Position numbers and translations under genes: made by a program
Shown here: in pieces, positions 1 through 40,599 of the stretch
Numbering within the stretch: position 1 is the stretch's first letter
How the letters are laid out: each line of letters begins with the position of its first letter
IMG/VR virus record: IMGVR_UViG_3300032770_000049
Location: 1 to 40,599 of that record
Reading direction: 5' to 3' (one strand)
Origin: a virus
DNA length: 40,599 nucleotides
The notes under the pieces: generated by a model
The model's database searches: none
Told to the model about the DNA's origin: nothing
Seen by the model: the letters and a program-made list of their open reading frames with translations, nothing else

Positions 1-86
1 TCCAGCATGGTCGGCTCCGTGCCGGGCAGGCGCGGTTGCTTGGCGATCTGCTGGCCGCTCGTGGTGACGAGGTCAGAATTCGACAT
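1..86 (-). CDS. 5' end of ERF-type annealing protein (partial, overlap copy)
   Basis: This is the first 28 codons of the ERF-family gene that is complete at 39628-40416. It is present here only because the two ends overlap; bases 1-86 are identical to 40331-40416. It should be merged with the full copy when the molecule is drawn as a circle. Confidence 0.85.
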   Translation of the reverse strand, partial: MSNSDLVTTSGQQIAKQPRLPGTEPTML

Positions 87-269
87 CTGAGCCCCCGGTA
101 TTGAGCTGGTGCGCCATCGGTGCGCCCGGAAGCTCGAAGTCTCCCGCGCCCGGCGTGCTGGTCGCGTTCGCCTCGCGCTCCGCGTCGATCTCCTCATCCG
201 ACTTCGGCAGGTCAGGCCGGGAAGCGAGCACCCGGAGCAACTGGTTGCACAGGACGTCATCGCAAAAGA
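1..269. repeat. terminal overlap, left copy
   Basis: Bases 1-269 match 40331-40599 with 10 substitutions and no gaps. The first 126 bases are identical; all differences lie in the part that codes for the C-terminal half of the small protein at 73-396. Six changes are synonymous and four alter an amino acid (V/A, L/M, E/A, F/V). The overlap shows that the sequence is a closed circle or a circularly permuted genome. The divergence suggests two strain variants met at the assembly junction. Confidence 0.9.
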
Positions 270-396
270 ACACGACATCGCCAACCATCAACTCGTAATA
301 GGCGGTGTCGGATTTAGACGTCGGCGGCTTCTCTCGGATTCTGATCTGCGGCTTCTTCTCTTCGTGGCGTATGTGGTAGTAAATCGTGGCGTTCAT
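73..396 (-). CDS. hypothetical protein, 107 aa, upstream of ERF gene
   Basis: Family not recognised. The protein is hydrophilic and acidic in its second half, with a YYELMVGDVVFFCDD segment around residues 33-47 and a Pro/Gly/Ala-rich C-terminus. The ATG at 396 follows AGGAGA at a good distance. The stop overlaps the ERF start by 14 bp, so it is co-transcribed with the recombination genes. It has its own promoter with an overlapping palindrome at 417-446. A diverged copy of its 3' part is present at 40403-40599; most changes there are synonymous or conservative, so the reading frame is under selection. Role unknown; it probably belongs to the early recombination operon. Confidence 0.75.
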   Translation of the reverse strand: MNATIYYHIRHEEKKPQIRIREKPPTSKSDTAYYELMVGDVVFFCDDVLCNQLLRVLASRPDLPKSDEEIDAEREANATSTPGAGDFELPGAPMAHQLNTGGSDVEF

Positions 397-416
397 TGCG
401 GAATCTCCTGTATGTT

Positions 417-446
417 CAGTATGCGCCTGTACTGTTTCACGTGCAA
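417..446 (-). promoter_or_regulatory. promoter with overlapping palindromic operator (left unit)
   Basis: Minus-strand TTGCAC (441-446), 17-nt spacer, CATACT (418-423), then AGGAGA and the ATG at 396. The 18-bp near-palindrome CAGTAT-GCGCCT-GTACTG (417-434) covers the -10 box at the same offset as the sister site at 789-806. The stretch 397-560 otherwise holds no gene that I can see. Confidence 0.65.
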
Positions 447-560
447 CAGTCTCAGACGCTGGAAAAGTACTACACGGGCTTCACGTACCCGCATGATCGG
501 CACCACCCGAAACGCCCCGTTGAACGCGGAGGGCTGAGTCGCCGAGACGCTCAGCGGAGA

Positions 561-755
561 TCATGACCGCGACGGGACCGCCATTTGTTCTCCATCCGCG
601 CCCTTGACCCATCCCCAAGCTCCATCTGCCCATGCGGCGCGCGATATCTTGCGGGATGCGATTTCGGCAGCCTCTTCGATGCTGGCAGCTTGGATGTCGT
701 CTTGGTCACCGCCGTCCGTCCAAAACTGGTAGGCGTTGAGTTTTCTCGTGCTCAT
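561..755 (-). CDS. hypothetical protein, 64 aa
   Basis: Small soluble protein with a conserved-looking core (YQFWTDGG..., then ...AAEIASRKISRAAWADGAWGW). I do not recognise the family. The ATG at 755 is preceded by AGGAG with an A-rich spacer, a strong ribosome site. It is the first gene after the terminator at 861-903 and has its own operator-covered promoter at 789-818. Together with 73-396 it seems to start the early transcription unit that crosses the circle junction into the ERF and exonuclease genes. Confidence 0.7.
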   Translation of the reverse strand: MSTRKLNAYQFWTDGGDQDDIQAASIEEAAEIASRKISRAAWADGAWGWVKGADGEQMAVPSRS

Positions 756-788
756 TTTTTTCTCCTGTCAGTTGGTGGCTGACAATCT

Positions 789-818
789 CAGTATGCGACG
801 ATACTGCGCGGTATGCAA
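789..818 (-). promoter_or_regulatory. promoter with perfect 18-bp palindromic operator (right unit)
   Basis: Minus-strand TTGCAT (813-818), exactly 17 nt, CATACT (790-795). The perfect dyad CAGTAT-GCGACG-ATACTG (789-806) overlaps the -10 box, so a bound dimer would block RNA polymerase. The arrangement is the same as at 417-446. A single half-site, CAGTAT on the minus strand, also abuts the -35 box of the ribbon-helix-helix gene (33014-33019). Confidence 0.7.
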
Positions 819-860
819 GAGAATTCGGCGCTATCTGAAGTTAACGGAGTACTATGCCAC

Positions 861-903
861 AAAAACAGAAGCCCCTCGCTCAAAGTGGAGGCGAGCGAGG
901 GGC
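861..903 (-). terminator. rho-independent terminator after late operon
   Basis: Perfect 11-bp stem (871-881 with 893-903, GCCCCTCGCTC and its complement), 11-nt loop, followed on the minus strand by TTCTGTTTTTG. It lies just after the last late gene (stop at 946) and before the next promoter, so it separates the late transcript from the early unit. Confidence 0.88.
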
Positions 904-945
904 CAAGAGATTCCAGGATCTTGCTTTGGATCGAGTTTACCCCGA

Positions 946-1152
946 TCAGGGTATCGGGTCAATAGGTTGCAACTGTGTCAGGTCGATCGGCTTGCCCGCG
1001 ACCGCCTGGTGCGCCGAGTTGGCCGCGCTGGCGATCTGGATCAGCGCTTGAGCAAGCTCGTCGGCGGCAGTGCCGGTCGGATCGCCCTTGAGCGCGGTCT
1101 GCGCGGCGGACGCAGCGATTCCGAGGATTTGAAGGATCAGTGTCAGGATCAT
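946..1152 (-). CDS. small membrane-anchored protein, 68 aa, lysis-region candidate
   Basis: The N-terminus (MILTLILQILGIAASAAQ) is a hydrophobic segment that could be a membrane helix or signal sequence. The rest is Ala/Gln-rich and helical, ending with a Pro/Asp-rich tail. The ATG at 1152 overlaps the stop of the lipoprotein gene by 4 bp (ATGA), so translation is coupled. It is the last gene before the terminator. Position and size would suit a holin, antiholin or spanin partner, but no family signature is visible. Confidence 0.65.
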   Translation of the reverse strand: MILTLILQILGIAASAAQTALKGDPTGTAADELAQALIQIASAANSAHQAVAGKPIDLTQLQPIDPIP

Positions 1153-1517
1153 AGCTTCACCCCCAGGTTGGCCAGCAGTGCAGCGACGGCGTTCACCAGG
1201 TCCTTGAGTTCGGTCTGGAGATTGGCAGTCGTCGGCGCACCGGCCGCCATCGTGTGGTACAGCTTGTACCCTGCCAGCGCCGAATTGTAGGCCGCAATCG
1301 TCTGGTTAAGCTGCGCTTTGTACTGCGGGAATTGCGGCTCGAGGGCCTTCGCCTGCTGGATCGACCCTTGCACCGTGATCAGCGTGTCGTACGCCGCGCC
1401 GTCGAAAGCGTTGAGTTGGCCGGGATGCGTAACCGCGGAGTTGGCGCCGCAGCCGGCGAGAGCGAGAAGCACCGCAAGCGCCACGGCCAGCGGGTACAGC
1501 CATTTGATGTGTGTCAT
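1149..1517 (-). CDS. lipoprotein, 122 aa, possible outer spanin
   Basis: The first 23 residues form a lipoprotein signal: basic start, hydrophobic core, and lipobox LAGC with the acylated Cys at about residue 23. The mature part is about 100 aa, predicted helical, with regularly spaced Ala/Leu. The ATG at 1517 overlaps the upstream stop by 4 bp and follows GGTGGTGA. An in-frame upstream extension is open, but the signal peptide and overlap fix this start. A lipid-anchored helical protein beside a small membrane protein is compatible with an outer spanin; superinfection exclusion is an alternative. Confidence 0.75.
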   Translation of the reverse strand: MTHIKWLYPLAVALAVLLALAGCGANSAVTHPGQLNAFDGAAYDTLITVQGSIQQAKALEPQFPQYKAQLNQTIAAYNSALAGYKLYHTMAAGAPTTANLQTELKDLVNAVAALLANLGVKL

Positions 1518-1684
1518 TTTGTCACCACCAGTGTGTGATTCGCGCCGAGCCGCTGGAGGAAGTTGTACAGCCATCCGTACCAGCGGTCCATCGGGTCTGG
1601 AGTGGGCATGGTCGCGATAGCCGTCGAGAAGATCCACCAGGCGACCGGACCAGAGGCCCACTCTGCTACTTTTGCGATGGTCAT
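1514..1684 (-). CDS. small Trp-rich protein, 56 aa
   Basis: Starts MTIAKVAEWASGPVAWWIFS, with a semi-hydrophobic segment over residues 10-26, then a PMDRWYGWLYNFLQRLG motif. Both ends overlap the neighbours by 4 bp (ATGA with the glycosyltransferase stop at 1681 and with the lipoprotein start at 1517). These overlaps are strong evidence that it is translated despite its size. Similar Trp-rich peptides occur beside lysis genes in many phages, without assigned function. Confidence 0.75.
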   Translation of the reverse strand: MTIAKVAEWASGPVAWWIFSTAIATMPTPDPMDRWYGWLYNFLQRLGANHTLVVTK

Positions 1685-2868
1685 ACGTCGATTGAATCCT
1701 CGTTTCTTTCCAGCGCGATGCGCCGGAAACTCTCTCGCAGGGCGACGAACGTGTCGCTCCCGTCGTCATGCAATTGCCAGAGACCTTGGCTGTCGCGCTT
1801 CAGGTGCTGTGTCGGGTCGAATTGCAGCCGCGCAAGCACCCGATGTTTGTCGCCGTATCCTCGGCTGGTTTTCTTCCCGTGCCAGGAGTGGAAAACTGCG
1901 CCCTCCATTACGCCGACGTTCCCACGGATCTTCGCCGTCTGAGACATCCGATGCCAGGCAGTCACGACGTTTTTGTACGCCGGATGGAGAGCGGAGTGCA
2001 TCATGTTTTCCGTGCGATTCACCAGGGCGTGCGACATATGCCAGTCAGCACCGCCCCAGATCGCCACATCGAGCAGGCCGCCGACCGCGTCGAATGCCTC
2101 GCGCGTGCAGGCCCACGCAAGCCCAGGAAAGACCCGCCGAGGCCCGGCACCGCCATAATAATCGTCTTCGAGGTCTGAGAGTACTTTCTGAACGTCGGAA
2201 CTCAGCCGCGAGATATCTCCCTGAACCTGCGCGAGATCTGCCGTTACCTTCTGCCAGTCCGGCGGTCGGGTCCAGCCCTTTTTTAGATTGGCGTCAAGAT
2301 CGCCGTCGAGATAGCTTTGCAGGAAGCTCACGCCGTTCGCGTGCGGGTAGGTTTCGGGCATCATCTCGTACGTCGGTGACAGGTCTCGGGCCTGCGAAAA
2401 CATCTGAAGCCATGAGTAGTGCTGGAGCTTCTGAATGCACTCGCCGACCCAGTTCGGCCGCACGAAATGGACGTCAGAATCGAGCCAGCAGATCTGCTGC
2501 CAGTCGTACGGCAGTGACTGCACGCCAAGGTTGATCGCGTTTTCTTTCAGCCACAGCTCGTCTTTGGTCCTGAGCCCGATATATTTATGGCGGAACTCTC
2601 CATGGATTGAGCAGTTTGCGGCGGTCCCATCGAGGCCGGAATCGGCAAAGACAGCCTCGCGGCGATTGAACGCGACCTCAACGAGCACGACGACGGCACC
2701 CGATTCGGCAAAGTGCCGAATGGCGCGTTCAGTATGTTTGACGCGCGACTTCCATCGCCACGGATTGAAGTACGGGACGATGGCGAATAACGGCTCTCGA
2801 ACGTGATCTCTTGCAATTACCGACGACAAAGGCTTGACCCCTTTCAGCGTGCATAGTACCACACTCAT
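1681..2868 (-). CDS. glycosyltransferase-like protein, 395 aa
   Basis: Cytoplasmic sugar-transferase-type protein. The nucleotide-sugar/metal site is visible as ICWLDSDVHF (Asp130-Ser-Asp132), and the acceptor-side motif FPGLAWACTREAFDAVGG...WGGADWHM lies at about 247-279, as in GT-A fold enzymes. Between them residues 206-236 form a coiled-coil-like insertion (QVQGDISRLSSDVQKVLSDL). It lies after the fiber gene and before the small membrane genes, so a virion or tail protein is a plausible acceptor. Start ATG 2868 has TTAGGA upstream. A TTG at codon 14 with AAGGGG 8 nt before it is a real alternative. Confidence 0.8.
   Translation of the reverse strand: MSVVLCTLKGVKPLSSVIARDHVREPLFAIVPYFNPWRWKSRVKHTERAIRHFAESGAVVVLVEVAFNRREAVFADSGLDGTAANCSIHGEFRHKYIGLRTKDELWLKENAINLGVQSLPYDWQQICWLDSDVHFVRPNWVGECIQKLQHYSWLQMFSQARDLSPTYEMMPETYPHANGVSFLQSYLDGDLDANLKKGWTRPPDWQKVTADLAQVQGDISRLSSDVQKVLSDLEDDYYGGAGPRRVFPGLAWACTREAFDAVGGLLDVAIWGGADWHMSHALVNRTENMMHSALHPAYKNVVTAWHRMSQTAKIRGNVGVMEGAVFHSWHGKKTSRGYGDKHRVLARLQFDPTQHLKRDSQGLWQLHDDGSDTFVALRESFRRIALERNEDSIDV
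2831..2862. repeat. duplicated motif pair, copy 1
   Basis: GGCTTGACCCCTT (2831-2843) followed by ATAGTACCAC (2853-2862). The same two motifs recur in the same order at 2913-2925 and 2952-2961. On the minus strand copy 1 places AAGGGG 8 nt before an in-frame TTG of the glycosyltransferase. Confidence 0.6.
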
Positions 2869-2884
2869 GGTACGATTCCTAACA

Positions 2885-2949
2885 GCCGGGGCTTACTGGC
2901 ATCGCAATCGCGGGCTTGACCCCTTGCGATTGTGCTGGTTAGCCCTGGC
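2885..2949 (-). other. long imperfect stem-loop upstream of glycosyltransferase
   Basis: Left arm 2885-2911 and right arm 2926-2949 pair at about 20 positions with a few mismatches and one 3-nt bulge; the inner 7 bp (CAATCGC/GCGATTG) are perfect. The 14-nt loop carries AAGGGGTCAAGCC on the minus strand, identical to the sequence at the start of the next gene. It fills much of the 223-bp gap 2869-3091 and could be an mRNA regulatory structure or processing site. No T-run follows, so it is not a typical terminator. Confidence 0.5.
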
Positions 2950-2961
2950 GGATAGTACCAC
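2913..2961. repeat. duplicated motif pair, copy 2
   Basis: Second copy of GGCTTGACCCCTT (2913-2925) and ATAGTACCAC (2952-2961), with a longer spacer than copy 1. The first motif sits in the loop of the stem-loop at 2885-2949. Confidence 0.6.
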
Positions 2962-3027
2962 GTTGCCAGCAGATAGCATTGCATTCAGCAACATCCCTGT
3001 AGCATCCTGCTGGTGGAGGCAAAAGAG

Positions 3028-3114
3028 ATGCTGAACTTTTTCAAAGGCTTGTGGGCAGAATACCGGATGGCGCGGGCCCGGCGCCGCTGGATCAATTCAC
3101 AGAGATCAGCGTAA
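3028..3114 (+). CDS. possible 28-aa basic peptide on plus strand
   Basis: ATG at 3028 has GGAGG 8 nt upstream, one of the best ribosome sites in the window. It encodes a short cationic, aromatic peptide (MLNFFKGLWAEYRMARARRR, then a WINSQRSA end). It runs convergently into the fiber gene and overlaps its 3' end by 23 bp. A weak plus-strand promoter (TTGCAT-N15-TAGCAT) may precede it. Such FKGLWAEYR peptides occur in phages, but expression is unproven. Confidence 0.4.
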   Translation: MLNFFKGLWAEYRMARARRRWINSQRSA

Positions 3115-3940
3115 GGCTCGACGCAGCCGTGCCGCTCTGGTTGTTCGGATTCAGGTAAATCCCTACCTTGTCTGGTGCCGTGGTGAAAAAGTCCGTTTTG
3201 CTCGTGCTGGTGAGCACAAACCAACTGATTCCGTTGTCGGTCGAGAACGAATAGGTGAGCGTGCTCCCAGAGAGTTGGACCTTGAACACCACGCAATCCG
3301 AGCCCATCAGCGCAATGAGCGCCATCACCCGCGAGTAGTTGGAATTGTAGCTCGACGCGGAGTTTAGCTTGTCAGTCGAGAGGGCCGGAAGCGTGGTAAG
3401 CGAACTGAGCGCGCTGGCACCGATCAGGCAGAGCACGACAATCTTTCCCGTGCCGCTCTCGCGCAGATAGATTCCGCCCTGGTTGTACTCCTGGTTCGGC
3501 ACCATCAGTCGGAAGCGAAAGATGTAAGACCACGACGAGCCGACGATGGAGAACTCATAGCCGCGCACATTGTCGGCCGCGCCGTTCGACGGCGCCGCCA
3601 GTTCCAGCACGCCGTTCGTCTGCTGCGTCGCCGTTGCGCTTCCCTGATTGAGCCATGCCCATGTGATTCCGCCCGGTGGCGTCACAAGCTGGCCGCGATA
3701 GAAATAGTCCCAGGATGCGCCGTTGTCCCTCAGCACGTCGTAAATGCTGTCGGTCGGCAGATAGATCCTGCCCGCGGTGCCAGCCGCCGGCAGCGAGCCA
3801 ATCGCCCCCGAGAGACAGAGCGAGCTCGCGCCGCCGGCGTAGTAGGCGCTCACGTTGCCGCTTGAGTCCGACTGAAAGACCACGTTGGTATTGCCGCCCG
3901 GCGCCGCCGGCGTTGTGCTGTTGAAATTGACGATGCTCAT
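3092..3940 (-). CDS. tail fiber / lectin-like receptor-binding protein, 282 aa
   Basis: Likely virion surface protein. Residues 1-75 resemble the repeated shaft or linker modules of fiber proteins (Gly/Ala/Ser/Thr-rich, ending in a LPTDSIYDVLRDNG segment). Residues 85-282 look like a concanavalin-type beta-sandwich with many aromatic and Asn/Ser positions (VRGYEFSIVGSSWSYIFRFRL; FSTDNGISWFVLTST). A longer open frame exists upstream, but the ATG at 3940 overlaps the baseplate stop by 4 bp and begins a typical MSIVNFN start. Its place downstream of tape measure and baseplate fits a distal adhesin. Confidence 0.72.
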   Translation of the reverse strand: MSIVNFNSTTPAAPGGNTNVVFQSDSSGNVSAYYAGGASSLCLSGAIGSLPAAGTAGRIYLPTDSIYDVLRDNGASWDYFYRGQLVTPPGGITWAWLNQGSATATQQTNGVLELAAPSNGAADNVRGYEFSIVGSSWSYIFRFRLMVPNQEYNQGGIYLRESGTGKIVVLCLIGASALSSLTTLPALSTDKLNSASSYNSNYSRVMALIALMGSDCVVFKVQLSGSTLTYSFSTDNGISWFVLTSTSKTDFFTTAPDKVGIYLNPNNQSGTAASSLTLISVN

Positions 3941-6717
3941 ATGATTGTTCCGTTCACTTCGATGATCGTTTGGCCTTCCCAGACCTGGGAGCTTTGGATC
4001 TCGACAATGGTGAGCGTGGTCACGCCGTTGACCGTGATATCGCTCGTCGCCAACTCCCACGCCGTGTCGTAGTTCGTCGCGCTGTTCTTCGTCAGCACGT
4101 AGCCGCTCGCGCCGCCGGACGGGACAAGCTGCCCAGTCGCACCCGCGACGGCGTTGCCGGAAGCGTCGTAAATCAGCGGTGCGCCCGTCGCGCCAGCCGC
4201 CCCGCTCGCGCACTGAAGCTGCGTCGTGTTGCCCTGCTTCGTGCCAGCCTTGACGTCGGCGCCGCCGTTGCCGATGACTGGTTCGCCCGACGTCAGCGCT
4301 CCTGTCATATGCGTGACGGTGCCCTGCGGGTTCGCCTGCACGGTGATCGTCTGCGCTGGCGGTGCCGTTCCTGGCGCCCGATTGAAACTCACGCTGGCAT
4401 AGATCGGATTCGGCGCCGCACTCGCAAGCGTGCTCGTGAAACTGCCCGACGCGGAAACTGTCTCGACAGCCGCCGCGCCATCGCTCGCGGGCCCAAGGCT
4501 CAGCGTGTAGCCCACCACAACCTCGGGCGCCGTCGCGGTCGGGACATCCGAAGTCGCGTCCATGCACATTCCGGTGACCACGACATTGTGAGCGTTCGTG
4601 ACGGTCAGTGTCGGCGGCGTGCCGCTGTTCGAGCCGGTGACGTCCACAATCGCGGTCAGGTCAATCTGCGCTCCTGGAATCGCTAGAACCGTCGTCGATC
4701 CAGAGCCTGGAGTTGTGACCGAATTCGCACCACTGGCAACACTTATCGCGTACAGGATATGTACCCAGTTGGGGAAAAAGCCTGGGTTATGGCCACTTAC
4801 GGCCTGTGTGTAAGTGTTGCCGAGAGTGTCTGTAAGTGCAGGCGTGCTGTTGTAATTGTTGCCAGCGACGATCGCGATCAACAAATCGCCTTCGTTTACT
4901 CCGTCGTGAAACGGAATCGGATTCGGCACGCCGACGATCTCGTTCGGCCCGCTGTTGTAGTTGCCGCTCACGGGAGTCGCCGCGGCAGCGATCGGTGTCG
5001 ATGGCGTGATGATCTGCCCGGTAGCCTGCTCACGATTGATGAACTGCGTCAACGCCGTGATGGCATCGCCAATGTTAGCGCCGCCGAACGCCGTGTACTC
5101 CCACAGAATGACGTTCGAGAAGATCGTCATCCGCATAGTCGCGATGAGGAAAGAGCCGTCGATAGCGGCCTGTGGCAGTGTGATATTTTGCAGTTGCCCG
5201 GTCGCGAGGCCAGGCCGCAGCGTGTAGAAGTGGCAGGTCGTCGCCGGGTCGCCGTACTCAATCTGATAGGCCGCCGCGAGGTCGAGCAGATCGGCCGGCA
5301 GAATCGGCTGGTCGACCTTAAAGCTGTAATCGAACTCTCCGCTCGTGCCCTCGACGGCTTGCCGCTGCTGGAGGCTGACGACGTTTGGCGACTGCGCGAC
5401 CGCCGGCGTCTCTGGAGTGTACGTTACGACGAGGCTATCGCTCGAGCCGAGCACCGTGCCGCCGACGTCCTGCGTGATGGCCGTAGACCCCTGGCTCCAG
5501 TACCAATCCTTTCCGGTGTCCACGCCGAGAATGCCGACCGTCTGGCTGACGGCATTGAGCGTGATCGCCGGTTCGGCGCCGACATTCACGGGCGTGTTGA
5601 ACACGGTCGCGACGCCGTTGCCGACGAAGTTCGCATTGAGCGTGTTCGTGAGCACCGCTGAGCCGATGGCGTAGACGAAATTCGCCATCTGATTATGCGT
5701 CGCGACGATGCTCTGAGAGTACGGCGTCTGGCCGCTAAATAAGTCGGAGCCGTCCGTCACGTCCCACGGCGCCGCGTTGGCTGTGCGGGTCGTGAGAATG
5801 AAGTTCCGCCAGGGGTCGCTTGTCCAATACCACGCTGTGTCGGCCGTCGAGATCTGGCTCACCACCTGATCGAGAAGTTGCCCGACGTTCGCGCCGACTG
5901 GCGCCGCAAGCGTGATAGCGGGCGCCGTCGAACTCGTGACGCTCACGCCGTCATTGTCGCAGTAGTAGAGCACCAACTTACGGAAGACCACATCGCCCGC
6001 CACGTTGACGAAGCTCTGCGGCAGCATTGGGGGCACCTGGCGCCGCTTCGCAAGGCCCGTCCAGCTTGTGCACGTGCAAGCCCACGAGTACGGCGTCGAG
6101 ACACCCGGCATGCTTGAGGTCGTCACCGTGTCGATATAGCCGCCGAAGATATCACCGATACTGCTGTCCGTGCTCTTGAGATACACCGGCTGGCCGAGTT
6201 GGACCGTGCCGAAGCGCTCGATGTACGGATTCGTGACACCGAGGTCGCCGCCGAGCGAGTTCAAGACCGTGAATTGCAGCGTGTCGGCGGTGCCTGGCGC
6301 GATCGAGCTTGACCATTGGAACGGCAGTCCATCGCTCGGCAGCGTCGCCACATCGGAAGCGAATGGGCAAGGCCGGTACAGAATGACGGTCGCGAATCCC
6401 GTGTTCCAGATGCTGGTGTCCGGCGCATCGGTGAGCGTGACCTCGGTCGCGCTCACGTACGTCGCGATCGTCGTGTGAAAGAGCGACCCCTGCACGAAGT
6501 TCGGGGCTGGCATGTCCGGGTCCACGGGCCCGCCGCCGACGATGGCGATCGGCATTCCGACGTCCTCGGGCTTGAAAAAGATGGCCGCATTTGGCGCGTA
6601 CAGCGTGCCGCCTGCGAACTCGCTGAGCGTCGTGCTGCTGGCGGTCGCCTTGCCCGTGCCGCAGAGGCCGAGGTAAAGCTGGAGACTACCCGCGTTGACT
6701 GTCGGCGTGTAAGCCAT
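3937..6717 (-). CDS. baseplate / tail-tip protein, 926 aa
   Basis: Large structural protein directly after the tape measure, the usual site of the tail-hub protein. Residues 1-450 have a compact beta-rich composition with Trp, Tyr and Cys (CTCTSWTGLAKRRQVPP), like hub domains. Residues about 590-790 form Ig/adhesion-type beta modules rich in Thr/Ser/Val (ALTDTLGNTY). The C-terminal 120 residues resemble fiber-attachment segments. Its start overlaps the tape-measure stop by 1 bp (TGATG) and its stop overlaps the fiber start. No enzymatic motif was seen. Confidence 0.75.
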   Translation of the reverse strand: MAYTPTVNAGSLQLYLGLCGTGKATASSTTLSEFAGGTLYAPNAAIFFKPEDVGMPIAIVGGGPVDPDMPAPNFVQGSLFHTTIATYVSATEVTLTDAPDTSIWNTGFATVILYRPCPFASDVATLPSDGLPFQWSSSIAPGTADTLQFTVLNSLGGDLGVTNPYIERFGTVQLGQPVYLKSTDSSIGDIFGGYIDTVTTSSMPGVSTPYSWACTCTSWTGLAKRRQVPPMLPQSFVNVAGDVVFRKLVLYYCDNDGVSVTSSTAPAITLAAPVGANVGQLLDQVVSQISTADTAWYWTSDPWRNFILTTRTANAAPWDVTDGSDLFSGQTPYSQSIVATHNQMANFVYAIGSAVLTNTLNANFVGNGVATVFNTPVNVGAEPAITLNAVSQTVGILGVDTGKDWYWSQGSTAITQDVGGTVLGSSDSLVVTYTPETPAVAQSPNVVSLQQRQAVEGTSGEFDYSFKVDQPILPADLLDLAAAYQIEYGDPATTCHFYTLRPGLATGQLQNITLPQAAIDGSFLIATMRMTIFSNVILWEYTAFGGANIGDAITALTQFINREQATGQIITPSTPIAAAATPVSGNYNSGPNEIVGVPNPIPFHDGVNEGDLLIAIVAGNNYNSTPALTDTLGNTYTQAVSGHNPGFFPNWVHILYAISVASGANSVTTPGSGSTTVLAIPGAQIDLTAIVDVTGSNSGTPPTLTVTNAHNVVVTGMCMDATSDVPTATAPEVVVGYTLSLGPASDGAAAVETVSASGSFTSTLASAAPNPIYASVSFNRAPGTAPPAQTITVQANPQGTVTHMTGALTSGEPVIGNGGADVKAGTKQGNTTQLQCASGAAGATGAPLIYDASGNAVAGATGQLVPSGGASGYVLTKNSATNYDTAWELATSDITVNGVTTLTIVEIQSSQVWEGQTIIEVNGTII

Positions 6718-9700
6718 CAGAATCGCGCTCCCGATGCCCGCAGTTGCGCCACGAGCGTGCTAGCGACCTGCTGCGCGAGTTGCGTTGTGTTCCCGCTGGC
6801 ACCGTGAATGTTGATCGACACATTCGCATTGACGGTTGACTGCGCAGGCGTCGATGAGCCGGCGCCAGCAGTCGGAATCGTTGCGCCCGGAATCCCCGTG
6901 ATTGGCGAGTAGGGCAGGTACCCGGGATTATTGCCGATGCTCACCAGCGAAGGCGTGCCGCCGACTCCGAGGCCGCCGCCAGTGCCGCCTTGCGGAGTGC
7001 CGCCGCCCGTGCCGCCTGTGGTGTTGATCTTCAGGACCGCGCCGCCGACAGCCGTAGCGGCCTGCTCAATCGCCGTCGCGGTGTCCAGCAGCGCCGCCGA
7101 GATCTGCCCGAATGCCGCCGTTGAACCCTGGAACACTTGAAGCAGTCCAGCGACCGCCTGCGAGGTCTGGTCACCTCCTGCGAGGCCGCCGGTCGCCTGG
7201 GTGATGGTCTGCGCGATATTGTTGGTGATCGACTGGAGGCTGCCGCCCCCGCTGCTTCCGCCGCCCGCTCCGCTCGTCGTGACCGCCCAGACTTCGCCCA
7301 CTGCCTGATGCGCAGTCACAGCCGGATACGAGCCGCCGTCGACCGCCGATGTGCCGCCGCTAGAGGATTCGGTAACGGTCGTGCCGCCGCCTCCCGTCGT
7401 GCCACCGGACGAAGGCCCGCCCTCGCTCGGGAGCGGCCAGATCGGGTTAGGCGCTTCGCCAACAATGATCGCACCGGCTGACCCGCCCGCAGCCGCGCCA
7501 GCCTTCGTCTGGGACGCCTGCGACGCGTTCAACCCGAGATCGTTGAGCACGGTCGTGAGCGGCACTCCGAGGCGCTTCGCGATCGCTACTGGCGTGTAGC
7601 CCTGCGCGTATAGCTGCTGTTCCTGCGTCTTGAGTTGCGCGGCAATCGTGGAGGCATCGCCGTAGAGCCCATACGAGAAGGACTCGCCGCCGAAATCGCC
7701 GCCGCCGGTCAGCAGGCCGCCGCCGAGATGGTATCCCTGCTGCACGTTGATCGTGCCGCCTGAGCTCGACGCGGCGCCAAAGGCAGCCTGCATGTCAGAC
7801 TCGACGCTCTTCACCGCGGCAGCGACCGACTGGAGCGCGGTCGCGTCCTGCTGGAGCGAGGCCGTCTGCTGCTGAATCGCTGTCGTCGCCGCGCCCGCGC
7901 TACTCGTGAGGTCCGGGTAAACGTTCGACAATTGCTCGACGAGATTCGTGCTGTTGCCGAGCGCCGTGTTCAACTCCTGCTCTGCCGACGTCAGGGCCTT
8001 TTGCGCCTGCTGAACTTGAGCATAGGTCGCCGTGCCATTTTGAAACGCGATGGTCAGGTCGTCGACCTTGGCCTTCGCCGCGGCGACAGCATCCGTCGCG
8101 AGAGAGACTGTGTCTGTCGCGCCCTGGAGGCCCGTGTTCAGGACCGCAGTCTCCTGGTCGAGCGCTACCTGTGCGTCGAGTTGCTGCTTCAGTGCCTTCT
8201 CGTATTGCTGACCGACGTTAAGGCCTTGCGCCATCTCATCCGCGAACTTATGGACGTTGGCGGTCGCTTCCGCCAACGCGGACGAAAGGCCCGTCAGCGC
8301 GTCGGGCATTCCAACAATCGGCGCGTTGAGTTGCTTCTGGAGCGCCGCTATCTGGTCAGTGAGGCCAAGGGCCTTCGCGGTCGCTGGCCCGAACTGGTCA
8401 GCAAGGTCCTGTAGGAGATTGATTTCTGACTGGGTCGAAGCACCCGACCCGTTCATGTAGTCGATGTAATTCTTTACCGTGCTATTGAGCGCGGTTAGGT
8501 CTTTCTGCGAAGTCGCGTAAGCGCCTTGCAGGTTCTGCTCGGCCGTGATGACCTGCGCCCGGGTGCCGGTTCCATTGGCATAGGCCGTGTTGGCGTCATC
8601 GAGCGCGGATTTGAGCAGATCGAGCTTCGCGACCGATGTGTTATAGGCATTCGTCGCCAGGTCCATGCTGGAGACCGCTACGGCCTGCTCGTTGGCCTGC
8701 TCTTGCTGAGCATTGACCACAAAGCCCGTCTGCTGCGCGAGTTTGTTCGCCGCTGACGAGATTGCATCCATGCTCCCAGGCAACGGAGCCAGCGTGATTC
8801 CCGCCGCCGCTGCTGCGTCGCTCATGTTCTTTTGCGCGATGGCGACTTCCTGCGCGTTGGCCGCCGCCCCGTGGTACAGCGGTGCGCCGGTCAGGAGAGA
8901 GTTGTTGGCCGCGTCATATACCTGCTTGGCCAGTTCGTACGCCGAGTTCAGCTTGTCCTGGTTCGTGAAGAGAGCGGCGACGCCCTGGCTCACAAGCTGC
9001 TGCTGTATGGCCAATTGCTGCGCACTGGACGCAATCACCGTCAGGTGCACGCCCATCTGCTGGAGTGGATCAATCGAGGCCCCGAGTTCCCGGTTAAAGT
9101 TGGCCTGCGCCGCGGCGATATTCTTTATTGCCTCGTTGAACTGGGATCCGCTGATCACGCCCTGGCTGAGATACTTCGTGAACGTGTCGGTCGCCTTAGC
9201 AGCGTCTTCGGTTGTCAGGTCCGCGGCAGCAAGGTCTTTGATTTCCTGCTCGATCTGCGCGTTCGCCGCGGCGATGAAGCCGGCGGCATTCTGGAAGCCC
9301 GCGCCTTGCGCCCACTGGTCCTGTGCGCTTTTGATCGAGGCTTGCAGGTCAGTGAATCCGAACGCCGCCGCCGCGAGGCCGGGAATAAGTACTGTGCCCA
9401 GTATTCCGGCGAAGCCAGAGGCCGCCTCGCCCGCGAGGCCGATACTCGCGCCGGATGTCTCAGCAGCTTCCCCGAGGCCTGCCACTTCGGGCGCCGCCGC
9501 TGCCGCGGCTTCCCCTTGTGCCACAGAGGCCGCCGCCTCCGTCTCCTGCACGATAGCAGCCTCGCCAGACTTCAGGCCGAGCAGTTCAGCAGCTTCCGCC
9601 AGTCCGTTCAGCCCAATAGCGACCGCAGCCGCTATGCCTGTGAGCGGGATTATTGCAGCCGCTGCCAGCCCGACAGCGACCGCCGTATCTTTGATCGGCC

Positions 9701-10724
9701 CGGGCAATTCGTTGAATCCCGAGACGAGGTCGTGAATGAAAGGCGCGATGTCGGTCTTCGTGAATTCCAGCAGGTCCGAGATCACAGGCAGGATCGCTTG
9801 CCCGACCTGGACCATGATCTGTTCCCACGCGTTCGCCAACTGCTGCCACTGGCCGCCGAAAGTCTGCTGCGCTACCTGTTCAGCAGTGCCGCCCAGATGC
9901 GATAGGGCGGTCTCGAGCACCGCCACGCGGTCGCCCGGGTCAAGCGCCTTGAACATCGTCGTGATGTTCTGCTCGGTCACGCCAGCCGCGCCGGTCACTT
10001 GCTGCATGGCGCCGACAACCGACGTCAGCGACAGCCCGAGGCTCGTGAGTGCCCGGGTTGACAGGTTGCCCGCATTCACGATCATGTCGAAGCGCTGCGA
10101 CGCGCTCTCGATGTCCGTGCCCATCGCCGCCGCGCCATCCGCGATCTGACCGAGCACGTGAACGACGTCTGTCCCAGGCGGCAGCAGCGCGGTCATCCGC
10201 TGCGCAGCGGTCAGTAGCGACGGCATGGAAAGCCCGTCCTGCATGCCAAGCTCTTCTAGCGCCTTAATCGTGCCCTCGGCCTGATCGGCGTTGCCGGTCA
10301 TGGTGGTGAGCGCGATCGAGGCCCGGGTGATCGAATCGGATGCCGCGAGCGCCTCGCTGCCGAATTCCTTGAGACCCTCTGTGATTACGAGCGCTTCCCC
10401 GATGGCGGTAAGCTGCTGCGCCAGATTCGCGAGGCTGCTCTCGGATTCGCTGGCCGCTTCGCCCGCGCCCTGCGTCGAATTCGAGAACGTGTCGAGCGAT
10501 TGCGCGGCGCCATCCGCCGCTGGCTCGATGCCCGAGAGCGAAGACGAGACCACCTCGGCAGCGTCGGAGACATCCGCCACGCCGCTATTGAACGCCGCAG
10601 CGACGGCCTGGCCCGCTGCTTCCGCTTGTGTCTGCGCATCGGCGTAGCTGGCCTTCAGCGACGAATAGTCGCCTGTGATCGTGACGCCAATACCGCCGAT
10701 TAGCTCTTCGTTCGTGTCGGCCAT
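6717..10724 (-). CDS. tape measure protein, 1335 aa
   Basis: Sets tail length and is carried inside the tail tube. It is the longest gene. It has Ala/Gln-rich helical sequence throughout, a hydrophobic stretch around residues 340-470 (GLAAAAIIPLTGIAAAVAIG, then several Ala/Gly-rich helices), long coiled-coil segments (about 690-950) and a Gly/Ser/Thr-rich C-terminal third. It lies directly after the frameshifted chaperone pair, the standard order. At about 0.15 nm per residue the length implies a tail near 200 nm, an inference. No lysozyme or peptidase motif was seen. Confidence 0.92.
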   Translation of the reverse strand: MADTNEELIGGIGVTITGDYSSLKASYADAQTQAEAAGQAVAAAFNSGVADVSDAAEVVSSSLSGIEPAADGAAQSLDTFSNSTQGAGEAASESESSLANLAQQLTAIGEALVITEGLKEFGSEALAASDSITRASIALTTMTGNADQAEGTIKALEELGMQDGLSMPSLLTAAQRMTALLPPGTDVVHVLGQIADGAAAMGTDIESASQRFDMIVNAGNLSTRALTSLGLSLTSVVGAMQQVTGAAGVTEQNITTMFKALDPGDRVAVLETALSHLGGTAEQVAQQTFGGQWQQLANAWEQIMVQVGQAILPVISDLLEFTKTDIAPFIHDLVSGFNELPGPIKDTAVAVGLAAAAIIPLTGIAAAVAIGLNGLAEAAELLGLKSGEAAIVQETEAAASVAQGEAAAAAAPEVAGLGEAAETSGASIGLAGEAASGFAGILGTVLIPGLAAAAFGFTDLQASIKSAQDQWAQGAGFQNAAGFIAAANAQIEQEIKDLAAADLTTEDAAKATDTFTKYLSQGVISGSQFNEAIKNIAAAQANFNRELGASIDPLQQMGVHLTVIASSAQQLAIQQQLVSQGVAALFTNQDKLNSAYELAKQVYDAANNSLLTGAPLYHGAAANAQEVAIAQKNMSDAAAAAGITLAPLPGSMDAISSAANKLAQQTGFVVNAQQEQANEQAVAVSSMDLATNAYNTSVAKLDLLKSALDDANTAYANGTGTRAQVITAEQNLQGAYATSQKDLTALNSTVKNYIDYMNGSGASTQSEINLLQDLADQFGPATAKALGLTDQIAALQKQLNAPIVGMPDALTGLSSALAEATANVHKFADEMAQGLNVGQQYEKALKQQLDAQVALDQETAVLNTGLQGATDTVSLATDAVAAAKAKVDDLTIAFQNGTATYAQVQQAQKALTSAEQELNTALGNSTNLVEQLSNVYPDLTSSAGAATTAIQQQTASLQQDATALQSVAAAVKSVESDMQAAFGAASSSGGTINVQQGYHLGGGLLTGGGDFGGESFSYGLYGDASTIAAQLKTQEQQLYAQGYTPVAIAKRLGVPLTTVLNDLGLNASQASQTKAGAAAGGSAGAIIVGEAPNPIWPLPSEGGPSSGGTTGGGGTTVTESSSGGTSAVDGGSYPAVTAHQAVGEVWAVTTSGAGGGSSGGGSLQSITNNIAQTITQATGGLAGGDQTSQAVAGLLQVFQGSTAAFGQISAALLDTATAIEQAATAVGGAVLKINTTGGTGGGTPQGGTGGGLGVGGTPSLVSIGNNPGYLPYSPITGIPGATIPTAGAGSSTPAQSTVNANVSINIHGASGNTTQLAQQVASTLVAQLRASGARF

Positions 10725-10725
10725 G

Positions 10726-11435
10726 TCAGTTCACCCGCACTGGAATTTTCTGCGGCCTGATCCCGCCCCGCTGCGCCTGGCGATTCCGCGCCGCGATTTG
10801 CCGCTCCAGAATATGGCGCCGCCCCCGATCTAGATTTTCCTGCTGCTCTTTGGTGAGCGGAGGAGTGACGTGATGGCCGCGGTCCCACTCGATTTTTAAC
10901 GCCGCAAACTCGCGCGGAGTCAGGAGCCAAAACGCAAGCTCTGAGAGTCCGAGGCCGTATGGAGACACCCCGAACGCCCAGAGCTTGATCCAGTATTGCT
11001 CCGAGTGTGGCTCAGGCTCGGCTAGCTGGCCTGCTCCACTGGAGGCACTGCTGCCAGCTTCGCCCGCCGCGCCTCCAGTGCTTTTTTTATCGCCGCGTGA
11101 ACGACTCGCGTAACTTCTCCGATGTCGTCAATCTGGCACGCCCAATAGTCCGCGGTCGGAACCGTGTCGAGGCTCACGCGCGCCGGATTATCCTGATCGA
11201 TGAAGTTCTCGGCGACGAAGCACGAGAACACCGTGATCAGATTCGCCACACTGTTAGGGTTCGGCTCAGCCGTGTTTTTGCCCTCGCGGTCGACTTTCCA
11301 GGGATGGATGTCGATACCGAGAGTTGCCATGGAAAGGCCGCGGCGCCCGATCAGGATTTCCGCGGCGATCGTCTGCCGGACCACGATGTCTTTGTGCTTG
11401 CCGACACTGATAGTGGGGTAGTCGATTGCATTCAT
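10726..11435 (-). CDS. tail assembly chaperone GT (product of -1 frameshift), about 236 aa
   Basis: Long form of the tail assembly chaperone. Ribosomes read 118 codons of the 11022-11435 frame, slip back one base at A7 (11082-11088) and continue for 118 more codons to the stop at 10726. The -1 frame is open from the slip site onward. The extension has a Gly/Ser/Ala linker, then QYWIKLWAFGVSPYGLGL and a W-L-L-TPREF motif typical of phage tail-assembly-chaperone T domains. Alone, the second part would start at a GTG (10968) with no clear ribosome site. This matches the G/GT system of lambda and most long-tailed phages. Confidence 0.85.
11022..11435 (-). CDS. tail assembly chaperone G, 137 aa
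   Basis: Short form of the chaperone that coats the tape measure during tail assembly. ATG at 11435 has GGAGGG upstream. It is acidic to neutral and helical at the C-terminus, where the slippery run encodes Ile-Lys-Lys in VVHAAIKKALEARR. It is placed between major tail protein and tape measure. Most ribosomes should end here at the TAG after ...VEQAS; a minority produce GT. Confidence 0.85.
   Translation of the reverse strand: MNAIDYPTISVGKHKDIVVRQTIAAEILIGRRGLSMATLGIDIHPWKVDREGKNTAEPNPNSVANLITVFSCFVAENFIDQDNPARVSLDTVPTADYWACQIDDIGEVTRVVHAAIKKALEARRAKLAAVPPVEQAS
11082..11088 (-). promoter_or_regulatory. -1 ribosomal frameshift site, A AAA AAA
   Basis: In the zero frame the codons are ATA AAA AAA GCA, giving the slippery heptamer A-AAA-AAA. 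It lies 20 codons before the zero-frame stop. A GC-rich stretch follows (CTGGAGGCGCGGCGGGCG), which can fold and could stimulate slippage. Confidence 0.85.
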
Positions 11436-11448
11436 CGCTCAGCCCTCC

Positions 11449-11907
11449 TTAGGTCGGCCCGGCGCCGTAGACAACACTGATCGCGCCATCGATCGAGATG
11501 GTAGCGCCCGGTGCCATCAGCGCCTTGCCGATCGTCGCATCGGCCGGGAATTTGGTCAGGTAGCCGTTAAACAGCCACGCGGTGCCATCCGTGCCTGCTG
11601 CCCAAACGACTTTCCACTGCTGCAATACCGGCGGCGCGGCAATCACGAGGTTGAACAGGTCCTCGTCTTGCGTGCTCGCCGGTTCCCAGTAGAGGTCAAA
11701 GGTCATGTCACCCGGGTTGAGCAAGGTCGCGAGCTTGCGGTGCGCCGTGCTGGTCTGGTTGCTGACATCGACGACGTCGATTGCGACGCCGCCGAATTTC
11801 ACGTTGCCGATGCGCCCCTGAAGGACGTAGCTCGGCGGGCTGGTCGGGCCGCCGAGGTAAAGCTCGGTGTTGAATGATGCAATTGCCGGTAGAGAGAGTG
11901 CGCTCAT
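11449..11907 (-). CDS. major tail (tube) protein, 152 aa
   Basis: Forms the stacked rings of the tail tube. Beta-rich protein with a typical tube-protein order: N-terminal strand, YVLQGRIGNVKFGGVAIDVVDVSNQ loop region, LLNPGDMTFDLYWEP, and a C-terminal Ig-like strand set (TISIDGAISVVYG). The phrase NPGDMTFDL... resembles the lambda V/HK97-type tube family. The ATG at 11907 follows AGGAG; an upstream in-frame start would enter the neighbour's region without a ribosome site. It lies between tail terminator and chaperones, the standard position. Confidence 0.85.
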   Translation of the reverse strand: MSALSLPAIASFNTELYLGGPTSPPSYVLQGRIGNVKFGGVAIDVVDVSNQTSTAHRKLATLLNPGDMTFDLYWEPASTQDEDLFNLVIAAPPVLQQWKVVWAAGTDGTAWLFNGYLTKFPADATIGKALMAPGATISIDGAISVVYGAGPT

Positions 11908-11918
11908 GGTCGTTGCTC

Positions 11919-12383
11919 CTAAATTGAAATGTTGTTGCCGATTCGATACTCCAGGATTTCCCGCCACACTTCGACGGGCTGTACATCGTAGTCAATCACC
12001 CCGCGTTGCGAGAGCTTGAAATTCGGCGACTGGAGCGGAGGTCCAGGCGGCGAAAGAAACATGCTGTCCGTCACGAAATCGACAGCCGGAAACCAATTCG
12101 CAACGAGGTAACTCGCGATATTCTTCGCCGTGACGGAATTCATGTCGAAGATGTTCAGTTGCACCCGCACCCAGTCGAGTTGGATCGGGCCGTTCTGCAC
12201 GTAGTCGAGCACGTCGCTGATCTGCTGGACCGTAACGCACGTGCCCTGCGCGACGTACCCCTTCGGAAGCTGTGTGTCGAACCAGCGAAAGGTACCGTTG
12301 CCGCCGGTGAGCGCAGCCGAGAGCGTCGCATCCTGTAGCGCCAGGGTACGCATCTTTTGCTGCAATGGCATTGGGTAGCTCAT
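11919..12383 (-). CDS. tail terminator / tail completion protein, 154 aa
   Basis: Caps the tail tube and joins it to the neck. Alpha/beta protein with an early helix (ALQDATLSAAL), then a FRWFDTQLPKGY segment and a strand CVTVQQIS. The pattern resembles the DUF3168/gpU-type tail terminators, though I could not run a profile search. Start ATG 12383 lies 1 bp after the stop of the upstream gene, and the major tail protein follows. Confidence 0.65.
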   Translation of the reverse strand: MSYPMPLQQKMRTLALQDATLSAALTGGNGTFRWFDTQLPKGYVAQGTCVTVQQISDVLDYVQNGPIQLDWVRVQLNIFDMNSVTAKNIASYLVANWFPAVDFVTDSMFLSPPGPPLQSPNFKLSQRGVIDYDVQPVEVWREILEYRIGNNISI

Positions 12384-12384
12384 G

Positions 12385-12813
12385 CTATTCGGTCGCCAAC
12401 TTCACGCGGACGCGGGTCATCTGAGACTGACTGTCCGCCTCCACGCCGTTAATCTCGTACTGGTAGCCGTCGATGAGCGCGATCCATGCGCCCTTGCCGT
12501 CGCTGTTCTCGCCGCGCCAGCCCTGATCGAGTTGCGGGTACCATGCATTCAGCAGTACGTGATGAAGCTCGCTTGCGGTGATGTCGGTCAACGCACGGAC
12601 CTCGGTCGCTTGCAGGTCTCCGGTCGATGTGGGCGCCGACATGCACGGGATGTCGATCAGGCCCGCCACGTTCGTGTAATCGAATTCGACCGCCCCGGTC
12701 GGCCCGATGGTCGGTACCGGCTCTTGAGCAGTGAACAACGAGACAAAGAGCCCCGTCGCGACAGCCTCGGCCATCACGCCAGCGATGGAATTTTGAATAA
12801 ACGATTGGTTCAC
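12385..12813 (-). CDS. putative head-tail joining protein, 142 aa
   Basis: Family uncertain. The GTG at 12813 follows GGAGG by 7 nt, which sets the start. The sequence is mixed alpha/beta, with YPQLDQGWRGENSDGKGAWIALIDGYQYEINGV, and lies exactly where adaptor, stopper and tail-completion proteins sit. It has its own promoter at 12828-12856 in an otherwise coupled operon, so tail genes may be boosted independently of head genes. Confidence 0.55.
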   Translation of the reverse strand: MNQSFIQNSIAGVMAEAVATGLFVSLFTAQEPVPTIGPTGAVEFDYTNVAGLIDIPCMSAPTSTGDLQATEVRALTDITASELHHVLLNAWYPQLDQGWRGENSDGKGAWIALIDGYQYEINGVEADSQSQMTRVRVKLATE

Positions 12814-12827
12814 GCGGATGCCTCCGC

Positions 12828-12856
12828 GGTATAATTGGCGACTGTCGCGCATGCAA
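12828..12856 (-). promoter_or_regulatory. internal promoter for tail genes
   Basis: Minus-strand TTGCAT (12851-12856), 17-nt spacer, TATACC (12828-12833), followed by GGAGG and the GTG at 12813. The -35 hexamer is the same as in the promoter of the 561-755 gene. It lies in the 94-bp gap between 12813 and 12908. Confidence 0.5.
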
Positions 12857-12907
12857 CCTGATAGCCACGGCCAAGTATCGCAGCAAGTCGTAATTTGAAT
12901 GCCTGGT

Positions 12908-13264
12908 TCACGACACGAACTCCCAGGAAACCTCACTGTTGTCGCGCATCCCGAGCAACGCCCAAACCTTTTCGCCCAGGTCGATGCCCGCCTTGTTCGT
13001 CGGCCGGCCGCTCGTGTCGATGCCCGTCTCAGCTTGCGGCCTGCTGCCACCGAACACGTACGCGTCGTCGTGCTCGTTCCAGGGACCGACGTCGAGCACG
13101 ACCGCCATGCACTCGCGATCATTCAGCGGATTCGAGATGCGCACGAAGTGACCGAGCGCGTTGGTGCTCGGCAGCGCCACGAAGGGCACATGCGCGTCGA
13201 TCACGTATCCGCTCGACGTCGTGCTGCCAATCAGCCCTTCGCGCGTTGCCTTGACGGTGATCAT
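12908..13264 (-). CDS. double-psi beta-barrel (RlpA-like) protein, 118 aa
   Basis: Compact beta-barrel domain related to RlpA-type folds: VRISNPLNDRECMAVVLDVGPWN (about residues 41-63) parallels the RlpA strand with its catalytic-type Asp, and NKAGIDLGEKVWALLGM parallels the IDLS...AKALGM end. RlpA proteins are murein glycosidases or murein binders. Similar small barrels occur in head-tail regions of phages, usually without known role. The start overlaps nothing upstream; 13264 overlaps the next stop at 13261 by 4 bp. Since no standard endolysin was found, a lysis or cell-wall-penetration role is possible but unproven. Confidence 0.6.
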   Translation of the reverse strand: MITVKATREGLIGSTTSSGYVIDAHVPFVALPSTNALGHFVRISNPLNDRECMAVVLDVGPWNEHDDAYVFGGSRPQAETGIDTSGRPTNKAGIDLGEKVWALLGMRDNSEVSWEFVS

Positions 13265-13659
13265 AGCCCCCGCGCCTCTTTCTCCAGTGCCGCGATGCGC
13301 TGGCCCATCATCGTAACGTTGTCGGTGAGCAGCCGCGTCGTGCTCGACAGGTCCGCGATCTTGTCGGAGTGTTGCTCCTGTTTGGCCGCGACGGCGTCGA
13401 GGCTCTTTGCGGCCATCGCCACGTTGACAGTGAGCCGTTCAACGCTGGAGCCGATAGCCCGCCACTCCGAAGCCCACGACTTCAGATCCGCGCGGATGTC
13501 CGCGAGATCTTGCCGGATGCCAGTGTCTCTTTCCTCGATGCGCTTCTCCTCCACCTCTTCAGCGCCATCCTGGCGAACCTTGCCCAGGAGCCATTTCCCG
13601 AATCCGATTAGGCCGGCAGTTCCCGCGCCGCCAGCAATGCCGGTCCAAAGTGAATCCAT
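13261..13659 (-). CDS. membrane-anchored coiled-coil protein, 132 aa, holin/XhlA-like candidate
   Basis: Residues 1-25 (MDSLWTGIAGGAGTAGLIGF) form one hydrophobic Gly-rich helix. The rest is charged with heptad spacing (GIRQDLADIRADLKSW; KIADLSSTTRLLTDNV), typical of a long coiled coil. Start ATG 13659 is chosen because the membrane segment begins there; upstream sequence in frame lacks this character. It is coupled to the barrel protein by a 4-bp overlap. Single-helix plus coiled-coil proteins include hemolysin-XhlA-type phage lysis proteins, so these two genes may form a lysis pair. Confidence 0.55.
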   Translation of the reverse strand: MDSLWTGIAGGAGTAGLIGFGKWLLGKVRQDGAEEVEEKRIEERDTGIRQDLADIRADLKSWASEWRAIGSSVERLTVNVAMAAKSLDAVAAKQEQHSDKIADLSSTTRLLTDNVTMMGQRIAALEKEARGL

Positions 13660-13679
13660 GGTCCCTGTTGCTCCCTTGC

Positions 13680-14135
13680 TCAAGAGAAAATTCCTCCACC
13701 CGTCTGGCGCTGCAACATCGCAAGCCAGCGATCGCGAAACGCCCAGACGGTTGTTACACACTCCGCGATGGCGAATGCCCCGCTGTTATCGTCCATGTCG
13801 AGATACGACTGCGCCTGCTGCCTGAGCGCTGTCGAGGCCTGCGCGGGGCTTAGCTTCACATCGAGCAACTGCGTCACTCCCGCCAGCCTCGCCGCGTTGC
13901 CCGCGAGAGATTGTAGCGCGAGAGCCGCCGCGCGGAGAAAGTTCGACGGCGTGGACGGTAGCTGGATCGTTCCCATTTGGTACGACGAGAACATGGACGA
14001 CTGCCAGGTAAGCTGATTGATCTGAAGAAACCCGTTGATCTCCTCGTCGGAAAAGATTGGGTTAGTTTCCGAGGTATCTGCGATCAAAAGACGAACGTAA
14101 AAAATCGGGGTTCCGGGAGTGTAGCTCCAACTCAC
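13680..14135 (-). CDS. head-tail connector (neck adaptor) protein, 151 aa
   Basis: Forms the ring under the portal. N-terminal sequence YVRLLIADTSETNPIFSDEEINGFL closely follows the pattern of gp6/SPP1 gp15-type connector proteins (short strand, then an Asp/Glu-rich turn and helix). A long Ala-rich helical part follows (FLRAAALALQSLAGNAARLA). It lies downstream of the major capsid gene, the expected position. The 92-bp gap 14136-14227 upstream separates it from the divergent HNH gene. Confidence 0.75.
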   Translation of the reverse strand: MSWSYTPGTPIFYVRLLIADTSETNPIFSDEEINGFLQINQLTWQSSMFSSYQMGTIQLPSTPSNFLRAAALALQSLAGNAARLAGVTQLLDVKLSPAQASTALRQQAQSYLDMDDNSGAFAIAECVTTVWAFRDRWLAMLQRQTGGGIFS

Positions 14136-14227
14136 GAGAGCACCCCCGCGCTACAATAAGAGACGAGCCGCGCAGCATTCGACGTGCCGAGCGGCTCTGA
14201 GCACCGAGAAACGATGGGAGAATCGCG

Positions 14228-14698
14228 ATGCCTAAGAACAATCTTACACCACTGATCGAGCGCATCATGCGCCGCGTCGAGATGGTCACCGAGAGCGGCT
14301 GCTGGATCTGGATGGGCGCCACAATCAAAGACTACGGCGTCATCGGAAGAGGCAGAGTCGCCGATGGAAATGTTCTGGTCCACCGAGCCACCTATGAACA
14401 CTTTCGAGGGCCGATCCCAGATGGGCTCGAACCGGATCACCTGTGCCGCGTGCCTCCGTGCTGCAATCCCTGGCATCTTGAACTCGTGACCCGAGCAGAG
14501 AACGTGCGGCGCGGAGAGGCAGCAAAGCGACAACTGCGCAAGACTCACTGCCCACAGGGTCATGAATACACGTCCGAGAACACCTACCGCAGGCCCGGAA
14601 AGATAAGCCGTTTTTGCAGGACGTGTATGCATAATCGCCTTGCTGCGTTTCATCAGAAAAATGGCCCCGTCCGACGCAAGCCGAACGGAGCCACTTAG
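14228..14698 (+). CDS. HNH homing endonuclease, 156 aa, plus strand
   Basis: Free-standing HNH nuclease inserted opposite to its neighbours between capsid and connector genes. Order of motifs: SGCWIWMGA (about 28-36), LEPDHLCRVPPCCNPWHLELVTRAENVRRG (HNH core, with Asp-His and CNPxHL), then CPQGHEY...CRTC, a Zn-binding tail. The ATG at 14228 follows GGGAG. It has the same architecture as the endonuclease at 25342-25893 but is clearly diverged. Likely a mobile gene cutting phage-related DNA to spread itself. Confidence 0.85.
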   Translation: MPKNNLTPLIERIMRRVEMVTESGCWIWMGATIKDYGVIGRGRVADGNVLVHRATYEHFRGPIPDGLEPDHLCRVPPCCNPWHLELVTRAENVRRGEAAKRQLRKTHCPQGHEYTSENTYRRPGKISRFCRTCMHNRLAAFHQKNGPVRRKPNGAT

Positions 14699-14722
14699 TA
14701 AGTTTCTCGCCCGACTTACTAA
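14695..14722. terminator. 9-bp perfect inverted repeat between convergent HNH and capsid genes
   Basis: TTAGTAAGT (14695-14703) and ACTTACTAA (14714-14722) with a 10-nt loop. It spans precisely from the HNH stop codon to the base before the capsid stop codon. There is no T-run on either side, so it may be a weak bidirectional terminator, a 3'-end stabilising hairpin, or the footprint of HNH insertion. Confidence 0.45.
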
Positions 14723-16177
14723 CTATGACCCGCTTCCATTTGACCCGACCCAACTTCGTCCGTCAATGGCAATGCCGCCCATTACACCCATACATTTGAT
14801 GTTTTGATTATTTGTCCAGAAGTTGCCCATGGTGGGGTCAGGTCCGCCGCCCATACGCTGGGTCGTCGGAATCTCGGTGAACAACTGCGGGTCCTTGAAC
14901 CCCGTCAGTGCCCCCCACTCAATACCGGGCCGCTCCTGGCTGTTCGGATCGAGCGCCATGAACCACGAATACGGGTTGTTGCTGGCGACGATCGCGAGAT
15001 AAGGATCGTAAACGAGCGTCAGGTTTTCCATCGCCCAGTTGCGGACGCGGATCAACTGGCCGACAGTCGCGCTGGTCGAAGCTCCCGGAACGCCGCCCTG
15101 AACCTGGGTCAGATTTTCGAGCATGTTGGCCAAATTCTTGGCCACACCATAATCGAATTTGCCGTACACCAGATTCATCGGGCCGCCCATCATGATCGGG
15201 TCGCCGGTCGAATCCAGTTGCCCCGCGATGATGTTGTAGCAGTCCACGAGCGACTGAATGCTCAGCCGCGGATTCGTAGCGCTGGCACCGTTGGCGGTGC
15301 TCAGAATGTTGTGGAAGCCAGACTCGAAGAGCGCCACGCTGGCGTCTGGAGCGTTCGGCACGCCGACATACGCGCCCGACGTGTTCGGGCCGTTGATGTC
15401 GGCATAGAGACCGGTGATGAACTTCGCGATACCGCGGTTCGCTTTCATCGCGAGGCGGTTCGGGACGTCCTTGAAGATGCCCAAGTCGTCTCCGACAAAG
15501 GCGGCCCAATTGATTGAGGCACTCGCCTGGAAGAGCCAAGGCGAGTAAGTTACCGCCGCGGTGCTCGTTGCCGAGGTCGGAGGCACAGCGCCCAACTGCG
15601 GCGCCGGTCCCAACAGAGCCGACTGCGGAGGCGGAGCGCCCGGGTCGGAGCCGGTGTACGGCGTCGAAAGATTGTCATACATATACCTTTTGACGGTGCG
15701 GAAGTCGCGCAGGTCGGCAACCTTCACGAGCCCCATGTTCGTGATCGGCCAGGCCTTGAAATAGCCGTAATACAACCTGTCGATCACGTCGGCGTACAAA
15801 GCCTGGTAATCCGTCTGCGCCATGGTTTCTCGCAGTCCCAGGAGCCGCCCGTTCACTTTGTACAGGCCGGGGTACTCCTGGCGCAGGTGCTCGACGAAGA
15901 CCGGGTTTCTCGGGTTCATCGCCTCGCGCAAAAAGATCGGCTCGACGCGTCCGCTGATGACGTCGGCCCAGAGGCGAGCGGCCTCGTTGACGCGACGGGC
16001 ATGAGAGGCGGTAGCGTTGCGCCGCGCCTGTTGGTAGCCCTGAAGGTGCGGCTGCAACGCATCGTGACTCCAGGAGTCGAGGCGCGCAACAGGTGCGAAC
16101 CCATTGTCATGCGCTGAGACAGGCCCGAATTGATCGGCTCCGGGTGCGCCGGCGGTTTGCATTCTGATCGATGGCAT
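14723..16177 (-). CDS. major capsid protein, 484 aa
   Basis: Main shell protein of the head. Long alpha/beta protein with an N-terminal helical arm (about 30-100) and a central part with WPITNMGLVKVADLRDFRTVKRY and NPRLSIQSLVDCYNIIAGQ. The C-terminal half includes LTLVYDPYLAIVASNNPYSWFM and a PGIEWGALTGFKDPQLFTEIP segment, as in large HK97-fold capsid proteins. The ATG at 16177 follows GGAGA. It sits directly after the decoration protein and protease genes. Identification rests on composition, size and gene order. Confidence 0.85.
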   Translation of the reverse strand: MPSIRMQTAGAPGADQFGPVSAHDNGFAPVARLDSWSHDALQPHLQGYQQARRNATASHARRVNEAARLWADVISGRVEPIFLREAMNPRNPVFVEHLRQEYPGLYKVNGRLLGLRETMAQTDYQALYADVIDRLYYGYFKAWPITNMGLVKVADLRDFRTVKRYMYDNLSTPYTGSDPGAPPPQSALLGPAPQLGAVPPTSATSTAAVTYSPWLFQASASINWAAFVGDDLGIFKDVPNRLAMKANRGIAKFITGLYADINGPNTSGAYVGVPNAPDASVALFESGFHNILSTANGASATNPRLSIQSLVDCYNIIAGQLDSTGDPIMMGGPMNLVYGKFDYGVAKNLANMLENLTQVQGGVPGASTSATVGQLIRVRNWAMENLTLVYDPYLAIVASNNPYSWFMALDPNSQERPGIEWGALTGFKDPQLFTEIPTTQRMGGGPDPTMGNFWTNNQNIKCMGVMGGIAIDGRSWVGSNGSGS

Positions 16178-16190
16178 GGTCGTTGTCTCC

Positions 16191-16592
16191 TTATCCCACC
16201 GACAGCCGGACAAGTGCCGCTGTGTCGGTTGCGCCGCTCGCGATGTCGTTCCCGCTCGGGTCGAGGTAGCCGAAAGGTGTGTCGCTCGAATCGGCCGAGA
16301 TCCACAGGCCCGTGGTCACGTTGGTTGTGGCGTCCAACGTGCCGCTCGCGTAGAGCTTGTCGCCGTGGTTGATCGCCTCGCCGGTGATCGGCGAGTGCGT
16401 CGAGCTGCCGTACACCGTGCCGGTGAACGTGCCGCTGAAGTAGAACGTCGCGCCGCCGGTGTTCGCCTGATAGTCGTTCAACGCGCAGGCCGGTTCGGAG
16501 CCGACCAACACGAGGTCGCCAGCCTTGACGGTAGACGGGCACAAGCAGAATCGCGGCGATGTCGGCGTGCCCTGATAGACTTGATTTTTCAT
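16191..16592 (-). CDS. capsid decoration (cement) protein, DUF2190-like, 133 aa
   Basis: Small beta-rich protein between protease and major capsid. The patterns AGDLVLVGSEPACALNDYQANTGGATFYFSGTF and ...INHGDKLYASGTLDATTN...GYLDP are typical of the DUF2190 capsid-cement family, which trimerises on head surfaces. ATG at 16592 overlaps the protease stop by 4 bp. Confidence 0.8.
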   Translation of the reverse strand: MKNQVYQGTPTSPRFCLCPSTVKAGDLVLVGSEPACALNDYQANTGGATFYFSGTFTGTVYGSSTHSPITGEAINHGDKLYASGTLDATTNVTTGLWISADSSDTPFGYLDPSGNDIASGATDTAALVRLSVG

Positions 16593-18328
16593 GCCGTCCT
16601 CCCACGGAAAGCTACTTCAGCGATGCGGAAGTTGCCCTTTTCGTCGGGCTGCTCACCGAGCAGGGTCGCCCAGGATTCGCGGTACATGGCCTCGTCGGCC
16701 TTGTCACGCTCGGCCTGTGCTGCCCGCTGCGCCTCGGTGATCTCGACGACCGCGCCAGTGCCCATGCCGGTTACCCTGGAGCCTGCGCCGATCGCCGCGC
16801 CGAATCGCTTCGTCTCGGCGTCGATCGACTCTTTGAACTTCACGAGGTCGAGGGTGCCGTCTTTGATCGGCAGAGATTCCTTGAGTACCGTCTCGATGAC
16901 GTACTCTTTTGCCGCGTCCGGGAGATCGACGTCACGCAGAATGCGGGCGCCCTCCTGGATGGCTTCGCGGCGCGTTTCCTTCTTCGACAGTTGCGCGACG
17001 CTCTCGCGCAGCAGTTTCAGTTCGTCCGCATCCATAGATGCCTCCTGTGTTTGATTTGCGGCGCGCGCCGCCTCGCTAACGAAAAGTCCGCCGGCACCCG
17101 CGCGGGTGACCATATCGACTCCATCGGCACGCTTCAGCGAAGCCAGCAACGGCACGCCGTCACGCATCACAATGCGCCCGTTTTCCTTCATCGGCTCGCC
17201 CCACGCGGCGATGCTCACGCCAGCCCACGGGCCTTTTTCGTCGATGGTCTGCGCGTGGTCGGAAAATGGTTTGATCGGAGCGTACAGACCGGGCCCGTTG
17301 TCTTTTCCAGTGCTCGGGCTGACATATGATTCCATCCAGCGAGCCGGCTCCGCCAGCACTGCGCCCCAGTCCTTTACGCTGCCTTCGGGCCTCGCGGCTT
17401 CTTCGGCTTGCGTCGGATGGTCGATGCGCATCGGCGTGCCTGCGATGAACACTTTCGGGCCGTCCCGCTTGAGCATCTCAGCGGTGTAATACGCGCTTGC
17501 GCCCTTCCCGGGAGTGATTAACTTAACGAGCTTCGTTGCGCCGCTGGATGCCTCGCGAATCGAGACGATATCCTGCTCGAACGCAGTGGCCTCAGTGACG
17601 CGGATCATGCCGTCTTTGGCGAGGTAGCGGTGCGATTCCTTCTTGCTGTCGCCGTCTCCCTGCCACGCTTTCGGCAAATACTTCGTCCAGCCCTTCTTTT
17701 TCGCGATTCTGATGATATTCGCCTTGAGCGCCGCGGGCCCGTAGTTGCCGCTGCCGGCGCGCCCGATGCTGCGAACGGCTGCCATGATGTCGCCAGGCTT
17801 ATTGATGGGGAACGATTTCCCTTTGCCCGCGAAGTCGCCCTCGTCCATCTGGTCGCGCTCGGCCTTGCTGACGAAGCGCTCGAACAGCGGGATCTCGCCC
17901 GCGTAAATCTTGTCGCGCTTCCACGATTCGTACATGGTCGCCATGCCGTCGTCGTCTTCATCGTCCGGCACGTCTTCGTACGTCACCCGCGGGCTGACCT
18001 TCCGCGCTGAGTCCATGTCGAGCTTTGCAGTCGCCGCCACGCCGTCGCCGTTGTCCGTCATCTCGTACGGGCAGGTCATCGTGTCGCCCGAGCACGAGTA
18101 GTACACGTCGCCGTCGCTGTCATCGCCCGCGTGATCGAGGTAGTACGCGTACTTGCCGGTGCCTTTGTGCGCCGCCTGAATCGCCGCGGAGAGCTTCTGC
18201 CCGACCGTCGATGACGTCATGTCCGACGCCGCTTCCTGGAGCTTGACCGCCAGCGCGAGATAGGCGCCGCTCAGCTTTGGGTGCTGTGTCTGCGTGTCGG
18301 CTTCGCGGGCTTCGATCAGTAGTGGCAT
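16589..18328 (-). CDS. prohead protease with fused scaffold, 579 aa
   Basis: Cleaves head proteins during capsid maturation. Layout: an N-terminal extension with an acidic segment (DVPDDEDDDG, about 118-127); a SFPINKPGDIMAAVRSIGRA...YGPAALKANIIRIAKKKGW block (about 171-216), a domain often attached to phage maturation proteases; the protease core (about 260-420) with VFIAGTPMRIDHPTQAEEAARPEGSVKDWG, where the His-Pro pair resembles the catalytic His region; and a charged helical C-terminal scaffold part (435-560). It stands upstream of decoration and capsid genes. Confidence 0.8.
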   Translation of the reverse strand: MPLLIEAREADTQTQHPKLSGAYLALAVKLQEAASDMTSSTVGQKLSAAIQAAHKGTGKYAYYLDHAGDDSDGDVYYSCSGDTMTCPYEMTDNGDGVAATAKLDMDSARKVSPRVTYEDVPDDEDDDGMATMYESWKRDKIYAGEIPLFERFVSKAERDQMDEGDFAGKGKSFPINKPGDIMAAVRSIGRAGSGNYGPAALKANIIRIAKKKGWTKYLPKAWQGDGDSKKESHRYLAKDGMIRVTEATAFEQDIVSIREASSGATKLVKLITPGKGASAYYTAEMLKRDGPKVFIAGTPMRIDHPTQAEEAARPEGSVKDWGAVLAEPARWMESYVSPSTGKDNGPGLYAPIKPFSDHAQTIDEKGPWAGVSIAAWGEPMKENGRIVMRDGVPLLASLKRADGVDMVTRAGAGGLFVSEAARAANQTQEASMDADELKLLRESVAQLSKKETRREAIQEGARILRDVDLPDAAKEYVIETVLKESLPIKDGTLDLVKFKESIDAETKRFGAAIGAGSRVTGMGTGAVVEITEAQRAAQAERDKADEAMYRESWATLLGEQPDEKGNFRIAEVAFRGRTA

Positions 18329-18798
18329 CAGGCCTCCAGCAGTGCGCCGACGAAATCACCCGGGCCGATTCCCTGGATGATCCGAAGCCAGCGCTCGATA
18401 TGGTTGATTTGGCTCTGCACATCGTCAATCGTGTGCTCGTACAGGTCCGGCACGTAGTCGGCGCGGATATTCCATGCGGCCTTGCGCCGGTCGCAGAGCG
18501 CGGTGAAAATCTGAGTGAGTGACGCCAGGTCGCGAGTCAGCAGAGAGCGAATGTCGCCGCCGCCCTGCGTCGGCAGCATCGAGTAGTTCACGTCCTCACC
18601 GAAGTTGTTCACTTGCTTGATCAGGCCATTCAGGTGCATCTCAAGCTGCGTGTGCCATTTCGGGTAGAATTTGCGGGCGAGATCCTTCAGGCCGAGGTTG
18701 CGAATCGCATAGGCATCGACGCGGTATTGCTCCTGCATCGAGGCGAGTTGGCCGCAGGTCGCGAGCAGATCGCCGATGACTTTTGGGTCCGCCTTCAC
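18328..18798 (-). CDS. bacterioferritin-like protein lacking ferroxidase ligands, 156 aa
   Basis: With GTG 18798 as start, the protein begins MKADPKVIGDLL. From memory it aligns without gaps to E. coli bacterioferritin (158 aa) over the first 50 residues, with identities at D4, K6-V7-I8, L11, G16, Q24-Y25, A29, N34, G36-L37-K38, L40 and Y45. The last 80 residues match too (...LLTRDLA..., ...IIQGIG). The metal ligands are replaced: E18 by L, E51 by Q, H54 by M, E94 by L, E127 by V, H130 by Q, and the heme ligand M52 by L. It should fold as a four-helix bundle but not oxidise iron. The start is supported by TATCCT-N6-GTG; an open frame to a TTG at 18834 is less likely. It overlaps the protease gene by 1 bp. 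Confidence 0.75.
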   Translation of the reverse strand: MKADPKVIGDLLATCGQLASMQEQYRVDAYAIRNLGLKDLARKFYPKWHTQLEMHLNGLIKQVNNFGEDVNYSMLPTQGGGDIRSLLTRDLASLTQIFTALCDRRKAAWNIRADYVPDLYEHTIDDVQSQINHIERWLRIIQGIGPGDFVGALLEA

Positions 18799-18804
18799 AA
18801 TCGG

Positions 18805-18834
18805 AGGATAAGCGGTGTTATTGAAAACGTGCAA
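18805..18834 (-). promoter_or_regulatory. leaderless promoter of bacterioferritin-like gene
   Basis: Minus-strand TTGCAC (18829-18834), 18-nt spacer, TATCCT (18805-18810), then exactly 6 nt to the GTG at 18798. The -35 hexamer is that of the 73-396 gene promoter. No Shine-Dalgarno precedes the GTG. Confidence 0.5.
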
Positions 18835-18854
18835 CTTTTGACAACAAAATCCTG

Positions 18855-18866
18855 TAGGATTGCTTT
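18855..18866 (+). promoter_or_regulatory. TAGGAT -10-like box, 6 nt before ATG
   Basis: TAGGAT (18855-18860) with 6 nt to the ATG at 18867. The AGGA inside it could instead act as a Shine-Dalgarno. TTGACA at 18838-18843 is only 11 nt upstream, so the -35 assignment is unclear. Confidence 0.4.
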
Positions 18867-19238
18867 ATGGCAGCGAATCGAGAGATCTGTACGAAGTGCA
18901 AAAAGAACCCCCGAAAAGAACCGAACGGGACCAATCCGTGGTGCGCAGAATGCCGCGCCGAGTACATGCGAGAATACTACGCCACGCTTCCGTGGAGGCA
19001 CGAGAGACGCGGCTTACTGCGGGGCCTCGCTGCGATGCGGGAATATGTCGCCAATGAATTTCGCCGCCACACCGTGCGCCCCTTTTTGGGACCGGAGGCT
19101 GCGGCGTTCGTGATGAGCCTGCCAGGGCCACCCGTCGCATCTGAAGACGTGATCGTCTCGCGCGAAGACAGAGAGAAGTTGGTCTTCAGCCCCGAAGCTA
19201 TCGCCGCTGACGAAGACGCGAAGGCTCAGATCCCGTGA
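18867..19238 (+). CDS. Zn-binding hypothetical protein, 123 aa, plus strand
   Basis: N-terminal four-Cys cluster CTKCKKNP...WCAECRAEYMREYY (Cys8, 11, 26 and 29), like the zinc knuckles of phage HNH/endonuclease VII-type proteins, but no His-Asn-His core follows. The remainder is helical and charged, with PGPPVASEDVIVSREDREKLVF near the end. It is oriented against its neighbours. Its 3' end overlaps the convergent radical SAM gene by 13 bp. Function unknown; nucleic-acid binding is plausible. Confidence 0.65.
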   Translation: MAANREICTKCKKNPRKEPNGTNPWCAECRAEYMREYYATLPWRHERRGLLRGLAAMREYVANEFRRHTVRPFLGPEAAAFVMSLPGPPVASEDVIVSREDREKLVFSPEAIAADEDAKAQIP

Positions 19239-20053
19239 TGGATAATCGCCGGCCGCGCCCAGACACGCTGGAAGCGCCTCCACTCGGACGCGGGCCGATA
19301 GCGTTCAGCGCTCGGCGTGTCGGGTTCCCATAGCATCGCGTGAGGCGTGAAACCGATTCTCAGCATGTCCCGCAGCCGTCTATCGGCCAGGGCAAACGTA
19401 TCCTTCGGGTACCCGATCATGACGTAACACCGCAGCCGATGGGAGCACTCGGTGAATCCGGCGGCAAGCATCCTTCGGGCCGCGCTCTCAAGCGTCTCGA
19501 AAGCATCACCGGGATCGTACGCGAAAAAGCAATTCGGCCGTGGCTTCAGGTCAGCCAATAGTCCCACGTGCCAATCGGTGAGAGCTTTCGCCTCCAGCCC
19601 TCCGGTGAACTGGACGCGCCCAGGCTGATTGGCAAGCATCGCGAAGACCATCCTCACATGCCAGTCTGGACAAGCTAGTAGATTATCGTCCAGCACGTCA
19701 CGCCCTGCCTCGAAAGGCCAGATGGGCACGGCGCTCGGGCGCCGCTTCCAGACTCCGCAGAACCAGCAACGGCACGGGCATCCACGCGATGTGAATGTGT
19801 ACCCGGGCTTGATGTAGCGCCCCGGAGTGAACAGTCCATACCCCGGGTCGCCATAGGCCACTCCTCCCACTTTCACTGGCGCTACGTGCTTCCACTGCTC
19901 GGCGAGTTTCTCGGCTTTTGGCTTGTCGGCTGTGAATGTCACGCTGACATGAACTTCGTCGGCCTCCGCGAACAAATCTGGAGGGCCGAAAAAAGCCAGA
20001 TCGTCATCAGGGGTCGCTTTCGTCCTGCGAGGGAAAACACGGGCCAAGCGCAT
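19226..20053 (-). CDS. radical SAM enzyme, 275 aa
   Basis: Contains the 4Fe-4S/SAM motif CPCRCWFC (C-x3-C-x2-C, about residues 92-99) after a TFTSRG strand. An N-terminal segment (ADEVHVSVTFTADKPKAEKL) resembles the Rossmann-like, B12-binding-type domain of one radical SAM subgroup. VLDDNLLACPDWH and VQFTGGLEAKAL are later barrel strands, and CYVMIGYPKDT a C-terminal strand. Substrate unknown. It starts at ATG 20053 with TATGAT 6 nt upstream and no ribosome site. It shares the upstream element TGCTGTAGC, at the same spacing, with the C5 methyltransferase gene, so the two are probably co-regulated. Confidence 0.85.
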   Translation of the reverse strand: MRLARVFPRRTKATPDDDLAFFGPPDLFAEADEVHVSVTFTADKPKAEKLAEQWKHVAPVKVGGVAYGDPGYGLFTPGRYIKPGYTFTSRGCPCRCWFCGVWKRRPSAVPIWPFEAGRDVLDDNLLACPDWHVRMVFAMLANQPGRVQFTGGLEAKALTDWHVGLLADLKPRPNCFFAYDPGDAFETLESAARRMLAAGFTECSHRLRCYVMIGYPKDTFALADRRLRDMLRIGFTPHAMLWEPDTPSAERYRPASEWRRFQRVWARPAIIHHGI

Positions 20054-20059
20054 GGACCA

Positions 20060-20088
20060 ATCATAGCGATCAGCCCACAGCTACAGCA
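20060..20088 (-). promoter_or_regulatory. leaderless promoter of radical SAM gene
   Basis: Minus-strand TGCTGTAGC (20080-20088), 14 nt, TATGAT (20060-20065), 6 nt, ATG. The same 9-mer, spacing and N6 gap are seen at 21641-21669. Confidence 0.6.
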
Positions 20089-20112
20089 AGTGCCAGAGGT
20101 TCCCGTCCGGTA

Positions 20113-20397
20113 CTAGACCCCGTAAGTGATCGACACCTTATCGGTGCCGCTCGCGCCGTACACGTAGCACTGGCACAGCGGATAGCCGCGCTGCGGGTGA
20201 TCGCCACGCACGCCGACAGCGAACGGCACGCCGGGCGCGAGAGCCACGCCGCGGCTCGCGCCCACGTTCGCATCACCGAACCGGATGCTGCTGCCGTTCG
20301 CGGTCATCTCGATCCACGTCGCTACGATTGCCGTATTGCTGCTCAATGGAGTTGCCGTGCCGTTCGGCGTGATGTCGGCGATTGTCTGTACTTGCAT
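20113..20397 (-). CDS. small virion-type protein, 94 aa
   Basis: Beta-rich, no charged clusters, with SSIRFGDANVGASRGVALAPG (about 35-55) and a C-terminal LCQCYVYGASGTDKVSITYGV. This RFGD-ANV-...RGV-LAPG pattern is common in small uncharacterised virion or decoration proteins of siphophages. ATG at 20397 has TACGAT exactly 6 nt before it and no Shine-Dalgarno. It starts only 16 bases beyond a terminator, so it needs its own promoter. Confidence 0.65.
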   Translation of the reverse strand: MQVQTIADITPNGTATPLSSNTAIVATWIEMTANGSSIRFGDANVGASRGVALAPGVPFAVGVRGDHPQRGYPLCQCYVYGASGTDKVSITYGV

Positions 20398-20403
20398 GGT
20401 GGA

Positions 20404-20409
20404 ATCGTA
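20404..20409 (-). promoter_or_regulatory. TACGAT -10-like box, 6 nt before ATG
   Basis: Minus-strand TACGAT lies between the terminator T-run and the ATG at 20397. No -35 consensus is visible because the terminator stem occupies that position; overlap of terminator and promoter is unusual. Confidence 0.35.
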
Positions 20410-20413
20410 GCAC

Positions 20414-20453
20414 GAAAAAGCCGCGGCGGAGCTCGGAGGTTTTCCGTCGCGGC
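20414..20453 (-). terminator. rho-independent terminator, minus strand
   Basis: 11-bp stem with one mismatch (20420-20430 with 20443-20453), 12-nt loop, then TTTTTC on the minus strand. It would end transcripts coming from the C5 methyltransferase gene, after they have crossed the whole oppositely oriented gp10-like gene. Confidence 0.75.
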
Positions 20454-20487
20454 CTCACAGCACAACCTTGCGTGACTGCGAAGAGTG

Positions 20488-20493
20488 TAACAT
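20488..20493 (+). promoter_or_regulatory. TAACAT -10-like box, 6 nt before GTG
   Basis: TAACAT with 6 nt (GGAATC) to the GTG at 20500 on the plus strand. TTGCGT at 20468-20473 is a possible but closely spaced -35. Confidence 0.4.
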
Positions 20494-20499
20494 GGAATC

Positions 20500-20901
20500 G
20501 TGAATCTCAGAGCACAAAGTTCATTCCGCGCGGGTAGCTTCAGCCGCCTGGAGCAGATCATCGTGCCGAAGCTCGTCGCTGGCGCCCAGGCCGGTGCTGA
20601 CGCAGTGTTGGAGATCTCGCAGGGCCTCGTGCCAGTGCGGACGGGCGAACTGAAAGAGAGCGGAGGCACGAGTGTTGAGTGGACCGGGACGCGCGTTACG
20701 GGCTATGTCGTTTACCACGCCGGTCACGCCGGATATGTGGAGATGGGCACCGGGCGCCGGGGTGCTGCGTCGGCTGGCGCGGGGCCGTTCCCATACGACG
20801 AGAACTGGCCCGGCATGGTCGCGCAGCCTTACATCAGACCTGCGCTGGACATCGGCCGCGAGAAGGTTCTGACGGCGTTTCAGGCTGCGCTAGGAGCCTA
20901 A
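20500..20901 (+). CDS. HK97 gp10-like tail completion / virion morphogenesis protein, 133 aa
   Basis: Contains the family signature: VPVRTGELKESGG (about 45-57), VVYHAGHAGYVEMGT (70-84) and AQPYIRPALD...KVLTAFQAAL at the end. Members join head and tail and normally sit beside the tail terminator, on the same strand as other late genes. Here the gene is on the opposite strand, about 8 kb away from the tail terminator, and begins at GTG 20500 behind a TAACAT box. Its last 68 bp overlap the C5 methyltransferase gene tail to tail. It may still be essential; relocation is inferred. Confidence 0.82.
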   Translation: MNLRAQSSFRAGSFSRLEQIIVPKLVAGAQAGADAVLEISQGLVPVRTGELKESGGTSVEWTGTRVTGYVVYHAGHAGYVEMGTGRRGAASAGAGPFPYDENWPGMVAQPYIRPALDIGREKVLTAFQAALGA

Positions 20902-21634
20902 GAACCTGCTCTCCGATGAATCGCGAATAGGCGGGCGGAATCGCCTCGCTCAGTTCCGCGATAGTCATCCAGTCAATTCCCATAGCTTCCCTGCTCTCCG
21001 CTACACAGCCCTTGTACCCACGCCGATCTGGGTCGAAACGGTTAGCCCACCCGCCACCGTTGCCGTATACGCCAATCTTTTCAATCCCGTTGCAGTGGCA
21101 CCCAGGACCCATAATGAGTTGCCAGCATTCAAAGAGGCGATGCCTGCGCAAAGGGCGCCGCACGCCATCTTCGCAAGTCGCTCCGAGCCCGAAAGCGCCC
21201 CCGCAGAGAGTAAGGGGAAACCACAGCGGAGCGCCCAATACATTTTCCATTACCCAGGCAACGCCAGATTTTTGCAGGCGAATGCGCATGGGCTCGATCA
21301 GTTTCGGGTGTTCACGCCGGCGGTCCCGAGCCACCCGGGTGCGCGAAACTGTGTACGCTTGGCATGGCGGACTCGCCCAAGCGAAATCAAAGTGCCTGTC
21401 CCAATGAAGTCCGCAGCGGTCGCATATCTCCGGGTAGTGATCGAGCGAGCCGCCGACAAATTCCGATGTCGCTGAGAATTTGAACGTGAGCGCGTCAGCC
21501 TGGTGAAACTCATCGCCGCAGTATCGCGGCTGCGGCCGGATGTCCACGCCGGTGACGTGAAAGCCAGCCTGTTGGAGTCCCTTCGTCGCGCCGCCAGCGC
21601 AGCAGAACAGGTCGAGAGCACGTGGTTTGCGCAC
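20834..21634 (-). CDS. C5 cytosine DNA methyltransferase, 266 aa
   Basis: Transfers methyl groups to cytosine in DNA. Motif I LDLFCCAGGATKGLQQAGF (8-26), catalytic ASPPCQAYT (88-96, the Cys nucleophile), ENV in WVMENVLG (129-136), RRHRLFE (164-170), and motif X IPPAYSRFIG (234-243). The last 20 residues lie beyond motif X and are read from the antisense of the gp10-like gene. Target-recognition region is short. No restriction endonuclease is adjacent, so it is likely an orphan enzyme protecting phage DNA. GTG 21634 has TATAAT exactly 6 nt upstream and no ribosome site. Confidence 0.9.
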   Translation of the reverse strand: MRKPRALDLFCCAGGATKGLQQAGFHVTGVDIRPQPRYCGDEFHQADALTFKFSATSEFVGGSLDHYPEICDRCGLHWDRHFDFAWASPPCQAYTVSRTRVARDRRREHPKLIEPMRIRLQKSGVAWVMENVLGAPLWFPLTLCGGAFGLGATCEDGVRRPLRRHRLFECWQLIMGPGCHCNGIEKIGVYGNGGGWANRFDPDRRGYKGCVAESREAMGIDWMTIAELSEAIPPAYSRFIGEQVLRLLAQPETPSEPSRGRCPAQV

Positions 21635-21640
21635 TACGTG

Positions 21641-21669
21641 ATTATACCGTGCAGTACGTCGCTACAGCA
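21641..21669 (-). promoter_or_regulatory. leaderless promoter of C5 methyltransferase
   Basis: Minus-strand TGCTGTAGC (21661-21669), 14 nt, consensus TATAAT (21641-21646), 6 nt, GTG at 21634. It is a near-copy of the radical SAM promoter in layout. TAGTAC, which includes the stop codon of the upstream gene, precedes it at 21679-21684, as it does at 20110-20115. Confidence 0.65.
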
Positions 21670-21681
21670 CACGCGAAAGTA

Positions 21682-22299
21682 CTAGACCTTGCACGCGCCG
21701 CCGTTGACCGCGATCACGACTTGCTGCGCCGTCACCACGCTGCACCCGCCGTTCGCCGCCGTGATTCCGCATGCCGCAGTGCCGGTCGCGCCGTTGATCA
21801 CCGCCTGCACGTCGGCCACTGTCACGTTGCCATCGCCCGTCACATCGCAGGGCGAAGGTACCACCGTAAGCGTGTAGACCGCGCCGGACACTGGCGCCGG
21901 ATTCGCCGCGAAGCCCGCAGTCGTCGCGCCGATCAGGTTCGACAGCGGAATCGTCGTCGCGCCGAGCTTGGCGGACAGCGCCACGTTGAGCGGAATCGTC
22001 TCGATATTGCCGTCCGCAAGCGGCGTCGGGCTGCCAGCGATCAGGCAGGCGAGAGGTCCGCACTGCGCGATCGAGCCGCTCGGGTCGGTGCTCGTGACCG
22101 CCGCCGTGCCGAGCGTGAAGCCGCTCGGCAGCGTCATCGTCCACTGAATCGCCGGGATGCTGGCAGCAGCCGCGCCGGTGACAGCGACGGTGAGCGTTGC
22201 GGAGCCGCCGGCGGTGACGGTGCCCGGTCCGGTGAGCGTGACGACAGGTGTCTGCGCGGAGAGTGACAGCGCGAAGAGTGCGGCGAGTGCGAGTCTCAT
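21682..22299 (-). CDS. secreted cohesin/dockerin-like protein, 205 aa
   Basis: Signal peptide at residues 1-16 (MRLALAALFALSLSAQ). Residues about 18-150 form a cohesin-like beta-sandwich (PVVTLTGPGTVTAGGSATL; IPAIQWTMTLPSGFTLG). Residues about 153-172 carry a dockerin-type calcium loop CDVTGDGNVTVADVQAVIN, followed by a degenerate second repeat. Cohesin-dockerin pairs bind each other in cellulosomes; single proteins with both are found in soil Acidobacteriota. Start ATG 22299 is set by the signal peptide; TACACT lies 7 nt upstream. A secreted calcium-binding protein among head genes is odd: a virion surface or host-envelope role is possible. Confidence 0.7.
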   Translation of the reverse strand: MRLALAALFALSLSAQTPVVTLTGPGTVTAGGSATLTVAVTGAAAASIPAIQWTMTLPSGFTLGTAAVTSTDPSGSIAQCGPLACLIAGSPTPLADGNIETIPLNVALSAKLGATTIPLSNLIGATTAGFAANPAPVSGAVYTLTVVPSPCDVTGDGNVTVADVQAVINGATGTAACGITAANGGCSVVTAQQVVIAVNGGACKV

Positions 22300-22312
22300 G
22301 CGAGAGAGTGTA

Positions 22313-23146
22313 TCACTCTTCGCTGTCGCTCGACTTGCGATAATCACATCCGCAGTCGCAGCCGGGGTGCGCTGTCGGGGCATCGTCGCCGCTGTCGAAG
22401 TCCTCATCGATGGCAATCCATCCTTGATCCGCGTTGGCCTGGCACTCGGGGCAGGCTTCGCCATCTGGGTCCCATTTCTTTTCGTCCATGTCGAGGCTGG
22501 TCGCGATCTGGTGACGGCTGTCGCTGTAGGCGTCATTCGCCTCGGTTTGGGCGATCAGTTCAGCGCGGGTCGTCGTAAAATCGTCGAAGGTTGTTGTGAT
22601 CGCCTTGACCATGTCGTCGTAGCTGCCGCCCGCGTCCCACGCATTGGCCAGCGCATCCTGCAATCGTTCGATGCTGGTCTGATTCAATCCGCCGGTGAGC
22701 TTGCTCAGCGAGTTGCTGCGCAGGTACTCGCCTGCGTAGTCCTCGCCAGCCGCCGCGCTCGCGTCGAGTCCCTTCGCCGCCGCCGTGATCAGGTCGGTGA
22801 TGGCGGAATTGTACTCGCTTTCCTCCGCGCGGGTCGCCGCGAAGCTGAGCGGCTGGAGCGTGGCCGGCATCAGGTTGCGCGCGAAGGTCTTCCCCTGCTG
22901 CGAGGCCTCTTTCACCGGCACCGGGTACAACGTCAACTCGCGCTCGATCTTCGGCCGCACTTCCTTCACCAGCGCTTTCCGCTGCCGCTCAAAGAAATGC
23001 ACCATCACGGCCTTGATGCGTTTGCGGGCTGGCGCGACGTGCTGAGCGTGGCGCGGGTGCTTTAATCCCTTGGCTTCGAGCAGCCGGGCGAGATCGTTAG
23101 CGGCTTCGAGCATTCGCACGAGACTCTTCGCGGTCGCGACGCTCAT
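22313..23146 (-). CDS. Mu gpF-like head morphogenesis protein, 277 aa
   Basis: Minor head protein packaged with the portal. The C-terminal half carries the Mu F signature: TTRAELIAQTEANDAYSDSRHQ, then KKWDPDGEACPECQANADQGWIAIDEDFDSG and HPGCDCGCDY, with Cys/His residues for metal. The N-terminal part (30-110) is helical and basic. The ATG at 23146 overlaps the upstream stop by 4 bp. It is downstream of the portal gene, as usual. Confidence 0.9.
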   Translation of the reverse strand: MSVATAKSLVRMLEAANDLARLLEAKGLKHPRHAQHVAPARKRIKAVMVHFFERQRKALVKEVRPKIERELTLYPVPVKEASQQGKTFARNLMPATLQPLSFAATRAEESEYNSAITDLITAAAKGLDASAAAGEDYAGEYLRSNSLSKLTGGLNQTSIERLQDALANAWDAGGSYDDMVKAITTTFDDFTTTRAELIAQTEANDAYSDSRHQIATSLDMDEKKWDPDGEACPECQANADQGWIAIDEDFDSGDDAPTAHPGCDCGCDYRKSSDSEE

Positions 23147-23382
23147 CGTCGCCTCACAATCGCGAATTCCGGCGTGATGCGCCAGAACTGAGTAGGCCCG
23201 ACCGTCGTGCGCACGAACCGCGTGCCGCATACCGGACAGCGCACGTCGGCGCAGTTATCGCCCAGTCCGCCGGTCGTGAACGCTTTCCGGCAGCACTTAT
23301 CGGCGTCGGGATCGAGCACCCGCAGAGGCTCGGGCGGTTTCGGCGTGCCGCGAGACATCAGCGAGTACAGGTCGTCAGCCAT
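23143..23382 (-). CDS. small Zn-binding protein, 79 aa
   Basis: Contains Cys pairs CCRKAF and CADVRCPVCGTRFV (about 30-60), a likely zinc ribbon, then a basic end. ATG 23382 overlaps the portal stop by 8 bp, and its stop overlaps the gpF-like start by 4 bp. Coupling with portal and head protein implies a minor structural or assembly role; family not recognised. Confidence 0.65.
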   Translation of the reverse strand: MADDLYSLMSRGTPKPPEPLRVLDPDADKCCRKAFTTGGLGDNCADVRCPVCGTRFVRTTVGPTQFWRITPEFAIVRRR

Positions 23383-25345
23383 CGAGCCGCGCCCCCACCG
23401 CTTCGGCCAGCCGCGCAAATGCCTCTTTAACCGCCGCCTTCGCGCCCTGCACCTGGTGAGCCGTCGCGACCGTCGCAGGCACTTCGCCGGGCTGCGGCTG
23501 CGGCCCGCCAGCTTGCGGCTCTGCCTTCGGAATCGGCGGCGTTAGCTCCTGATTCGACCGATCGGGGTCATAGGCATCTTTGCCCTTGCTCGGGTACATC
23601 AGCTCAACAAGCTCCTCAGCGTTCTCGATGTCGAGCAGCCGGAACAAGTTCAGCACGCCCGCTTTCTCGTCGATGCCAACAATCTGGCCGGCGCGGTTGC
23701 CGAGCGTCATGGCCGCCACAGTCGCGTTGATCAGCGCCGGGAGATCGCCCTCGCGGATGGCCGGGAAGTCCACGCGGACCTCGATATCATCGCCCTTCGC
23801 AAGCGCCTTCTTCTCGACGTAGCGCATTCGGCCGTTGCTGTCGAGCGCGCGCTCCGCGGCCTTGATCGTGATCGCGCCAGGATTGGCACATGCCTCGCGG
23901 AGCTTGCCGTTCGGCGCGCGCAGCGACTTCGAGAGCGCGTAGGACACGATGACTGTCAGGTCTTCGATCCACTGCTCCTGGAGCGACAAGAACACGGTCT
24001 CAGTCGGTCTGTCGAGGCTGGTTGCCGTCGCAAGATTGCTCGTCTGCATGTCGCCAAGGAACGTCGGCGGCAGCCCCTTGCACATGCAGCACATGATGAC
24101 GTACCAGCGAACGTCGTCCGGGCTGAACGTGGCGCCCTGAACCTTGAATGCTTCGAGCGTCGTGCCGGGTCCACTGATCCACGATGCGCCCGCGACCGCC
24201 GGCGGATTCGTGTCCCAGATCGGCGCGCCCGGGCCGACCTGTGTTTCCATCTCCTGCTTGATTCCCTCGATGGCCTGCTGGCCGCCCTTGGTGGTGATGT
24301 TGAACGCGAACTGAGAGAGACTCTGCCGCACCGACGCGCACGCCTCCAGGAAGCGCCGCGCCTCTTTCGCCCAGTCGAGCGCGGGGTACAGCAGCGGACA
24401 GCCGAAGAGCCACTTGCCGACTTGGCCGACCTTGCGATGATAGACCGGGTTATCCCACATAACCGGATAGCCCTTGATCATGTCGGGCTTGACCGCTGGA
24501 TTGTAATCGATCGCCGGGTACCAGCATTGCCGCGTCACGGTCGCCTGTGAGCCGCTGGTCGCGTCGTGCTGCCGCTGCGTCCAGATACGCTGGTAGTACC
24601 ACGGCACGTCGGCGTCTTCCGGGTCCGTCCAGATGTCCTGAATCTCGGTCGCGTCGATCATGCGGACATCGACGTCGCCGGTGCTCTTGTCGGTGAAAAA
24701 CACCCAAAACAGATTTCCGTCGCGGTCCTTGCTCTTCTCCGCTTCCATCAACGCGCATCGCCCGAGCACGCGCTTGTTGCGCTCCAGGAACGCTTTGATG
24801 ATGTCGTTGGCATCTGGGTCTTCGCTCGTGATGTCGCAGCCGCGGGCGAACACGTACTGTGCGCACACGTCAATCAGGCGGCGGATGATCGGGTTCTTGA
24901 TGTAATACAGGCGGGTAATTAAAATAATTTGCTGAATTCCCCATCGCGTGAACTCCAGCCACGAGTAGTTGATTTCGCGCTGCCAGTTGACGTTTTGCAA
25001 CAACAATTCGTAGAGGCCGTACGCACCGAGCGGCGAGACGTCGCCCACCGGGCCCGCCTCGCGCAGCCCGAGCGATTCCGCGAGACGGACAGGCAGCGAG
25101 ACGACCGGCGTGTCGCCGTCGCCCAATTGCCGCGGTTGCCACGGGCCCGCGCCGCCCATCGCTTGCGCCTCGCAAATTTCGGCCAGGAAGCGGCGTGCTT
25201 CGTCGAGTTGCCGCTCACGAGTTGCCTGCGCTTCCGAGGCGATGCGCTTCAGTGCGGCGTTCTCTTCGCGGAGTGCGGGTACGGGATTGCGGGGATTCAG
25301 TTTGCGCCAGGCGGCGGCAAGCAGGCGATTGAGGCGTGCTCTCAT
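23375..25345 (-). CDS. portal protein, 656 aa
   Basis: Forms the dodecameric ring through which DNA enters the head. Typical portal landmarks: IQQIILITRLYYIKNPIIRRLIDVCAQYVF (about 137-166), RDGNLFWVFFTD...DVRMIDATEIQDIW, SPDDVRWYVIMCCMCKGLPPTFLGD (crown/wing entry) and TSNLATATSLDRPTE. It is preceded by a 70-residue Ala/Arg/Glu-rich helical N-terminus. A Pro/Gln-rich linker (about 605-630) comes before the C-terminal helix. It follows the terminase-sugar region and is coupled to the HNH gene by ATGA. Confidence 0.92.
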   Translation of the reverse strand: MRARLNRLLAAAWRKLNPRNPVPALREENAALKRIASEAQATRERQLDEARRFLAEICEAQAMGGAGPWQPRQLGDGDTPVVSLPVRLAESLGLREAGPVGDVSPLGAYGLYELLLQNVNWQREINYSWLEFTRWGIQQIILITRLYYIKNPIIRRLIDVCAQYVFARGCDITSEDPDANDIIKAFLERNKRVLGRCALMEAEKSKDRDGNLFWVFFTDKSTGDVDVRMIDATEIQDIWTDPEDADVPWYYQRIWTQRQHDATSGSQATVTRQCWYPAIDYNPAVKPDMIKGYPVMWDNPVYHRKVGQVGKWLFGCPLLYPALDWAKEARRFLEACASVRQSLSQFAFNITTKGGQQAIEGIKQEMETQVGPGAPIWDTNPPAVAGASWISGPGTTLEAFKVQGATFSPDDVRWYVIMCCMCKGLPPTFLGDMQTSNLATATSLDRPTETVFLSLQEQWIEDLTVIVSYALSKSLRAPNGKLREACANPGAITIKAAERALDSNGRMRYVEKKALAKGDDIEVRVDFPAIREGDLPALINATVAAMTLGNRAGQIVGIDEKAGVLNLFRLLDIENAEELVELMYPSKGKDAYDPDRSNQELTPPIPKAEPQAGGPQPQPGEVPATVATAHQVQGAKAAVKEAFARLAEAVGARLDG

Positions 25346-25893
25346 GTGGCTGAGTTTACCGCACGTCGGCGGTTCCGCATATAGGCGTTATATTTTGAGC
25401 GCCACTCTGGGTCCTTGGCCTTTTCTCTTCTAAGCTCTCGTGCTCGCGTTGTCAGCGCTTCTTTCCGCGCGGGGTCAGAGCGCTCCTGCCTTCTTCGGTC
25501 CCGGTCACAGATCCGACAGATCCGCTTGCCCCTGCGGTCCCTGCGAAAGTTATCGCCTTCGTAAGCGTGCCCCTTTGGGCATTCGGTCTTGCTGGATTGT
25601 AATGTCTGTATCGTCTGAAGCCCGCGCCTCATGTTTTCCTTGTGCGTCACGGCTTCGAGATGTTGAGGATTTACGCAGGAATGCACGCGGCACTTGTGAT
25701 CAAGTTCCAAGCCTGTCGGGACTTTTCCTACAAGGGTCTCGAATACCACGATGTGTGCCTGTCTGACTTTTCCGCTCCCTACCCTGATCTGGCCGTAACC
25801 TCGGACACCCGCCTTCCCTGTCCAAAGCCAGCAGCCGCTATTCGGTTCGGGAGAGATTCTTTTCGCGATTCGTTCCGGCAGGAGATTCAGCAT
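25342..25893 (-). CDS. HNH homing endonuclease, 183 aa
   Basis: Same architecture as 14228-14698: SGCWLWTG (19-26), GLELDHKCRVHSCVNPQHLEAVTHKENMRRG (HNH core), CPKGHAYEGDNFRRDRRGKRICRIC (Zn tail), then a highly basic C-terminus. Its stop overlaps the portal ATG by 4 bp. Its 5' end lies inside the 3' end of the glycosyltransferase gene for 56 bp. Tight fit into the operon indicates an old, stabilised insertion; the last residues of the glycosyltransferase may have been changed by it. Confidence 0.85.
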   Translation of the reverse strand: MLNLLPERIAKRISPEPNSGCWLWTGKAGVRGYGQIRVGSGKVRQAHIVVFETLVGKVPTGLELDHKCRVHSCVNPQHLEAVTHKENMRRGLQTIQTLQSSKTECPKGHAYEGDNFRRDRRGKRICRICDRDRRRQERSDPARKEALTTRARELRREKAKDPEWRSKYNAYMRNRRRAVNSAT

Positions 25894-26665
25894 CTAGCCA
25901 CCATCCAGCCAATATTTTAGCAGTGTGGACATCGTACGGAGTCCAATATCTTTGGGCTTTTTCTTCGATGTACCTCGCGCTCAGCGTGCGCCAAGGCTCA
26001 ATCGGCAGGCGGTCGAGCAGGAAGAGCTTCAGCGGGGGCACGAGCCAGCCGATTTTGAGCGGCGTCCCTGTCTTGTTGTCCTTCCCCATTTGCACGCGGC
26101 CGGATTCGCGTTGCTGCCAGTCAGTGAAGCCGCCAAAGGTTGCGAAGGGCTTCATCGGCGGTCTGCCCTGCCAAGCCCGCGTCCGAAATAGGCCGATGCC
26201 GCCGATTGAGTCGCACCGCGCATAAGTCGGCATCTTGGCCGAGGCCCAGAGGTTCGCGTCACACTCGGGCGCCGGCTCGCGCTTGCCTGCCATCCACGGC
26301 GCCGGCGTGCGGCTGAGCGGCGGTTCGATGCCGAGCAGGTCAAGCTCGGGGTGCGCGTCCATCGTCGCGAGGCAGGTATCGAGCCATCCGGGCGGCACGA
26401 TCACGTCGTTGTCGAGTTTGCACCAGAGAGGCTCAGCAGTCATCTTGACGTGGTAATTCATAACGCCGACAGGCCCACCACGCGGCTCTTCGTCAATGAA
26501 AAACGGGCTGCCGAAGTTAGCCGGACACGTAAACTCTTCTCCGTCTGAATACACGATGAGTCCGCGCACTCGATTCCAGTTCGTGTTTTCCGCCAACGCC
26601 GCGAGGCTCGCCCGTGTGAACTCAGGCCGCCCCTTCGCGAGATACACGATGTCGCACTTAGTCAC
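25838..26665 (-). CDS. glycosyltransferase, GT2-like, 275 aa
   Basis: GT-A-fold sugar transferase. N-terminal CDIVYLAKGRPEFTRASLAAL is the nucleotide-binding strand and helix, LWCKLDNDVIVPPGWLDTC (about 80-98) contains the Asp-x-Asp metal site, and RCDSIGGIGLFRTRAW lies on the acceptor side. Its C-terminus (ESPAGTNREKNLSRTE) overlaps the HNH start. It is last in the sugar operon before HNH and portal. Acceptor unknown: virion protein glycan or phage DNA. Confidence 0.82.
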   Translation of the reverse strand: MTKCDIVYLAKGRPEFTRASLAALAENTNWNRVRGLIVYSDGEEFTCPANFGSPFFIDEEPRGGPVGVMNYHVKMTAEPLWCKLDNDVIVPPGWLDTCLATMDAHPELDLLGIEPPLSRTPAPWMAGKREPAPECDANLWASAKMPTYARCDSIGGIGLFRTRAWQGRPPMKPFATFGGFTDWQQRESGRVQMGKDNKTGTPLKIGWLVPPLKLFLLDRLPIEPWRTLSARYIEEKAQRYWTPYDVHTAKILAGWWLDAESPAGTNREKNLSRTE

Positions 26666-26933
26666 TAGGCACCACCTCGCTCGGCTCTAACTCGAACAGA
26701 CCGTCTTCGCTGAAGTCGCCATCCGCGACCCATTCATGGCCCTCGGGGATCGGATCGTCACTATAGACGGCCAGGTGATCATCGACGATTGCTAGCCTGA
26801 AGCCGTATCCCATCATGCTTGTAAGCGTAGCGTTCAATTCTCTTTGGAACCTGCGAAGCTGCTTCACTCGCTGCGGTGACAGCAGTAGATTCAGGTGTTT
26901 CTTTCTTTGCCTACTTACCGCCTCTGATGGCAT
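26658..26933 (-). CDS. hypothetical protein, 91 aa
   Basis: ATG 26933 follows GGAGG closely; longer in-frame starts lack this. Basic helical N-terminus (SRQRKKHLNLLLSPQRVKQLRRFQREL), then an acidic C-terminal half (DDPIPEGHEWVADGDFSEDGLFELEPSE). It overlaps both neighbours in the sugar operon. No family recognised. Confidence 0.6.
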   Translation of the reverse strand: MPSEAVSRQRKKHLNLLLSPQRVKQLRRFQRELNATLTSMMGYGFRLAIVDDHLAVYSDDPIPEGHEWVADGDFSEDGLFELEPSEVVPSD

Positions 26934-27450
26934 AAATCCTCCGTCTGATCTCGCGCAAGTCGTCTCCGTGCCGGGCCTCGCGTCCCATCCGGTCATCGCC
27001 GTGCGCGTGCGGCAGATGGCGAATGGGCACGTCAATCAGCTTGAGCGGCGAGAGGCCGGTGACGACGCGGTCGCACTCGCGCTGGAATACCTCGTCGCGG
27101 ATGAACATCACAATCGGCCGCATGTGATGGTAGAGCATCTGCTTGCGAAACACACAGCCCCACCCGACGAGCGCTATGCCATCCGGATAGTCCCTGCGGT
27201 GATCGAGCGGCATATTGCATGTCACGTAAGCCGGGTCATAGGAGGCCAACACAGCTGGAACGTTAACAATCGCGTCGTCATCCTGCACGTACACGACGTC
27301 GCAGGCACATCGCTCTACGGCTTCCCATCGCTCCCAGACGCCTTCATGCCCGCGCACGATAATAAGCTCTTCGACGTGCGGCAGGATCGAGTCGAGCACC
27401 TCGCCGATAGGCCGGTCCATGCGAGAGACGACCACGGCTGAGACTTTCAT
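26911..27450 (-). CDS. glycosyltransferase, GT2, 179 aa
   Basis: Starts MKVSAVVVSRMDRPIGEVLDS, the GT2 nucleotide-sugar strand; CDVVYVQDDDAIVN (about 49-62) is the Asp-rich metal site; NMPLDHRRDYPDGIALVGWGCVF follows. It is shorter than usual GT2 enzymes (about 220-300 aa), so this may be a minimal domain. ATG at 27450 overlaps the PIG-L gene stop by 4 bp. Confidence 0.78.
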   Translation of the reverse strand: MKVSAVVVSRMDRPIGEVLDSILPHVEELIIVRGHEGVWERWEAVERCACDVVYVQDDDAIVNVPAVLASYDPAYVTCNMPLDHRRDYPDGIALVGWGCVFRKQMLYHHMRPIVMFIRDEVFQRECDRVVTGLSPLKLIDVPIRHLPHAHGDDRMGREARHGDDLREIRRRIYAIRGGK

Positions 27451-27977
27451 ATCTCGTACTCTCTCAGTGACCGCCCGATGAAATGCTCGACGCAGCCGGT
27501 CGCGGCCTGGAACTGGCTCTCAAAGCAGGAGAGCGCTCTGAGCTTCAGACCAACCCAGGCAGGCTCGAACGGCACCTCGCGCCCGCATGTTGACTTGCCG
27601 CGCTCCGTGTAAGTCAGGTAGTGATGGTCACCGAGCGGCGCGAGTAAGTTGTGCTGTGGGTGACCGTAGGCTTCGTCGGCGGGTGCCCAGATCTCGTGAC
27701 CGTTCAGCGGGCCGACGACTTCGCCCAGGCGCGAGGCGACCTGATGCAGCGTGGGCATCTCGTCGTCGCGGAAGTTAAGCCGCTTCCAGAGCAGGCCGAG
27801 CACGATGCAGGCGCGGTTGGTTTCGCGCTCGCGCTCTCTGGCCGACGTGCCGGGGATTCCGCGCGAGGGCTGAACGTAGCTATCGAAGACCGTCACGATC
27901 AGCGCTTGCTCGCGGATGGCGGCGAAGCAGGCGAAGAGAAAGGCATCATCGTCGTGCGGCTGGAGTAGAATTTTCAT
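27447..27977 (-). CDS. PIG-L / LmbE-type sugar N-deacetylase, 176 aa
   Basis: Zn-dependent deacetylase of N-acetylglucosamine-type sugars. The metal and catalytic motif PHDDDAFLFACFAAI is at residues 7-21, followed by ALIVTVFDSY and RERETNRACIVLGL; YGHPQHNLL (about 105-113) supplies the second His region. Fits with neighbouring glycosyltransferases to make an amino sugar in a glycan. 4-bp overlaps at both ends. Confidence 0.82.
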   Translation of the reverse strand: MKILLQPHDDDAFLFACFAAIREQALIVTVFDSYVQPSRGIPGTSARERERETNRACIVLGLLWKRLNFRDDEMPTLHQVASRLGEVVGPLNGHEIWAPADEAYGHPQHNLLAPLGDHHYLTYTERGKSTCGREVPFEPAWVGLKLRALSCFESQFQAATGCVEHFIGRSLREYEI

Positions 27978-28585
27978 GCGAGATCGAGAACTCCTTGGCG
28001 TAATCGATTAGCCGCGATCTCACAATAGCGTTCCTCGATTTCAACGCCCACTGCGTCGACGCCGAACTGCTTTGCGGCTTGGAGGGTCGTGCCGCTTCCC
28101 GCAAACGGGTCAAGCAAATGCGCGAACGTCGGCAGTTGCTTAAGCGCCCATTTCATCACGTTCATAGGTTTTTGAGAAGGATGTCCGTTTCTCTCGGGAT
28201 TGGTCGCGGAAATGGAGTGAGTTATCGAGGCACACGGTCTGTCAAGGTTCGTCCACGCAAGCTCGAAGCTCCCCATGCTTGGCGGTGCATCGGGCTTAAT
28301 CCAACAGAGCCAGCCGCGTGAGACCGGAAGCTCGAAATACTGGCCGCCCCAAACGATCTGATAGCGACCGTGCTCAATGATCTCGCGTAAAAAACCGGGC
28401 CGCTCATCGTCCCAGGCTTCGGCAACGTGCCCCGCTCTTCGTCGCCATTTTGTCGGCTCTGACGCCCATCCGATTCCGTACGGCGGATCAGTCACAAGCG
28501 CGTCGAATATGCCCAGGCTTGGCAGGATCTCGCGGCAGTCTCCGTGATAGATCGTGATGCCGTCTTCTGCGAAATATGGCTTCAT
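27974..28585 (-). CDS. DNA adenine/cytosine-N4 methyltransferase, 203 aa
   Basis: Amino-methyltransferase: DALVTDPPYGIGW (about 28-40, motif IV DPPY), HPSQKPMNVMKWALKQ (recognition-side helix), LLDPFAGSGTTLQAAKQFGVDAVGVEIEERYCEIAANRL (motif I and II). Complete but short, with a small target-recognition part. ATG 28585 overlaps the upstream stop by 4 bp. It may modify phage DNA against restriction. Its place among sugar genes is notable. Confidence 0.88.
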   Translation of the reverse strand: MKPYFAEDGITIYHGDCREILPSLGIFDALVTDPPYGIGWASEPTKWRRRAGHVAEAWDDERPGFLREIIEHGRYQIVWGGQYFELPVSRGWLCWIKPDAPPSMGSFELAWTNLDRPCASITHSISATNPERNGHPSQKPMNVMKWALKQLPTFAHLLDPFAGSGTTLQAAKQFGVDAVGVEIEERYCEIAANRLRQGVLDLA

Positions 28586-29283
28586 AAGTCGCCTAAGAAT
28601 GCCCGCGCCTGCAGCATGCCCAGTTGCCCGCTGCGAGTGCGCCCCTTGTGCAGCGGGTCGAGCGCCGAGCCGAGATGAATGTACGTGCGCTCCGGGTGCG
28701 CCTGCCACTCGGCGACGATCGGCAGCACACCAGCGAGACCGCAGCCGAAGAGTAGCACGTCGTAGCTGCGCTCCTGGATGCGCTTCGCGATGACTGGCAG
28801 GCACTCGTAAAGGTCGTGCAGCGGAACGGCAAGATAGTCGGCGTTGAGAAGTTCCCCCGCTGGCCGGTTGAACTCGGCACCGACGATCAGCTTTCGCCGG
28901 CGGTCCTGCTTCACGGCGCGATAGAAGGCATGGAGCGCGTGGCTCTGGCGGTTCAGCAGCAGGGCCTCGAAGTGCAGCAAGCGCCCAGGATCGGGCGCCA
29001 CGAGCGCGCGCCACAGGGAGACGTAATTCGGCAGCGAGCCGTTGACTGCCGTGCTCCAGTCGCCAAAGTACATCCACGCCTCCGCGGCATCGCGCAGTGA
29101 CCGTACGGCGCTATGAAGCTGAAGGCCCATCGCCGCGCTGTAGCGCTCGCCATCACATGTCACGCCCTGCTGCTGGTACATGCACTCGATAGCGCCGTCG
29201 CCGAAGCGCCAGAAGCTGAACGGCGTCTCGGCTTTGATCAGTTCGGTCAGCAAGTGCGCCGATTCGTCCATGTCGGGTGTCAT
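28582..29283 (-). CDS. GT-D-fold glycosyltransferase-like protein, 233 aa
   Basis: FSFWRFGDGAIECMY (about residues 22-36) parallels the R-x-GDGE motif of the GT-D family (DUF1792), which adds sugars to glycoprotein glycans. The later part has RKLIVGAEFNRPAGELLNAD, SYDVLLFGCGLAGVLPIV and a C-terminal TYIHLGSALDPL. The usual GDGE is GDGA here with a Glu two residues later. ATG 29283 overlaps the methyltransferase stop by 4 bp. Confidence 0.72.
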   Translation of the reverse strand: MTPDMDESAHLLTELIKAETPFSFWRFGDGAIECMYQQQGVTCDGERYSAAMGLQLHSAVRSLRDAAEAWMYFGDWSTAVNGSLPNYVSLWRALVAPDPGRLLHFEALLLNRQSHALHAFYRAVKQDRRRKLIVGAEFNRPAGELLNADYLAVPLHDLYECLPVIAKRIQERSYDVLLFGCGLAGVLPIVAEWQAHPERTYIHLGSALDPLHKGRTRSGQLGMLQARAFLGDL

Positions 29284-29834
29284 GATTTTCTCAGCACCAT
29301 TCCGTTCACCAGCGACAGGCTCAAGGCGCCGTCGAGCACGACACGGCAGAGCGTCGATTGGTCCACGACGTCGAAGCCCGCATCGTGCGCCAGCTTCCAC
29401 GCGCCGCGATGCGTGAATCGCCAAAGCTCCGTCTCGATCTCTTCCCACGCGACGGGGTAAGTGATGACGGCGTGAGCGCCGTGCCGCATAACTGCCTCAA
29501 AGTAGCGCGCGGCATCGGAAGGCTCGTCGATGTTCTGTATAACCTGAGTGCAGAGTAGTGAATCGAAGCCGCCGGTTGGAGGCGGGTCGCCTGGCTCCCA
29601 TCCAACATACTCGCTGCACGTCAGAATCGGTCTGTAAGGCTGCGGGATCGCGCACGTGCCAGGCTTGCCGCAACCGTAGTCGAGCAGGCGGCCTGTCAGG
29701 ATCTCGCGGTGCGCGGCGACGTAGCGCCGGATGGAAGAGCGGACCATCTGCCGTACTGGGTCACACTTGCCGTACAATGCAAGCTCCACGGGCGAGAGGT
29801 GGGGGGCATCCCCGGAGTAGTAAGTCAAGGTCAT
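29280..29834 (-). CDS. SAM-dependent methyltransferase (class I), 184 aa
   Basis: GRLLDYGCGKPGT (about 48-60) is the SAM-binding loop; SLLCTQVIQNIDEPSDAARYFEAVMRHGAHAVITYP is the typical strand-helix-strand of small-molecule methyltransferases. Likely methylates a sugar or glycan intermediate. 4-bp overlaps at both ends. Confidence 0.8.
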   Translation of the reverse strand: MTLTYYSGDAPHLSPVELALYGKCDPVRQMVRSSIRRYVAAHREILTGRLLDYGCGKPGTCAIPQPYRPILTCSEYVGWEPGDPPPTGGFDSLLCTQVIQNIDEPSDAARYFEAVMRHGAHAVITYPVAWEEIETELWRFTHRGAWKLAHDAGFDVVDQSTLCRVVLDGALSLSLVNGMVLRKS

Positions 29835-30040
29835 ATAGCTGCTCTGATGTCCGTGTGCTGGTGGTGCGTGCGTGGATACTCAGGGATCATGACGGCAGGT
29901 CTCCGTTTTCCTATCTGGATAGGAAGTTCGTTACTTAGATAGAATTGACTTCGCTCCTGCCGCTTCTTTGCGCGCGCTCTTTGCCTTTCCCAAAAACCGC
30001 GCAAGCATGCTTGCACTTGATGGCGCCGCTTGATGCTCAT
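29831..30040 (-). CDS. small basic hypothetical protein, 69 aa
   Basis: Very basic N-terminus (MSIKRRHQVQACLRGFWERQ, then RARAKKRQER) and a His-rich end (YPRTHHQHTDIRAAI). No family recognised; could be a remnant of a nuclease. Exact 4-bp overlaps with both neighbours support translation. Confidence 0.6.
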   Translation of the reverse strand: MSIKRRHQVQACLRGFWERQRARAKKRQERSQFYLSNELPIQIGKRRPAVMIPEYPRTHHQHTDIRAAI

Positions 30041-30543
30041 TTCACCGCTCTCAGCTTCGCGAAGATTTTCGACCGCCGCTCAGGCCCGGTGCCGTACTCG
30101 CGCAGTTCCCATCGGCCGCTGAACAGCGCCGTAATGCCATATGCGGTCCCGAGGCGACCCCGCTCGCCTTGGGGGTTGTTCCACTCGTCACCGAAGTAGT
30201 AGCGGTCGTCGAGCGTCCAGAAGCTCATGTGCGTGGGATCTGCGAACGCGCCCGGGTTCACGGTGCCATCCGCGAGGTAGACGCACGGCACCGCGAGGTC
30301 CAGCAGGCCGCCGGGACAGAGCACTCGATGTGCCTCGTTCATCGCCCAGATTTTGCCGCCGAGTAAGTGCTCGAAGACGTCGTGAGCGAATACTTCCTCG
30401 ACGCTAGAATCCTCCCAGGGCCAGGGGCTGTCGAGGTTGGCTTGCTGGTACGGCGCAGTGTCGGGGTAAGCGCCGAACGGCTCGCAGTCCACGTTCAGAT
30501 AGCCGGGCCTCAGATCGTCGGAACAGCCGAGGTTAAGCTTCAT
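30037..30543 (-). CDS. SAM-dependent methyltransferase (class I), 168 aa
   Basis: MKLNLGCSDDLRPGYLNVDCEPFG is the typical N-terminus of the family that works on cell-surface sugars (usual form: LNLGCG...GYINVD). Also DSPWPWEDSSVEEVFAHDVFEHL and HRVLCPGGLLDLAVP. Complete. ATG 30543 overlaps the upstream stop by 4 bp. Confidence 0.83.
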   Translation of the reverse strand: MKLNLGCSDDLRPGYLNVDCEPFGAYPDTAPYQQANLDSPWPWEDSSVEEVFAHDVFEHLLGGKIWAMNEAHRVLCPGGLLDLAVPCVYLADGTVNPGAFADPTHMSFWTLDDRYYFGDEWNNPQGERGRLGTAYGITALFSGRWELREYGTGPERRSKIFAKLRAVK

Positions 30544-30749
30544 TCTGTACTCCTAGTGCGCGGCGCGCCGCTCGCAACAAACGTCACAGATGGCCCAGTT
30601 AATCCAGCTATCGATGTCACGTAGCAGTCGAACTCTCGGCCGCCGGCCGTAACCGTGATCATGCTTGCCGTTTTCAGGGCCCCAATCAACGCGCCCATCA
30701 ATTCGCGCGTGGGGTCTTTCACTTCTGAGCGGCTATCTATCTCGGCCAT
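30540..30749 (-). CDS. small hypothetical protein, 69 aa
   Basis: Helical N-terminus and a beta-rich C-terminus with MITVTAGGREFDCYVTSIAG. Start uncertain: ATG 30749 or ATG 30761; both overlap the upstream glycosyltransferase 3' end. No family recognised. Confidence 0.6.
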   Translation of the reverse strand: MAEIDSRSEVKDPTRELMGALIGALKTASMITVTAGGREFDCYVTSIAGLTGPSVTFVASGAPRTRSTE

Positions 30750-31423
30750 TTCACACCCCATTTCTCGCGTCCAATTCGGTTGCTCTCGCGGATGTCGCCG
30801 CCGCCTGAATTGCCCTCACGCCAGGGCCGGAACGTGCTGCGGAGCTTCGAGTGATCGACGTAGCAGTAATCGCTCACGCCGACCTCGAGACCAGCCTCGC
30901 GCACTCGGAGGCAGTAGTCGATATCTTCGCCGCCGTAGCTCGTGAACCGCTCGTCGAGCAGGCCGACTGTGTCGATTGTGTGGCGCGGAATGTAGACGCA
31001 GACGAACGCGGCGACATCGACGGCACGCGCCCGAATGCGATAGAACTCGCGGCGATACTGCTTGGCGTGCCCCGTGACGTTCGTCGTCGCGGCAATGACA
31101 CCCCATTTTTGATCTGCGCTGGCCAGATCCTTGAACGTCCCATCGTCCAGCAGTGCATCGTCATTCAGCAACACGATGTTATCGTCTTCGGCAGCCATGA
31201 TCCCGAGATTGCAGTTACGCGCGTAGACGAACGGGTCTACACCCATCAGCACTAAGTCACTCGATAAGTCCAGCCCGGCGAATTCAAGCTCTGAGCGCGA
31301 GGGAACTGGGTCGAGATCGTCGATCACGATCACGCGCGCCGTCTCGCCCGCTGCGCGCAGCGCCTTGACGCACGCGGTCAGGTTGTCGATATTGCGCGAC
31401 GGGATGATTATCGAGTAACTCAC
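30737..31423 (-). CDS. glycosyltransferase, GT2, 228 aa
   Basis: YSIIIPSRNIDNLTACVKAL (GT2 strand and helix), VIVIDDLDP, NIVLLNDDALLDDGTF (metal site, about 92-107), and GLLDERFTSYGGEDIDYCLRVREAGLEV (the ED acceptor motif) make this a canonical GT2 enzyme. GTG 31423 follows AGGGGG and overlaps the upstream stop by 4 bp (GTGA). Confidence 0.88.
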   Translation of the reverse strand: MSYSIIIPSRNIDNLTACVKALRAAGETARVIVIDDLDPVPSRSELEFAGLDLSSDLVLMGVDPFVYARNCNLGIMAAEDDNIVLLNDDALLDDGTFKDLASADQKWGVIAATTNVTGHAKQYRREFYRIRARAVDVAAFVCVYIPRHTIDTVGLLDERFTSYGGEDIDYCLRVREAGLEVGVSDYCYVDHSKLRSTFRPWREGNSGGGDIRESNRIGREKWGVKWPR

Positions 31424-31632
31424 TCGACCCCCTTGTATTCTCCGCACCAGTCGTCCTGCTCAACTATAGGCCACTTACCAGACTGATTGAGACGCGGAGC
31501 GCCTAGGGCGACAGGAGGGAACCTCCGACAAATACCGTAAACGTACAGCGTATTTACGTTATCTCCTTTCTCGTTCTCTTCAAATTGTGGCTCCGCAAAA
31601 AAAAGACAACTCCCACATGTGGGCCCTCTCAT
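31420..31632 (-). CDS. Cys-rich small protein, 70 aa
   Basis: Four Cys in the pattern CGSCLFF...GICRRFPPV...WPIVEQDDWCGEY, a recurring family of small phage and bacterial proteins, probably metal-binding (Zn or Fe-S), function unknown. 4-bp overlaps with both flanking glycosyltransferases. Confidence 0.75.
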   Translation of the reverse strand: MRGPTCGSCLFFAEPQFEENEKGDNVNTLYVYGICRRFPPVALGAPRLNQSGKWPIVEQDDWCGEYKGVE

Positions 31633-32477
31633 AACAGTCGCATCCTTTCCGCGCAGTGCTGGTCAAATTCCGGCGCGCGCTTCCACACTTGCCCGCCGCG
31701 CAGCATCACCTCGCGCTTGTACGCCTCCATGTTGCTCCCGTGGATTTCGCACACGAGGCGCGGGTCGCAATGCTGAGAGCCGCTCCTCACGCGCAATTCG
31801 CCAGGCCGAAATGTTTGGTACATTGGCGATTCGCCGGTCTCGATTGACTCGCGCTCGCACACTGGAACGGTTAGCGCCGACACTCCGAGCGTATTCTGAT
31901 GCACCTCGGGATGCTCGGCCCACCATCGCTGATCACCGTGCGGCGCGTCGGGGAACGGATTGCGCTCCCACAACTCGCGGCGGTAGAGTCGTGAGGCATC
32001 GCAGCACCAGGACGCGTTGGGGTTGCTGTAGAGCCAGGATGCGCCCTGATTCGGAACGCAACGGCATTCCCTTAGCGGCTTGCCGCATCCATCGCAGTAA
32101 CGCGTGTCCCAGAACAGCAGCTCGTTGTAGCCGACCATGAGCTTTCCGCTGGCTTCGAGCAGGGCGACTTGCTCCTCCAGGCGCAGCGGGTGCGAGACGT
32201 CATCGGAGTCGAAATGGGCGATGAGATCGGCGCCGAATTGGGTAGCCACGGAGTTAGCCTCGTTGCGGAGCGCCCCGATGGTGTTAAACGCTGGCTCTCG
32301 GGCGTACCACATTTCCGGGTCCCACTCGCCGAGTGACAAAGCAGGCTTGTCCCCTGTGTCCCAGATGACCAGTTTCTTTTTCTCGTACGTCTGCGCGCGG
32401 AACGAGGCGATCGCGCGCCGCACCATCGCTTCGCGGCCGTTGACGAGGAGCACGCAGCAGACGGTAGGCTGACTCAT
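31629..32477 (-). CDS. glycosyltransferase, GT2, 282 aa
   Basis: TVCCVLLVNGREAMVRRAIASFRAQTY, KLVIWDTGD and LIAHFDSDDVSHPLRLEEQVALL (metal site near residue 90) define a GT2 enzyme. A Cys cluster CDGCGKPLRECRC (about 128-140) is inserted, possibly Zn-binding. ATG 32477 overlaps the upstream stop by 4 bp; the open frame further upstream is not used. Confidence 0.86.
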   Translation of the reverse strand: MSQPTVCCVLLVNGREAMVRRAIASFRAQTYEKKKLVIWDTGDKPALSLGEWDPEMWYAREPAFNTIGALRNEANSVATQFGADLIAHFDSDDVSHPLRLEEQVALLEASGKLMVGYNELLFWDTRYCDGCGKPLRECRCVPNQGASWLYSNPNASWCCDASRLYRRELWERNPFPDAPHGDQRWWAEHPEVHQNTLGVSALTVPVCERESIETGESPMYQTFRPGELRVRSGSQHCDPRLVCEIHGSNMEAYKREVMLRGGQVWKRAPEFDQHCAERMRLL

Positions 32478-32647
32478 TGCGAGCTCCCGTACTCGTACCA
32501 CACGTCAGGCCCCTCTGTCTTCGCGCTATCGAGGATTTCGTAAAGCCGCCGTCCGTCCTGCACGTCGATCAGTGTTGGTGGATTTTCCATAAAGCCCGTG
32601 CACGCAAAGCCGCGATTGCACAGCATTGTGACATTCACTTGGCTCAC
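32474..32647 (-). CDS. small hypothetical protein, 57 aa
   Basis: Starts at GTG 32647 (GTGA overlap with the upstream stop). Sequence MSQVNVTMLCNRGFACTGFM then DVQDGRRLYEILDSAKTEGPDVWYEY. No family recognised. Supported by exact coupling at both ends. Confidence 0.6.
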   Translation of the reverse strand: MSQVNVTMLCNRGFACTGFMENPPTLIDVQDGRRLYEILDSAKTEGPDVWYEYGSSQ

Positions 32648-32826
32648 AGCAGCTCCCTCGCGTGAATGACCGAGTCGACCGGGAACCGCGGCGGCAGCGC
32701 TGGCGACTGCACAGCCGGATTCTCGAACCTTTCGCCGCAGGTCCGGCACTCGTACGTCCGGCCGCCCGCGAACATGATCGCGCGATGGAAGCCGCGGCAC
32801 CAGGCCCGCTTCAGCCGCCGGATCAC
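32644..32826 (-). CDS. small zinc-ribbon protein, 60 aa
   Basis: Basic N-terminus (MIRRLKRAWCRGFHRA) and a YECRTCGERFENP half zinc finger. GTG start at 32826 overlaps the RHH gene stop by 4 bp (GTGA). Nucleic-acid binding is plausible. Confidence 0.62.
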   Translation of the reverse strand: MIRRLKRAWCRGFHRAIMFAGGRTYECRTCGERFENPAVQSPALPPRFPVDSVIHARELL

Positions 32827-32978
32827 TTGCCCGCCTTCGCTTCCTCGCGCTGCTGCCGTTCGTCCTTCTCGATGATCGCGTCCGCAATCCAGCCCTTGAT
32901 GTGCTGGTGCCGTCTGAGCGCCGAGATTTTCGCGCGCTCGTAAACTTCGTCGGGTACTTCAGCGTGAATCTGTGCCAT
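32823..32978 (-). CDS. ribbon-helix-helix regulator, 51 aa
   Basis: AQIHAEVPDEVYERAKISALRR is the strand plus first helix of an Arc/CopG-type fold, followed by HIKGWIADAIIEK (second helix) and a charged tail. Binds DNA palindromes as a dimer of dimers. First gene of the sugar operon. ATG 32978 lies 6 nt after TACTAT of a good promoter, so the mRNA should be leaderless; an in-frame TTG at 33014 is the -35 box itself. Candidate ligand sites: the palindromes at 417-434 and 789-806, and the half-site at 33014-33019. Confidence 0.75.
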   Translation of the reverse strand: MAQIHAEVPDEVYERAKISALRRHQHIKGWIADAIIEKDERQQREEAKAGK

Positions 32979-32984
32979 GCCGCA

Positions 32985-33014
32985 ATAGTAGCCGTACGTG
33001 TGCGTGAGAGTCAA
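32985..33014 (-). promoter_or_regulatory. leaderless promoter of sugar operon
   Basis: Minus-strand TTGACT (33009-33014), 18-nt spacer, TACTAT (32985-32990), 6 nt, ATG at 32978. CAGTAT, one half of the early-promoter palindrome, abuts the -35 box. No Shine-Dalgarno. Confidence 0.7.
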
Positions 33015-33046
33015 TACTGCATGGTGTGGTTAAATCGCGAAAGGTA

Positions 33047-34477
33047 CTATATGGGTGATATGACGTATGAACTCCCGTCGCCCACTTGCATGGTCTGCTC
33101 GCGCGGCACCACCCGGCAGAACGCCAGGATTTCAGCCTCGGCCCGGTCTGGCGATGGTAGCCCACGCTTCCGCGCGTCTTCCTTTGGCTCGACCTGAATC
33201 TGTCCGCGCGATAGCTCGCGGTACTCAACTGCCGACAATTGCGCCTTCACATCCTCATCGATCGCACCCGGTAAGTGGCTGATGTAATTGGCCGAGTACA
33301 TATCGCGCAGCCGGAAATATGCTTCCGCTTTCGCGTTTAGGAATTGCTCTGAATCCATCGCGCGATCGCCGGCACGGAAGCCGCGGACATCGAACCGCAC
33401 GCCGCCCGCCCACCGTTGATCTGCAAGGTGTTGCGCGAGGCCGTGACCGACACCGACGACGTCGACCACGATCGGCCCGAGTGGATAACCGAATCGCTTG
33501 AGCGCCTGAATCCAGGAGACGACCTTTCCACGGACATCGGCCTCTGACCAGGCTGCTCGATCCAGCACTATGCCATTTACGCGGGCGCAGGCCGCCGTTT
33601 CGTCGTCGCCACCCGCCGCGACGTCCAGGCCCACCTGGATGACGCAGGCCTTAGAGCGGCTTATTTCGCTTGCATCGGGTTCCCGGTCGGAGCGCTCGAT
33701 CCACTCGAGCGAAAAGACCGCCCATTGCCCCTGTGTCGGGAATTCTCCCATCACACGCGCCTGGAAGCGGGGATTCTGCGGACCCCACTTGTGATACATT
33801 TCCTTGACCCATCGGCGCCGGGTGAGCCAAGGGAACGGCGCGAAGTCGAGCTCGTCATCGGGCAGGGCAAGCAGCGATTCGAGCGTCAAGCCGGCGAGGT
33901 TCGGTGTGTCGAAGGCCGAAATCGTGATGCACTGGTGCCCAGGCGTGGCGCGCAACCTCGAGAAGTCGTCGTACACCGGGCCCGCCGGCACAGTGGGATT
34001 GCAGAGCTTCACGATTCGCACGTCACCCGCGGCGCGAATTCCCTCAATGGCGTCCCAGACGTCGGGTCCGATTCCGATTGCCTCATCGGCGTAGATCGTG
34101 ACGCGCTTGCCGTGGAAGCCCTGCGCGTTGACGCCCTTCGAGCTGGAGAAACCTTGCGCGAATCGTTTCGGCCCGAGTTGCCACATTGTGGTGGTCGGCT
34201 CAGGCAGCGCCATCGGCAGCCGGCGGATTGCCTCAGTAACTTCGCCCCACACGGTTTTGACCTGGCGCAGAGTGGGAGCGATCACGAGCACGACGGATTC
34301 AGACTGCCCGATCAGTTCCCACGGCACCATGCCGGCAATCGTGAAGGTTTTGCCGCTGCCGTGACAGCCTTTGATCGAGACGGAGCGCTTGTGCGCGATT
34401 GCGTGGCAGATGGCCTGCTGTTTGGCCCAGAGATTTCGGCGTAATAACTTCGCCTGAAACTCACTCGGTGGGAGCAT
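33047..34477 (-). CDS. terminase large subunit, 476 aa
   Basis: ATP-driven DNA packaging motor with nuclease. Walker A GCHGSGKT (about 38-45), Walker B VTIYADEA (about 127-134), then the C-terminal RNase H-like nuclease with acidic residues in VGLDVAAGGDD, VVDVVGVGHG and SPDRAEAEILAF. Full length. It overlaps the small subunit by 17 bp. Confidence 0.95.
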   Translation of the reverse strand: MLPPSEFQAKLLRRNLWAKQQAICHAIAHKRSVSIKGCHGSGKTFTIAGMVPWELIGQSESVVLVIAPTLRQVKTVWGEVTEAIRRLPMALPEPTTTMWQLGPKRFAQGFSSSKGVNAQGFHGKRVTIYADEAIGIGPDVWDAIEGIRAAGDVRIVKLCNPTVPAGPVYDDFSRLRATPGHQCITISAFDTPNLAGLTLESLLALPDDELDFAPFPWLTRRRWVKEMYHKWGPQNPRFQARVMGEFPTQGQWAVFSLEWIERSDREPDASEISRSKACVIQVGLDVAAGGDDETAACARVNGIVLDRAAWSEADVRGKVVSWIQALKRFGYPLGPIVVDVVGVGHGLAQHLADQRWAGGVRFDVRGFRAGDRAMDSEQFLNAKAEAYFRLRDMYSANYISHLPGAIDEDVKAQLSAVEYRELSRGQIQVEPKEDARKRGLPSPDRAEAEILAFCRVVPREQTMQVGDGSSYVISPI

Positions 34478-34838
34478 CCGGCACGCTGTTCATGTAGGCC
34501 TGTACCGCGTCGAGGCCCAGTATCGGCCGGTCTTTGCCCTCCGCGTCCACAAAGCGGTGATCCAGCCTGTCGGTCTCGCGCCAGCCGGCCCGGGTCTTGA
34601 GCCAGAAGAACGTGGCCGCCGGCACTTGGCCGCTGGTCGCCATCGCGTAGCAGGTTTCCGCGACCTTGGCGTTCGCTTGGATCGCTGCGTTGGAGAGCTC
34701 GACCTCGTAGTACTTGCGCAGCGTGACGTGTGAAATGCCGATCACGCGCCCGATGTCCTCTTGCGGCACGCCGTACGACGCCATAGCCTTCACGATGGCG
34801 CGGTCTTTATCGTTCGGTTCGTAGGCTATGTTCGGCAT
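34461..34838 (-). CDS. terminase small subunit, 125 aa
   Basis: DNA-recognition subunit. ASYGVPQEDIGRVIGISHVTLRKYYEVEL (about 20-48) is a helix-turn-helix of the TerS type; the central helical part and a C-terminal segment contact the large subunit, whose gene overlaps. ATG 34838. Confidence 0.88.
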   Translation of the reverse strand: MPNIAYEPNDKDRAIVKAMASYGVPQEDIGRVIGISHVTLRKYYEVELSNAAIQANAKVAETCYAMATSGQVPAATFFWLKTRAGWRETDRLDHRFVDAEGKDRPILGLDAVQAYMNSVPDAPTE

Positions 34839-35241
34839 AACTCAGCCTTTTTGCCGGTCAGATTTTCCCAACGCTTCACGATCACGTCGCAGTATTTTGG
34901 TTCCAACTCGAGCCCCATGCAGCGCCGGGCGACGGATTCGGCAGCTACGACTGTTGGTCCCGCTCCCCAAGAACGGGTCATAGACCACTTCGCTTTCGTG
35001 GTTCAGCATCGGCCGCCGCCTGCCGCCGCAAATGGCCAATTACGATGACACCTGCCTCGTCAACCACGATAGGCTGGCGCCAGCCGTAGCGCTTGAGCGA
35101 ATCCGCGACCTTGGCGACCGCCTCGGGCTTCCACTTGCGCGCGTTCAGCGGGTAATCTTTCGGCCGCTCGACGTCCCACCACTCGATGGCGAAGGAATTT
35201 ATAGGCGAAACTTTAGGCGCCGCTGCTTTGTTTCGTGCCAT
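34826..35241 (-). pseudogene. ParB-domain/DNA methyltransferase fusion, deleted and frameshifted
   Basis: The first part (35241 to about 35020) encodes a ParB N-terminal domain: WWDVERPKDYPLNARKWKPE, KVADSLKRYGWRQPIVVDE, VIVIGHLRRQAAA. In full phage proteins about 300 residues of ParB and methyltransferase follow. Here the frame runs out at 34978 after a GGCGGC-rich junction, while another frame resumes at 35009 with the methyltransferase end MLNHESEVVYDPFLGSGT. A single extra base near 34952-34957 breaks that frame. If corrected, it reads GLELEPKYCDVIVKRWENL and stops at 34826, next to the terminase start. Deletion plus frameshift means no enzyme; the ParB fragment alone (34978-35241) may still be made. 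Confidence 0.82.
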
Positions 35242-35279
35242 TTACAGGCTTATCCTACCGCACTTGCCGCTCGTAAGCA

Positions 35280-35690
35280 TCATGCCGCGTTGAACCGTCC
35301 ACGCGCTGGCACTTCGCAACCGGCCGGGCATCGCTGAGCGGTGTCGTACCCGCCACGGCGCGTTGGCTTCCATCCCGTACCGCCGCAATGGGAGCAAAGC
35401 TCTCGCGCTGGCCGCGGCTCCGACGCTGCGCGTTCGCGTTCCTGCTTCATCTCAGCCGCCACACGCAGCAGGTCGGCGTCTGTCGGGCAAAACGGTGACG
35501 TCTCGCGGCAGCGCGTCACGATGTCGGCCTGGCTGATTCCGGAGCGGTCGCTAGCGATCTTGAGACCTTGGGCCAGCCCGATCTGTCCGAGCGGGTCAGA
35601 CGGCCAATTTGAGCAGCGCATGAAAGCCTGGCGGCAGAGATCCTCTGGCGTCAAGTCGTCGTGCTTATCGTCGTCGTACAGATCAGGCAT
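35280..35690 (-). CDS. hypothetical protein with zinc ribbon, 136 aa
   Basis: N-terminal acidic helical part (MPDLYDDDKHDDLTPEDLC), middle helices, and a C-terminal CSHCGGTGWKPTRRGGYDTAQRCPAGC cluster resembling a DnaJ-type C-x2-C-x-G-x-G zinc module. It overlaps the replication gene by 8 bp and probably works with it; role unknown. Confidence 0.68.
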   Translation of the reverse strand: MPDLYDDDKHDDLTPEDLCRQAFMRCSNWPSDPLGQIGLAQGLKIASDRSGISQADIVTRCRETSPFCPTDADLLRVAAEMKQERERAASEPRPARELCSHCGGTGWKPTRRGGYDTAQRCPAGCEVPARGRFNAA

Positions 35691-36513
35691 AATTCAGCTT
35701 CCCTCCGATCAGGATTCGCGGCACTGTCACGAGCAGCAGCCCAGTGCCCGGCGGCTTCTTTCGCGGCGTGCGGAACACTTCGCGGCAGGCCCTCGCCAGC
35801 AGTGCATCGCTCACGGCCTTGCGCTGCTTTTCCATCGTCCACTTGCTCGCCACCGGGTCGCTGATGATCTGGCGTGCGCTTTCGTCGGCTAGCCGCTGGC
35901 AGAATAGCACGTCGGCCGAGCGGTCGTGCTCCAGCAGCACCCGCAGCGTTTCCGGGTATTCGCCTTGTGGCTTGAGTTCTGGCGGCAGCAGCAGCGGTTT
36001 TTCGTTTCCTGCGCCATTACCATTCACGACGTGCTGCTGCTGTTGCGATTCCGACTTCGTATACGACTTCGACTCCGACTCCGACTTCGTATTAAGCGGT
36101 GATTCACCGTGGTTCTCCGTGGTTCTCCGAAGTTCTTTGTAATCAGCAACGGAACGAGAATTGCTCCCCGCGCGCGTTGCGACCTCTTCGGGCGTCGGTG
36201 CCGGAAATCGCTCCTTAGACTGTAGTCTTTGTCCAAAGTTCTCAATTTGAATGTACGATTTCTCACCACGGTGATACACGGTGACTAACGGTGATTCACC
36301 GAGTTCCGCGAGAAATTCCCGTACTCGCTCGGTGGGCCATCGCTCCAACTGCAACGGAAAGCATTTCGCTCGAAGAAGGTCGGGGTCCGCCTCGGCTCGG
36401 CCGAAGTCGTCAACCACCGACATCAGCCGCCGATAAAGAATTTCCGCCGGCTCACTTACAGCATTCACGGCTCGGCTGCTGAGAATGCCGTCGCGGAGTA
36501 TGCGTGTCGGCAT
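35683..36513 (-). CDS. phage replication initiator-like protein, 276 aa
   Basis: N-terminal ILRDGILSSRAVNAVSEPAEILYRRLMSVVDDFGRAEADPDLLRAKCFP is the typical winged-helix start of phage replication proteins. It is followed by a Ser/Glu/Lys/Gln-rich linker (about 140-165, KSESESKSYTKSESQQQQH) and a C-terminal helical domain. As with lambda O, the gene contains iterated repeats (36097-36301), so the protein likely binds its own gene as origin. No helicase gene is adjacent, so host DnaB recruitment is inferred. Confidence 0.75.
   Translation of the reverse strand: MPTRILRDGILSSRAVNAVSEPAEILYRRLMSVVDDFGRAEADPDLLRAKCFPLQLERWPTERVREFLAELGESPLVTVYHRGEKSYIQIENFGQRLQSKERFPAPTPEEVATRAGSNSRSVADYKELRRTTENHGESPLNTKSESESKSYTKSESQQQQHVVNGNGAGNEKPLLLPPELKPQGEYPETLRVLLEHDRSADVLFCQRLADESARQIISDPVASKWTMEKQRKAVSDALLARACREVFRTPRKKPPGTGLLLVTVPRILIGGKLNYA
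36097..36301. other. putative replication origin with 10-bp iterated repeats
   Basis: Two identical 13-bp palindromes CGGTGATTCACCG (36097-36109, 36289-36301). Three ACGGTGA repeats exactly 10 bp apart (36268, 36278, 36288) lead into the second palindrome. Three tandem 10-mers, CCGTGGTTCT twice and CCGAAGTTCT once (36107-36136), follow the first. An AT-rich stretch (about 36234-36263) lies between the clusters. All are inside the initiator gene. Confidence 0.6.
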
Positions 36514-36690
36514 TCACTCGGCCTCCGGGATAACAATCACGACGTCGGCGATGCCTTCGTCGGTGATAAGCACCTTCACCCCCTTGACGGGCAACCGAAG
36601 CTCCCGTTGCTCGTTGTATTTCCATTGCTCACAAACGGCCTCCATTTCAGCGTGGGGCGTCAAGAGTTCAATCAGCTTTGAAATGCGCAA
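36514..36690 (-). CDS. small hypothetical protein, 58 aa
   Basis: Frame from TTG 36690 (GGTGA upstream) to TGA directly before the initiator ATG. Reads MRISKLIELLTPHAEMEAVC, then WKYNEQRELRLPVKGVKVLI and a DVVIVIPEAE end. ATG at codon 15 is an alternative start without a ribosome site. No known family, but the gap-free fit to the next gene supports it. Confidence 0.65.
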   Translation of the reverse strand: MRISKLIELLTPHAEMEAVCEQWKYNEQRELRLPVKGVKVLITDEGIADVVIVIPEAE

Positions 36691-36804
36691 GTGTATTCAC
36701 CGTTTCTGCGATATCTGGTCCGGCGGCCAGCCCGGTGAAAGCCGCCGCCGAGCCCAGAGAACCGCGCGCCGGGGATCAGCCGCCGCGCATATATCGCACC
36801 GTCA

Positions 36805-36833
36805 ACTGTAGTACGATTTCTCCCGCGGATCAA
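36805..36833 (-). promoter_or_regulatory. possible promoter before replication genes
   Basis: Minus-strand TTGATC (36828-36833), 17 nt, TACAGT (36805-36810), in the 170-bp gap 36691-36860. Matches are only 4 of 6 in each box. The rest of the gap is GC-rich with GGCGGC/GCCGCC hairpin potential and no gene that I can see. Confidence 0.35.
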
Positions 36834-36860
36834 GGCTCAATCTGAGAATTTCCACGGGAT

Positions 36861-37166
36861 TCAGCGCCGGTTCAGGCGGTAGAATCCAACCAGATCAGCC
36901 TCGCGATGTTCACACCATTTCCACGAGCGGCAGACGAAACATTGGCGCGTCATCGCGACGTTAGAGTTTCTCGCGAATCTCGGTGGTTCGTACGGTGGTG
37001 GCTCAGCGGAGAGCTTCGGAACGACGCGCGTAGAAGGCGTCTTGTGTTGGCGCATCCTGGTGGCGTATCGTTCAAGCGACTCTCGCCGGATGGCACCGCG
37101 AACTCCAGGCGGAGTGAGTTCCGGCGGCCATTTACTTTCTACGACAGGCAGAAGATTCACGGGCAT
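36861..37166 (-). CDS. hypothetical protein, 101 aa
   Basis: Proline- and arginine-rich N-terminal two thirds, ending with RQCFVCRSWKWCEHREADLVGFYRLNRR, a likely C-x2-C-x5-C-x-H metal site. Overlaps the RusA-like gene by 10 bp. No family recognised. Confidence 0.6.
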   Translation of the reverse strand: MPVNLLPVVESKWPPELTPPGVRGAIRRESLERYATRMRQHKTPSTRVVPKLSAEPPPYEPPRFARNSNVAMTRQCFVCRSWKWCEHREADLVGFYRLNRR

Positions 37167-37642
37167 AGCAAGCTCTCTTGTACCGGCACAGATTCGAGCA
37201 CGGTGATGAACACCTCGACGCGCGGATCCACGCCGTCAGCGTGGCGCCGCGTGCCGTCCCAGTCCTCGATTTGCCGATCATTGGCAATGATTCCGGCGGC
37301 TTCCAGCATGTCTCCGATCGCCTGAATGAAGCCGGCTACATCGCCCACGTCGCGCCGCAGTTTGCCGTCCGCGGCCGGTGTCAGGTAGATATGCGCTTCC
37401 ACCGACACCGGCCCGACGATCGGCAACTCCCACCCCCTAGCCGAGAGTGCCGCCTTGATCGTCACGCATTCACGCAGCGCTGCCATCTCCCACTCGACGT
37501 AAGCCTCGGACGGGAGAACCTTCGGGAAGCCGGTTCGCTTTCCGCAGGTCCGGCACATCGGGCCCACAGTCACGACGCGGTTGCTGGTCTTCTTCGTTCG
37601 GGGCTGGCCATGAATGACGAACCCCGGAACGTCGCCAGTCAA
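37157..37642 (-). CDS. RusA-like Holliday junction resolvase, 161 aa
   Basis: Cuts branched DNA during recombination or packaging. GFVIHGQPRTKKTSNRV is the N-terminal strand with basic loop; LRRDVGDVAGFIQAIGDML and GIIANDRQIEDWDGTRRHADG carry the RusA Asp pattern (D in RRDVGD, NDRQ). A Cys pair MCRTCGKR (about 29-36) is inserted near the N-terminus. ATG 37642 overlaps the upstream stop by 4 bp. Confidence 0.78.
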   Translation of the reverse strand: MTGDVPGFVIHGQPRTKKTSNRVVTVGPMCRTCGKRTGFPKVLPSEAYVEWEMAALRECVTIKAALSARGWELPIVGPVSVEAHIYLTPAADGKLRRDVGDVAGFIQAIGDMLEAAGIIANDRQIEDWDGTRRHADGVDPRVEVFITVLESVPVQESLLCP

Positions 37643-38238
37643 TTGACCGTGCCCTTGTCGGCGCGAGGCTTGCGCTTCTGATGGGTCCCGCCCATGACAG
37701 CCGCCGGCGCCAGAGCCGCGCCGAATTCCGCGTCTTTCGCCTCGGACGTGTCTTCGGCCTGCTCTTCCGAGATCAGCCGCTCCTGCTTGTCGTCACCCAG
37801 GTCCATCTCGGCCTGTTGCTCGTAGTTGACGCGCAGTTGCCCAGTGCTCTTGCCGATAGCCTCTATGTAGGCCTCTATCTGCGCGCAGCCGCCGGGTACT
37901 GTCGTGACGATCTGGAAGCGAAGCTCGTTCTCGTGCGAGTCTTCGCCTACCTGGATTCGGTGGACCTCGAAGCCGCCGATAGCCGTCGCGTCAAGCTGTA
38001 ACTCGTGCTGCTTCAGTTCTTTGCCGTCCGGTGTGAGAACGAAGTGGCTTGCGTTCAGGTCGCCATCGAGTTTCGCACTCGCAAAACCTGCCGGCGGTTC
38101 GCCCCATTCCATAGCCTCGCGAACCGGCTCAGAGAAGGCGGCGGTAAAGTTGATTTTCACGTACTTGACTTTCGACTTATCGTCATATCGTAAGTCAACG
38201 TAGCGGATGTAAGCAGCGCGGAAAATGAGTTTCGGCAA
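37639..38238 (-). CDS. hypothetical protein, 199 aa, recombination operon
   Basis: Start TTG 38238 follows AGGAG and lies 1 bp after the upstream stop. Beta-rich body (residues 5-135: AAYIRYVDLRYDDKSKVKYV, KINFTAAFSEPVREAMEW, GGFEVHRIQVGEDSHENEL) and an acidic, then basic, low-complexity tail. A single-stranded DNA-binding or accessory role is possible from size, acidic tail and position between exonuclease and resolvase. Family not recognised. Confidence 0.62.
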   Translation of the reverse strand: MPKLIFRAAYIRYVDLRYDDKSKVKYVKINFTAAFSEPVREAMEWGEPPAGFASAKLDGDLNASHFVLTPDGKELKQHELQLDATAIGGFEVHRIQVGEDSHENELRFQIVTTVPGGCAQIEAYIEAIGKSTGQLRVNYEQQAEMDLGDDKQERLISEEQAEDTSEAKDAEFGAALAPAAVMGGTHQKRKPRADKGTVN

Positions 38239-38239
38239 T

Positions 38240-38443
38240 TTATTCGGCTCCTGTCGTGTTCTTAGTAACTGGTGTCGCGAGCCTCTGTATCTGGCGCAGG
38301 ACTTCGAGCGCCGTCGCCTGCTCGCTCGGCGACATTCGGCGGAAAATATCAGCAAAGGCGTCCATGCTGGAACGCCGCAGCACGCCCTTGTCGGAGCGAG
38401 TTTTGCGGGCGATGCCGGATAGCGGAGGGGTCGGCTCGCTCAT
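38240..38443 (-). CDS. small hypothetical protein, 67 aa
   Basis: Basic first half (RKTRSDKGVLRRSSMDAF), then MSPSEQATALEVLRQIQRL, a helical part. 4-bp overlap with the exonuclease gene. Unknown function. Confidence 0.6.
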   Translation of the reverse strand: MSEPTPPLSGIARKTRSDKGVLRRSSMDAFADIFRRMSPSEQATALEVLRQIQRLATPVTKNTTGAE

Positions 38444-39501
38444 AACTCAACTGCCTTCAGCCGCCAGATCTCAGGAAAGTCGGCCGGTGGCCTCGGGGGC
38501 ATATTGCCGCCGTGAGCCAGCAATATCCGTCGCTGGCGGTCCCATTCGGCCTGGGTACCACGCTTTTCGTACACCATCTCGATTCCCACGTACACAGAGC
38601 CAAACGTTCTCGTTCGCGTCTGGCCGCCGATAATCGGGTGTGGAGAGGATGCGGGGTTAATGCCCACAATGAGAAATCCAAATCGATCAAGCAGCGCGAG
38701 CGCTGCCTCTTGGGCTGTCCAGCCAATGAACTCATCGAACGCCGCGCGACTCGCCTCCGCGCGCTGCTCGGCCGTGACGCGCTCGCGCCGGAGCTCGCCG
38801 TACATCTGCGTGAGCTTCTCGCGACAGCGCAGCATCGTTTCGACGAAGGCCGGAATGTGCTGCGAGAGCGCCGCCTGCACGCGGTCGTCAGCCTTCACGC
38901 GGATGATCACCGCCGGGAAGCCAGGGTAATAGCTCATCAAGTCGGCCCACTCGCGCTGGCAGACCCAGAGTTGGCCCTGCACCTGGAGCCGGTACTCGTC
39001 GGCCAGAGACTGCGGATCGAGCATGTACCCGACGTGGGTTTCCAGCGCCGGGCATTTCATTTCGAGAGCGCCTTTGGTGCGCCCCTCGGCCGAGCACGCG
39101 GCGCAAGGGATGGCCGATGAGTTGTTGTGATTCGCGCCGATGCCATTGCACACGGGGCACTTTTCTTCCACGAGCCGGTCTGGCGATGCGCCCGCCATGC
39201 CGTCATCCGTGAGCACCAGGCCGATCGCCTGCGTCTCGCAGTCGCGATCCATCTCGTAGTACCGGATGGCCTCGGCCTCAAGCTGCTGGCCGCGCTCCAT
39301 CCATGGCGAGACGAACTGCTCAAGCGGCGCCCCGTACATCCACTCCGCGAGCTTCAGGTGCATGTACTTGACCGAGGCCGCGGCGAGATCGAGCTTTTTC
39401 GGCGTGATGATTCGGTCGAACTCCGAGGCTGTCGGAATGCCCAACCGGGCATCGAGCCACTCGTCGGAGCCTTGCTTGAGGTCGAATCGGTAGTTAGGCA
39501 T
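38440..39501 (-). CDS. YqaJ-type viral recombinase exonuclease with zinc insert, 353 aa
   Basis: Lambda-exo-like 5'-3' exonuclease, partner of the ERF annealing protein. QGSDEWLDARLGIPTASEFDRI at the start, GASPDRLVEEK (active-site Asp), LEMKCP (Glu-x-Lys) and ADEYRLQVQGQLWV (Gln) are in the order of the family. Between Asp and Glu-x-Lys lies a CPVCNGIGANHNN...CAACSAEG four-Cys insert, a probable zinc ribbon. ATG 39501 is chosen by the MPNYRFDLKQGSDEW start; it overlaps the upstream stop by 8 bp. Confidence 0.88.
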   Translation of the reverse strand: MPNYRFDLKQGSDEWLDARLGIPTASEFDRIITPKKLDLAAASVKYMHLKLAEWMYGAPLEQFVSPWMERGQQLEAEAIRYYEMDRDCETQAIGLVLTDDGMAGASPDRLVEEKCPVCNGIGANHNNSSAIPCAACSAEGRTKGALEMKCPALETHVGYMLDPQSLADEYRLQVQGQLWVCQREWADLMSYYPGFPAVIIRVKADDRVQAALSQHIPAFVETMLRCREKLTQMYGELRRERVTAEQRAEASRAAFDEFIGWTAQEAALALLDRFGFLIVGINPASSPHPIIGGQTRTRTFGSVYVGIEMVYEKRGTQAEWDRQRRILLAHGGNMPPRPPADFPEIWRLKAVEL

Positions 39502-39631
39502 GCCCGTCCCCCCTGTGCATCCAGTTGTACAGGCAGTTCCAACAAAGCGGCGCGACAAGCTGGAGCCACTGCCGCAGTCTTGAGCATTCCGGGCAGTCGC
39601 ATGCGATATTGCCACAGTTCTGGCAGTTCAT
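39494..39631 (-). CDS. small Cys-rich protein, 45 aa
   Basis: MNCQNCGNIACDCPECSRLRQ then LVAPLCWNCLYNW: seven Cys in paired arrangement, a compact zinc module. ATG 39631 overlaps the ERF stop by 4 bp and its stop overlaps the exonuclease start by 8 bp. Probably a small accessory of the recombination pair. Confidence 0.7.
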   Translation of the reverse strand: MNCQNCGNIACDCPECSRLRQWLQLVAPLCWNCLYNWMHRGDGHA

Positions 39632-40416
39632 TTCGGGCCCCCTTCCGCCGCCTTTACCTTGTCGCTCAGCCAGCGGTGAATCTTGGCCCACTGGCGTTTT
39701 TGTATCTGCTCGGGCTGCTTGCTCGGCACTTCGGCCCAAGCCCAGAACTTCTCGGCCTGCGTCGGCGTCATGGCCAAAAAGTCTAGCATCTCGCGCAGCT
39801 TGAGAGCCTGCTCGTCGCTGATCGGATCCGCGGTGTCGCCGTCGTCATCGGCGCCCACCGTGACGATGTTCCACACGCCGAGCGTCAGGTAGCGGCGCCC
39901 GTAGCTCTCGCCGCTGCCCTCGGCCTGGATGTCATTGCGCCCCGGGCCTGGGTCAGGGCGACACAGCCGCTCTGACGTGCGCGAGTGGCCGGCGCGGTGC
40001 GTAAGGTGCAGCGTCATGATGCTGCCCGGGCCCTTGTCATTCGCCCGGGTGCTGAAGCTCCGCGCGAAGCCGTGGCGCGTCTCGATCGGCCGAATCGCAG
40101 CGTCCACGTCCTCGTACGTCGCGTACATGATGGTGCCCTTGTCGCCCATCTTCTTCGCGCCCTTCTTCGCAACGCGAGGCATTTCCATCATGGCCGCCGC
40201 GAAGTCGGCGTTGAACTCGCGCTCAGCGTCGACGGCCTGCACGCGCAGTTGAAAGTCAAAGAACGCCGACAGCACCTGCGGCAGCTTCTCCGCTGGCACT
40301 TCGCCGCTGGTGATGGTCTGCTGAATCATCTCCAGCATGGTCGGCTCCGTGCCGGGCAGGCGCGGTTGCTTGGCGATCTGCTGGCCGCTCGTGGTGACGA
40401 GGTCAGAATTCGACAT
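39628..40416 (-). CDS. ERF-family single-strand annealing protein, 262 aa
   Basis: Pairs complementary single strands after exonuclease digestion. Signature: FNADFAAAMMEMPRVAKKG (about 65-83), GTIMYATYEDVDAAIRPI, GHSRTSERLC and the terminal GESYGRRYLTLGVWNIVTVGADDDGD, typical of ERF proteins. The C-terminal part (180-262) is helical and variable. The true start is ATG 40416 (MSNSDLVTTSGQ); a longer frame is open but the gene upstream ends inside it. Its first 86 bases recur at 1-86. Confidence 0.9.
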   Translation of the reverse strand: MSNSDLVTTSGQQIAKQPRLPGTEPTMLEMIQQTITSGEVPAEKLPQVLSAFFDFQLRVQAVDAEREFNADFAAAMMEMPRVAKKGAKKMGDKGTIMYATYEDVDAAIRPIETRHGFARSFSTRANDKGPGSIMTLHLTHRAGHSRTSERLCRPDPGPGRNDIQAEGSGESYGRRYLTLGVWNIVTVGADDDGDTADPISDEQALKLREMLDFLAMTPTQAEKFWAWAEVPSKQPEQIQKRQWAKIHRWLSDKVKAAEGGPK

Positions 40417-40599
40417 CTGAGCCCCCGGTATTGAGCTGGTGCGCCATCGGTGCGCCGGGAAGCTCGACGTCTCCCGCGCCCGGCGTGCTGGTCGCGTTCG
40501 CCTCGCGCTCCGCGTCGATCTCCGCGTCCGACTTCGGCAGATCGGGCCGGGAAGCAAGCACCCTGAGCAACTGGTTGCACATGGCGTCATCGCAAAAGA
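40331..40599. repeat. terminal overlap, right copy
   Basis: Match of bases 1-269 with 10 substitutions, identical over the first 126. Confidence 0.9.
40403..40599 (-). CDS. 3' part of the 107-aa protein gene (partial, diverged copy)
   Basis: Continues off the right end; the C-terminal 65 residues are present. Compared with the copy at 73-396 there are four amino-acid changes, in CDDAMCN, SDAEID and GDVELP, and six silent changes. The pattern suits natural strain variation. Confidence 0.8.
   Translation of the reverse strand, partial: FCDDAMCNQLLRVLASRPDLPKSDAEIDAEREANATSTPGAGDVELPGAPMAHQLNTGGSDVEF

Follow-up and report, generated by a model that had tools for sequence, protein, structure and literature searches.

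A −10-like box adjoining the start codon appears to mark the first gene of transcription units in a siphophage group with Acidobacteriota as probable hosts

Introduction

In a soil siphophage, the segment that runs from the MuF-like head gene to the head protease gene contains consecutive genes, on both strands, that each carry a TANNNT hexamer a few nucleotides before the start codon. What are these boxes, and why are there so many of them in one segment? We took up this question in the 40,599-nt stretch of IMG/VR record IMGVR_UViG_3300032770_000049 (the window), for which a sequence-only reading had proposed a cargo island of individually promoted, apparently leaderless genes. The host of the phage group is probably a member of the Acidobacteriota, a dominant soil phylum whose phages are hardly known, and no studies of Acidobacteriota phage promoters were found in the literature searched.

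Results

TANNNT boxes at a fixed distance from start codons

The segment and its flanks hold the following genes:

16589..18328, minus strand: head maturation protease, Shine-Dalgarno-led in this phage
18328..18798, minus strand: 156-aa gene before the head protease, predicted to head the leftward late operon
18867..19238, plus strand: 123-aa protein with conserved cysteines (zinc-ribbon-like), with orthologues in relatives
19226..20053, minus strand: accessory radical SAM protein (CxxxCxxC), with 65 relatives in viral contigs
20113..20397, minus strand: 94-aa small beta-sandwich protein, conserved across the phage group
20500..20901, plus strand: gp10-like tail completion/Neck1 protein (PHROG 5), in inverted orientation to the late operon
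20834..21634, minus strand: accessory C5-cytosine DNA methyltransferase
21682..22299, minus strand: secreted protein of 205 aa that has a dockerin-like repeat (called by eye; no Pfam match)
23375..25345, minus strand: portal protein; essential head gene, leaderless-type start (TAAACT-N7)

The −10-like hexamers are these:

18805..18810, minus strand: TATCCT, N6 before the GTG at 18798 (L085 orthologue, TACTAT-N7-GTG)
18855..18860, plus strand: TAGGAT, N6 before the ATG at 18867
20060..20065, minus strand: TATGAT, N6 before the ATG at 20053
20404..20409, minus strand: TACGAT, N6 before the ATG at 20397
20488..20493, plus strand: TAACAT, N6 before the GTG at 20500
21641..21646, minus strand: TATAAT, N6 before the GTG at 21634
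22307..22312, minus strand: TACACT, N7 before the ATG at 22299
25353..25358, minus strand: TAAACT, N7 before the ATG of the portal gene (25345)
32985..32990, minus strand: TACTAT, N6 before the ATG at 32978 (51-aa ORF)

The six island hexamers from 18798 to 21634, with the N6 spacings and start codons that the sequence-only reading had given them, are all present, as is its TACACT-N7-ATG at the next gene. The box that it counted as a seventh, at 32978, also exists, while the RHH identity that it gave this gene is unconfirmed, as the ORF has no PHROGs or Pfam match. The AGGA at 18855 sits within the −10-like hexamer itself, and the starts at 18798 and 18867 stand back to back with 68 bp between them.

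TANNNT occurs in the window at a frequency of 0.0034-0.0038 per position. We examined 163 RTG codons lying close to the 5' ends of ORFs that are 90 aa or longer. Here, the N6 spacing had 6 matches, whereas other spacings averaged 0.81 (Poisson p ~2e-4), and all six matches were at the consecutive island genes. This peak speaks against the idea that A+T-rich intergenic gaps and a free choice of start codons produced the pattern by chance or reader bias, in favor of which it can be said that the window holds only 12 TANNNT-N6-RTG sites, some of them inside reading frames. Nor were the start codons cherry-picked, because three lines of evidence agree: the starts at 20053, 20397, 20500, and 21634 are the first of their ORFs; a codon-usage gene caller blind to the motif picked 18798, 20397, and 20500; and orthologue alignments set residue 1 at 20397, 20500, and 18867.

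The box is conserved at orthologous starts

We then carried out the scan of related phages against control genes that the sequence-only reading had proposed, using 17 related viral contigs (L-numbered) that are not near-identical to the phage, their proteins being mostly 43-79% identical. TANNNT-N5..8-RTG was present at 44 of 61 orthologous starts of motif-bearing genes (missing at the other 17 tested unit heads), compared to 0 of 101 operon-internal genes. By gene, the box was found in 11/13 relatives for portal, 9/9 for the 20397 gene, 8/13 for the 18867 gene, 7/13 for gp10, 7/11 for the protease, and 2/2 for the others; the internal controls included MuF (0/12) and the major capsid gene MCP (0/11), the latter with Shine-Dalgarno-like sites at 11/11 starts. 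Such words were rare at orthologues of box-bearing genes (20397 gene, 0/9; portal, 1/13; gp10, 2/13; 18867 gene, 1/13). The L004 orthologue of the secreted-protein gene at 22299 carries TATAAT-N6-GTG, a leaderless-type start. Recurrence at orthologous starts in independent relatives refutes a chance origin, to which we assign next to no probability.

Base preferences suggest a −10 element and a leaderless transcript

Pooling 63 sites, we found N6 in 40 and N7 in 19, with a range from N5 to N8. The strict N6 rule of the sequence-only reading thus holds for the six island sites, while relatives use N6 or N7. Positions 3 to 5, which the search pattern leaves free, drift to TA(T/C)AAT, with A at position 5 in 51/63 and at position 4 in 33/63. 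The base at −1 was C in 47/63 box sites versus 12/47 internal starts (p 4e-7), and a purine stands at +1. The drift and the C at −1 fit a sigma-70-type −10 element whose transcript begins at the start codon. Matches to the −35 consensus of at least 4/6 occurred in 14/63 sites versus 9.0 in shuffles (maximum 19), which is not significant; TTG 18 nt away, a weak −35 element, was seen in 10/63. Beyond the −10, the C at −1, and a G-rich stretch just before the −10, the 63 sites had no other strong shared sequence. Conserved position, base drift, C at −1, and rarity of Shine-Dalgarno sites all favor the earlier proposal of individually promoted, apparently leaderless genes, and the boxes are probably active promoters whose mRNAs begin at the start codon.

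The boxes could instead be the −10s of ordinary promoters, with translation beginning after a short leader or at another downstream start codon. The variation from N5 to N8 would suit such leaders, as would 18867 orthologues in L003, L083, and L087, where TANNNT-N10-ATG would leave a leader of ~4 nt. We nevertheless judge this unlikely, since residue 1 coincides in alignments of the orthologous proteins and falls directly at the box (gp10 orthologues from M/V-N-x-R-A; 20397-type proteins with M at residue 1 in all), and C at −1 and the rarity of Shine-Dalgarno sites at box-bearing starts point the same way.

Alternatively, a phage-encoded regulator or sigma factor could use the boxes as its operators or promoters and time this gene set separately, for example, with the 18867 protein as regulator. 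The string TAAACTCAGCCACATG at the portal box recurs unchanged in L002/L003, L007, L082, and L087, while the DNA upstream of it has diverged between phages, and the 18867-gene and protease-unit starts lie back to back at near-fixed distances of 67-69 or 88-89 bp, both as this explanation would have it. Against it, pooling the sites yields a plain −10 motif, positioned as in Acidobacteriota chromosomes and with little shared sequence around it, and no phage sigma factor was recognized among the proteins searched, which leaves a phage-specific regulator very unlikely in our view.

The box follows position in the transcription unit

Since the portal and protease genes are headed by the same motif, it is not a property of the island. 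Rather, it appears to be the mark of the first gene in each predicted transcription unit, not of cargo as such. When another same-strand gene lay directly upstream of gp10, the box was absent in 6/8 cases, or 5/8 if TATTCT-N6 before a non-standard ATC start in L009 counts as a box; gp10 in L007 and L087 keeps its box despite the upstream gene, and L004 gp10, behind another gene, has aggaggtg before an ATC start. Where gp10 loses first place, the new first gene usually bears the motif. Likewise, the protease lacks a box where the 18798 gene stands in front and has one in relatives without that gene; it is Shine-Dalgarno-led here because the 18328-18798 gene heads the unit.

Cargo homologues elsewhere mostly lack the box (present in 4/63 radical SAM and 1/11 methyltransferase homologues). 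This rules out a promoter brought along by either gene and suggests that both promoters formed in place.

The description as a cargo island therefore stands in part. Comparison with relatives identifies the segment between the MuF-like gene and the protease as a hypervariable insertion site, and radical SAM and methyltransferase are accessory; gp10, in contrast, is structural, and the 18867 and 20397 genes are conserved in most relatives. The proposal of early or stress-related expression, apart from the late operon, finds no support. Boxes stand on portal, protease, and gp10, which points to late expression from at least several of the predicted promoters, and these three units are probably late.

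Acidobacteriota genomes use the same spacing

Taking in all candidate starts, spacing counts in two Terriglobia genomes peaked at N6-N7 (13+13 vs 3.0 per position; 17+13 vs 3.7), an excess equal to 11-13% of genes; the peak was weaker in a Bryobacterales genome, and control hexamers gave no comparable peak. A published survey of TA-led genes reports them in 3/3 Acidobacteria genomes, at a mean of 13.3% of genes (PMC3160421). If the host is an acidobacterium, its lineage thus uses the device genome-wide. A portal gene with TATAAT-N8-ATG was found on a contig (G001) of an Acidobacteriia MAG, and it is this contig, together with promoter usage, that makes Acidobacteriota the probable host. Among 199 and 399 Acidobacteriota genomes sampled, the 399 being of the probable host class, no close prophages were found beyond the G001 contig and distant matches, and two isolated Acidobacteriota phages had no genome-wide excess of the motif.

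Discussion

We consider it probable that the boxes are host-read promoter elements of an Acidobacteriota phage. In this view, the host RNA polymerase would recognize a sigma-70-type promoter with TANNNT as its −10 element, and the place of the box 6-7 nt before the start codon implies that transcription would begin on or next to that codon, giving a leaderless mRNA. Acidobacteriota would start ~10-20% of their genes in this way. In this phage group, the device would mark the first gene of each unit, with downstream genes relying on Shine-Dalgarno sites or overlapping stop and start codons. Boxes would be numerous between MuF and protease because an insertion hotspot (methyltransferase, radical SAM, secreted protein, two small conserved genes, and the inverted essential gp10) is broken up into units of one or two genes whose strands alternate, where new arrivals would acquire a −10 in place, rather than carry one in.

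A box touching the start codon is a known bacterial device, found here on essential head genes and accessory genes alike. The TA-led genes of Zheng et al. (2011) have TANNNT ~12 bp before the start codon and no Shine-Dalgarno site (PMC3160421); the distance (~10-12 bp) and the rarity of Shine-Dalgarno sites at the same start are shared here, but those genes come from a chromosome survey, whereas ours belong to a phage group and appear confined to transcription-unit heads. In Deinococcus-Thermus, a TANNNT that stands 6-7 bp ahead of the ORF, in most cases with no −35, proved sufficient in mutation and reporter tests (PMC12340547), and Thermus phage phiYS40, as cited in PMC3594737, expresses many middle and late genes from leaderless mRNAs (Sevostyanova et al. 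2007). The spacing is alike in the former; however, that is another phylum, and the phiYS40 transcripts, according to that citation, were mapped experimentally in Thermus, while our phage probably infects another host and is known from its sequence. Leaderless expression of the phiYS40 type also goes with altered IF2/IF3 in the host.

The accessory genes known as phage morons each have a promoter of their own and often lie antisense to lytic genes (PMC7067206). Similarly, accessory genes with their own predicted promoters, a conserved −10-like box for each gene, are inserted here between late genes, some antisense. Of the genes concerned, methyltransferase and radical SAM are accessory and absent from close relatives, while gp10 and the 20397 and 18867 genes are conserved. 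Unlike morons, they lack terminators of their own (no terminator-like sites between 18328 and 22300; 5 in the 10-kb region vs 8.1 in shuffles, not above chance), and the same promoter type also stands before essential head genes, among them the inverted gp10.

A conserved, easily read first-gene signal would allow the transcription units of such phages, and their true start codons, to be predicted, and it may flag phages whose hosts are rich in leaderless genes. The birth of promoters can also be followed here as in a natural experiment, in that cargo without a −10 elsewhere has one here and gp10 usually loses its box once it is not first. More tentatively, and with somewhat less than even confidence, we suggest that because a bare −10 suffices in the host, single genes of the head operon, even gp10, can undergo inversion, insertion, and reshuffling in this group and still be expressed: cargo would gain a promoter in place and the −10 would move to the new first gene, so that host promoter grammar would explain the unusually strand-mosaic head operon, and the divergent pair at a fixed distance by the protease may also be a regulated late switch.

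As to the gene products, family libraries gave no function for the 18328-18798 gene (no PHROGs or Pfam match), which has a 79% identical orthologue in L085, or for the 20397 protein. The 18867 protein is weakly similar to the N-terminus of endonuclease VII, its structure model being too weak for a fold search (pTM 0.43). A search of 299 genomes of the probable host class with the radical SAM protein returned weak matches only, which speaks against its being a host gene, and no RNA families or tRNA were found in the window. The 20397 protein is possibly a virion protein; no solved structure was convincingly similar in the fold search, and its fold resembles uncharacterized phage proteins (best E 3e-4). 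The 3' end of the methyltransferase gene overlaps gp10 convergently by 68 bp.

A -10-like box conserved at orthologous starts

The IMG/VR record, complete at 40,599 bases, is that of a tailed phage, probably a siphophage, with portal, terminase, head protease, capsid, tape measure and recombination genes. At every site named by the sequence-only reading, the hexamer, spacing and start codon were confirmed, with the site at 32978 lying on the minus strand. TANNNT-N6-RTG (RTG, ATG or GTG; N6, 6-nt spacer) occurs at only 12 sites across the window. When the count was restricted to RTG codons close to the 5' end of ORFs of 90 aa or longer, six matches had the N6 spacing, while other spacings averaged 0.81; these six are the consecutive island genes:

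18798, minus strand: first island gene
18867, plus strand: 123-aa zinc-ribbon-like protein
20053, minus strand: radical SAM protein (19226-20053)
20397, minus strand: 94-aa small protein
20500, plus strand: gp10, tail completion/Neck1-like
21634, minus strand: C5 methyltransferase

Searching viral contigs in two scans, with the portal and capsid proteins as queries, yielded 17 usable related contigs (handles beginning with L; protein identity mostly 43-79%). For each window gene, the orthologous start was located, and the DNA ahead of an in-frame ATG or GTG was checked for TANNNT at a spacing of 5-8 nt. This comparison of related phages against control genes, the check suggested by the sequence-only reading, found the box kept at orthologous starts and present in 0/101 orthologues of operon-internal genes (MuF, capsid, the 16191 gene and others).

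Table. Orthologues with the box
Portal (start 25345, minus): 11/13
20397 gene: 9/9
gp10: 7/13
18867 gene: 8/13
Protease (16589-18328, minus): 7/11
Two further genes: 2/2
MuF: 0/12
Capsid: 0/11
16191 gene: 0/10

The nominal p of 5e-26 for boxed-gene versus operon-internal orthologues overstates independence, though not the contrast, because the window's own motifs guided the choice of gene sets and because, in this region, L010 is nearly a duplicate of L011. The capsid gene start carries a Shine-Dalgarno-like site in all 11 orthologues. At the portal start (25343-25358), the string TAAACTCAGCCACATG, 7-nt spacer included, is identical in L002/L003, L007, L082 and L087, and the DNA upstream of it has diverged among the phages that keep it.

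The box marks heads of transcription units

The box had been read as the signature of a cargo island; it is indeed present at the island genes, but what it marks is the heads of transcription units, not cargo. Gene maps of 13 relatives showed the MuF-protease segment to be hypervariable, containing C5 and Dam-like methyltransferases, small membrane or secreted proteins, gp10 and, in L085, a transposase-like ORF (3571-4338; IS1595-type, judged by eye). Nearly constant within it are the convergent 20397 (minus) and 18867 (plus) genes.

gp10 is inverted in the window and nearer relatives; the distant L009-L011 branch has it collinear with the portal. It is boxed when heading its own unit (window, L003, L005, L085, L010/L011); with a same-strand gene directly upstream, it mostly has no box (L004, L006, L082, L088, L089, L009), L009 being ambiguous (TATTCT-N6 before a non-standard ATC start), and L007 and L087 keep the box despite the upstream gene. 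In L004 (7169, minus), gp10 follows immediately after a leaderless-type gene and has a strong Shine-Dalgarno (aggaggtg) ahead of what looks like an ATC start.

A 156-158-aa gene ahead of the protease bears the box in the window and L085, and in relatives without this gene the box is usually on the protease. At 18796-18869 and in relatives, the 18867 gene and the protease unit stand back to back, with starts 67-69 or 88-89 bp apart, two distances that differ by about two helical turns. In L003, L083 and L087, the 18867 gene has TANNNT-N10-ATG. An HNH endonuclease gene (25342-25893) lies directly upstream of the portal start and overlaps it, so the portal promoter would sit inside the HNH coding sequence. 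The portal, protease and gp10 units would be expected to be expressed late; the 'early or stress' timing of the sequence-only reading found no support.

Promoter-like features of the box

Across 63 boxed sites, the spacing was N6 at 40, N7 at 19, N8 at three and N5 at one. Hexamer positions outside the selection lean toward the -10 consensus (51/63 have A at position 5 and 33/63 at position 4), an extended -10 (TGn) is present at 18/63, and the -35 element is weak. A C directly precedes the start codon at 47/63 boxed sites versus 12/47 operon-internal gene starts, as expected if transcription begins at the start-codon purine after a pyrimidine. The arrangement is the same as in Deinococcus, where TANNNT 6-7 bp before the ORF, usually without a -35, drives leaderless genes, as established by mutation and reporters (PMC12340547). 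Together, these features suggest that the boxes act as promoters and that the transcripts have leaderless 5' ends. Such a device is already known in bacteria and, in principle, in phages (phiYS40; PMC3594737); less usual are its place at the head of essential head-gene units and the strand-mosaic operon that results.

Cargo homologues mostly lack the box

One scan recovered radical SAM homologues on 65 viral contigs (L138-L202; 50-77% identical). The box was found at 4/63, near background, one of the four being the closest relative, L138; for methyltransferase homologues, it was found at 1/11. Since cargo homologues are mostly unboxed, the promoters of the window's cargo genes most likely arose in place, in the window's lineage. 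The phage cargo family that includes the radical SAM protein is well conserved, with 'radical SAM' as its only recognized function. At 21682-22299 lies a secreted phage protein with a C-terminal dockerin-like repeat, DVTGDGNVTVADV, seen by eye and without a Pfam match.

Host

The host is probably a member of the Acidobacteriota. One contig of an Acidobacteriia MAG encodes a portal 55% identical to that of the window; on this contig, the portal start reads TATAAT-N8-ATG and that of the preceding ORF TATAAT-N6-GTG. Chromosomal samples of two Acidobacteriia genomes gave a sharp N6-N7 peak (13+13 versus 3.0 per position; 17+13 versus 3.7), an excess corresponding to 11-13% of genes, and no comparable peak was seen with control hexamers. 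A published survey puts the share in Acidobacteria at 13.3% (PMC3160421). In a Bryobacterales genome, the peak was weaker. No overall box excess was seen in Tunturi 1 and 4, two isolated phages of Acidobacteriota (PMC11924767); single examples are TAGAAT-N7-ATG at ORF19 of Tunturi 1, an inverted single gene, and TTGACA-N17-TAGATT-N6-ATG in Tunturi 4.

Follow-up and report, generated by a model that had tools for sequence, protein, structure and literature searches.

The cages formed by ferritins serve as models of protein shells, and most 'dead' ferritin subunits known so far are members of mixed cages that store iron. In bacterioferritin (Bfr), the diiron ligands are the residues E18, E51, H54, E94, E127 and H130, and the heme ligand is M52. 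These ligand positions, which are used in the present analysis, agree with those in PMC12120770. Partial loss of the ferroxidase centre or of the heme Met has precedents in the hetero-bacterioferritins of Magnetospirillum (Bfr1/Bfr2), Shewanella (SoBfr1/2) and Acinetobacter (Bfr/Ftn, 9bts), which form mixed cages and in which the altered subunits lose some ligands only and serve an iron-storing cage. Among viruses, the Bfr of a Bathyarchaeia virus is described as an auxiliary metabolic gene under purifying selection and is judged functional in iron oxidation (PMC10904782), and a virion protein of Kuttervirus is called 'ferritin' by fold prediction in PMC10892097. Among the papers listed by searches of the open-licence PMC literature, none is by its listing about a phage bacterioferritin devoid of the ferroxidase site.

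The window, that is, the whole stretch of DNA analysed here, comprises the 40,599 bases of one virus record and carries a gene, hereafter referred to as BFR, whose product almost certainly belongs to the bacterioferritin superfamily as a divergent, ligand-poor member. BFR resembles Bfr (TIGR00754; E. coli 1bcf) in length, start motif, helix layout, homology over the full length, the residues Q24, Y25 and D90 and the position of H54, but it lacks E18, E51, E94, E127, H130 and M52, scores below the family cut-off and lies in a phage head operon. Unlike the hetero-bacterioferritin subunits, it keeps neither the ferroxidase nor the heme site. With the Bfr of the Bathyarchaeia virus (PMC10904782) it shares its carriage by a virus and purifying selection, whereas the iron site is absent from BFR.

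The BFR gene and its place in the head operon

The genes on the minus strand follow one another in the order terminase, portal, Mu F-like protein, BFR, head maturation protease, decoration-like protein, major capsid protein, major tail protein and tape measure (Table 1). The location of BFR in a head operon, proposed in an earlier note made from the letters of this DNA alone, is thus borne out by its neighbours (the protease, capsid, portal and Mu F-like genes), and the open reading frame of 156 residues with a Bfr-like start described in the same note is real and encoded on the minus strand. The protein begins with V/M-KADPKVIG, and a GTG followed by KADPK is the start common to the BFR homologues of the related records L002 and L004. 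The BFR stop codon and the ATG of the protease share one base (TGATG), while the two genes abut in L004 and are 7 bases apart in L002.

A leaderless start of BFR from the promoter-like stretch immediately upstream (Table 1) is a weak possibility suggested by the sequence. A TA-rich hexamer is found 6-7 nt ahead of the first gene in the BFR locus and likewise in L010 and L012, a weak signal at a score threshold (at least 7/12) that about 9% of random places reach; the corresponding row for L035 is void, as the start motif was not found there. A consensus promoter scan of the minus strand called no promoter, the stretch 18799-18834 included.

Some other genes of the window may be mentioned. The endonuclease VII-like gene, located within the head operon and oriented against it, keeps both its place and its strand in many related phages. 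For a radical SAM gene of the head operon (19226-20053, minus strand; phrog_9298, E 1.5e-16), a search of the related loci gave no counterpart. The terminase and DNA methyltransferase genes are separated by a region with two glycosyltransferase family 2 genes (30737-32501, minus strand).

Table 1. Coordinates of BFR, of selected codons and of neighbouring features in the window
Feature	Position	Strand	Remarks
BFR (bacterioferritin-like gene), 156 aa	18328..18798	-	GTG start (18798-18796), TGA stop (18330-18328); ferroxidase and heme ligands gone, apart probably from H54
Weak promoter-like stretch	18799..18834	-	TTGCAC, 18 nt, TATCCT, 6 nt, GTG; read from sequence
Codon of L18 (E18 in Bfr)	18745..18747	-	L in 3/3 phage proteins, E in 46/46 comparison Bfrs
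Codon of P46, likely helix-B break/insertion site	18661..18663	-	one additional residue in the window protein, three in L002
Codon of H55, aligned with Bfr ligand H54	18634..18636	-	probably kept; gapped alignments
Codon of L94 (E94 in Bfr)	18517..18519	-	alignment
Codon of V127 (E127 in Bfr)	18418..18420	-	alignment
Codon of Q130 (H130 in Bfr)	18409..18411	-	alignment
Head maturation protease gene	16589..18328	-	phrog_15531, E 3.8e-22
Head decoration-like gene	16191..16592	-	phrog_122, E 0.0034; position conserved in relatives
Major capsid protein gene	14723..16177	-	Pfam Phage_capsid_4, E 2.2e-11; phrog_4523
Endonuclease VII-like gene, divergent, other edge of insertion site	18867..19238	+	phrog_1035, E 3.2e-4
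Mu F-like minor head protein gene	22313..23230	-	Pfam Phage_Mu_F, E 5.5e-8
Portal protein gene	23375..25345	-	phrog_10963, E 4.5e-52

Relationship to bacterioferritin and replacement of the ligands

The ungapped identity to the N-terminus of E. coli Bfr (158 aa) on which the earlier note had relied amounts to 17 of the first 50 residues, a number reached by none of 20,000 shuffles of the BFR query, the highest of which gave 12. BLASTP with E. coli Bfr shows 27% identity over the full length (E 6e-5, in a single comparison). The sole NCBIfam match of BFR is TIGR00754 (bfr), with an E-value of 6.1e-4 over residues 1-150 of 157 and a best value of 9.3e-6 among the three complete phage homologues; the match to Pfam Ferritin is weak (E 0.011) and the best E-value of a phmmer search of the PDB is 0.0021. 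When a profile of the three phage proteins was used, the best PDB match had an E-value of 2.2e-6 and more than 30 Bfr or ferritin chains were matched nearly end to end, while a profile-against-profile comparison with Bfr gave an E-value of 1.7e-11. Of 398 Pseudomonadota genomes, 84 contain Bfr-like genes matched by the same three-protein profile (E up to 0.001). The family reached by profile searches is the one named in the earlier note, both as TIGR00754 and as Bfr chains of the PDB. Since BFR does not attain the curated cut-off scores (19.8 bits, with a cut-off of 125.55, for TIGR00754 and 16.2, with a cut-off of 24.5, for Pfam Ferritin), it is to be regarded as a distant relative of Bfr and not as a standard one. 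As regards a relationship to Dps, the best sequence and fold matches listed are all to Bfr or FtnA.

BFR had no match in PHROGs, a single-sequence scan of viral contigs gave no close homologue, and comparison with isolate phages gave matches at chance level only; one weak match, from Aeromonas, was obtained in plasmid records. The related loci were gathered with the neighbour genes of BFR as bait, and no second Bfr match occurs within the phage record.

BFR is predicted to adopt the ferritin four-helix bundle with a C-terminal helix, of the Bfr type. AlphaFold2 run on the three phage rows alone gave a pLDDT of 43 and yet the helix layout of Bfr, and the first 19 Foldseek matches of this model are Bfr chains (E 0.0076 to 0.84, TM about 0.4). 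Addition of 16 Bfr rows resulted in a model with a pLDDT of 90.2 and a pTM of 0.85, which leans on these rows, their inclusion being justified by the sequence homology. Among the 50 PDB matches listed for this second model, all are Bfr or FtnA/Ftn chains with TM values of 0.90-0.94, 0.92 being the value for Bfr chains, and VIA aligns it with 9iig_M over 155 residues at 1.4 A (Z 23.3); two hetero-Bfr chains, 9iig_M and 9h1u_M, are among the solved chains that VIA places closest to it, rows within 1 Z being ties. Structure prediction, with Bfr rows in the alignment, is thus in line with the fold assigned in the earlier note. Its predicted ferritin fold is shared with tailed-phage proteins of the ferritin/Dps-like kind in BFVD (e.g. 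A0A8D9C9X5, Lactobacillus phage Semele; TM up to 0.85), which differ from BFR in that they are about 10-15% identical to it and belong to the Dps or non-heme ferritin types instead of Bfr. The BFVD matches to the model also include 'prohead protease' entries (A0A6J7XDU5 and two others), which would hint at protease-ferritin fusions and are given no weight here.

The diiron centre (five of its six ligands) and the heme ligand are replaced in BFR, mostly by hydrophobic residues, the substitutions relative to E. coli Bfr being E18L, E51Q, M52L, E94L, E127V and H130Q. At the seven ligand positions, the three phage proteins read LQLHLVQ, LDLHLVQ and LAIHLVQ, with L18, L94, V127 and Q130 invariant in all three and the column of the heme ligand M52 occupied by L, L and I, or by E53 in the window with another placement of the gap. 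Forty-six Bfrs were used for comparison (16 from an earlier alignment and the 30 best cellular profile matches, all 30 recovered), and among these, which were picked partly by an initial MKADPKV pattern and by best score and are therefore no random sample of Bfr, E18, E51, H54, E94 and H130 are kept in 46/46 and E127 and M52 in 43/46 each, while no member of the set differs at more than two of these seven sites.

The earlier note had described a protein without any ligand, which is correct for five of the six ferroxidase ligands and for the heme Met and does not extend to H54. In gapped alignments, helix B is longer by one inserted residue and H54 of Bfr is paired with H55, invariant in the three phage proteins, so that this ligand has probably been kept; the replacement of H54 by M in that note is a counting artefact, because residues had been counted without the gap in helix B. 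With the insertion placed at P46 instead, E51 corresponds to L52 and M52 to E53, and both ligands are lost in either placement. The invariant polar residues beyond the former iron site are C15, E23, D28, H49, E53, H55, C102 and H122, and Q24, Y25 and D90 of Bfr are retained. The loss of the ligands makes iron oxidation by BFR itself and heme-mediated release very unlikely.

Selection, distribution and inheritance of BFR

BFR is under purifying selection, and the pattern of ligand loss is conserved in three phages. The dN/dS values for the three pairs of BFR genes are 0.18, 0.20 and 0.19, compared with 0.20-0.24 for the protease and 0.18-0.33 for the capsid gene; rows of the decoration gene involving the window were out of frame and were disregarded. 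The three BFR proteins are 63-80% identical and their complete genes are free of stops.

Most related phages lack BFR, which is an accessory gene and no fixed part of the head module. It is present in 3 of the 16 related virus records that were searched whole, the 13 records without it including several fragments. L003 and L004 seem to be one virus on account of their near-identical match values, and the three matches therefore represent two independent relatives. No BFR lies upstream of the protease in eight loci (L005, L006, L007, L010, L012, L016, L018 and L035), in all of which the DNA is continuous through the protease start. In six of the eight, 82 to 273 bases separate the protease match from a preceding divergent gene like that at 18867-19238, and BFR can thus be viewed as an accessory gene inserted between the intergenic region and the protease.

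In the protease tree, the carriers of BFR group as a single clade with a support of 100/99, or of 97/97 when the first 60 residues are omitted. The capsid tree, in contrast, separates them: three changes are forced, and a tree keeping them together is rejected (p-AU 5e-74). It follows that BFR accompanied the protease allele, by moving or by staying with it, during the exchange of the capsid gene. Physical linkage alone can explain the co-inheritance of BFR with the protease and the neighbourhood. Irrespective of BFR, the conflict between the protease and capsid trees (14723-18328) indicates recombination between both genes in this phage group.

Candidate roles and other viral Bfr-like genes

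The explanation preferred here, tentatively and with somewhat less than even confidence, is that BFR is an inert protein of the Bfr fold that is made with the head genes and has a role in head assembly or in the virion. Its synthesis would be late, alongside that of the protease, decoration and capsid proteins, and it would work as an inert helical bundle, probably oligomeric, without iron chemistry, its partner in head assembly or in the virion being, for instance, the protease or the prohead. It is the position of the gene that points to membership of the virion or prohead. Such an accessory of assembly or of the virion is more likely than an iron store, and the lack of BFR in 13 of the 16 related records implies that it is dispensable for assembly in general. 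With respect to the place of action alone, head assembly or the virion is possible and carries the most weight, though short of an even chance; action neither there nor on host ferritin is conceivable to a slightly lesser degree, and action on host ferritin is rather unlikely. If the preferred explanation is true, a conserved stand-alone relative of Bfr that has hardly any metal ligands and is coupled to a phage head protease would constitute a natural ferritin fold reused without iron, a case testable with one small protein.

The main rival is that BFR acts as a decoy or poison subunit, which co-assembles with host Bfr and lowers the ferroxidase or heme content of the mixed cages, whereby the phage would gain freed iron or disarm the iron storage of its host. 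Ligand-poor subunits are indeed reported in a 24-mer of unequal subunits in Magnetospirillum (Bfr2, PMC6529640) and in a mixed 24-mer in Shewanella (SoBfr2, PMC12120770), and the two hetero-Bfr chains noted above are among the closest solved chains by VIA. However, the cellular hetero subunits have retained the heme Met or the majority of the ligands, whereas in BFR nearly all are gone, and the residues given in PMC6529640 as critical for oligomerisation of E. coli Bfr are partly changed (D56 to N57, E60 to K61 and E128 to Q128, with R in place of K33 and Y45 retained). A late location in the head operon would also be unusual for a host-takeover gene, and a decoy function is considered somewhat improbable.

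An inert homomeric cage that retains the shell and has given up the iron site for a new use, the cargo being, for example, nucleic acid, a small molecule or another metal, is regarded as doubtful. The helix layout and the overall fold are predicted to be intact and invariant polar residues remain outside the former iron site, as such a cage would have it, but with three complete sequences only, this invariance carries little weight. That BFR is a mere passenger (moron), a host Bfr gene captured by chance, decaying and useless to the phage, would agree with its accessory distribution (3/16 records) and is made highly improbable by a dN/dS of about 0.19, by identical replacements in three phages whose proteins are 63-80% identical and by the absence of stops. 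That a helical protein resembles Bfr by chance, for which the single-sequence scores under the curated cut-offs might speak, is refuted at the sequence level by end-to-end colinear profile matches to many Bfrs (E down to 2e-6) and by the outcome of the shuffles (0/20,000), with the KADPK start and Q24-Y25 conserved in addition, and its probability is negligible.

A bearing on the preferred role in head assembly or the virion may be sought in other phages. A scan of viral contigs (IMG/VR) with ordinary Bfrs yielded L039, the L040 group and L044, which resemble the window in having a Bfr gene in or near the head or tail modules and differ from it in that their ligands are intact and their Bfrs form a clade separate from the BFR family. 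L044 is an unrelated phage with different terminase, portal, ClpP-type head protease and capsid families, and its Bfr gene, with the ligands intact and V at M52, ends 12 bases before the ClpP-type head protease gene (region L044:5989-7605); this protease has no meaningful similarity to that of the window (best E 0.23). In L040, a contig of about 106 kb, an intact Bfr is found between the major capsid and tail sheath genes and near a glycosyltransferase (L040:2238-11319), and the contigs L041-L043 carry Bfrs with match values equal to those of L040, while the Bfr gene of L039 lies about 3.4 kb upstream of the portal gene. It might be proposed that tailed phages repeatedly recruited the Bfr fold for head morphogenesis, as an iron-free protease partner in the window and as an intact Bfr in the same slot in L044, but this generalisation is considered unlikely. 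As L044 and the other viral Bfrs keep their ligands, they may store iron and are perhaps no true parallels, and with so few viral cases the link between Bfr and the head protease is a lead and no proof.

Some further records were set aside, namely the Bfr of L036 and L037, since the gene adjoins an integrase in L036 and may belong to a host flank, and that of L038, where the contig ends close by; the phage Y5 and 'Bacteriophage sp.' scaffolds from feces, all carrying Bfr, were left out as unverified records. The presumed counterpart in Vi01 of the Kuttervirus 'ferritin', a choice of gene that is a guess and may be wrong, gave no ferritin match. Host Bfr is reported in CsCl-purified virions of phage AXL1 (PMC9206674), but this may be a co-purified host cage and lends no support to a virion role of BFR. 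The orf120 of LP65, ferritin-like by annotation, borders on the packaging genes and is encoded on the opposite strand.
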